A DNA stretch of 41,426 nt from Nitrospirota bacterium (GTDB lineage: Bacteria > Nitrospirota > Nitrospiria > 2-01-FULL-66-17): positions 1 through 41,426 of the forward strand of contig JBFLXB010000033.1 in NCBI GenBank assembly GCA_040757335.1, read 5' to 3'. Below the pieces are notes generated by a model. It was not told where the DNA came from. It was given only the letters and a program-made list of their open reading frames with translations, and made no database searches. Position 1 is the stretch's first letter; every line of letters starts with the position of its first letter. The position numbers were made by a program, and so were the translations under genes. Positions 1 to 41,426 of this stretch are shown here, piece after piece.

Positions 1-25
1 CCACCAACTTCGGTACTGTCCTCAT
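1..25 (-). CDS. 5' end of an unknown gene running off the left edge
   Basis: An ATG at 25-23 on the - strand opens a frame beginning MRTVPKLV that leaves the window. A strong ribosome binding site (AGGAGG, about 31-38) lies just upstream, which is why I accept it as a real start. No product can be assigned from eight residues. No attC separates it from the small gene at 97-267, so it is probably the second gene of the fourth integron cassette, or chromosomal DNA after the end of the array. Confidence 0.45.
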
Positions 26-96
26 GTTGCGGCTCCTCCTGTGTGTGAGTTTCGGTGTCTTCGGCGACACCAGTTCACCACATCAGGAGCCGCTTC

Positions 97-267
97 TCAA
101 ATCTCAACTAAGTCTGGCACACACTCGTTTGCGCCCCACGACAAAACAAGGTTCATTGATTCTGCTGTGTACGGCAGAGAGATGGCATTGGAGGGAATTT
201 CACTCCATGAACCTTTGTACTTATTTTTTCCCTTTTTCTTGCCGGGCTCGAATTCGTAGTGAGTCAT
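97..267 (-). CDS. Small unknown cassette protein (56 aa)
   Basis: First gene of cassette 4. I start it at the ATG at 267-265 (MTHYEFEPGKKKGK...), which lies about 17 nt inside the cassette. The frame stays open further upstream, but only through the attC itself. The protein is short and hydrophilic, with a Lys-rich stretch near the N-terminus and no membrane segment or signal peptide. I recognise no family. No convincing ribosome binding site is visible, and translation may depend on the transcript from the preceding cassette. It could be non-coding filler of a cassette whose main gene is the one starting at 25. Confidence 0.4.
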   Translation of the reverse strand: MTHYEFEPGKKKGKNKYKGSWSEIPSNAISLPYTAESMNLVLSWGANECVPDLVEI

Positions 268-278
268 AATTTTTGAAC

Positions 279-372
279 GCCTAACGCCAGAACTAACCCG
301 CCGGCCGCCGACCACACGAGCGGAGCGAGCCGCCACGCTGGCATCCGGTCGGCGTTGAGTGAATTGTTAGCG
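279..372 (-). other. attC recombination site of cassette 3
   Basis: On the - strand the site runs from R'' CGCTAAC (372-366) to R' GTTAGGC (285-279). The R'' side continues AATTCACTCAACGCC, very like the well-known aadA-type attC start. Inner GCCGACC and GGTCGGC pair as L boxes, and the centre is an imperfect palindrome rich in GAGCGGAGCGAG. Length is 94 nt. It begins 4 nt after the stop codon of the gene at 376-792. Confidence 0.88.
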
Positions 373-375
373 CGA

Positions 376-792
376 TCACAGCAGCCCTACAGGGTGGATT
401 TTGTAGCTGTCGTGCTCAACGACAGGCTTTCCCTTAGAGCCACAAGGTACTTTGAAATTCGCCGACTCTGCCGGCTTGAGAGGGCCGCGAACATGTTCCT
501 CGCATATATCGACAAGTTTCCCCTGCTTGTCGAACAAGTCGACTTGGATTTTCACGATCCGCACAGGACCTGAATTGTGGTTCTCAAGTGTTCCGAGGAA
601 GAATACTTCCCCGTCTCTCTTTACCTCCTCGTGTCCTGTAACACTCACCTGATCAATTCGTGTAGGGTCGAAAGAAGGCGTCATCGAGTCAAAGATGAAT
701 TTCATAATGAGTCCCGCCGACACGCCAAAGCCAATGCCATAAAGGAGGCCAGCCCCAACCTTCTTCAGCCCTGCCTTAAGAAGTTGCCCCAC
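376..792 (-). CDS. Membrane-anchored FxLYD-like protein, integron cassette 3
   Basis: A 138-residue protein starting at GTG (792-790) behind a strong site, GAGGAGG, 5 nt upstream. That site decides the start. Residues about 13-35 form one hydrophobic helix (LLYGIGFGVSAGLIMKFIF), so it is probably an inner-membrane or exported anchored protein. The C-terminal part, with FFLGTLENHNSGPVRIVKIQ followed by VDLFDKQGKLVD, resembles the FxLYD beta-sandwich family seen in bacterial extracytoplasmic proteins of unknown role. The stop codon lies 4 nt before attC 279-372. The function is unknown and the family call is from memory of the motif. Confidence 0.75.
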   Translation of the reverse strand: MGQLLKAGLKKVGAGLLYGIGFGVSAGLIMKFIFDSMTPSFDPTRIDQVSVTGHEEVKRDGEVFFLGTLENHNSGPVRIVKIQVDLFDKQGKLVDICEEHVRGPLKPAESANFKVPCGSKGKPVVEHDSYKIHPVGLL

Positions 793-815
793 AGTGCCTC
801 CTCAGTGAAGTTGAG

Positions 816-896
816 CGCTAACGTTCGCCATAACCGGCGTGCAAAAGCAGAGCGAAGCGGCGCTTTTGCACGTCCGTGTTGATGGCGTTGTTATGT
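816..896 (-). other. attC recombination site of cassette 2
   Basis: On the - strand it runs from R'' ACATAAC (896-890) to R' GTTAGCG (822-816), 81 nt. The centre is a long imperfect hairpin, with GTGCAAAAGCGCCGC pairing with GCTCTGCTTTTGCAC. The TAA stop of the gene at 891-1322 lies inside the R'' box, a common arrangement in integron cassettes. Confidence 0.9.
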
Positions 897-1322
897 GCGA
901 TGTTCAACGTATTTCCTGAGGCTGTTTAGCAGAGAATCCCAGACCGTTTCCATGATTGCGAGCATTTGCTCGGACCTTAGGTTGCTGTGCTCAAGGTCCA
1001 GTTGCGTTCCGTTTCGTTGTGGTGACAAACGATAGCTGATCGCTAAATGATTCTCCAAGGTTCTTTCCGTGCCGTGATTGTCGCTCCAATAGGAATATTT
1101 GAATTGTGTGGGACGTGACAAAGCCTCAATTACTCCATGATCTCTGAACGGCTTTCCGTCGATCTCGCCGTCCAACAACACCTCACCGCCCAGTTTCCAT
1201 TCAGACGTAACCTTCTTGACAGGGAAGTAATTGACAATAGCGTCTGAAGAAGTAAGCGCATCGAATACTGCTTCAGGTTTTGCGTCGATATAAATGCTTT
1301 TGTTGACGGTGAAGCTATTCAT
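891..1322 (-). CDS. SRPBCC/AHSA1-type protein, integron cassette 2
   Basis: A 143-residue cytoplasmic protein with the START-like (SRPBCC) fold typical of the AHSA1 (activator of Hsp90 ATPase homologue) group. The visible hallmarks are the opening beta strand and helix SIYIDAKPEAVFDALTSSD, the central GGEVLLDGEIDGKPFRDHG strands, and the closing helix MLAIMETVWDSLLNSLRKY. Such proteins have a deep hydrophobic ligand pocket; the ligand here cannot be told. The ATG (1322-1320) lies about 32 nt inside the cassette and no good ribosome site is visible. It is the second gene after attI, so it would be transcribed from a promoter in the integron platform or cassette 1. Its stop codon is embedded in its attC. 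Confidence 0.82.
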   Translation of the reverse strand: MNSFTVNKSIYIDAKPEAVFDALTSSDAIVNYFPVKKVTSEWKLGGEVLLDGEIDGKPFRDHGVIEALSRPTQFKYSYWSDNHGTERTLENHLAISYRLSPQRNGTQLDLEHSNLRSEQMLAIMETVWDSLLNSLRKYVEHRT

Positions 1323-1348
1323 TTAATGCGCCCTCGATGAGTGGTAGC

Positions 1349-1429
1349 ACATAACGCTGCGCTTGAGCGGCGAGCGGAGGCGGCGCGAAGCGCCGACGTA
1401 GCGAGTCCGACTCGAAGCGCTTGTTGGGC
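1349..1429 (-). other. attC recombination site of cassette 1
   Basis: On the - strand it runs from R'' GCCCAAC (1429-1423) to R' GTTATGT (1355-1349), 81 nt. The arms AAGCGCTTCGAGTCGGA and GCGGCGAGC/GCTCAAGCGC give an imperfect hairpin around GGCGCTTCGCGCC. The site starts 1 nt after the TGA of the gene at 1431-1943. Confidence 0.92.
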
Positions 1430-1430
1430 A

Positions 1431-1943
1431 TCATTTTGCTTTGCCCGCTACCTTTGCTTGCAAATCGCTCAGGTAACCATGAATGTTCTTGGTGTGACCC
1501 ATAATGAACCGAGAGACAAAACGAAATATGGGGTTGTATACCTCACCGTCTTCGACAATAGTGAGAGTAACGCCCTCTGGGGTGGTTTCAAGATCGAACG
1601 TCCAAGTACCGCCAAAAGGCAGGTTTGGATCTGCAATTCGCCTCACGAGGCGTTTGTTGGGCACGGACTCTACCGTTTCGTAGGGAATGCCTTCATTGTG
1701 GGAATCGGTTTCTTTCCATACGGGATGTCCATTCATATCGGGTAGACGCTCGACCCCACTAAGGCCACTACGCCATGTTGAGTAAGCGCCAAAATTCGTG
1801 ATGATCTCCCACAGTTGTTCGGCTCCGACGCGAAAACGGGACGACTCACTGGCACGATGCTTTTCTGGCAGTAACGCACCAACACCGACAACCACGCCGA
1901 TAAGAACAACAAGCCCAATACCCAAACCAACTATCCATTTCAT
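1431..1943 (-). CDS. Membrane-anchored SRPBCC protein, integron cassette 1
   Basis: A 170-residue protein. Residues 4-25 are a strong hydrophobic helix (VGLGIGLVVLIGVVVGVGAL), then about 140 residues with SRPBCC/polyketide-cyclase features: FRVGAEQLWEIITNFGAYSTW, the strand GGTWTFDLE, and a C-terminal helix FRFVSRFIMGHTKNI. It probably sits in the membrane with the lipid- or ligand-binding domain outside the cytoplasm. It is the first cassette after attI and so the best placed for expression. The ATG at 1943-1941 is preceded by AGGGAG at good spacing, and the stop lies 1 nt before attC 1349-1429. The ligand is unknown. Confidence 0.85.
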   Translation of the reverse strand: MKWIVGLGIGLVVLIGVVVGVGALLPEKHRASESSRFRVGAEQLWEIITNFGAYSTWRSGLSGVERLPDMNGHPVWKETDSHNEGIPYETVESVPNKRLVRRIADPNLPFGGTWTFDLETTPEGVTLTIVEDGEVYNPIFRFVSRFIMGHTKNIHGYLSDLQAKVAGKAK

Positions 1944-2004
1944 TTCCGTTCTCCCTCTGTTGCTTGGTTATATACCGGAAGCAAGCCACTACCCTTTGAA
2001 TGAT

Positions 2005-2011
2005 GCCCAAC
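2005..2011 (-). other. attI-cassette junction
   Basis: The - strand reads GTTGGGC here, a consensus G^TTRRRY cut site, about 110 nt from the intI start. Its TTGGGC exactly complements the R'' box GCCCAAC of attC 1349-1429, as expected for the first cassette of an array. The rest of attI (roughly 2012-2110) has no strongly conserved sequence to recognise. A TTGACT at 2018-2023 could belong to an intI promoter, but I see no good -10 partner and no CTGT-N8-ACAG LexA box. Confidence 0.75.
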
Positions 2012-2118
2012 CATTGATTGACTTGCTAATTCGCCCTGATAGTGCGATATTGCAGGCGTTTTCGGGCAAATTCGCCCATAGCCGTTATCGCGGTTTCAGA
2101 GCACGCGGCTCCAACCTT

Positions 2119-3120
2119 ATGCCTGACCTGACGGGAAGTCAACAACCCAAGCTCCTCGATGAAGTTCGGAAATTTCTCCGGCTTCACCACTATTCCATTC
2201 ACACCGAACGATCCTACGTGGATTGGGTCCTACGGTTTGTCCGGTTTCACCGGATGCGCTCACGCCAGGACCTTGTTCCCGCGGAACCGAAGATCGAAGC
2301 GTTTCTGACAGACTTGGCGGTGCGGGGCAACGTCGCTCCCGCCACTCAAAATCAGGCGATGAATGCCCTGGTGTTTCTTTACAAGCGCGTCCTTAACCAG
2401 GCCCTAGACGGCCGCATCGATGCTGTTCGTGCCGACAAGAAGATCACGGTTCCCGTGGTCATGACACGCGACGAAGTCGGCGCCGTGCTGTCGCTCATGG
2501 ACGGAACCGCCCAGTTGGTCGCCAAGCTCCTCTATGGGAGCGGCCTGCGGATCATGGAGGCGGTCCGGCTCCGGGTCAAGGATATCGACGTGCAGATGAA
2601 GCAAGTCACGGTCCGTTCCGGTAAGGGTGACAAGGATCGCGTGACCACCTTTTCCGCCACTCTGGGGCCCTTACTCCAGAACCATTTGGCCGGCGTCAAG
2701 ACGATGCATCAGCGGGACCTGGCGCACGGGCACGGCGAGGCGTATCTCCCCCATGCGCTGGCGCGGAAATACCCGACCGCGGCCAGAGAGTGGGGCTGGC
2801 AGTATGTCTTCCCGGCCCGGAATCTCTCGGTTGACCCTCGTTCCGGCGTCACCCGTCGCCACCACGTGGATCCCAGCGTCGTCAACAAGGCCATCAAGAC
2901 GGCGGTTCGCCGCGCCGGGTTAACCAAGCAGGTCAGCGCGCATACCTTTCGGCATTCCTTCGCCACCCACTTGCTTCAACGCGGAACCGACATCCGGACC
3001 ATTCAGCACCTGCTGGGGCACACCGATGTCTCCACCACCATGATCTACACCCATATCCTGCAGCAAGGCGGTCAGGGCGTTCCGAGTCCGTTGGACGATC
3101 TTGGGGTGCAATCGTCCTAG
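2119..3120 (+). CDS. intI: Integron integrase IntI (tyrosine recombinase)
   Basis: Site-specific recombinase that inserts cassettes at attI and excises them at attC. The 333-residue length matches IntI enzymes (about 320-340). The N-terminal SAM-like core-binding domain has LRLHHYSIHTERSYVDWVLR. Catalytic residues are all present: R144 (YGSGLRIMEA), H275 and R278 (SAHTFRHSFATH), H301 (LLGHTDVSTT) and nucleophile Y310 (MIYTHI). The insertion at about 209-233, with ALARKYPTAAREWGWQYVFP, is the patch that separates IntI from XerC/XerD. I start at ATG 2119 (MPDLTGSQQPKLLDEVRK). A longer open frame from 1798 only reads back through cassette 1. The gene appears intact, so the integron may be active. 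Confidence 0.95.
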   Translation: MPDLTGSQQPKLLDEVRKFLRLHHYSIHTERSYVDWVLRFVRFHRMRSRQDLVPAEPKIEAFLTDLAVRGNVAPATQNQAMNALVFLYKRVLNQALDGRIDAVRADKKITVPVVMTRDEVGAVLSLMDGTAQLVAKLLYGSGLRIMEAVRLRVKDIDVQMKQVTVRSGKGDKDRVTTFSATLGPLLQNHLAGVKTMHQRDLAHGHGEAYLPHALARKYPTAAREWGWQYVFPARNLSVDPRSGVTRRHHVDPSVVNKAIKTAVRRAGLTKQVSAHTFRHSFATHLLQRGTDIRTIQHLLGHTDVSTTMIYTHILQQGGQGVPSPLDDLGVQSS

Positions 3121-3142
3121 AATAGTGACAAGAGTAGTTGAT

Positions 3143-5182
3143 TCAGGATCCCCGCGGTGGCGCGGGGTGCTCGTAGACCACGGCCTGGTTTTTCCCACGG
3201 CGTTTGGCCTCGTACAAGGCTTGGTCCGCGTGGCGCAGTAAATCTTCGAGGGCTTGGGCGTCGTCGGGGAAGCTGGCCACGCCGAGGCTCAGGGTGAGGT
3301 AGGCGGTGTCGCCTTTGGGGGTGGCGATGGGGGTGCGGGCCACGGCGCGGCCGATACGAAGCGCCATAGTGCGGGCGTCTTTCTTGGAGGTCTGGGGCAG
3401 GATCACGGTGAACTCCTCGCCGCCGTAGCGCGCGGCCACGTCGATGGCGCGGATGGAACTGCGAATGGCTTTCGCGGTGGTGGCCAGGGCGTCGTCGCCC
3501 ACCACGTGACCGTGGGTGTCGTTGAGTCGCTTGAAATCGTCGATGTCCATCATGATGAGCGAGAACGGCAGCTTGTGCCGCTTGAAGCGCTCGATCTCCT
3601 CGGCCAACCGTTCCTGAAAGTAGCGCCGGTTCAGCAGGCCGGTGAGGGAATCCGTGATCGAGATGCGCTTGAGTTCCTCGGAGCGGTGGTAATACTCGGA
3701 GCGCTGCATCGCCACCGTGGTATAGGTGGCGATGGACGTAAGAAGGTCCAGGTCGTACGGCGTGAACGGATCGCCGCTCGCCTTGTCCGCCACGTTGAGC
3801 ACGCCGATGGTCTCGCCGTTGGAGCGCAGCGGCAGGCTGATGAACGAGCGCGTGCGGTACCGCGGCCGCTTTTCCCGCAGCACGCGCACGTCGGTTTCCA
3901 AGTCCGCAACTAGCAGGGGTTTCCCCTCGGCGAACACCATCCCGGAGATGCCTTCGCCCGGGCGAACGCGCACGCTCTCCAGGATCTTGGGGTTGAGGCC
4001 CTTGATGGCCTGCACCACCAGCTCCTTGCGGTCTTCGTCCAACAACATGACCGAGCCCTGCTCGGCCTCCACGTATTCGGTCGAGCGTTCCAAGATAACT
4101 TGGAACAGGTCACTGACCGCAAGCGTGGAGACTGATTTGCGCATGAGCTCGGTGAGCGAGACCAGCCCCTGTTGGCGGTCCTTGACCTGCGAGCGCAGCC
4201 GCTCGTTTTCCAGAATCACCGCGAACAATTCGCAGAACGCGCTCAGGACCTTCACGTCGTCGCCTGCGAGCCGGGTGTCGATCACGGCCAGCGCCATGTG
4301 GCCGTCTTTGGCCAACGGGAAGAGATGGACCGACGTGACATCGGCCGGGAGCCCGGCCTGGAGCAGTTCGAAGTGCACGTCGCACCACACGTGGGCGCGC
4401 GTCTCGCGAAACCGGGCCAGGAGGCCCTTGTGCACCGGGGGAGCGTAGCGCCGCAGCGCGTCGCGCTTGACGCCGAAGCCGTCGATCACCTCGTACCGCT
4501 GGCCGCTCGCGTCCACCGCCAGAATCAGGGCGGTGTTGGCGTTGAACAACACGCCGACCGTGCTGAGCACCAGCCGAAAGAGCGAGGCCGGATCGAGCTG
4601 GTTACGCAGCTCCGCGCCGATGGAAAAGAGCGTCATGAGCCGCGCGGCCGTGGCTTCTTCGCGTTCCCGCGAGGTGAGGCTGCGGATCAGGGAGCGCGCG
4701 ATCGTGTCCACCAGCGCGGCCGCGGATTCCAGAAACGGCGGCTCTTTGAACTGGATCTCTTTGACCAAGGTCAATAGGGTGGCCGCGTCCATCCCATAGC
4801 GTTGGGCGGTTTCGCGGAACTGAAAGAAGTCTTCGTAAGTCGAGAACGCTTTCCCGCCCAGCAACACCATCTGCACGCCCTGCTCATCGGTCACCGGCAC
4901 GGTAAAGGCGTGCAGGCTCGCGTGGCAGGTAAAGCTGGCGCCGCGTCCCGTGGCCAATGCCTGGGCGACCTGGCGGCCGCAATGCGCGTCGCACTGGGCC
5001 CGCTGGCCGTACTTCTCTTGTAGCAACCGGCAGATGGGATTGTCTTGGCTGGGTTCGCAGACCGTGCGGCTGAGGTCCACCGCGCGAGTCGGGGCGTAGC
5101 TGAGCAGGGCCAAGCCCATGGCCTTGGCCAGACCCTCTTGAAGGGGCTTCCACTGGCCGGACGTCAGCGATTCACTACTCAT
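3143..5182 (-). CDS. PocR-GAF-GAF-GGDEF diguanylate cyclase
   Basis: Probable cytoplasmic c-di-GMP-producing sensor of about 679 residues. An N-terminal PocR ligand-sensing domain (about 5-165) shows cysteine clusters, CDAHCGR and [15 protein letters not shown] first GAF-like region (about 180-320) and a clear second GAF domain (about 345-500, with [15 protein letters not shown] and GIGVLN-type strands) follow. The C-terminal GGDEF domain has [26 protein letters not shown] and the active loop GGEEF, so it should be catalytically competent. RAID sits five residues before GGEEF, a canonical RxxD product-inhibition site. There is no membrane segment. The start is uncertain: ATG at 5182 is used here, and a TTG at 5203 would add seven residues; neither has a good ribosome site. 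The gene converges on intI and diverges from uvrB. Confidence 0.9.
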
Positions 5183-5336
5183 ACCGTGTTTCGAGACCCC
5201 CAACGAGACGGGAACGCGTGGCGGGACTGCACGTTCTCAATGGTCCATCTATACGCCCCGATTGCTCGCGAAGTCAAGCTCAGCCTTGATTTGCGGGCAA
5301 CGAAGGCCGTCTGGATCACCCGTGGTACAATGCCGC

Positions 5337-7352
<2,016 letters not shown>

Positions 7353-7363
7353 GACGAAAGGCA

Positions 7364-7522
7364 AATCCCCCCTTGCCCCCCTTTGTCAAAGGGGGGGAGG
7401 AGCGCACTCAGGACTCGAGGCGTTTCCCTTCTTTACTAAGGTGGGTCGCAAGGCCTCCGTTTTAGCGCGAAAGCTCCTCCCCTTGTACCCCCCTTTGGCA
7501 AAGGGGGGATGGGGGGATTTGT
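7364..7522. repeat. Two copies of a G/C-run palindromic repeat after uvrB
   Basis: Copy A (7364-7401) begins AAATCCCCCCTTG and has the hairpin CCCCCCTTTG/CAAAGGGGGG, ending GGAGGAGC. Copy B (7473-7522) begins GCTCCTCCCC, has the same hairpin, and ends GGGGGGATTTG. Together they look like one composite element with AAATCCCCCC and GGGGGGATTT as outer inverted ends. Copies also occur inside uvrA (9509, 10138) and after it (13831-14041). The hairpins could act as transcription barriers between uvrB and the convergent gene at 7534-8145. Confidence 0.9.
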
Positions 7523-7533
7523 TTTAGCCTTTT

Positions 7534-8145
7534 CTACGGTTTGATCTTCGCCGGGTCTTGTTCGACCATCAGGTGCGCGTAGGGCGTACCGTCGAACATG
7601 ATGTACACGCCCGACGGGTTCGGCATGGTGGCCAGACCGCTGGTCTTGGAGTCGAACGGCCACATGACCATCCAGTGCGGCGGTTCTTTGACCAGTTTCG
7701 CTCCGGGTTCCTCTTCCATCAGTATCTTGCCATCCCTCTCCCAGTGGAATCCGCCGCGCGCCATGTAGGAAATGCCCGGTTCGGTGTTGGTGGGTTTGGG
7801 CGCCTTGTTGACCAGGCTGTCCACCCATTGGCCCACCGCGGCGTCCATGCACATGGGATCGGGCGTTTCCCGGTGATTGACGGTGGGGATACAGGTGAAG
7901 CCGTTGGTGCCCTTCTTGGCTTCGACCATTTTCCCGTCTGCACCAGGCACCATGACCGTGGCGTCCTTGGCAATGTGCGGCGGGGCGGCGCTGATCGCCA
8001 GCTTGACCAGCGCGTCTTGGGACATCCCCGCAATGCCGTCCTTGACCTTTTTGTGGCCTTCATCAGCGACAGCGGCCGTTGTCAGACCGAACACCAGCGT
8101 GACGATCCCCACCGACCGAACGACGTGCATCATAACGTGGTTCAT
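7534..8145 (-). CDS. Exported protein of unknown function
   Basis: A 203-residue protein. Residues about 9-27 (VRSVGIVTLVFGLTTAAVA) form a Sec signal peptide with a likely cut after AVA, before DEGHKK. The mature part has two cysteines (FTCIPT, DPMCMD) that could form a disulphide, and ends with HWMVMWPFDSKTSGL, GVYIMFDGTPYAHLMV. I do not recognise a named family; it is probably periplasmic. The ATG at 8145-8143 is preceded by GGGAGGGG, a good ribosome site. It is read opposite to its neighbours uvrB and uvrA, so it is not part of the repair genes' transcript. Confidence 0.8.
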   Translation of the reverse strand: MNHVMMHVVRSVGIVTLVFGLTTAAVADEGHKKVKDGIAGMSQDALVKLAISAAPPHIAKDATVMVPGADGKMVEAKKGTNGFTCIPTVNHRETPDPMCMDAAVGQWVDSLVNKAPKPTNTEPGISYMARGGFHWERDGKILMEEEPGAKLVKEPPHWMVMWPFDSKTSGLATMPNPSGVYIMFDGTPYAHLMVEQDPAKIKP

Positions 8146-8235
8146 GGCACCCCTCCCTCGTGGATAGGTTTCTGACGACCTGAAGTGGGCGTCAACGTAA
8201 CATGGTCATGAACGGATATTCAAGCGCAGGGCGAG

Positions 8236-8264
8236 TTGACATCACCGAGCGTGCTCCCTTAAGA
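8236..8264 (+). promoter_or_regulatory. Possible uvrA promoter
   Basis: A perfect -35 box TTGACA (8236-8241) is followed after 17 nt by TTAAGA (8259-8264), or after 18 nt by TAAGAC. Neither is a good -10 box. Transcription would start within about 10 nt of the uvrA ATG, giving an almost leaderless mRNA. This agrees with the lack of a ribosome site there. No LexA-type operator is obvious. Confidence 0.35.
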
Positions 8265-8278
8265 CGTGTGCACGCACC

Positions 8279-11200
8279 ATGAGCAGCGGCTTTATCGATA
8301 TTCGAGGCGCCAAGCAACACAACCTCAAGAACCTCGACCTCCGGCTCCCGTTGGGTGAATTGATCGTGGTCACCGGGGTGAGCGGGTCGGGCAAGTCCTC
8401 GCTCGCGTTCGACACGGTCTACGCCGAGGGGCAGCGCCGCTACGTCGAGACGTTCTCGCCCTACGCGCGGCAGTTCCTCGATCGCATGGACAAACCCCGC
8501 GCCGACCGCATCGACGGCATCCCGCCGGCCATTGCGATCGACCAGACCAACCCGGTGCGGACCTCGCGTTCCACGGTCGGGACTATGACCGAGCTCAACG
8601 ACCACCTGAAGCTGCTCTTTGCGCGCGCGGCGCGGCTCTTTTGCCGAGGCTGCGGCCGGGCCGTTGCGCGAGATACTCCGGACAGCATCTTCGAGTCGTT
8701 GAGCGCCAAGGCCCCGCGGGATGCCGACGCCGTGATCACGTTTCCGGTGCGCGTGCCCGACAACTTCACCCCCACCGAGGTCAGAGACCTGCTGGCTGCG
8801 CAGGGCTACACGCGTATCCACCGCGAAGAAGGCCGGTCTTTGGAGGTCATGGCGGACCGGGTGCGGATCGCCCGGGGTCAGCGCGGCCGCATCGTCGAAG
8901 CGATCGAGGCTGCGCTCAGCCACGGCCACGGACGGGTGAACGTCTACCCCTTGGATCCTCAGGGCCACGCCGGCGCGGCTTGGCGGTTCTCGTCGTCCTT
9001 ACATTGCCCGGACTGCGACATGGAGTACCGCGATCCCATACCCAACGCGTTTTCGTTCAACTCTCCGATCGGCGCGTGCGAGACCTGTCGCGGATTCGGC
9101 CGGGTCATCGGCCTCGACATCGGCTTGGTGATTCCGGACGAGACCAAATCCCTGGCCGACGGCGCGGTCAAACCCTGGCAGAGCGAGAGTTATGCCGAGT
9201 GCCAGGACGATGTGATGCGGTTCGCCCGGCGTCGCGGGATTCCGACCGCGCTGCCGTGGCGCGAGCTGTCGCCGGACCAGCGGGCCTGGGTGCTGGAGGG
9301 CGAGGGCGCGTGGGAAGACGGCAAGTGGTACGGCGTGCGGCGCTTCTTCGCGTGGCTGGAGACCAAGAGCTACAAGATGCACATCCGCGTGCTGCTCTCC
9401 AAGTACCGCGCGTACACGCTGTGCCCGGCCTGCCGCGGGGCGCGGCTCAAGCCCGACTCATTGCTCTGGCGGCTGGGAACGAGCGAAGACAATCAGGCCC
9501 CCATTAGGAAATCCCCCCTTGCCCCCCTTTGTCAAAGGGGGGATGCGGGGGATTTGGGCCTCGCGGTTTCAGATGAGCGATTCAGCGACCTGCCGGGCCT
9601 CACGATCCACGACGTCATGTTGCTGCCCCTGGCCCGCTGCTCGGAATTTTTCAACGAGCTGCACCTCCCGCCGCCGTTGGACGAGGCCACGGATCTGCTG
9701 CTGACCGAAATCCGCTCGCGGCTGCGTTACCTGGTCGACGTGGGGCTCGGCTACCTCACGCTGGATCGCCAGTCGCGCACGCTGTCGGGCGGCGAGGTCC
9801 AGCGCATCAATCTCACCACCGCGCTGGGCACGTCGCTGGTCAACACATTGTTTGTGCTGGACGAGCCCAGCATCGGGCTGCACAGCCGCGACATGGGGCG
9901 CGTGATCGGCGTGCTCCACCGGCTTCGCGACGCGGGCAACTCGCTGCTCGTGGTCGAACACGACGCACAGGTGATGCTGGCGGCCGATCGGATCTTGGAC
10001 TTGGGACCCGGGCCGGGCGAACGCGGCGGGCAGGTCGTGTATTTCGGTCGTCCTTCCGGATTGCTGAAGTCCCCCCGCTCGCTGACGGCGCAGTACCTCT
10101 CCGGACAGAAAACCGTGGCGGCTCCGGCCGGTTCGGAAAATCCCCCCTTGCCCCCCTTTGAAAAAGGGAGGATCGAAATAGTGGGTGCGCGGGAGAACAA
10201 CCTCAAAGATCTGAACGTACGTATCCCACTCAACCGGTTCGTCTGCCTCACGGGCGTGAGCGGGTCGGGCAAGTCCACGCTGCTGCAAGACGTGCTCTAC
10301 CGGGCGCTGCGAAAGCTCAAAGGTCTGCCCACCGAGCCGCCCGGGGCGCATCGCGCGATCCGCGGGCACGAGCAAATCACCGACACGGTGTTGGTGGATC
10401 AATCGCCTATCGGGAAGACCACGCGCTCGAACCCCGCCAGCTACGTGGGCGCGTTCGCCGCGATCCGCGATCTGTTCGCCGCAGAGCCCCTGGCTCGTGA
10501 GCGCGGGTACCGGCCGTCGACCTTCAGTTTCAACGCGGGCACGGGCCGGTGTCCCGTCTGCGGGGGGAACGGGTTCGAGCGCGTGGAGATGCAGTTTCTG
10601 AGCGACGTGTACCTGCGTTGCCCGGACTGCGACGGTCGGCGCTACCGATCCGAGGTGCTGGAGGTGACCGTATGGCCCACGGGCCGCGAGGGCGCGCCCA
10701 GGTCGATCGCGGACGTGCTCGACATGACCGTGTCCGAGGCGCTCGCGTTTTTCGCGGGATCGGCCGAGGTGCAGCGAGCGCTGGAGCCCTTGGTCGCGGT
10801 AGGCCTCGACTATCTGCGGCTGGGCCAACCCACGCCCACGCTCTCGGGCGGGGAAGCGCAACGGCTCAAGTTGGCCGGCCATCTGGCCGAGCATCGTCAA
10901 GAACGATCAAGGACCCGGACCTTGTTCCTGTTCGACGAGCCCACCACCGGCCTGCACTTCGACGACATCGCCAAGCTGCTGGCCGCCCTGAGACGGCTGA
11001 TCGCCGAAGGCCACTCCGTGGTCGTGATCGAGCACCACCTGGACGTGATTCGGGCCGCGGACTGGGTCATCGACCTGGGCCCAGAAGGCGGCGAGGCAGG
11101 CGGGCGGCTCGTGTGCGAAGGCGCGCCCGGTGACGTGGCGGCGTGTGAAACGAGCCACACCGGGGCCGCGCTGCGAGCCCCCGGACACATCGTTCGGGGG

Positions 11201-13825
11201 CGGCTCTCCGAGCGCCCCAATCCTCCGATCAAGGTATCCCGAGACGAGATCCGCATCCACCACGCCCGCGAACACAACCTCAAGAACGTGGACGTCCGCA
11301 TCCCGCGCGACCGGTTCACGGTCATCACCGGCGTGAGCGGCAGCGGCAAAAGCACGGTGGCCTTCGACATCCTCTTTGCGGAAGGTCAGCGTCGCTACCT
11401 CGAATCGCTCAACGCCTACGCGCGCCAGTTCGTGCAGCCCGCGGGCCGGCCCGACGTGGACGCGATCTTCGGCATCCCGCCCACCGTGGCCATCGAGCAA
11501 CGCACCAGTCGCGGCGGGCGCAAGAGCACGGTGGCCACGTTGACCGAGCTCTACCATTTCCTCCGGCTGCTGTTCGTCAAACTCGGCACCCCCCACTGCC
11601 CGGACTGCGACGCCGCGATCGAGCCGCAATCGGCCGAAGCCATTCTCGCCCGCCTCGTCAGGCAGCATCGCGGCGACGTGATCCATGTGCTCGCCCCCTT
11701 GGTGACCGGCCGCAAGGGGTACTACACGGATCTCGCGCAGTGGGCCAGAGCCAAGGGCTTTAAGCAGCTTCGGGTGGACGGCGCGTTGCTCCCCACTGAT
11801 CCGTGGCCGCGCCTGGACCGGTTCAAGGAACACAACATTGAACTGCCCGTCGGCGAGGTGGCGGTCACCCCCAAGGCCGAGCGCCAGGTGCGCGAGGTGC
11901 TGGAGCGCGCGCTCGCGTTCGGCAAGGGCGTGGTGCGGGTCGCGCCGGGCGAGGCGCTGTTTTCGACCCGCCGCGCCTGTCCGCGTTGCGGCCGCAGTTT
12001 TGCCGAGCTCGACCCGCGGCTCTTTTCCTTCAATTCCAAACACGGCTGGTGCCCGGGCTGCTACGGCACGGGTCTGGAACTGCGCGGATTTGACGCGGAC
12101 CAGAGCGGGGAGGAGGTGTGGTGGAACGCGTGGTGGGAGGGCGGCGAGACCCCGTGTCGCGCGTGCGACGGCCGCCGGCTGAACCCCGAGGCCCTGGCCG
12201 TGCGCTTTCGCGGCAAAAACATCGCGGAGATGACCGCGTGGTCGGTCGAGCAGATCGGACGGTTCGTGGGGCGCCTCAAGCTCTCGGGCCGCGAAGTCGC
12301 GATCGGCCGCGACATCCTGGCCGAACTGCGCGGCCGCCTCAGCTTTCTCAAGGAGGTCGGTCTAGGCTACCTGGCGCTCGACCGCTCGGCGCCCACGCTT
12401 TCGGGTGGCGAGGCCCAGCGCATCCGGTTGGCCTCGCAACTGGGCTCCAACTTGCGCGGCGTGTGCTACATCCTGGACGAACCCACGATCGGGTTGCACC
12501 CGCGTGACAACCGCCGCTTGCTCGCTACACTCCAGCGGCTCGAAGCCAAAGGCAACACGGTCGTGGTGGTGGAGCACGACGAGGACACGATCCGCAGTGC
12601 CGAACACGTGGTGGATCTGGGCCCTGGCGCCGGGGCGAACGGCGGACGGGTCGTGGCCCAAGGGTCGGTACGCACCGTGATGCGGGAGCCCGAATCCATC
12701 ACGGGTCGATTCCTGAAAAGCCCGCTGCAGCACCCGGTGGTTGAGCGGCGATCGGTTGGCCGCGGTGGTGCCGCGATCGAAATCGTCGGCGCCAGACGCA
12801 ACAACCTCAAGGGCCTGCGGGTCCGCGTCCCGCTGGGGCGATTGGTCTGTGTGACCGGGGTGAGCGGCAGCGGCAAGAGCACCCTGATACGGGATGTCTT
12901 GCACGACAACCTGCGGTATCGGCTCACGGCGGGCAATGCGCGGCGCCGGGCGAGCTTCGCGTGGGTGGGTTGCCAAGAGCTCAGAGGGTGGGAAGCGGTT
13001 GGTCGCGTCCTGGAGGTGGACCAGACGCCGATCGGCAAGACGCCGCGCTCCTGCCCGGCGACCTATGTCGGGTTTTGGGACGAAATCCGTCGGCTCTTCG
13101 CGGCCACGCCCGAGGCGCGGATGCGCGGGTGGGGGCCATCGCGTTTTTCCTTCAATGTCTCGGGCGGGCGGTGCGAGGCGTGCGAGGGCCAGGGGCTCAA
13201 GACCATTGAGATGAGCTTCCTGCCCGACGTGAAGGTGAGCTGCGAAGTCTGCCGCGGTGCTCGGTTCAACACCGAGACCTTGACGGTTCGCTACCAGGAC
13301 AAGACCATTGGCGAGCTGTTGGCGATGAGCGTGGACGAGGCGGCCGCATTGTTCATCGTCCACCGCCGCATCCACCACGCGCTCCGGCTGCTGCAGGACG
13401 TGGGGCTCGGGTATCTTACGCTCGGGCAGCAGAGCCCCACGCTGTCGGGCGGCGAAGCGCAACGGATCAAGCTCGTGACCGAACTCGCGAAAACCCGCGA
13501 CCGGGACAACGGCCGTTCGGCAGGCGACTCGCACACGCTCTACGTCCTGGACGAGCCTACCATCGGCCTGCATATGGCCGATGTCGAGAAGCTCATCCGG
13601 GTCCTGCACCGCCTGGTGTCTGCCGGGCACACGGTCGTCATCATCGAGCACAATTTGGATGTCATCGCCGAGGCCGACTGGATCATCGACCTCGGCCCGG
13701 AAGGCGGCGACGCCGGCGGCCGCGTGGTCGCCCAAGGCCCGCCGGAAATGGTCGCAAGGACTCGCCCGAGATCCCATACCGCGCAGTTCCTGGCCCGGTT
13801 TCTCAGAGAGCGGGCCGCCTCCTGA
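8279..13825 (+). CDS. uvrA: Tandem double UvrA, excinuclease ABC subunit A
   Basis: The damage-recognition ATPase of nucleotide excision repair. At 1848 residues it is two full UvrA units in one chain (about 1-960 and 975-1848); single UvrA is about 940, and chlamydial UvrA is a known double form. Four Walker A motifs GVSGSGKS begin near residues 33, 659, 1018 and 1527. Four ABC signatures LSGGE(V/A)QR begin near 502, 855, 1374 and 1722. Zinc-finger cysteine pairs occur in both halves, including CPVCGGNG...CPDCDGRR and CEACEGQG...CEVCRGAR in the two C-terminal fingers. Two palindromic repeat copies are translated in frame: about residues 411-426 (KSPLAPLCQRGD), after the CPACRGARLKP finger, and 620-632 (NPPLPPFEKG), in the linker before the second ATPase domain. 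All ATPase motifs survive, so the protein is probably active. ATG 8279 gives the family start; no ribosome site is visible. Confidence 0.96.
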   Translation: MSSGFIDIRGAKQHNLKNLDLRLPLGELIVVTGVSGSGKSSLAFDTVYAEGQRRYVETFSPYARQFLDRMDKPRADRIDGIPPAIAIDQTNPVRTSRSTVGTMTELNDHLKLLFARAARLFCRGCGRAVARDTPDSIFESLSAKAPRDADAVITFPVRVPDNFTPTEVRDLLAAQGYTRIHREEGRSLEVMADRVRIARGQRGRIVEAIEAALSHGHGRVNVYPLDPQGHAGAAWRFSSSLHCPDCDMEYRDPIPNAFSFNSPIGACETCRGFGRVIGLDIGLVIPDETKSLADGAVKPWQSESYAECQDDVMRFARRRGIPTALPWRELSPDQRAWVLEGEGAWEDGKWYGVRRFFAWLETKSYKMHIRVLLSKYRAYTLCPACRGARLKPDSLLWRLGTSEDNQAPIRKSPLAPLCQRGDAGDLGLAVSDERFSDLPGLTIHDVMLLPLARCSEFFNELHLPPPLDEATDLLLTEIRSRLRYLVDVGLGYLTLDRQSRTLSGGEVQRINLTTALGTSLVNTLFVLDEPSIGLHSRDMGRVIGVLHRLRDAGNSLLVVEHDAQVMLAADRILDLGPGPGERGGQVVYFGRPSGLLKSPRSLTAQYLSGQKTVAAPAGSENPPLPPFEKGRIEIVGARENNLKDLNVRIPLNRFVCLTGVSGSGKSTLLQDVLYRALRKLKGLPTEPPGAHRAIRGHEQITDTVLVDQSPIGKTTRSNPASYVGAFAAIRDLFAAEPLARERGYRPSTFSFNAGTGRCPVCGGNGFERVEMQFLSDVYLRCPDCDGRRYRSEVLEVTVWPTGREGAPRSIADVLDMTVSEALAFFAGSAEVQRALEPLVAVGLDYLRLGQPTPTLSGGEAQRLKLAGHLAEHRQERSRTRTLFLFDEPTTGLHFDDIAKLLAALRRLIAEGHSVVVIEHHLDVIRAADWVIDLGPEGGEAGGRLVCEGAPGDVAACETSHTGAALRAPGHIVRGRLSERPNPPIKVSRDEIRIHHAREHNLKNVDVRIPRDRFTVITGVSGSGKSTVAFDILFAEGQRRYLESLNAYARQFVQPAGRPDVDAIFGIPPTVAIEQRTSRGGRKSTVATLTELYHFLRLLFVKLGTPHCPDCDAAIEPQSAEAILARLVRQHRGDVIHVLAPLVTGRKGYYTDLAQWARAKGFKQLRVDGALLPTDPWPRLDRFKEHNIELPVGEVAVTPKAERQVREVLERALAFGKGVVRVAPGEALFSTRRACPRCGRSFAELDPRLFSFNSKHGWCPGCYGTGLELRGFDADQSGEEVWWNAWWEGGETPCRACDGRRLNPEALAVRFRGKNIAEMTAWSVEQIGRFVGRLKLSGREVAIGRDILAELRGRLSFLKEVGLGYLALDRSAPTLSGGEAQRIRLASQLGSNLRGVCYILDEPTIGLHPRDNRRLLATLQRLEAKGNTVVVVEHDEDTIRSAEHVVDLGPGAGANGGRVVAQGSVRTVMREPESITGRFLKSPLQHPVVERRSVGRGGAAIEIVGARRNNLKGLRVRVPLGRLVCVTGVSGSGKSTLIRDVLHDNLRYRLTAGNARRRASFAWVGCQELRGWEAVGRVLEVDQTPIGKTPRSCPATYVGFWDEIRRLFAATPEARMRGWGPSRFSFNVSGGRCEACEGQGLKTIEMSFLPDVKVSCEVCRGARFNTETLTVRYQDKTIGELLAMSVDEAAALFIVHRRIHHALRLLQDVGLGYLTLGQQSPTLSGGEAQRIKLVTELAKTRDRDNGRSAGDSHTLYVLDEPTIGLHMADVEKLIRVLHRLVSAGHTVVIIEHNLDVIAEADWIIDLGPEGGDAGGRVVAQGPPEMVARTRPRSHTAQFLARFLRERAAS
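9509..9555. repeat. Palindromic repeat inserted in frame in uvrA (copy C)
   Basis: A full 47-nt unit. Outer ends AAATCCCCC and GGGGGATTT are inverted, and the inner hairpin CCCCCCTTTG/CAAAGGGGGG encloses TC or less. It is translated as part of uvrA (IRKSPLAPLCQRGDAGDL) and lies in a loop after the zinc-finger motif CPACRGARLKP. Confidence 0.92.
10138..10173. repeat. Truncated palindromic repeat inserted in frame in uvrA (copy D)
   Basis: The left end AAATCCCCCCTTGCCCCCC is identical to copy C, but the right arm has decayed to AAAAAGGGAGGAT. It encodes ENPPLPPFEKGRI and falls in the linker between two ATPase domains of the first UvrA unit, directly before the strand EIVGARENNLKDL. Confidence 0.88.
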
Positions 13826-13830
13826 ACAGC

Positions 13831-14041
13831 AAATCCCCCCACCCCCCCTTTTTCAAAGGGGGGTAAGCAAAGGTCTTGTACAAAGTACGGCAAAGACTTC
13901 CCCGCGTGTAGAAATCTCTTCTGCCCTCCTTTAGCTAAGGGGGGGACACAAGCGTTGGCTTTAGAAGTACGGCGGGAAGAAACGCGGCCATGGAGCGAAG
14001 CTTGTTCTCCCCCCTTTGACAAAGGGGGGCAGGGGGGATTT
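13831..14041. repeat. Cluster of three palindromic repeats between uvrA and cls
   Basis: Copy E is at 13831-13864 (AAATCCCCCCACCCC... with CCCCTTTTTCAAAGGGG), copy F at 13922-13946 (CTCCTTTAGCTAAGGGGGG) and copy G at 14005-14041 (CCCCCCTTTGACAAAGGGGGG, ending GGGGGGATTT). E supplies the left outer end and G the right outer end of the family, so the 211-bp stretch could be one composite element. It fills the whole gap between the convergent uvrA and cls genes and may serve both as a transcription stop. No gene is seen here. Confidence 0.9.
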
Positions 14042-14045
14042 GCCT

Positions 14046-15452
14046 TTAGAAATAAGGCGAGAACAGCTTGGCCGCGGAGTCGCGCAGGCGTTCGGGCAGG
14101 GGGCGGCCGTCCATTTCAGCCAGGGAGATTTCCCGAGACCCATTGCGCGTCTCGTCGAAGTGCCGGGTAAGGGCGGCCGACACCTCGCGGTCGTAGATCT
14201 CCAGGTTGAATTCAAAGTTCAGTCGCAGGCTGCGCGGGTCCAGGTTGGCTGAGCCCACCAAGGTATACACGTCGTCCACGGCCAACAACTTGCTGTGCAC
14301 GAACGGTCCGGGCTGGTAGTACACGTGGGCGCCGTACTGGAGGACCTCCCAGAGAAAAGCTCGCATGGCCCACGCCACGTAAGGCAAGTTGTTGCGCTGG
14401 GGCAGCACGAGATCCACCCGCACCCCCCGGAGCGCAGCCATGTTCAGCGCGGCCAGCAGGGCGCGATCCGGGATGAAATAGGGGGTCATGATGCGGACGT
14501 GCGAGCGGGCCGCGCCGAGCGCGCCCAACACGATCCAGTACAACTTTTCGAAGTCTTCATTGGGCCCCGCGCTGATGCCGCGGCAACACGCGTGGCCCGG
14601 GGTCACGCTCGTCCGCTCTGCGTCGCCCGGCGCGTCGCCGGTTGCGAAGTGCCAGTCTCGCAGGAACACCTCTTCGAGCTGAGCCGCGACCGGTCCCTCC
14701 ACGCCCACCTGCAGGTCCACGACACGATGTGGGTTGTTCGGCTGCTCGGCCAGGTGGTGCTCGCCGATGTTCATGCCCCCGGTGAATCCCACTCGACCGT
14801 CAACGACCAGAAGTTTTCGGTGGTTGCGGAGGTTGAAGTGAAAGCCGCGGCGCACGAGCGGAAGGAACCGCGCCACGCGGACCTTGGTGCGTCGGAGCCA
14901 CGCGCTCGCCCACGGGAAGGTGTAGAGTTCCCCCACGCCGTCGATCAACACGCGCACGTCCACCCCTCGCTCGGCCGCAGCGCCCAGCGCGTCGATGAAT
15001 TGTCGGCCGATCGCGTCGGTCCGGAAGATGTAGGTCGAGAGGTACAGGCGGTCGCGCGCCCGAGCAATGGCGTCTTGCATCGCGGGATACGCGGCCTCAC
15101 CGTTGTGCAGGATGCTGATCCGATTGCCGTCCAGTAAGGGAAGACCGGTGACGGTGTCGCCGATTCTCACGAGCGCGGCGATGGACCGATCGGCGACCGG
15201 CGGCGGCTCGCACTGCGCGGCGGCCGGGGCGATCGGGTGGTCGAATTTGCCTTTGGCCTTCCAGGTACGCGCCCGAGTCCTGATGCGGTTCACGCCCATC
15301 AACCAATAGAGCGCGGCACCGCCCCCGGGAAACATCAGGCACACGGCCACCCATCCCCACGCGGCCTTGGGGTCTCGTTTGTAGAGGAAGGCGTGACCGG
15401 CGGACAGGATGGTGATAAACGCGAGCAGGACTTCGATGACCAGCGTCAGCAT
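14046..15452 (-). CDS. cls: Cardiolipin synthase (phospholipase D family)
   Basis: A 468-residue membrane enzyme joining two phosphatidylglycerols into cardiolipin. Two N-terminal hydrophobic helices (about 2-20, LTLVIEVLLAFITILSAGHA, and 32-52, WGWVAVCLMFPGGGAALYWL) match the usual PLDc_N anchor. Two HKD motifs follow: HRKLLVVDGRVGFTGGMNIG and HSKLLAVDDVYTLVGSANLD. Both have the expected His, Lys and Asp residues. The ATG at 15452-15450 fits the family N-terminus. The small membrane protein at 15478-15882 lies 25 nt upstream on the same strand and may share a transcript. The length is close to the E. coli enzyme, and nothing looks damaged. Confidence 0.93.
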   Translation of the reverse strand: MLTLVIEVLLAFITILSAGHAFLYKRDPKAAWGWVAVCLMFPGGGAALYWLMGVNRIRTRARTWKAKGKFDHPIAPAAAQCEPPPVADRSIAALVRIGDTVTGLPLLDGNRISILHNGEAAYPAMQDAIARARDRLYLSTYIFRTDAIGRQFIDALGAAAERGVDVRVLIDGVGELYTFPWASAWLRRTKVRVARFLPLVRRGFHFNLRNHRKLLVVDGRVGFTGGMNIGEHHLAEQPNNPHRVVDLQVGVEGPVAAQLEEVFLRDWHFATGDAPGDAERTSVTPGHACCRGISAGPNEDFEKLYWIVLGALGAARSHVRIMTPYFIPDRALLAALNMAALRGVRVDLVLPQRNNLPYVAWAMRAFLWEVLQYGAHVYYQPGPFVHSKLLAVDDVYTLVGSANLDPRSLRLNFEFNLEIYDREVSAALTRHFDETRNGSREISLAEMDGRPLPERLRDSAAKLFSPYF

Positions 15453-15477
15453 ACGGATCGTCCGACGCGCTTCGGAA

Positions 15478-15882
15478 TCAGGTCGATCTCACGGAAATGG
15501 TATACCGGCCGAGCAACAGGTTGGTCCCCCAACCGAACACGGAGAGGAACAATGCCACGAGAAATCCGGTCCAGAAGTCCGCCACGTAAAAGCCCGACAC
15601 CAGCGTGGCCACCAGAAGGACCATCAACGCGTTGATTACCAAGAGAAAAAAACCAAGCGTGAACACGGTCAACGGCAGCGTGAACAGGATGAGCACGGGT
15701 CGGATCACCGCGTTTACGAGCCCCAAGAGCAAGCCCGAAACCCACAGCGCCCCCGTACTGTCGAACCGCATGCCGTCGAACACGTAGTCAGCCACCCACA
15801 GGCCCAGCGTGTTCAGGGCCCACAGAATCAGAAAACGCGGGATGGGAGACGATGTGGGGTTGTCACCCGAGCGGTGATTCAT
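15478..15882 (-). CDS. Phage-holin-4_2 family small membrane protein
   Basis: A 134-residue protein with about four membrane helices: LILWALNTLGLWVADYVF, GALWVSGLLLGLVNAVI, PVLILFTLPLTVFTLGFFLL..MVLLVATLVSGFYV, and GFLVALFLSVFGWGTNLLL. The LGLVNAVIRPVLILFTLPLT core is typical of the Phage_holin_4_2 (mycobacterial holin-like) family, found in most bacteria outside prophages with no settled function. ATG 15882-15880 (MNHRSGDN) has GAGGA at good spacing; the frame continues 21 codons further without support. No phage genes are nearby, so the family name should not be read as a prophage sign. Confidence 0.85.
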   Translation of the reverse strand: MNHRSGDNPTSSPIPRFLILWALNTLGLWVADYVFDGMRFDSTGALWVSGLLLGLVNAVIRPVLILFTLPLTVFTLGFFLLVINALMVLLVATLVSGFYVADFWTGFLVALFLSVFGWGTNLLLGRYTISVRST

Positions 15883-15948
15883 TGGCCGGTCCTCGTGTTT
15901 CAACCTGTGTACCAGACGTGGGGGGCAGAAGCAACGTGATTCCAAAGC

Positions 15949-17004
15949 TCACGACACCCCTACTCGGCGCTTCAGGTCGGCGAGCAGTTGTTCGAACTCG
16001 CCGGTATCCGGCCCGATGGCGCGCGATACCAGGGCCAGTTGCTTCGGGTCCGCAAGACCCACGCCCAAGGCTTGAGCGTGGCGGATCTGCCGCTGCTGCC
16101 AAACCCCAATCGACGCGACCTTCTCCCACTGGCCGAAATGTGCGATCAGTGCAAGCCCCACCACGTCAGCGGCCACGCGGTCGCCGCTGGCCAGAATGAG
16201 GTTCGTCTCCGTGGAGGTGCCGCCCAGCGGGCCGCCCGCGATCATGCACTTCGTGGCGTCGACCACATTGAGCACCGGGTGGGCGGCCAGGTTCATCTCC
16301 GCGACCAGTTCCTCCCATTTTGTGGGATTGACGCGATAGGGACGGTAGCGCGGATGGGTGACGCCGACCAGGTTCTTGAGGCAGATCGAGTAGGTGGCGT
16401 ACGAGTGGGTCTTGACCACCGGCACATTGACCACCAGGTCCGCCTCGTAGACAGGCTTGGCCACGTGAAGGCGGTCCACCAGTTGGGCCTGGGGCGGCTT
16501 GACCTCGATCCACTCCCCATCGTCGAACGTAATGACCTCGGCGCCCGCCTCGCGCGACGCTTTGGCCACCCCCGTTTCCTCGAGATTGCGATCGGTGGGG
16601 AGGCGGATCACGCCCGACATCTCGCCCACGATCACGCGCCCGGCCCCGGCCTCGACCAGCATCCGCACCACCGCCGCCACCACCGCGGGGTTGGTGGTGG
16701 TCGGCGGCGGCTCAGAGGCTACCACGTTGGGCTTGACCAGAACCGTCTTGCCGCGCACGGTCAGCCGATCCACCCCGCCGATCAGACCCACGGCCTCGGC
16801 GACCATGCCTGGGACGTCGGTCCCGTTCACGATCGACACCAGGGTCTTCCCGTCGCGCACAAAGGGATTGGGCGGCACCGCTTTGGCCGGCCGCTCGTCA
16901 CCCTTCGGACCGATCAACGACCGAAAGACGCCGAACGGATTCGCTGCGAACATGGGCGACACGACCCCGCCCCACTGAAGAAATGTGCGACGGGTGGGTG
17001 ACAT
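15949..17004 (-). CDS. Tat-exported DUF362 protein
   Basis: A 351-residue protein with a twin-arginine signal at its N-terminus (TRRTFLQWGGV), implying export in folded form, probably with a cofactor. The body is a DUF362 domain: VLVKPNVVASEPPPTTTNPA, a VGEMSG strand, VVNVPVVKTHSYATYSICLKN and the MIAGGPLGG loop. DUF362 proteins are often fused to or encoded beside ferredoxin domains. This one has no 2[4Fe-4S] cysteine cluster, and I see only one or two cysteines. The biochemical role of the family is not established. The gap to the holin-like gene is about 66 nt on the same strand. The 182-bp repeat at 17037-17218 lies immediately upstream. Confidence 0.88.
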   Translation of the reverse strand: MSPTRRTFLQWGGVVSPMFAANPFGVFRSLIGPKGDERPAKAVPPNPFVRDGKTLVSIVNGTDVPGMVAEAVGLIGGVDRLTVRGKTVLVKPNVVASEPPPTTTNPAVVAAVVRMLVEAGAGRVIVGEMSGVIRLPTDRNLEETGVAKASREAGAEVITFDDGEWIEVKPPQAQLVDRLHVAKPVYEADLVVNVPVVKTHSYATYSICLKNLVGVTHPRYRPYRVNPTKWEELVAEMNLAAHPVLNVVDATKCMIAGGPLGGTSTETNLILASGDRVAADVVGLALIAHFGQWEKVASIGVWQQRQIRHAQALGVGLADPKQLALVSRAIGPDTGEFEQLLADLKRRVGVS

Positions 17005-17036
17005 GGCGTGGCCCGTGCAAAGGCTACGAGGGTTGT

Positions 17037-17218
17037 CGGCTGCTCAAAACGCTCAGATGCAAGGCCGCAGGAAGGAGGAAACCGCAGCGTACTGGTTCGT
17101 ACGTGAGGCGAGTGGCGCCACGAAGAAGTGGCGCCAAGTTACGAGCGCCGCCGAGACGGTGAGGCGGCCGAGGCTCCCCTCAGACTTTACGCAGCAGCTG
17201 GGCTTTTTCAGCAGCCGG
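17037..17218. repeat. Inverted-repeat element R1 (182 bp)
   Basis: The ends CGGCTGCTCAAAA (17037) and TTTTTCAGCAGCCGG (17218) are imperfect inverted repeats. The interior CAGATGCAAGGC...AGCGTAC...GTACGTGAG is shared with R2 (28662-28781) and R3 (31376-31510). A nested hairpin TGGCGCCAC/GTGGCGCCA lies at 17113-17136. It fills the gap between the DUF362 gene start and the stop codon of the gene at 17219-17710. It contains no gene. Confidence 0.8.
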
Positions 17219-17710
17219 TTAATCGCGACGCCCGAAGATCTTCGCATTCTCTCGCGCATCTTCTTCCAGCAGACGTCGCCAATCCCGCGGTTTGCGCGGG
17301 GCGGCGCGGAACTCCTGGTAGATCGCTTTGGCGAGTTCGACTCGATCCACGCCCTCGGGCGCGACCTGGATATCGATCTGGGCCATGGCCAGATCGAAGT
17401 CCGTGTTCATCACGGTCTCGGCGTCCATACTGTGCTCCTGGAGCACCTGGCGAATCACGCCGGCGTCCACGCCGAATCTTCGGGCCACGTCGTGGATATT
17501 GGCGGGCGCGTACCGTTTGTCCGGGCCGATTCCCAGGTGGTAGGCGCAAAAGAGTTGGAACGGATCGATCAACGCCGCATTCGAAGACTTCTGGTAGCTT
17601 GGCGGCCGACTGCTTCCGCCCGTGTCGTAGGAACGACCCGACGGCTTTGGGCGGTGATGAGGCGGTCCATGCCGTGGGCCCCCGCGCCGCGGGGGTTTAA
17701 ACGGCTTCAT
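17219..17710 (-). CDS. Unknown protein, basic N-terminus with helical domain
   Basis: About 163 residues. The first 45 are rich in Pro, Arg, Gly and His (MKPFKPPRRGGPRHGPP), probably disordered and possibly nucleic-acid binding. Residues about 55-150 form an alpha-helical region: LIDPFQLFCAYHLGIG, NIHDVARRFGVDAGVIRQVL (resembling a helix-turn-helix), then VDRVELAKAIYQEFRAAPRK. I recognise no named family. ATG 17710-17708 is chosen because it begins the conserved-looking sequence and overlaps the stop of a five-codon upstream frame. An upstream extension to 17857 is open but Arg-rich and repeat-derived. A role in RNA or DNA binding is only a suggestion. Confidence 0.6.
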   Translation of the reverse strand: MKPFKPPRRGGPRHGPPHHRPKPSGRSYDTGGSSRPPSYQKSSNAALIDPFQLFCAYHLGIGPDKRYAPANIHDVARRFGVDAGVIRQVLQEHSMDAETVMNTDFDLAMAQIDIQVAPEGVDRVELAKAIYQEFRAAPRKPRDWRRLLEEDARENAKIFGRRD

Positions 17711-17724
17711 GAGAACGTAACCAT
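17707..17724 (-). other. Five-codon leader frame overlapping the 17710 start codon
   Basis: ATG 17724-17722 encodes MVTFS and stops at TGA 17709-17707, overlapping the ATG of the next gene as ATGA. AAGGAGG lies 12 nt upstream of it, and the main ATG itself lacks a nearby ribosome site. This would allow translational coupling, but so short a frame can arise by chance. Confidence 0.3.
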
Positions 17725-17761
17725 AATGAGCTATGACCTCCTTCAGACCACATCGATTGAT

Positions 17762-17785
17762 GTATAGACGTATAGATGCATAGAC
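17762..17785. repeat. Three tandem 8-bp units
   Basis: GTATAGAC, GTATAGAT and GCATAGAC lie in a row, followed by a partial GTAC. They sit about 50 bp upstream of the gene at 17219-17710 and could be a regulator-binding array or a slippage-prone tract. On the - strand they supply several TATACG/TATACA sequences resembling -10 boxes. Confidence 0.6.
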
Positions 17786-17886
17786 GTACACTCTACTCCG
17801 ACGCGACCTGGATTTCCACCCATTACGCCTAAACCCTGTCGTGATGCGGCCCCGCACCGGACCTCTACTCCAAAATTTCTTGTACG

Positions 17887-17984
17887 CGTCAAGGTTTTTT
17901 CTTGACGGTCCTGCATCGTATCTGCTATTTATACGCTCCTTTTAGTGTTCATTGACGGCGACCTCCCCACAGATCAGCCGTCAA
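17887..17984. promoter_or_regulatory. Four TTGACG/CGTCAA motifs and possible promoter before the lipoprotein gene
   Basis: CGTCAAG (17887-17893) and CTTGACG (17901-17907) form an inverted pair around GTTTTTT. TTGACGGC (17952-17959) and GCCGTCAA (17977-17984) form a second, perfect 8-bp pair. The second motif also serves as a -35 box, TTGACG (17902-17907), with TATTTA (17926-17931) 18 nt on. This is part of a gene-free stretch from 17858 to 18182. The arrangement fits either a dimeric-repressor operator over a promoter or alternative RNA hairpins; the sequence does not decide between them. Confidence 0.45.
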
Positions 17985-18007
17985 GTCAGGCCATTCTCAT
18001 GCAGTAA

Positions 18008-18047
18008 CCACGAACCTCCTGCCGTTCGTCGCGAGGAGAGGTCGTGG
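18008..18047 (+). promoter_or_regulatory. Stem-loop in the lipoprotein gene leader
   Basis: CCACGA (18008-18013) pairs perfectly with TCGTGG (18042-18047), and inside it CCTCCT faces AGGAGAGG. With a start near 17938 the leader to ATG 18183 would be about 245 nt, unusually long. I could not match it to a known riboswitch such as the GEMM c-di-GMP type. Confidence 0.35.
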
Positions 18048-18182
18048 AGTCTCTTCTTCGGTTGAGGTTCCGATGAAGTGCAGCCCGTCTTTCTTGGTTC
18101 CGACCATCCAATACCCGTTGATCAACAGTGGCTTCCCGTCCAGAGCCACAAGACGTCCAACCTATTCACCGGAGGAGATGAA

Positions 18183-19124
18183 ATGTGGTACCGAGGCTAT
18201 CTCGCATTGCTTCTAGTGACGGCGCTGGGATCAGTGTCGTGTAACGAAGACGATATTATTGCCGCAGCGGCAGGGGACCCGGTTCCTACCGGCATGGGAG
18301 TCATGACGTCTACAGCTGCCGCTGGGGCCGTGAATGCTGTGGCCTTGGTGTTGAACGACGCAGCGCTAGCTTCGACGAAGCCGTCTCCGCAGGCCGCCTC
18401 GCCAAGTGTCGTACTCGGGGTGTTTCCGGAGCTGAGTTCGATCCAGTGTGGCACCGGCAGCATGACGATCAGCGGGGATACATCGACACTGCCGGCTAAC
18501 TTGGGCGTGACCTTCAGCGCCTGCCAGGATGGCCCGTACACGGTTAATGGCGGAGCGACTATCACTATTCCGAGCGTGCGGACGTGTACCGAGGATACCG
18601 ATGAGCCGCCCGACTTTAATCACGACGTACCCAACTCATTGACGGGCACTGTCACCAATGGCACTACGGTCACAGTCGACGGTCAGGTTCTGACACTCAC
18701 GAACATAGGCATCGCTATTACGAACCCACGGTACGATGGGTATCCTGATCCCCCTTATCAATCAGATCCGACCGGAGATGGCGGAACCTGTGGGATCGTC
18801 TCGGCGGATGTCGTTGCTACTGGTCAGGTGAGCACGGAGTTTCAGGGCGAGACCACCACGATCGATTTCGGGTCGAGCTCCCTCAACGTCAGTTTCGTGG
18901 GGAGCGCCACCCAAGTGGAAGCCACGATCGCCGGGGACATCACCATCGATACGATCTGCACCGATGGGGCGTTTCCCCTCACCATCAGCACGGTTCCGAC
19001 CGATCCACTCGTGTTTCCCGACAACGGGGACGGAACGCCGACGAGTGGAACCCTTATCGTGAATGGGGAGACGGTGAACTTCTTGACCAACCCGAGCGCC
19101 ATTCCGTGCAGCGGCTTCCTTTAA
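18183..19124 (+). CDS. Predicted lipoprotein of unknown function
   Basis: A 313-residue protein. Its N-terminus MWYRGYLALLLVTALGSVSC is a lipoprotein signal with lipobox LGSVSC, so it is lipidated on Cys20 and probably outer-membrane or surface located. The mature part is rich in Thr, Ser, Val and Gly, with several cysteines (IQCGTG, FSACQDG, RTCTED, GTCGIV, TICTDG, IPCSGF) that could form disulphides, and it looks beta-rich. No family is recognised. ATG 18183 follows GGAGGAG (18171-18177) at 5 nt, a strong site; the frame is open back to 18078 but lacks support. It precedes the subtilisin-like protease gene by 190 nt on the same strand, separated by a hairpin. Codon use looks less GC-rich than in the housekeeping genes. 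Confidence 0.8.
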   Translation: MWYRGYLALLLVTALGSVSCNEDDIIAAAAGDPVPTGMGVMTSTAAAGAVNAVALVLNDAALASTKPSPQAASPSVVLGVFPELSSIQCGTGSMTISGDTSTLPANLGVTFSACQDGPYTVNGGATITIPSVRTCTEDTDEPPDFNHDVPNSLTGTVTNGTTVTVDGQVLTLTNIGIAITNPRYDGYPDPPYQSDPTGDGGTCGIVSADVVATGQVSTEFQGETTTIDFGSSSLNVSFVGSATQVEATIAGDITIDTICTDGAFPLTISTVPTDPLVFPDNGDGTPTSGTLIVNGETVNFLTNPSAIPCSGFL

Positions 19125-19154
19125 ACCTCTGACCAGTAAGAGCATGGCCCACAG

Positions 19155-19186
19155 CCGCCCGGCCGAATCAGCTTTCGGCCGGGCGG
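19155..19186 (+). terminator. Strong hairpin after the lipoprotein gene
   Basis: CCGCCCGGCCGAA (19155-19167) pairs perfectly with TTCGGCCGGGCGG (19174-19186) around a 6-nt loop, 30 nt after the stop codon. No T tract follows, so it is either an atypical terminator or an mRNA-stabilising structure. Confidence 0.55.
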
Positions 19187-19314
19187 TGCACTCCTTTGGC
19201 AGTCTCGTCGAGAATGTGTCAGACAGCTAGTAGTCTCTTCGTGGGTCGTCAACAATATTAGGCTTCTGGTCGTAACAACCTCAAGCTGGGTCAATTGGTC
19301 TGGGACTGGGTCTT

Positions 19315-21876
19315 ATGACGATGACCACTCTAACCGGGGGCGAATATGACTCAACTCAACTCAACTCAACTCAACTCACAACACATGCGGTGCGGTGTCT
19401 GTTAATCGCATTCTGGGCTTACGGTAGCGCATATGGGGAAACACTCCCTGAGCCAGATCAGTCCGTCACGAATCAAAAAGCAGCATTACATCAGAAGCTT
19501 AGGGCGAAGGCACGACAGGAAGGTGCTGTCCGCATTATTGTCGGCACAAAGATCGACAACGAATTCCGCCTCGAAGGGGAATTGGACTATGAGCAGGCAC
19601 AAACACAGCGTAGTTCCATTTCCCGTGCCCAGCAGTCTCTCCTGAATAGGCTGAAAGCACATGACACGCGACAGGTCAAGCCCTTTGAGGCCATTCCCTA
19701 CATGGCGATTCAAGTCGACGCGGACGGGTTGGAAGCTATTCTTGCGGATCCAGAGATAACTGGCGTAGAGGAAGACGCTCTTGCCGCTCCAAATCTTCCC
19801 ATAAGCGTTCCGATGATAGGAGCGAACGCCGTTTGGAACACAGGGTTTTCTGGCGCAGGACAGACGATTGCCATTCTAGATACCGGTGTTGATAGGACCC
19901 ATCCGTTTCTCGCAGGGAGGGTGGTTTCTGAAGCTTGCTACTCTACGTCAGACCCAATCAATTCCGTGTTGTCCTTGTGTCCGAATGGCGCTACTCAACA
20001 AATTGGAACGGGCTCCGGAGTGAATTGTCCGCTGTTCATCACAGGGTGCCAACATGGTACGCATGTCGCAGGAATAGCAGCGGGAAGAGAATACACCGGC
20101 ACACCTTTTTCTGGGGTCGCTAAGGATGCAACTCTGATTGCGATTCAGGTCTTTTCTCGTCACGACTCCATCAATGTCTGCGGTCTGGAGCCGATTCCCT
20201 GTGCCAGAACCTACACGTCCGACTACATTCGGGGCCTTCAACGCGTCTACGACCTGCGGAATACCTATGCAATCGCGGCTGTGAATATGAGCTTGGGAGG
20301 AGCGCCATACTATTCGAGTTCCAGCGGATGTGACAGCGCCAATACCTCTACGAAGTCTATAATTGACACGCTTCGATCTGTGGGAATTGCCACCGTTGTT
20401 TCTTCAGGCAACGATGCAACTCTTACACAACTACCGACCCCAGCCTGTATTTCGACGGCTGTTAGTGTCGGATCGGTCACTGGGCTCTCGACAATTTCTC
20501 ATTTCTCAAATAGCGCGAGTTGGCTGTCTTTGTTAGCCCCGGGGGGCGATGGGAATCCGACGTATCCATACGGCGGCGGCGGGATACAGAGTTCTATTCC
20601 GGCAGGAGGGTTCGAGTTATTGTCTGGCACATCCATGGCCGCCCCCCATGTGGCTGGCGCGTGGGCTATTTTGAAGTCTAAAAAAGCGAATGCATCAGTC
20701 AGCGAATTACTCACAACCCTAACCAGTACCGGAACCCCGATACTTGATACAAGGAATGGAATCGTCAAGCCAATGATTCGGGTAGATCTGGCGGCTGCCA
20801 CGCTCCCTGCGCCTCCCCCGGCGCCGCCGGGGGTGAGTATTGATACCGGCGGGTATCATTCCTGCGGCGTGATTTCCGGCGCTTTGCGTTGCTGGGGAAA
20901 CAATGCTTACGGAGGGTTGGGTAACGGAACGACGACCAACTCAACCACCGGCGTTCCAGTCAGTGGAATTAGTACAGCCACCTCCGTTTCCACCGGCGCT
21001 CTACACACATGCGCTCGCCTCTCTGATAGCACAGTCCGTTGCTGGGGATACAACTATTCCGGGCAACTGGGTGACGGGACTACCACCCATCGACTAACGC
21101 CGGTATCGGTCAGCAACCTAGGCGGCGCCGCAATCGCCATTGCTACGGGTAGCTTTCACACGTGTGCCTTACTCTCAGGTGGCACGGTCCGCTGCTGGGG
21201 ACAAAATAATTACGGCCAACTGGGTGACGGCACCACAACGAACAGACCTACACCGGTCTCAGTTAGTAATTTGGGTGGCACGGCGCTGGCCATTACGGCA
21301 GACGGCTCGCACACATGCGCGTTACTCTCAACCGCCAGCGTGCGCTGCTGGGGATATAACCCATGGGGTCAACTAGGCAATGGGACAAAGGCAATTAGCG
21401 TGACCACTCCTGTAACAGTTAGCGGGATTAGCTCGGCCACGGCTGTTGCAGCTGGCGGTGGTCATACGTGCGCTCGCCTTTCGAACAGCACGGTCCGTTG
21501 CTGGGGGCGTAACCAGTATGGTCAATTGGGCAACGGAACCATGTCCGATGCCACCACACCTGTGACAGTCAGCGGTATCAGTACCGCTTCGGCGATTTCT
21601 GGTGGCGGCAGCCACACGTGTGCGATCCTCGCAGATAGTACAGTCCGCTGCTGGGGATATAATTCGTTTGGCCAACTGGGTAACGGGACAACAACCAACG
21701 CTACAACGCCTGTAACGGTCAGCGGGATCAATACAGCCACGGGCATGTCGGCTGGCGGTCACGGCACATGCTCGCGTCTCTCTGATGGCACGGCGCGTTG
21801 TTGGGGTTTCAACAACTACGGGCAGCTGGGAAACGGGACTACGACTAATTCCTCAATCCCCGTTGTCGTTCAGTGA
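19315..21876 (+). CDS. Subtilisin-like serine protease with seven RCC1 repeats
   Basis: An 853-residue secreted S8-family protease as read from ATG 19315. A signal peptide lies at about 25-41 (AVRCLLIAFWAYGSAYG). Residues about 70-155 resemble an inhibitor_I9 propeptide, ending ITGVEEDALA. The catalytic domain (about 165-500) has Asp189 (ILDTGVD), His247 (HGTHVAG), oxyanion Asn in SSGNDAT and nucleophile Ser440 (GTSMAAPHVAG), so it should be active. After a Pro-rich linker, residues about 507-853 are seven RCC1 repeats of about 49 residues, each with HTCA...VRCWG...GQLGNGT, probably a cysteine-bearing beta-propeller that binds a partner or substrate. The start is ambiguous: six ACTCA units at 19349-19378 lie between ATG 19315 and the signal peptide, and ATG 19346, with better-placed GGGGG, is one frame off. 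Base composition is more AT-rich than the flanks. Confidence 0.93.
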   Translation: MTMTTLTGGEYDSTQLNSTQLTTHAVRCLLIAFWAYGSAYGETLPEPDQSVTNQKAALHQKLRAKARQEGAVRIIVGTKIDNEFRLEGELDYEQAQTQRSSISRAQQSLLNRLKAHDTRQVKPFEAIPYMAIQVDADGLEAILADPEITGVEEDALAAPNLPISVPMIGANAVWNTGFSGAGQTIAILDTGVDRTHPFLAGRVVSEACYSTSDPINSVLSLCPNGATQQIGTGSGVNCPLFITGCQHGTHVAGIAAGREYTGTPFSGVAKDATLIAIQVFSRHDSINVCGLEPIPCARTYTSDYIRGLQRVYDLRNTYAIAAVNMSLGGAPYYSSSSGCDSANTSTKSIIDTLRSVGIATVVSSGNDATLTQLPTPACISTAVSVGSVTGLSTISHFSNSASWLSLLAPGGDGNPTYPYGGGGIQSSIPAGGFELLSGTSMAAPHVAGAWAILKSKKANASVSELLTTLTSTGTPILDTRNGIVKPMIRVDLAAATLPAPPPAPPGVSIDTGGYHSCGVISGALRCWGNNAYGGLGNGTTTNSTTGVPVSGISTATSVSTGALHTCARLSDSTVRCWGYNYSGQLGDGTTTHRLTPVSVSNLGGAAIAIATGSFHTCALLSGGTVRCWGQNNYGQLGDGTTTNRPTPVSVSNLGGTALAITADGSHTCALLSTASVRCWGYNPWGQLGNGTKAISVTTPVTVSGISSATAVAAGGGHTCARLSNSTVRCWGRNQYGQLGNGTMSDATTPVTVSGISTASAISGGGSHTCAILADSTVRCWGYNSFGQLGNGTTTNATTPVTVSGINTATGMSAGGHGTCSRLSDGTARCWGFNNYGQLGNGTTTNSSIPVVVQ
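19349..19378. repeat. Pentanucleotide tandem repeat (ACTCA)x6 in the protease 5' end
   Basis: Six perfect 5-bp units lie within the first 22 codons of the protease gene. Because the unit is not a multiple of three, gain or loss of one unit changes frame. From ATG 19315 the present six units are in frame. From ATG 19346 the present state stops at TAA after 18 codons past the ATG, and removal of one unit would bring it into frame with the protease. Confidence 0.92.
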
Positions 21877-21995
21877 TCGGTCGGGCTCAGGACGCCCGTA
21901 GCGCCAGTGAGGGCTTCCGCCTTGGTCGGTGGGCCGAGCCTGTATGGCGGCCGCGAGGCGCGCGCTGAAGTGCTCGTTTGTCGAGCCGCGATCAT

Positions 21996-22747
21996 CTAGG
22001 GGGATGCGCCAGCCCGTTGCCGCAGCGCTTCGTACAGCACCACCGCGGCGGCCACCGACACGTTGAGCGACGATACGCGTCCCTGCATGGGCACGCGCAC
22101 GCGGAAGTCGCACGCCTTGAGCGTGGAGGCGCGCAGGCCTTCGCCTTCGTGGCCTACCACGATGGCGAGGGGGGAGCGGTAGTCGATCGCGGTGTAGAGT
22201 GACTCTCCCTTCGCATCAAGCCCCACCAGCCAGCAGCCTGCGGACTTCATCTGCTCCATTGCGCGAGCGAGATTCACGACTTGAGCCACGGGCAGGTGGC
22301 TGAGCGCCCCGGCCGAGGCTTTCATCGCGACCGCGGTGACGCCGGCTGAACGACGTTGAGGGACGACCAAGCCGTGCGCGCCCACGGCTTCGGCGGTGCG
22401 GGCGATGGCGCCCAGGTTGCGCGGATCTTCCACGCCGTCAAGCACGACCAAGAACGGGCCGCCGGGGCGCTGCGCGGCGTCAGCCAGGAGATCCTCGAAC
22501 GGGCGGTAGAGGCCTTGGGTCAGGAACGCGACCAGGCCCTGGTGTTTGGGTGTCCCGGCCAGGCGCTCCAGCGCCTCGCGGGGTTCATGGTGGACGGGAA
22601 TGCCGCGCTCGCGCGCAGCACGTTCGATCTCGTCGATCTCGTTGCCGCGGCGGCCGCGTTGGATCAGGATCCGACGGAACGAGCGTCCGGCTCTGAGGCT
22701 TTCCAGGACGGCGTTGACGCCGCAGACGGTCTCTTCACGCTGGCTGC

Positions 22748-22751
<4 letters not shown>
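21996..22751 (-). CDS. rlmB: 23S rRNA 2'-O-methyltransferase RlmB-type (TrmH/SpoU family)
   Basis: A 251-residue SPOUT-family enzyme using S-adenosylmethionine to methylate a ribose, by homology G2251 of 23S rRNA. The N-terminal substrate-binding domain reads VCGVNAVLESLRAGRSFRRI. The SPOUT knot motifs are FLVVLDGVEDPRNLGAIART, AIVVGHEGEGL and VPMQGRVSSLNVSVAAAVVL, all intact. GTG 22751-22749 overlaps the cysS stop codon (GTGA), so I take it as the start; the open frame to 22841 lies within cysS. RlmB and the related TrmH are hard to tell apart, but the conserved cysS-rlmB pair favours RlmB. It is the last gene of the surE-pcm-cysS-rlmB transcript. Confidence 0.92.
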
Positions 22752-24258
<1,507 letters not shown>

Positions 24259-24262
<4 letters not shown>

Positions 24263-24945
24263 GCGAGGCCTCGACCGAAAGAGGCAATCGCCGACACGGC
24301 CGCATCGGACGGCCAAGCGTGCGTGCCGATCAGGGGCACGAACGCGCAGTCCGTCAGCACGGTGGTCTGCACGCCGCTCGAGCGTTTCACCACCTTGATG
24401 AGCCGTTGGTCCTGGCGGTCGCCCACCGGGGCCACGAGCCGTCCGCCCTCTTTGAGTTGGTCGATCAACGGCTGCGGGACGGCGGGCGCGCCGGCCGTGA
24501 CGAGGATGGCGTCGAACGGCGCTTCCTCCGGCCAACCGAACGAGCCGTCGAACACCTTGATGACCACGTTGAACAGCTTGAGGCGATCGAGCAACTCGCG
24601 CGCGCGGTCGGCCAGAGGTTTGATGCGCTCTACCGAATACACGCGTGAGGCGAGGTGAGCCAGAATCGCGGCCTGATAGCCCGAGCCGGTGCCGACTTCC
24701 AACACCCGCTCCGACCCGGTCAGGGCCAGCGCCTGCGTCATGAGCGCCACCATGTAGGGCTGCGAAATGGTTTGGCGCTCGCCGATGGGCAACGCCCGAT
24801 CCTCGTAGGCGCGGTCGGCCAGCGCGGACTCCACAAAGAGATGCCGCGGCACCCCTCCCATGGCGACGAGCACGCGCCGGTCCGAAATACCCCGCGCTTC
24901 CAGTTGCTCGGCGAGCATGCGCTCTCTCAGACGATCAAAGTCCAC
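24259..24945 (-). CDS. pcm: Protein-L-isoaspartate O-methyltransferase
   Basis: A repair enzyme that methylates isoaspartyl residues in aged proteins with S-adenosylmethionine; cytoplasmic, about 228 residues. The binding motif is [16 protein letters not shown]. The PCMT signature includes [14 protein letters not shown] upstream, and [20 protein letters not shown] is motif II/III. GTG 24945 ([20 protein letters not shown]) is chosen to keep the family N-terminal helix; ATG 24918 is the alternative. The gene lies 38 nt after surE and overlaps cysS by 4 nt. The surE-pcm pairing is widespread. Confidence 0.95.
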
Positions 24946-24983
24946 GGGAGGTCGCGTTGACCGGAGCGACGCGGCGGCGCTCC

Positions 24984-25772
24984 TTATCGGGCCCGCCGCG
25001 CCGCGGACCTCGACAGCCGAGGCTCCCACGTCGCCAGCGTGGACAGGGCGGAATAGTTGGTCAAATCAAGGTGCACGGGGCTCACGGAAATGTAGCCAGC
25101 CTGCACGGCCCCGAAGTCGGTGCCCTCGTTTTCGACTCCGAACATCCGATTCCCCCCGATCCAGTAGTATTTGCGGCCCCGCGGATCTCTGTTTTCGATG
25201 ATGTCGTTGGCGTCGTAGGAGCGGCGGCCCAGGCGCGTGATCTTGACCCCGCGGACGTCGGCAGATTTCAGGTCCGGGACGTTCACATTGAGCAGCGTAT
25301 CGCGGGGGAGACCCTGTTCCAACACGGCCTCGGCCAGCTGCACCGCCACCTCCGCGGCCGCGTCGAACTGGAAGGCGCCCTCGCCGGCCTGCGAGACGGC
25401 GATCGAGGGGATGCCCAACAGCGTCCCTTCCATGGCTGCCGAAACCGTGCCGGAATAGGTGACGTCGTCGGCCAGGTTCTCACCCAAGTTGATGCCGGAG
25501 ACGACCAAGGCGGGCCGCTCCTTGAGGATGGTGATGACTCCCAGGTTGATGCAGTCGGTGGGCGTGCCGCTGGTGCTGTAGACGCCGTCCGCGAGCTGAG
25601 TGACGCGCAGGGGTTTGTGCAGCGTGATGGCGTGGCTGGCGGCATTGCGCTCGCCGTCGGGGGCCACGACCGTGACGTCTCCGATCGCACGCAAGGCTTC
25701 GGCCAGGCGTTTGAGGCCCAAGGAGTGCACACCGTCGTCGTTGGAGATCAGGATTCTGGGTTTGGAGGACAT
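24984..25772 (-). CDS. surE: 5'/3'-nucleotidase SurE
   Basis: A 262-residue metal-dependent nucleotidase/exopolyphosphatase. The N-terminal metal site [14 protein letters not shown] has the NDDG motif. The [20 protein letters not shown] motif is the family signature, and [12 protein letters not shown] near the C-terminus also matches. ATG 25772-25770 ([14 protein letters not shown]) gives the normal start. The terminator at 25821-25861 precedes it, so surE probably has its own promoter, which I could not locate, or depends on read-through from the ihfA-merR-tRNA unit. Confidence 0.96.
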
Positions 25773-25820
25773 GAGCAAAGCCGGCGTCGTGCTAAAGCCT
25801 TGGAGACACACTCCGTCTGC

Positions 25821-25861
25821 AGAAAGAAAACAGCCGAGGCCACGGAACTCGCAGCCTCGGC
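25821..25861 (-). terminator. Rho-independent terminator after tRNA-Pro
   Basis: On the - strand GCCGAGGC (25861-25854) pairs with GCCTCGGC (25840-25833), followed by TGTTTTCTTTC. This would end the ihfA-merR-tRNA-Pro transcript before surE. Confidence 0.7.
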
Positions 25862-25956
25862 GCTGGAATGCCGCGCCTACGTGGCGTCACGAAAACGCGA
25901 TGCAGAATGTCCTAAACCGAAACACTCTCCAAGCCTCGGCGCTGGAGACCGCGCCT
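25854..25956. repeat. Direct repeat in the tRNA-Pro to surE gap
   Basis: GCCTCGGCGCTGGA occurs at 25854-25867 and again at 25933-25946, each followed within 3 nt by CCGCGCCT(A/G)CGT. The 79-bp spacing suggests a local duplication. Otherwise the stretch 25862-26045 holds no gene I can support. Confidence 0.6.
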
Positions 25957-26045
25957 GCGTTTGGCTACGCAAGCGAGAACCTGCACCGCGCCTGGTAAGG
26001 CGCGGAATACAAGTAGTTCCACTCACCGACCAGGTGGCGAAGCAA

Positions 26046-26126
<81 letters not shown>

Positions 26127-26139
26127 CCCCGTGAAGATG

Positions 26140-26592
26140 TTATGATCGCCCGCGCCCCTCGTGCTCCGCACCTGGCTTGGCGGACACGGGGCGCGGCGCG
26201 CACGACTTCAGATCATCCAAGATCGACTGCAGTTGCCCGCGAATCTGGCCCAGGAGCGCGCGTTTTTCCACCGGGTCGGCCTGTCCGCCGCCGCGCAGTC
26301 GCTTACGCGCGCCGGCGATCGTGAACCCCTGTTCGTACAGCATCCGTTTGATCTGGAGCACGAGGTCCACGTCCTTCTTCGTATACACCCGCTGCCCTCC
26401 CGAACTTTTTCGGGGCCGCAGCACCGGAAACTCGGTTTCCCAGTACCGCAGAACGTACGACTCCAACCCCGTGAGTCGGCTGACCTCGCCGATCTTGTAG
26501 AAGAGTCTGTCGCTCGATAGTGCGCCGATCGCTCGTTTCCCGCGCGAACTACCGGTGACCGGGGACGCTGATGATCGATCCGGAGCGCTCAT
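26140..26592 (-). CDS. MerR-family regulator next to ihfA
   Basis: A 150-residue protein. After a Ser-rich N-terminal tail of about 28 residues comes a MerR winged helix-turn-helix (about 29-98): RLFYKIGEVSRLTGLESYVL, RYWETEFPVL, GGQRVYTKKDVDLVL. A short helix (about 110-133) could be the dimer coiled coil. There are no cysteines in a metal-binding pattern, so it is not a metal sensor of the MerR/CueR kind. It belongs to the small MerR group conserved beside ihfA, whose targets are not well defined. Its ATG overlaps the ihfA stop codon (ATGA). Confidence 0.9.
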   Translation of the reverse strand: MSAPDRSSASPVTGSSRGKRAIGALSSDRLFYKIGEVSRLTGLESYVLRYWETEFPVLRPRKSSGGQRVYTKKDVDLVLQIKRMLYEQGFTIAGARKRLRGGGQADPVEKRALLGQIRGQLQSILDDLKSCAPRPVSAKPGAEHEGRGRS

Positions 26593-26930
26593 GGCGCGTC
26601 GACCTGTTCGGTATCGGTCTCTTCGGACGATCCGGGTTTGCCGTCGCCCGACTGCGCGTCGTTGACGTAGCGTTTGAACACCTGGCTGGGCCGGAACGTC
26701 ACGACCTTCCGCGGGGTGATGCCGATTTCTTCTCCGGTCTTGGGGTTGCGGCCCTTCCGGGCGCGTTTGTGGCGCACCACGAAGTTGCCGAACCCCGCGA
26801 TCTTCACAGTCTCGCCCTTCTGAAGCACGCCCTTGATCGAATCCAGCATCAACTCCAAGATGTCGGAGGCATCCTTTTTCGGGATTCCCAGCTTTTCATA
26901 CACCTCAGTCGCGATGTCGGCCTTTCTCAT
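26589..26930 (-). CDS. ihfA: Integration host factor alpha / HU-family DNA-bending protein
   Basis: A 113-residue nucleoid protein that bends DNA. MRKADIATEVYEKLGIPKKDASDILELML is the usual helical dimer part, and GETVKIAGFGNFVVRHKRARKGRNP includes the DNA-binding beta arm with GRNPKTGEEI. The C-terminal tail of about 20 residues (GSSEETDTEQVDAP) is acidic and longer than in E. coli IhfA (99 residues). GGAG precedes the ATG. Context with merR and tRNA-Pro supports IhfA rather than HU. A promoter-like sequence lies at 26994-27022. Confidence 0.92.
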   Translation of the reverse strand: MRKADIATEVYEKLGIPKKDASDILELMLDSIKGVLQKGETVKIAGFGNFVVRHKRARKGRNPKTGEEIGITPRKVVTFRPSQVFKRYVNDAQSGDGKPGSSEETDTEQVDAP

Positions 26931-26993
26931 GGCTCCTGCTCCAACGCCCCGCGCCTCACGCCACGAACGCCATCCGCTCCCGAAATTACGGCC

Positions 26994-27022
26994 ACCCTAA
27001 CGAAACGGTGTCCTAAAGTCAA
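26994..27022 (-). promoter_or_regulatory. Possible ihfA promoter
   Basis: On the - strand TTGACT (27022-27017), a 17-nt spacer and TAGGGT (26999-26994) resemble a sigma-70 promoter, about 60 nt upstream of the ihfA ATG. The -10 box is only half matched. Confidence 0.45.
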
Positions 27023-27047
27023 GGAAAATCAACTGGTTACTCGAAAA

Positions 27048-28640
27048 TCAGGTCCGCGCGGTGCCGCCGCGGAGCAACCGGTACTCGATACTGTCCACCA
27101 ACGCCTGCCAGCTCGCCTCGATCAGGTTGGAGGAGACGCCCACCGTGCCCCATTTGCGCTCGTGGTCGCCGGACTCGATCAACACGCGCACCCGCGACGC
27201 GGTGCCGTCCTGCCCCGACAGCACCCGCACTTTGTAATCCAAGAGACGGACCTGCCGAAGCTGCGGATAGAATCCCTCCAGCGCTTTACGCAACGCGTGG
27301 TCGAGGGCATTGACGGGTCCGGCGCCCACGGACGCCGTGTGCTCGATGTCGTTGCCCACGCGCAACATGATGGTGGCTTCGCAGAGCGGCTCCTCGGCCT
27401 CGCGGCGTTTCTCCACGATGACGCGAAAGCCGATCAAATCAAAAAACCGCCGGTGCGTGCCGAGCGCCTTGCGCATGAGCAACTCGAACGAACCGTCCGC
27501 GCCTTCGTACTGATACCCCTGGCGCTCCAGTTCCTTCAGCGTGGCGAGCAGGTCGTGGAGCCGCGGGTCCGCCGCCGCGACGTTGATCCCGTATTCGGCA
27601 GCCTTCTCCAGCAGACTGCCGCGCCCGGCCGCGTCGGACACCAGGATCCGACGGCGGTTGCCCACCACCTCGGGCGGCACGTGCTCGTAGGTTTGGGCTT
27701 TCTTGCGGACCGCGTGCACGTGCACCCCGCCCTTGTGCGCGAAGGCGCTCTCGCCCACGTAGGCCTGCCGCGTGTTGGCGGGGAGGTTGGCGATCTCGTA
27801 GACGTAGCGCGCGGTCTCGGTCAGGTGCGACAACTGCGCGTCGCTCACCACGGGCCGGCCCAGCTTGAGGCGCAAGTTGGGGATCAGCGAGCAGAGGTTG
27901 GCGTTGCCGCAACGCTCGCCGAACCCGTTGATCGTCCCCTGTACCTGGACCACGCCCTGCTCCACGGCCACCAAGGAGTTGGCCACCGCCACCTCGGCGT
28001 CATTGTGGGCGTGGATGCCCAGAGGAGCCTTGATTGTGCGGGCCACGGTCGCTACGATCTCCGCGACCTCCCACGGCATGGTGCCGCCGTTGGTGTCGCA
28101 GAGCGTGATGCGGTCCGCGCCCTCGGACCGGGCGCGCTCGATCGTGGCCAACGCGTGCTCGGGGTTGGCCTTGTAGCCGTCGAAGAAATGCTCGGCGTCG
28201 TACACCACCACCTTGCGCTTGGCCTTGAGATACGCCACCGAGTCGCCGATGAGCTCCAGATTCTTCTTGAGCGACACGCCCAGCGCTTCGGTGACGTGGA
28301 GATCCCAACTCTTCCCGAAGATCGTGATCACGGGGGTCTGCGCGTCGAGGAGCGCTTGCATGGACGGGTCTTTCTGGACGCGGTGCTTGGCGCGCCGCGT
28401 CGCGCCGAACGCCGCGATCTGGGCCTGTTTCAGCGGGAGCCGACGGACCTCTTTGAAGAACTCCGCGTCCTTTGGATTCGCACCCGGCCACCCGCCTTCG
28501 ATGTAGGGAATGCCCAGCTCATCGAGCTTCTGGACGATCAGCAGCTTGTCCTCGACCGAAAACGCAATGTCCTCCGCCTGCGCCCCATCGCGCAGCGTGG
28601 TGTCGTAAAGTTCGATCAAATGTTCTTGTGGTTTCTTCAT
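27048..28640 (-). CDS. cimA: (R)-citramalate synthase
   Basis: A 530-residue enzyme condensing acetyl-CoA and pyruvate to citramalate, the first step of the threonine-independent route to 2-oxobutanoate and isoleucine. The TIM-barrel begins [18 protein letters not shown], the HMGL-type catalytic start; [16 protein letters not shown] and [15 protein letters not shown] are further metal/active-site motifs. The C-terminal 130 residues form the LeuA-type allosteric dimer domain ([31 protein letters not shown]). The subfamily ([11 protein letters not shown], about 530 residues) is CimA rather than 2-isopropylmalate synthase. The ATG at 28640 follows repeat R2, and lysC lies 128 nt upstream on the same strand. 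Confidence 0.93.
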
Positions 28641-28661
28641 TGCTTCACACCGCGAAGCGGA

Positions 28662-28781
28662 GCCCGTTCAGGAGCGCGCCAGATGCAAGGCGCCGCGAGC
28701 ACCGGAGCGCAGCGTACTGTGTGCGTACGTGAGCACCGGAGCGCAGCGGCAACGCCGCAGATGGCCGCTCATGGACGGGCT
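28662..28781. repeat. Inverted-repeat element R2 between lysC and cimA
   Basis: About 120 bp bounded by AGCCCGTTCAGGA and TCATGGACGGGCT (inverted, 11 of 13). It shares CAGATGCAAGGCG, AGCGTACTGTGTGCGTACGT and CAACGCCGCAGATGGCCG with R3. A doubled GAGCACCGGAGCGCAGCG lies inside. Its right end reaches into the last codons of lysC, whose stop is 28771-28769. Confidence 0.85.
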
Positions 28782-29998
28782 GCCTCCCCGAGGCCGAAGG
28801 CTTGGTGCAGCGCGCGGACCGCCAATTCGACATACTTCGCATCCACCACGCAGGAGATCTTGATCTCGCTGGTGGAGATCATCATGATGTTGATCCCTTC
28901 CCGCGCCAGAGTGTCGAACATGGTCGCGGCGACGCCGGAGTGCGAACGCATGCCGACCCCGACGATCGACACCTTCGCGATGCCTTCGGACAACTCGACA
29001 TCCCTGGCCCCAATCTCGCGTGCGAGGGTTTTGACCAACGCCACCGCCTTCTTCGCGTCTCCGGTGGGGACGGTGAACGAGATATCAGTCAGACCATCCT
29101 GGCTGATGTTCTGGATGATCATGTCGACGACAATGTTTTCTTTGGCGATGCCGCCGAAGAGCCGCGCCGCAATGCCGGGGCGGTCCGGCACGCCCAGGAG
29201 CGTGATCTTGGCTTGATTGCGGTCGTAGGTGACGCCGGAAACCACGACCTGTTCCATTTCGCGATCCTCCTTCGTGACGAGCGTTCCGGTCGGGGACTCG
29301 GTGAAACTGGACAACACGCGGACCGGAACCTGGTATTTCATTGCGAACTCCACGGACCGCGTCTGGAGCACCTTGGCGCCCAGGCTCGCCATCTCGAGCA
29401 TTTCCTCGTAGGAAATTTTCTCGAGCCGACGGGCCCCGGGCACGATGTTGGGATCGGTGGTGTACACGCCGTCCACGTCGGTATAGATGTCGCACCGGTC
29501 GGCCTTGAGCGCGGCGGCCAGAGCCACGGCCGTCGTGTCCGAGCCGCCCCGGCCCAGCGTGGTCACATCGGATTTCTCGTTGATCCCCTGAAACCCGGCG
29601 ACTACCGGAATCACGCCCTCAGCCAAGGCCTCGCGCACGCGCTCCCCGGTGACGTGCTCGATGCGCGCCTTGGTGTGTACGGCGTTGGTCACGATTCCCA
29701 CCTGCCGACCCGTGAATGAACGAGCGGGATACCCCCGCTCGCTGAGCGCCATTGCGAGCAGCGCGATGGTGACGCGTTCACCCGTGGACAATAACATGTC
29801 CAACTCGCGTTCATCAGGGTTCGGGCTGATGGCGTGAGCGAGCGCGAGGAGCCGGTCGGTCTCGCCGCTCATCGCGGAGAGGACCACTACCACGTCGTCC
29901 CCGCTTTTCTTGGTGCGGATCACGCGTTCGGTCACCGCCTGAATGCGTTCGGGCGTTCCGACCGACGTCCCGCCGTATTTCTGAACGATTAACGCCAT
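28769..29998 (-). CDS. lysC: Aspartate kinase
   Basis: A 409-residue enzyme phosphorylating aspartate, the common entry to lysine, threonine and methionine synthesis. The kinase domain begins [31 protein letters not shown] and [20 protein letters not shown] are the substrate and ATP motifs. Two C-terminal ACT domains (about 265-409, including [20 protein letters not shown] and [20 protein letters not shown]) are the usual site of lysine/threonine feedback control. The last four codons overlap repeat R2, giving an ending ...GEAARP. The next gene, apgM-like, lies 111 nt upstream on the same strand. That gap contains no gene I can support. Confidence 0.97.
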
Positions 29999-30109
29999 GA
30001 GTCAGCGAGAAATCGTTATCCGTGGCTCGTTGACAGTTGTTCGTGACTGACGGATGCCGAGCAACGGCGAACGGTCAACGTACAACGAGGTTTCCCTTCA
30101 GCACCATCA

Positions 30110-31348
30110 TCATCCCTTCAGGAAATACTCCATCAACCGGTGCCCGTCGGGGATGAGTTTTCCGCTCGCTTTGGCTGCGCGTTCGTTGAACGAGTCCGCG
30201 GTGCCCGTGTGGGCCTGCGGCGCGCCGCCGCGTTGGTGCAACACGTAGGGAACGGGATCGGGAGTGTGCGATCGGGTGGATACCGGGGCGACGTGATCGC
30301 ACAGCGCCAGAACGCACAAAGCCGGCTCGCCGGCCGTGGCTTGAACGATCCGGCCGACCACGCGAGCGTCGAAATCCTCGATCGCGCGGATCTTCGCGTC
30401 CAGGTCGCCGTTGTGGCTGGCCTCGTCCGGAGCCTCCACGTGCAGAACGACGAGGTCGTGGTCCTTCAACGCTTGGACCGCGGCGTCCACCTTGCCCTCG
30501 TAGTCCGTGTCCAAATAACCCGTGGCTCCAGGCACGTGGATCACGTCCAGACCCACGGCCAATGCAAGGCCTTTCATCACGTCCACCGCGGCGATCAGCG
30601 CGCCCCGTTTGCCGAAGCGGTCGACGAACGGCGTCAGTTCCGCGGCCTTCCCTTGGCCCCAGATCCAAATCCCGTTGGCGGGCTTGAGGCCCTGATCCAC
30701 GCGCTCGATGTTCAAAGGGTGCAGCGCGAGGACAGCCACCGCGCTCTCCATGACTTTGCGCAACATGTCGGCACCGTCACCGGTCGGCAGCCCGCCGGTG
30801 ACGGGTTTGCCGGCGAGGTCATAAGGCGGCACACACGTCACGCGCGAGCGGCCGCCGATCCAGACCATCAGGTGTCGGTAACTCACGCCTGCGTAGAACT
30901 GCAGGAACTCGGTGGCAAGTTGGCTGTTGAGCTCTTGAATCAACTCGCGCGAATCATCGGAGCTGACGTGACCCGCGCTGGAATCTTCCAGGACGACGTG
31001 GGGGCCCAAGCGCTCGATGTCGTACCCCCGCTGTTCGTCTCTGAGCGTGACCAGGTTGCAGCGGAACACGACGTCGTCTTTGCCCACGGCGACGCCGAGG
31101 CTCGCCGCTTCGAGCGGGGAGCGTCCCAGTTGGGGATATTTCTTCGGGTCGTACCCCAGGATCGACAGATTGGTGGCTTCACTGGTGGGCATCAAGCCCT
31201 GCGGCGTGGTCCGCACCAGGCCCACCTCGCCCTGATGCGCCAAAGCATCCAGGTTCGGCGTTTTGGCCGCCTCCAGCGGTGTCCGGTTATTCAACCGCGG
31301 AATGGGCAGGTCGGCCATCCCGTCTGCGAGCAACACCAGGTATTTCAT
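30110..31348 (-). CDS. apgM: ApgM-like phosphomutase, proposed homoserine kinase
   Basis: A 412-residue member of the archaeal-type cofactor-independent phosphoglycerate mutase (alkaline-phosphatase-like) family. MKYLVLLADGMADLPI supplies the first metal Asp, and MPTSEATNLSILGYDPKKYP contains the nucleophile region. VLHVEAPDEASHNGDLDAKI and CDHVAPVSTRSHTPDPVPYV carry metal-binding Asp and His. It sits inside hom-thrC-X-lysC, and no ThrB is seen in the window. Homologues in this setting are classed (TIGR02535) as a proposed homoserine kinase, which would fill the missing step between homoserine and threonine. Conversion of 3- to 2-phosphoglycerate remains possible. It is separated from thrC by repeat R3. 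Confidence 0.85.
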   Translation of the reverse strand: MKYLVLLADGMADLPIPRLNNRTPLEAAKTPNLDALAHQGEVGLVRTTPQGLMPTSEATNLSILGYDPKKYPQLGRSPLEAASLGVAVGKDDVVFRCNLVTLRDEQRGYDIERLGPHVVLEDSSAGHVSSDDSRELIQELNSQLATEFLQFYAGVSYRHLMVWIGGRSRVTCVPPYDLAGKPVTGGLPTGDGADMLRKVMESAVAVLALHPLNIERVDQGLKPANGIWIWGQGKAAELTPFVDRFGKRGALIAAVDVMKGLALAVGLDVIHVPGATGYLDTDYEGKVDAAVQALKDHDLVVLHVEAPDEASHNGDLDAKIRAIEDFDARVVGRIVQATAGEPALCVLALCDHVAPVSTRSHTPDPVPYVLHQRGGAPQAHTGTADSFNERAAKASGKLIPDGHRLMEYFLKG

Positions 31349-31375
31349 GGCTGGCCCTTATGCCTCCTCGCTAGC

Positions 31376-31510
31376 GCCTGTCCATGAACGGCCATCTGCG
31401 GCGTTGTCGCTGCGCGTCCGCTCCTCACGTCTTCGTAGGGGCGTATTGCAATACGCCCCTACAGGTCCGGTTCTCGCTCCGCCTTGCATCTGCCGCATTC
31501 CTGAACAGGC
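31376..31510. repeat. Inverted-repeat element R3 between thrC and apgM-like gene
   Basis: About 135 bp with ends GCCTGTCCATGAA and TTCCTGAACAGGC (inverted, 11 of 13). Its reverse complement matches R2 through CAGATGCAAGGCG, CAACGCCGCAGATGGCCG and TCATGGAC. A perfect 28-bp palindrome (31435-31462) interrupts the middle, where R2 has AGCGTAC...GTACGT. Confidence 0.85.
31435..31462. repeat. Perfect 28-bp palindrome nested in R3
   Basis: Each arm is 14 nt, GTAGGGGCGTATTG and its exact complement, with no loop. Similar GTAGGGGCG palindromes are dispersed in many bacterial genomes, so this is probably a second mobile palindrome inserted into the first element. Confidence 0.9.
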
Positions 31511-31537
31511 TTCGCTCGCCCAATACTCGGACGAGAC

Positions 31538-32596
31538 CTAATATCCCAAAACTTTGACCACGTCTTCCAGCCGTGCCTTGATCGTGGTGGGCTTCTGCGA
31601 CACGCTCATCGCGATATCGGAGTCCTTCAGCCCATGGCCGGTGAGCGTGCACACGACGGTTTCCCCGCCCAGGAAGTAGCCGGCCTTGCTGAGCTTGATC
31701 ACACCCGCCACCGACGCCGCGGACGCGGGTTCGCAAAACACGCCTTCGAGCCCCGCGATCATTCGATAGGCCTCGATGATCTCGTCGTCGGTCACCAGGT
31801 CGATCTGCCCCTTGGACTCGGCCGCGGCCTCCACCGCGGTTTTCCAGCTCGCGGGGTTCCCGATGCGAATCGCGGTGGCGATGGTCCGCGGCTTCTCAAC
31901 CACGTGTCCGAGCACGATCGGCGCCGCCCCCGCGGCTTGAAAGCCGATCATACGCGGCAACCGATCAACGCGGCCACACGCATGGTACTCCCGATACCCG
32001 CGCCAATAGGCCGTGATGTTGCCCGCGTTCCCGACCGGGAGGACGTGGACGTCGGGCGCGCCGCCCAATTGATCGCACACCTCGAACGCCGCGGTCTTCT
32101 GGCCTTCCAGGCGGAAGGGATTGATCGAGTTGACGAGCGTGACGGGATACCGCTCCGCCACGCCTTTGACGATGGCCAACGCCTCGTCGAAGTTGCCCTC
32201 CACCTGGATCACCCGCGCGCGATGGATCATGGCCTGGGCGAGTTTGCCCATTGCGATCTTGCCCTCGGGAATCAGCACGAACACCCGCATCCCGGCGCGG
32301 GCTCCGTACGCCGCGGCGGACGCCGACGTGTTGCCGGTGGACGCGCAGATCACGGCGTCGGCGCCGGCCTCGGCCGCCTTGGAAATGGCGAGCGTCATGC
32401 CGCGGTCTTTGAACGAGCCGGTGGGGTTCGCGCCCTCGAATTTCAGGAACAGACGCAACGCCGGCGCGATCGCGGCCGCGAGGTTCTTGGTCTCGATGAG
32501 CGGGGTGTTGCCCTCGTTGAGCGTGACGATCGGCGTGCGGTCGGTCACCGGCAGCAGCTCGCGATACTGTTCGATGACGCCTCGCCAGCGGGTCAC
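31538..32596 (-). CDS. thrC: Threonine synthase
   Basis: A PLP enzyme of about 352 residues that converts O-phosphohomoserine to threonine. The opening VTRWRGVIEQYRELLPVTD followed by TLNEGNTPLI is typical of the short Bacillus-type ThrC. The PLP lysine lies in FEGANPTGSFKDRGM, and the cofactor phosphate loop is LPVGNAGNITAYWRGY. GTG 32596 is chosen because AGGGAG sits 7 nt before it and the family starts here; an ATG at 32611 would overlap hom by 14 nt and has no usable site. GTG follows the hom stop by 1 nt, so the two are translationally coupled. Confidence 0.96.
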   Translation of the reverse strand: MTRWRGVIEQYRELLPVTDRTPIVTLNEGNTPLIETKNLAAAIAPALRLFLKFEGANPTGSFKDRGMTLAISKAAEAGADAVICASTGNTSASAAAYGARAGMRVFVLIPEGKIAMGKLAQAMIHRARVIQVEGNFDEALAIVKGVAERYPVTLVNSINPFRLEGQKTAAFEVCDQLGGAPDVHVLPVGNAGNITAYWRGYREYHACGRVDRLPRMIGFQAAGAAPIVLGHVVEKPRTIATAIRIGNPASWKTAVEAAAESKGQIDLVTDDEIIEAYRMIAGLEGVFCEPASAASVAGVIKLSKAGYFLGGETVVCTLTGHGLKDSDIAMSVSQKPTTIKARLEDVVKVLGY

Positions 32597-32597
32597 G

Positions 32598-33911
32598 TTA
32601 GTCTCCCTCATCCTCCACTCTAATCAACACGGTCTTGTCGACCACCGCCGGCAGCCGATCGATTTCGGCCAATGCGCGCCGGACGTCGCGCTCGAGCGCG
32701 CGATGGGTCATCATGACCACGGGGACGGCCCCGCCGGCCTTGCGGCCTTTTTGGAGGACCGAGGAGATGCTGATGTTGTATTGGCCCAGCACGCCGGAGA
32801 TCGCCGACAGCACGCCGGGATTGTCCAACACCGAGCAACGCAGGTAATACAAACTCGAAATCTCTTCCATTGCCAGCAAGCGGAGCGGGCGTCGACCCGG
32901 GCCGTCGTACGAGGTCGGGGGCACCCGACCCGCGGCGTCGTGGCGGATGTTGCGGGCGATCGCGACCAGGTCGCTGACCACGGCGCTGGCCGTGGGGTGA
33001 TCCCCCGCGCCCCGGCCGTAGAACAAGGTCTGTCCCACGAAGTCGCCGACCACGTAGATGGCGTTGAACACGCCGCCCACCTGCGCCAGCAGGTTCTCTT
33101 CCGGAATCATGGTGGGGTGCACTCGGGCTTCGATTGCGTCCGGTTGCGCCTTGGCGATGGCCAGCAGCTTGATCCGATACCCGAACTCGCGTGCAAATTC
33201 GATGTCCAACGGCGTCACGGCCGTGATGCCCTCGGTGTAGATCTCTTTGAGCGTAACCGGGGTGCCGAACGCGAGCGACACGAGGATGGCGAGTTTGTTG
33301 GCGGAGTCGTGTCCTTCGACGTCGCTCGTGGGGTCGGCTTCGGCGTAGCCGGCCTGTTGCGCTTCAACCAGCACGTCCCCGAAGGCTTTGCGTTCGTCGG
33401 TCATCTTGGTCAGGATGAAGTTCGACGTGCCGTTGATGATCCCGTAAATCGATTCGATCCGGTTGCCGGAGAGCCCTTCTTTGAGCGCGCGGATGATCGG
33501 GATGCCGCCCCCGACCGCACCCTCGAACTCAAAATCCACCCCTCGCGCGGCCGCGGCCGCGAACAGCTCCTCGCCGGAGGCCGCGAGCAGCGCCTTGTTC
33601 GCGGTGACGATGTGTTTGCCCCGCGCCATCGCGTCGAGCAGATACCGTTTGGCGGGCTCGATGCCACCGATCAATTCCACGACGATCTGGACATCGGGAT
33701 GGTTGATGACCTCGGCGGCATCGGTGGTGAGCAGCCCCGGAGGCAACGCGACCCCGCGGTCGCGTCGGATGTCCAAGTCCGCAACCTTGACCAGCTCCAA
33801 CGGAACCCCGATCCTCCGCCCCAGCACGTCGGCGTTGTGCAGCAAGAGTTTGACCACTCCGGAGCCGACCGTACCGAACCCCAAGATGCCGATACCAACG
33901 CGAGAGATCAT
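32598..33911 (-). CDS. hom: Homoserine dehydrogenase
   Basis: A 437-residue NAD(P)-dependent enzyme reducing aspartate semialdehyde to homoserine. The nucleotide-binding loop is GILGFGTVGSGVVKLL. Catalytic-domain motifs are VTANKALLA, FEGAVGGGIPIIRAL and GIINGTSNFIL, with EADPTSDVEGHDSANKLAIL containing the catalytic Asp/Lys region. The C-terminal about 85 residues are an ACT domain (SVLDNPGVLSAISGVLGQYN), the usual threonine feedback site. Length and motifs are complete. It starts 63 nt after the aminotransferase gene on the same strand; that gap has a CCCGGC/GCCGGG hairpin. Confidence 0.97.
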   Translation of the reverse strand: MISRVGIGILGFGTVGSGVVKLLLHNADVLGRRIGVPLELVKVADLDIRRDRGVALPPGLLTTDAAEVINHPDVQIVVELIGGIEPAKRYLLDAMARGKHIVTANKALLAASGEELFAAAAARGVDFEFEGAVGGGIPIIRALKEGLSGNRIESIYGIINGTSNFILTKMTDERKAFGDVLVEAQQAGYAEADPTSDVEGHDSANKLAILVSLAFGTPVTLKEIYTEGITAVTPLDIEFAREFGYRIKLLAIAKAQPDAIEARVHPTMIPEENLLAQVGGVFNAIYVVGDFVGQTLFYGRGAGDHPTASAVVSDLVAIARNIRHDAAGRVPPTSYDGPGRRPLRLLAMEEISSLYYLRCSVLDNPGVLSAISGVLGQYNISISSVLQKGRKAGGAVPVVMMTHRALERDVRRALAEIDRLPAVVDKTVLIRVEDEGD

Positions 33912-33974
33912 CGTCGCAGTGCGAGGCGTGAGGAATTCACCGAATGCTTGCCCGGCGCTCGGGCCGGGACGGTT

Positions 33975-35150
33975 TTACCTATGACGCAACACCCGCTTGA
34001 GGCCTTGGATCGCCTGCCGGGTCCGGTGTTCGTTTTCCACCAATGCGAAACGCACGCCGTCGTCGCCGTATTCGCCGAAGCCGATTCCCGGCGAGACCGC
34101 GACCTTCGCCTCGGTCAGCAACAGCTTCGCGAACTCCAATGAGCCCATGTGGCGAAAGGGTTCGGGGATCGGGGCCCACACAAACATGGTCGCGCGCGGC
34201 TTGTCAACCGGCCAGCCGATGCGGTTCAGACCGTTGACCAACACGTCGCGGCGCTTGCGGTAGGTTTCGACGATGTCCGCCACGCAGTCCTGCGGCCCAT
34301 TCAGCGCCACGGTGGCGGCGATCTGCACCGGCTGAAACACGCCGTAGTCCAGGTAGCTCTTGATCTTGCCGAGCGCCCCGACCATCTCGCGATTGCCCAC
34401 GCAGAACCCCACGCGCCACCCCGGCATACTGTAGCTCTTGGACAGCGTGAAAAACTCCACGCCGACGTTTTTGGCCCCGGGCACCTGCAAAAAACTGGGT
34501 GCGCGGTAGCCGTCGAACACCAGGTCGGCGTACGCCAGGTCGTGGACCACGAGCAGGTTGTTTTCGGTGGCGAAGTCGACCACCTGCTTGAAAAAGCCCA
34601 GGTCCACCACGCGGGTGGTGGGGTTGTGGGGGAAATTGACGATCAGCATCTTGGGTCGCGGCCACGTTTGTTTGTACGCCGCGGTCATGTCTTCGAAAAA
34701 ATCCGAATCGCCCCGCAACGGGATGCTCTTGACCTGCCCGCCGGCGATGATCACGCTGTAAAAGTGGATCGGATAGGTGGGACTGGGTGTCAGCACGACA
34801 TCGCCGGGCTCGACCATGGCGAGCGCCAAGTGGGCGAGGCCTTCTTTGGAGCCGATGGTGACGATCACCTCGGTCTCGGGGTCGACGCTGACGTCGTAAT
34901 GACGCTGATACCATGCTGCCATGGCTTCGCGCAGCTTGGGGATCCCCTTCGAGAGCGAATAGCGGTGGTTTTTGGGGTTGCGCACGGACTCGATCAGCTT
35001 GTCTTGGATGTGGCGGGGCGTGGGCGTGTCCGGGTTCCCCATCCCGAAGTCGAGAATATCCTCCCCTCGTCGCCTCGCCTCGGTCTTCATCGCAGTGACG
35101 ATGCTGAAGACGTACGGCGGGAGGCGTGCGATGCGCGAAAATGCGTCCAC
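33975..35150 (-). CDS. alaC: AlaC-type class I/II aminotransferase
   Basis: A PLP aminotransferase of about 391 residues. The signature opening is [20 protein letters not shown] with [15 protein letters not shown]. The PLP lysine is in [29 protein letters not shown] is the cofactor-binding Asn loop, and [16 protein letters not shown] ends with the substrate-binding Arg. This subfamily makes alanine from glutamate and pyruvate (AlaC), but related members act on other substrates, and the hom/thrC context also allows an aspartate-family amino acid. GTG 35150 has AGAGGA 5 nt upstream and gives a normal family start; ATG 35195 would add 15 residues without family similarity. It is the first gene of the hom-thrC cluster. 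Confidence 0.92.
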
Positions 35151-35394
35151 CGGTCCTCTGAATGTCGTGCGCCGCCGTGGAAAGACGGCCGCCATCCCCC
35201 ATGGAAATGATGCGCCTCATGATACGGAAAGGCCCGGACTTTGTCAAACCGAGAACGCCCGTCCATATGGAGAAAGCCCTCATTTTTCCGGCAGTTCCGC
35301 GAACGTTCGGGTATGCCTCCAAGGGATTTCGCTTGATTTTTCATCCGGGCCGGTGCCACAATGCCGCGCAATCGGCGGGGGACTCGCTGCTCGT

Positions 35395-36123
35395 ATGGCG
35401 CAACTGGGAGTCAAAGTCGATCATATCGCCACGCTCCGCCAGGTTCGCGGGGGCGTGGAACCAAACGTGGCGGCGGCCGCTCTGTTGGCGGAGCTCGGTG
35501 GAGCCGACTGGATCATCGCGCATCTCCGGGAGGACCGACGCCACATCCAGGATCGCGACCTGTACGCGCTGCAACAGGTGGCGCCGTCCCGCGTCACGCT
35601 GGAAATCTCTCTCGCGGATCGGATGCTCAAGTTCGCCGTGGAGCTGCGGCCGGCGAGGGTCACGTTGGTTCCCGAGCAGCCCATGGAGCTGACCACCGAG
35701 GCGGGGCTGGATATGATCGGCAAACGCGACGTCGTGGCCCACGCCGCCTCGACACTGGTGCAAGCGGGCATCCCGGTCACGCTCCTGATCCAGCCCTTGG
35801 TCGATGACGTGAAGGCCTGCCACCGCTTGGGCCACCCGGGCTTGTCGGTGGAACTCAACGCCACGCCGTATCGATCCGCCAAGACGCCGGCCGACCGACG
35901 GTCGTGGGAGGAACAGATCGCCACCACCGCAAAACTCGCCTTCAAATTGGGCATACCAGTGCAGGTCGGCCACGGATTGACCGCCGATGCGATCCGCGCG
36001 CTGGCCGCGGTGCCGGAGATCACCCAGTTCAACGTGGGACACGCGCTGGTGGCGCGGGCCGCGCTGGTCGGCGTGGAGCAGGCGGTTCGGGAGATGAAAG
36101 CCGCCGCCGCGGTCACCAAATGA
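35395..36123 (+). CDS. pdxJ: Pyridoxine 5'-phosphate synthase
   Basis: A 242-residue TIM-barrel enzyme that condenses 1-deoxyxylulose 5-phosphate with 3-amino-2-oxopropyl phosphate in vitamin B6 synthesis. The family opening is LGVKVDHIATLRQVRGG, followed by GADWIIAHLREDRRHIQDRD and TLVPEQPMELTTEAGLD (catalytic Glu/His loops). VSVELN-type and NVGHALVARAALVGV complete the barrel. ATG 35395 gives MAQLGVKVDHIA; the frame is open far upstream but overlaps alaC antisense. The gap 35196-35394 between alaC and pdxJ holds no gene I can support and must contain divergent promoters. Confidence 0.96.
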   Translation: MAQLGVKVDHIATLRQVRGGVEPNVAAAALLAELGGADWIIAHLREDRRHIQDRDLYALQQVAPSRVTLEISLADRMLKFAVELRPARVTLVPEQPMELTTEAGLDMIGKRDVVAHAASTLVQAGIPVTLLIQPLVDDVKACHRLGHPGLSVELNATPYRSAKTPADRRSWEEQIATTAKLAFKLGIPVQVGHGLTADAIRALAAVPEITQFNVGHALVARAALVGVEQAVREMKAAAAVTK

Positions 36124-36151
36124 CTCCACCCCGCCGACCCGGCCTTACCCC

Positions 36152-38200
36152 ATGAAGAGCCTCTGGTCGGATCGCGATGCCCGCGGATTGGACGGTCTGG
36201 ATGTGCTCGTCTACACCTCCCGCCTGATCGGGGCCAGTCCCAACCTGGTGCTTTGGGGCGGGGGGAACTCATCGGCCAAGGTGACGGGCAAGGACCACGC
36301 GGGACGATCCACGCGCATCCTCTACATCAAAGGCAGCGGCTCGGACATGAAGACGATCACGGCGCAGCAGTTTACGCCGCTGCGATTGGACGACCTGTTG
36401 CCGCTGATCAGTCGGCAGGCCATGACGGACGAGGACATGGTCGCGTACCAGGCGAAGTCCACGCTGGAGCCCGGGGCGCCCAAGCCGTCGATCGAAACGC
36501 TCCTGCACGCCTTCATCCCGGCGACGCACATCTACCATACCCACGCCGACGCGATCTGTACGTTGACCGACGTCCCGAACAGCCAGGAAGTCATCCGCAA
36601 GATCTACGGGGAGGAGATCGTGGTGGTACCCTATCTCCGCCCGGGATTTCTGCTCTCCAAACGCACCGGCGAGGCCGTGAAGCGGCGTCCGAACGCGCGT
36701 GCCGTGATCCTCGACAAACACGGGCTCATCACCTGGGGCGAATCCGCCAAGGCCGCGTATCTCGACACGATCAAGTACGTCACCATGGCCGAGCGGTACA
36801 TCGGGGCCAAGCAACCGCGCCGCCTGCGTCCACGGGCGCCGATACGCGCCGCGGCGTTGCGCCGCCGCGAGGTCGCGGCAGTGATTGCGCCGGTGCTGCG
36901 GGGGGAGGTCAGCCGTGCCAAACCCGTCGTGCTGTTGTACGACGACCGGCCCGAGGTGCTGGAGTTCACGCACAGCGCCGACCCCAAGACCCTGACCGGT
37001 CCCTTCACCCCGGATCATCTGCTCTACACCAAACCTTGGCCGCTTGCCGTGGACCGCGCGGCGTCGCGCGATGAACGAACGCTCCTCCTCGAACTGCCCA
37101 GGGCGTTGGAGCGCTACCGGACTCGCTACGCGCAGTATTTCGCCAAATACAGGGCGCCGGGCGTCACCATGGGTGATCCGAATCCGCGGATCATCCTGAT
37201 CCCGGGCGTGGGAATGTTCACGACCGGAAAGAATCGTCGCGAAACCATGATCGCGCGCGACCTGTACCTGCACACGATGGGTGTGATCCGCGCCGCGGAG
37301 GCGCTGGGCGGATATCGGCCCCTTCCGCCACGCGACCTGTGCGATTTCGAGTACTGGCCCATGGAGAACTTTAAGCTGACCCTCGCGCCGCCGGAAAAAA
37401 CCCTGTCCCGGCGGATCGCGCTGATCACCGGCGCGGCCGGGGGAATCGGCCGCGCCATTGCCGAGCGCCTCCTGGCCGAAGGCGCGGTCGCGGCCATGAC
37501 CGACGTGGATGTCGACGCCACGCGCAAGCTCGCGGAAGAGTACAACCGGCGCTTCGGGGACGGCCACGCCGTCGGGATCGAGATGGACGTCACGGACGAG
37601 CGCTCCGTGCGTCGCGCCTTCGCCGAAACCGTGCTCACCTTCGGGGGCCTCGACATTTTCGTATCCAACGCCGGCATCGCGCACTGCGCGCCGGTCGACC
37701 GGCTTTCGCGCGCCGACTGGGAACGGTCGGTGGCGGTCAACGCCACCGGCCACTTGCTGACGTCGCAAGAGGCGATCCGCATCATGAGGGCGCAGGGGAT
37801 TGGTGGGGCGATCGTGGTCATCTCCACCAAGAACGTCCTTTCCCCGGGCCAAGACTTCGGGGCGTATTCCGCGTCCAAGGCCGCGCAGAACCAACTGGCC
37901 AAGATCATGGCGATCGAGAACGCCCGCTACGGGATCCGCGTCAACATGATCAACCCCGACGCGGTCTTCCTCAATTCAGGGTTATGGTCGCCCGAGATTC
38001 GGGCCGAACGCGCCAAGGCGCACGGAATTTCGATCGATCAGGTCGAAGACTTTTACGCGAAGCGAAACCTCTTGGGGGCGAAGATCCTGCCGCAGGACGT
38101 AGCCGAAGCCGTGCTGTTCTTCGCGTCCAACCGCTCGTCCAAGACGACCGGATCCGTTCTTCCGGTTGATGGCGGGGTAAAAGACGCGTTTCCGCGTTAG
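36152..38200 (+). CDS. Bifunctional class II aldolase / short-chain dehydrogenase
   Basis: A 682-residue two-domain protein. Residues about 1-400 are a class II (zinc) aldolase domain of the RhaD/AraD/FucA type: NLVLWGGGNSSAKV, ILYIKGSGSDMKT, the metal histidines HIYHTHADAIC, and DKHGLITWGESAKAAYLDTI. Residues about 420-682 are a short-chain dehydrogenase: nucleotide loop TGAAGGIGRAI, LDIFVSNAGIA, catalytic Ser (VVIST) and Tyr-Lys (YSASK), PVDGG at the end. Homologues such as the rhamnulose-1-phosphate aldolase/lactaldehyde dehydrogenase fusion split a sugar phosphate and oxidise the aldehyde. The true substrate here is unknown. It starts 28 nt after pdxJ and overlaps the opposing NlpC gene by 4 nt. 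Confidence 0.92.
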   Translation: MKSLWSDRDARGLDGLDVLVYTSRLIGASPNLVLWGGGNSSAKVTGKDHAGRSTRILYIKGSGSDMKTITAQQFTPLRLDDLLPLISRQAMTDEDMVAYQAKSTLEPGAPKPSIETLLHAFIPATHIYHTHADAICTLTDVPNSQEVIRKIYGEEIVVVPYLRPGFLLSKRTGEAVKRRPNARAVILDKHGLITWGESAKAAYLDTIKYVTMAERYIGAKQPRRLRPRAPIRAAALRRREVAAVIAPVLRGEVSRAKPVVLLYDDRPEVLEFTHSADPKTLTGPFTPDHLLYTKPWPLAVDRAASRDERTLLLELPRALERYRTRYAQYFAKYRAPGVTMGDPNPRIILIPGVGMFTTGKNRRETMIARDLYLHTMGVIRAAEALGGYRPLPPRDLCDFEYWPMENFKLTLAPPEKTLSRRIALITGAAGGIGRAIAERLLAEGAVAAMTDVDVDATRKLAEEYNRRFGDGHAVGIEMDVTDERSVRRAFAETVLTFGGLDIFVSNAGIAHCAPVDRLSRADWERSVAVNATGHLLTSQEAIRIMRAQGIGGAIVVISTKNVLSPGQDFGAYSASKAAQNQLAKIMAIENARYGIRVNMINPDAVFLNSGLWSPEIRAERAKAHGISIDQVEDFYAKRNLLGAKILPQDVAEAVLFFASNRSSKTTGSVLPVDGGVKDAFPR

Positions 38201-38712
38201 CTAGTCAGCACCCGGCGCGCGCCCAAGAAGCGCGTCCGCCAGTAGTCCTTCTCCAAACTCTGCACGTTGACCACGCCGCCCGAACTGGGCGCGTGGATGA
38301 ACCGGCCGTTGCCCAGGTAGATCCCCAGATGCAGGTCTTTTTTGCGGTCGATGCGAAAGTACACGAGATCTCCAGGCTGAAGCTGTCTGGGCGAGAGCGG
38401 TTCGCCGTACTGGATTTGGTCAATCGACGTGCGCGGAAGCGTGAGCCCGGCGGCTTTGCGAAAGACGTACCGTATATATCCCGTGCAATCAAAGCCCGCA
38501 GGGGTGGTGCCCCCGAACTTGTACGGCGTGCCCACCAGCGCCGTGGCGGTTTCGATCACTTGCTTGCGGACATCAGAGACAGGCCGCGCGGGAGCGGCCA
38601 TGAGAGCGTCATAATCGAGTCCGGGCTTGCCGCGGGCTTCTTTGGGGAGCGGGGATCCTGCGCAGGCTGAAAGCGACAACCCGACGAGGGTGAGGACGAT
38701 CACGCGGAGCAT
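38197..38712 (-). CDS. NlpC/P60 family lipoprotein peptidase
   Basis: A 171-residue lipoprotein: signal MLRVIVLTLVGLSLSAC with lipobox LSAC. The NlpC/P60 domain (about 48-171) has the catalytic Cys in GFDCTGYIRYVFRKA, the catalytic His in DLHLGIYLGNGRFIHAPSS, and the usual LQPGDLVYFRI strand. Such enzymes cut the D-Glu to diaminopimelate bond of peptidoglycan peptides. It probably acts in the periplasm at the outer or inner membrane in cell-wall turnover. The ATG at 38712-38710 gives the signal peptide start. It diverges from the ATP synthase operon across a 95-nt gap. Confidence 0.93.
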   Translation of the reverse strand: MLRVIVLTLVGLSLSACAGSPLPKEARGKPGLDYDALMAAPARPVSDVRKQVIETATALVGTPYKFGGTTPAGFDCTGYIRYVFRKAAGLTLPRTSIDQIQYGEPLSPRQLQPGDLVYFRIDRKKDLHLGIYLGNGRFIHAPSSGGVVNVQSLEKDYWRTRFLGARRVLTS

Positions 38713-38755
38713 GCTCGGAAGATAGCAGAGGATCGGCGACTGACAAGTGCCGCGC

Positions 38756-38785
38756 TTGACTCGCTGCGAAGCTTTCCGTTACAGT
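38756..38785 (+). promoter_or_regulatory. Possible atp operon promoter
   Basis: TTGACT (38756-38761) and TACAGT (38780-38785) are separated by 18 nt, a fair sigma-70 promoter. The first ATG (38808) follows AAGGGG (38796-38801) at 6 nt, giving a leader of about 16 nt. Confidence 0.6.
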
Positions 38786-38807
38786 ACCGACCTTTAAGGG
38801 GCGCCCG

Positions 38808-39014
38808 ATGGCCGAGGACGACGCGTTCCGCAAGGGTTTGGCGTTGGCCGGTCGAGTGGGCGTGGAGCTGGTAGCGGCCACGGTGGTGGGAACAGGTCTG
38901 GGTTACCTGTTGGACCAATGGCTGGGTACCGGGCCGTGGCTCTTGATCGTCGGGGTGTTTTTAGGCGCGACCGCCGGTATCCTGGCGATCTTTCGGATGG
39001 CTAAGAACCTGTAG
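38808..39014 (+). CDS. AtpZ/AtpI-like ATP synthase accessory protein
   Basis: A 68-residue membrane protein with two helices (about 16-37, VGVELVAATVVGTGLGYLLDQWL, and 42-62, PWLLIVGVFLGATAGILAIF). The Gly-rich first helix with GLGYLLDQWLGT is typical of the AtpZ/AtpI family, placed at the head of F-type ATP synthase operons and linked to c-ring assembly or magnesium/calcium transport. It ends 2 nt before atpB. The small size favours AtpZ over classical AtpI (about 120 residues). Confidence 0.88.
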   Translation: MAEDDAFRKGLALAGRVGVELVAATVVGTGLGYLLDQWLGTGPWLLIVGVFLGATAGILAIFRMAKNL

Positions 39015-39016
39015 GC

Positions 39017-39742
39017 ATGGAAAATCCGCTGCATCACTTTGAGCTGCACCCGCTGGTCCCGCTCTCGCTGTTCGGGCTCGACATCTCCATCAACAAGGCG
39101 ATCATCATGATGTGGATCGCCTGCGGCCTGGTTTTTCTCTTCTTCTACGTCGCTACGCAAGGCCGCAGCTTGGTGCCCCGCCGCGTCCAGAACATCGCCG
39201 AGGTGGCCGTGGAGTTCTTGCGCGGGTTGGCCGTGGAGAACATGGGCCCGCTCGGCCACAAGTTCTTTCCTTTCATCGCCACGCTGTTCTTCTTCGTGCT
39301 GTTCGCCAATCTATTGGGGTTGATCCCCGGCGCGTACACCGTGACCAGCCAACTGATGGTCACGGGCTTTTTCGCGCTGGTCGTCTACGTGATGAGTCTG
39401 ATTGTCGGCTTTGTCCTGCACGGCACGCACTTTTTTTCCATCCTGGCGCCGGCGGGTACACCAGGATGGCTGTTGCCGTTGATGGTTCCGATCGAGATCA
39501 TCAGCCAGCTCGCGCGGCCCGTGACCTTGGCGGTCCGGCTTTTTGCCAACATGACCGCGGGTCATATCATCCTGATCGTGCTCTTTTCGCTCATGATGAC
39601 GGCGCCGATCTATATCGGCTGGCTGCCGTTCGGGTTCACGGTGGCGATCTACGGCTTGGAGGTGTTCGTGGCGTTCATTCAGGCCTATATTTTCACGATT
39701 TTGACGTGCGTCTATTTGGGAGACGCTGTTAAACTGCACTAA
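39017..39742 (+). CDS. atpB: ATP synthase F0 subunit a
   Basis: A 241-residue integral membrane stator subunit forming the proton half-channels. About five or six hydrophobic helices are visible. The essential arginine is in the conserved LARPVTLAVRLFANMTAGHI segment, and the C-terminal helix includes GLEVFVAFIQAYIFTILTCVYL. MENPLHHFELHPLVPLSLFG is a normal N-terminus for the family. ATG 39017 follows the previous stop by 2 nt, so it is cotranscribed. Confidence 0.98.
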   Translation: MENPLHHFELHPLVPLSLFGLDISINKAIIMMWIACGLVFLFFYVATQGRSLVPRRVQNIAEVAVEFLRGLAVENMGPLGHKFFPFIATLFFFVLFANLLGLIPGAYTVTSQLMVTGFFALVVYVMSLIVGFVLHGTHFFSILAPAGTPGWLLPLMVPIEIISQLARPVTLAVRLFANMTAGHIILIVLFSLMMTAPIYIGWLPFGFTVAIYGLEVFVAFIQAYIFTILTCVYLGDAVKLH

Positions 39743-39772
39743 CCGTTCACTGCACGGAAGGGAGAGCACACG

Positions 39773-40003
39773 ATGGATGCATCGGCAGCAGCGTTGTTGG
39801 GCATGGGAATCGCGGCCGCGGGATTCGGCGGCGCGGGCATCGGGATCGGCTACATCTTCGGGAAAATGATCGAATCCACGGCGCGGCAGCCCGCGGCGGA
39901 GGCTAGGGTCGGCAAATACATGTGGATCGGCTTCGCCCTGGTGGAAGCCATCGCGTTGTATGGGTTGGTCATCGCGTTCATCATCATGGGCCTGCGCGGA
40001 TAA
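39773..40003 (+). CDS. atpE: ATP synthase F0 subunit c
   Basis: A 76-residue two-helix hairpin that forms the rotor ring. Helix 1 is MGIAAAGFGGAGIGIGYIFG, the polar loop is ARQPAAE, and helix 2 IGFALVEAIALYGLVIAFII carries the ion-binding Glu (ALVEAIALYG). The residue after this Glu is Ala rather than Ser/Thr, which argues for protons rather than sodium ions. GGGAG precedes the ATG at 39773, a strong site as usual for this highly expressed subunit. Confidence 0.97.
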   Translation: MDASAAALLGMGIAAAGFGGAGIGIGYIFGKMIESTARQPAAEARVGKYMWIGFALVEAIALYGLVIAFIIMGLRG

Positions 40004-40006
40004 TCC

Positions 40007-40498
40007 ATGCCTCAATTCGACACCCACTTTCTGACGCCGCTGCTGTTCTGGTCTGCGGTTTCGTTCGCGATTCTCCTCTTCTTGCTGAAGCGCTACGCGT
40101 TTCCGGCGATCACGGAGATGTTGGACGCGCGCGAGCGCACGATTGCGCAGAATCTGGCCAAGGCCGAGCAGGCCCGCAAGGAAGCGGAACAGCTCCTTGC
40201 CGAGTACCAGACCAAACTCAAGGCCGCGCAACAGGAAGCCACGGCCCTGCTCGACCAGGCGCGCAAGCAGGCGCAACAGGCGTCCGACGAGAACCAGCGC
40301 CGGGTCAAGGAAGAGACCGATCGCATGCTGGCCGCGGCGCGTGACGAGATGGCGCGTGAGCGCCTTCGCCTGAGCAAGGAGCTCAGAGAGCAGGCCGTAG
40401 ACCTGGTGCTGGCCGCGACCGAACGGGTGATCCGCCGAAATCTGACCGACGCCGACTCGAAGCGCCTGGTCAAAGAGGCGATCGAGCAACTCAACTAG
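40007..40498 (+). CDS. atpF: ATP synthase F0 subunit b
   Basis: A 163-residue peripheral stalk protein. One N-terminal membrane helix (about 8-27, TPLLFWSAVSFAILLFLLK) is followed by a long charged coiled coil (RERTIAQNLAKAEQARKEAE, AAQQEATALLDQARKQAQQA) and the C-terminal ELREQAVDLVLAATERVIR dimer region. It begins 4 nt after atpE. In most operons atpH, atpA, atpG, atpD and atpC follow; here the next gene encodes a HAD hydrolase, so the F1 genes must be elsewhere. Confidence 0.96.
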   Translation: MPQFDTHFLTPLLFWSAVSFAILLFLLKRYAFPAITEMLDARERTIAQNLAKAEQARKEAEQLLAEYQTKLKAAQQEATALLDQARKQAQQASDENQRRVKEETDRMLAAARDEMARERLRLSKELREQAVDLVLAATERVIRRNLTDADSKRLVKEAIEQLN

Positions 40499-40573
40499 GG
40501 ACCTGCCCGAGCATTCGGCCAGTTGAGCCCGTCCAGGAAGGGCTCCTTGCGCACGGGGCGAGGGTCCCGCGCT

Positions 40574-41302
40574 ATGCCCCACTTCCGCGCCGTTCTGTTC
40601 GATCTCTGCGACACGCTCGTGCACTTCGACGCCGAGCGCCTGCCTCTCATTGAGATCGACAACCAACCCACACGCACGACGGCGCAGGCCATTTACGCCG
40701 CCATCGGACCGTCGCCGCCGGTGGACTTCGATGGGTTTTTCAGCTGCCTGAAAGCGGTGACCTCGGAGATCGCTGCCCAGCGCGATCTTGATCACCGGGA
40801 AGTCACTTCACAAGAGCGGTTTCGCTTGGTGCTGGATCGGCTCGGCTTGGCCGCCTCACCTCGTGACGCCACGCGATTGGTGGAGGCCCACATGACCCGC
40901 CTGGCCGAGGCCTTGGTGACACCGGAGCACCATCCTCGGGTGTTGGCGACGCTCGCCGCGCGCTATCGCCTCGGGGTCGTCACGAATTTCGACCACGCAC
41001 CCACGGTTCGCGATATCTTGGCGCGGGACGGGCTCGACCCCTACCTTGCGACCGTGATCATTTCCAGTGAGATCGGTTGGCGGAAGCCTCATCGGACGAT
41101 GTTTCTGACCGCAATCGAGCGGCTGGGAATCGCCGCTGGGGATGCGTTGTTCGTGGGCGACAACTTCGAGTTGGATGTGGTGGGCGCGTCCCACGCGGGA
41201 TTGACGGCGGTGTGGTACCGGCACGGATCGGGCGAGGCGTTGCAGAGCGGCCACCAGACCGTTTCCGACCTCGCCGAGTTGTCGCGACTCTTACACTCTT
41301 AG
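40574..41302 (+). CDS. HAD-superfamily hydrolase (subfamily IA)
   Basis: A 242-residue phosphatase-like protein. Motif I is LFDLCDTLVHFD (nucleophile Asp and general acid Asp), motif II VTNFDHAP, motif III lysine in SEIGWRKPHRTMFL, and motif IV FVGDNFELDVVGA. The helical cap lies between about 20 and 110. All catalytic residues are present, so activity on a small phosphorylated substrate is likely, but the substrate is unknown. ATG 40574 (MPHFRAVLFDLCDTL) is chosen because it starts directly at motif I and follows GGGGCGAGGG; a TTG at 40523 would add 17 residues. Confidence 0.9.
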   Translation: MPHFRAVLFDLCDTLVHFDAERLPLIEIDNQPTRTTAQAIYAAIGPSPPVDFDGFFSCLKAVTSEIAAQRDLDHREVTSQERFRLVLDRLGLAASPRDATRLVEAHMTRLAEALVTPEHHPRVLATLAARYRLGVVTNFDHAPTVRDILARDGLDPYLATVIISSEIGWRKPHRTMFLTAIERLGIAAGDALFVGDNFELDVVGASHAGLTAVWYRHGSGEALQSGHQTVSDLAELSRLLHS

Positions 41303-41426
41303 CAGGGTGCTGAAAAAATGACTTGTCGAACCATCAATCCATCCCGGAAGAATCCCACGGGCCGTAGGCACCGGGGACTGGCCGTTGGGTTGGTCGGCGG
41401 ACAGCGCCCGTGTCGCCTGCTCCGGC
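41303..41426. other. Right edge, no gene seen; possible start of an R-type repeat
   Basis: AGGGTGCTGAAAAA at 41306 resembles the end sequence of R1 (GGCTGCTGAAAAA), so another dispersed element may begin here. The remainder has no open frame with a ribosome site that I can support. Confidence 0.3.

Follow-up and report, generated by a model that had tools for sequence, protein, structure and literature searches.

An (ACTCA)6 tract at the start of a predicted exported RCC1 subtilase gene in a Nitrospirota bacterium: a candidate three-state translational switch

Short tandem repeats at the start of surface-protein genes give rise to phase variation by slippage in Haemophilus, Neisseria and other bacteria. 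The (GACGA)4 tract of Haemophilus influenzae hsdM is described as switching at a high rate (PMC2651432). For lic2A of the same species, as cited in PMC4235727, several initiation codons lying in different frames upstream of the repeat result in graded expression. In meningococci, 19 of the 55 variable repeats found in strong candidate genes have multiple start codons around them (PMC5084427), and in Neisseria opa genes CTCTT pentamers are located within the leader-peptide region (PMC3960869).

The locus described here lies in the window, a 41,426-nt stretch of contig JBFLXB010000033.1 of a Nitrospirota bacterium. It shares with lic2A a repeat in the 5' coding region, unequal upstream starts in different frames and, by prediction, graded states. 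The lic2A gene carries a CAAT tetramer and encodes a glycosyltransferase, whereas here a pentamer of few copies, seen in one genome, accompanies an exported protease. With opa, the locus has in common a pentanucleotide at the signal-peptide end of an exported-protein gene, the copy number of which sets the frame. The opa repeat, however, is found inside the leader-peptide coding region, whereas the present tract codes for TQLNS in the n-region, ahead of the hydrophobic core, and the protease is neither part of a multigene family nor an outer-membrane adhesin. The short pentamer tract also resembles that of hsdM, whose four units suffice for its high rate; the gene class is different, and the hsdM passage cited does not report an alternative start in another frame. 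The tract is best regarded as a candidate for a translational contingency locus like those of lic2A and opa, and a functional switch of this sort is assigned a probability of about 0.5.

Table 1. Features of the protease gene and its leader, with positions in the window.
Feature	Position	Strand	Properties and basis
Perfect 13-bp inverted repeat, 6-nt loop	19155..19186	.	Directly after the upstream gene; repeat search
ATG 19315 and ATG 19321	19315..19323	+	In frame at 0 mod 3 units, the assembled state
GGGGG, Shine-Dalgarno-like site	19336..19340	+	5-nt spacer before ATG 19346; sequence and duplex energy (-8.6 kcal/mol)
ATG 19346 with 19-codon dead-end ORF (MTQLNSTQLNSQHMRCGVC, then stop)	19346..19405	+	Out of frame with the protease at 6 units
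(ACTCA)6 tract	19349..19378	+	TQLNS repeats in every frame, stop-free
GTG	19390..19392	+	Downstream of the tract; no Shine-Dalgarno site, 16-residue leader, predicted paired
Signal-peptide core RCLLIAFWAYGSAYG	19393..19437	+	Translation; position fits the signal peptides of homologues
Protease ORF, 853 aa	19315..21876	+	Prodomain, Peptidase_S8 and RCC1 repeats; Pfam, translation, alignment

The perfect array is recovered both by reading the sequence and by a repeat search of the window, in agreement with the first-pass annotation, which had placed six ACTCA units between two candidate starts and the signal peptide. Three ATGs (19315, 19321 and 19346) lie upstream of it, the last directly adjoining the tract, and the signal-peptide core follows downstream; the pentameric unit is not a multiple of three (Table 1). 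The inverted repeat further upstream probably separates the transcript of the upstream gene from the protease leader. It lacks a T-run and was not scored as an intrinsic terminator, and a consensus search around the leader returned neither a sigma-70 promoter nor an intrinsic terminator. The search for known RNA elements in the leader gave a single sub-threshold match, in which the inverted repeat aligned with the model of a Caulobacter sRNA. A reading of the tract as an iteron or operator, in which two units would make 10 bp, found no support and was set aside.

The reading frame that opens at ATG 19315 is intact over 853 codons, with no internal stop. Its product matches Peptidase_S8 in Pfam at residues 180-473 (E 2.6e-31), alignment places the catalytic triad at D189/H247/S440, and domain and Asp/His/Ser triad together assign it to peptidase family S8 (subtilases). 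RCC1 repeats occupy residues 526-852. The signal peptide and prodomain are putative assignments made from sequence and alignment rather than by a predictor; the signal peptide would be cleaved at a site that can be proposed in the same way, and export of the protease is likewise predicted from it. No C-terminal anchor, autotransporter barrel or sorting signal was found, Pfam returning only the S8 and RCC1 domains above cut-off and NCBIfam nothing above cut-off. The earlier description of the product as a surface protein therefore goes beyond this evidence, and 'exported protease' is the safer label. Each RCC1 repeat (20890-21870) displays a paired-cysteine pattern (HTC...VRCWG), which suggests an extracellular propeller stapled by disulfides. 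Contigs C24, C36 and C40 of the genome carry similar RCC1 arrays, the open frames there reaching 2671 codons. The gene is situated in a low-GC island (17500-21900, 51-60% GC vs 65-69% in the flanks) together with a 348-aa ORF (18078-19124) that has no Pfam or NCBIfam match. At 8279-13825 the window also contains a UvrA-like ORF of 1848 aa that has several matches to ATPases and is apparently a UvrA of double length.

The protease is sporadic in the class, with strong matches (E <= 1e-40) in 4 of 270 genomes, and the homologous S8 subtilases are 39-48% identical to it. Prodomain, catalytic triad and signal peptide are common to both, whereas the C-terminal RCC1 repeats with paired cysteines and the tract are found here and the homologues carry other C-terminal domains and lack the tract. 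None of the six homologues examined, which belong to other genera, starts with a tract of this kind; a two-copy heptamer near the start of the homologue in genome G014 was considered as a similar tract and found unconvincing. Three homologues in related genomes (L145, L146 and L147) combine the same S8 catalytic domain with C-terminal regions that differ from the RCC1 repeats seen here, consisting of WENLGG-type repeats in L146 and of an unidentified domain in L147. In the Thiocystis violacea homologue (L037), Asp takes the place of the catalytic His in the HGTH motif (KDGTHTAGI), and judging from this substitution that protease may be inactive.

The consequences of changes in unit number were read off from leaders rebuilt in silico with 0-10 units. 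ATG 19315 and ATG 19321 are in frame with 3, 6 or 9 units and ATG 19346 with 2, 5 or 8. With 4, 7 or 10 units neither class of upstream ATG is in frame and GTG 19390 alone is left, this codon being in frame at every unit number. At 1 mod 3 units, a TGA overlapping ATG 19346 ends the frame just 5' of the tract, and at the present six units the dead-end peptide from ATG 19346 stops at TAA 19403-19405. The first-pass annotation had correctly stated that ATG 19315 is now in frame, where it is joined to the intact 853-aa ORF, and that ATG 19346 would become so after loss of one unit or gain of two, i.e. at 5 and 8 units. Its arithmetic for two starts was thus right; GTG 19390 and the 4/7/10-unit class had been overlooked, and three states rather than two result. 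As a control, at least one alternative-frame ATG near the gene start was found in 174 of 632 genes (28%) of the same genome, so two starts in two frames are not in themselves evidence of design, and the case rests on the combination of the tract with a strong, open second site.

The starts differ in calculated strength. Pairing with a consensus anti-Shine-Dalgarno sequence, used because the 3' end of the genome's own 16S rRNA was not recovered (the 16S matches end at model position 1228), amounts to -8.6 kcal/mol for ATG 19346, -5.3 and -5.6 kcal/mol for ATG 19315 and ATG 19321, and +2.7 kcal/mol for GTG 19390. For comparison, when the best ATG is taken for each of 246 long genes of this genome, the median is -5.75 and the lower quartile -8.4. 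None of the 160 Shine-Dalgarno-led genes compared (median -18) has a 70-nt fold as weak as that at ATG 19346 (-3.2 kcal/mol), owing to the unstructured tract, which is predicted to be mostly unpaired (0.82). When a longer stretch of leader is folded, GGGGG itself is in part paired (mean unpaired 0.38); the gain in accessibility thus varies with the folding window and is a moderate point. The length of the leader peptide also varies between starts. It would be about 29 aa from ATG 19346 at five units, is about 41 aa with two acidic residues from ATG 19315 at the present six, and comprises 16 residues with one Arg from GTG 19390; the leaders of clear homologues (L035, L036, L146, L147) measure about 24-33 aa. 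These values bear out both claims made for ATG 19346, that its ribosome site is the better one and its signal peptide the more normal. Given the better Shine-Dalgarno pairing and normal leader of ATG 19346, the assembled six-unit allele is probably the weaker state.

On these grounds, the tract would be a microsatellite prone to slippage, placed in the 5' coding sequence of the exported subtilase, and would constitute a three-state translational switch. Replication slippage would add or remove 5-bp units. A tract of 5 or 8 units would join the strong ATG 19346 to the protease frame, giving a high state, and with 6 or 9 units the weaker ATG 19315/19321 would alone be in frame, giving the low state of the assembled allele, in which ATG 19346 would drive the 19-codon dead-end peptide. 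With 4 or 7 units, only the GTG without a Shine-Dalgarno site would remain and the gene would be essentially off. Such a switch would entail length change of the tract in cells, a difference in expression between the states and, presumably, selection for switching. The anatomy that slippage-driven switching calls for is present, namely a non-triplet unit, a tract that is stop-free in all frames, a place among the early codons, unequal starts in different frames and a product that is predicted to be exported. A non-triplet repeat longer than expected by chance is present in 5' coding sequence, assuming a start at 19315 or 19346, and according to the anti-Shine-Dalgarno and fold calculations its unit number sets which frame has a usable start.

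The tract is not due to chance. In a survey of 1.87 of the 3.56 Mb of the genome (53%, sampled as stretches), it is the sole pentamer repeat of at least four copies; four others were found, each of three copies, and none between three and six. All other perfect repeats are at background level, which for three-copy pentamers a Markov simulation puts at 2.3 per 1.07 Mb. A six-copy array can hardly have formed without repeated unit gains, and since each gain shifted the frame, it would seem that switching was tolerated or that translation begins beyond the tract. No second copy of the tract or leader was detected elsewhere in the genome, no match in viral contigs, and no (ACTCA)4 in the 269 other genomes of the class, in a comparison set that has one genome for this species and genus. 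Known contingency strategists bear many such tracts. Several loci per genome are a usual, if optional, trait, and here one was found in 1.87 of 3.56 Mb.

This solitary occurrence and the tract-free homologues count against switching, as do the commonness of alternative-frame ATGs, the single tract length seen in the one genome of the species, the partial pairing of GGGGG in the longer fold and the failure to recognize a promoter that would place the transcript start and thereby support use of ATG 19315. The solitary occurrence and the tract-free homologues favor a neutral microsatellite, expanded by chance in the loosely constrained n-region of a dispensable and perhaps acquired gene, unselected and only occasionally changing in length. 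The sporadic distribution of the gene and its lower GC content relative to the flanks are as expected if it was acquired. Such an origin is rather unlikely though by no means far-fetched, since the tract lies exactly between the starts and the signal peptide, where length change acts most, and the adjoining second start is unusually strong and open; slippage would, moreover, alter expression mechanically even at a neutral repeat.

The frame would be irrelevant if translation began at GTG 19390, leaving the tract as an unstructured C/A-rich stretch of the 5' untranslated region that at most tunes ribosome access. Expansion would then pose no frame problem, as this codon stays in frame throughout, and the mainly unpaired tract fits such a role. 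The lack of Shine-Dalgarno pairing, the predicted pairing of the codon itself (unpaired 0.17) and a signal peptide with one Arg that is shorter than the clear homologue leaders make this start improbable. A wrong copy number in the assembly is harder still to credit. The draft genome consists of 61 contigs and has a suspicious G17 run at the edge of another contig, but a 30-bp tract midway along a 41-kb contig can be spanned by ordinary reads, and the frame at six units is intact from ATG 19315 through the stop. The G17 run (positions 26-42 of L085, within a G-rich stretch at the extreme edge of contig C43 of the same genome) is probably a sequencing or assembly artefact; homopolymers can also break contigs at phase-variable genes.

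A literature search on the genus Nitrospira, taken as a guess at the group, found two incidental papers and no report of tandem-repeat phase variation for the class. The most specific form of the switching hypothesis, a three-state start-switching locus acting on an exported RCC1 subtilase, assembled in its low state and belonging to a class in which no reports were found, is advanced tentatively, at somewhat less than even odds. If real, the locus would indicate that translational contingency loci reach beyond host-adapted pathogens, here to a bacterium with hardly any further microsatellites in the examined part of its genome, and the product switched would be an exported protease. With only a single locus involved, it would offer a clean setting in which to ask what selects for phase variation.
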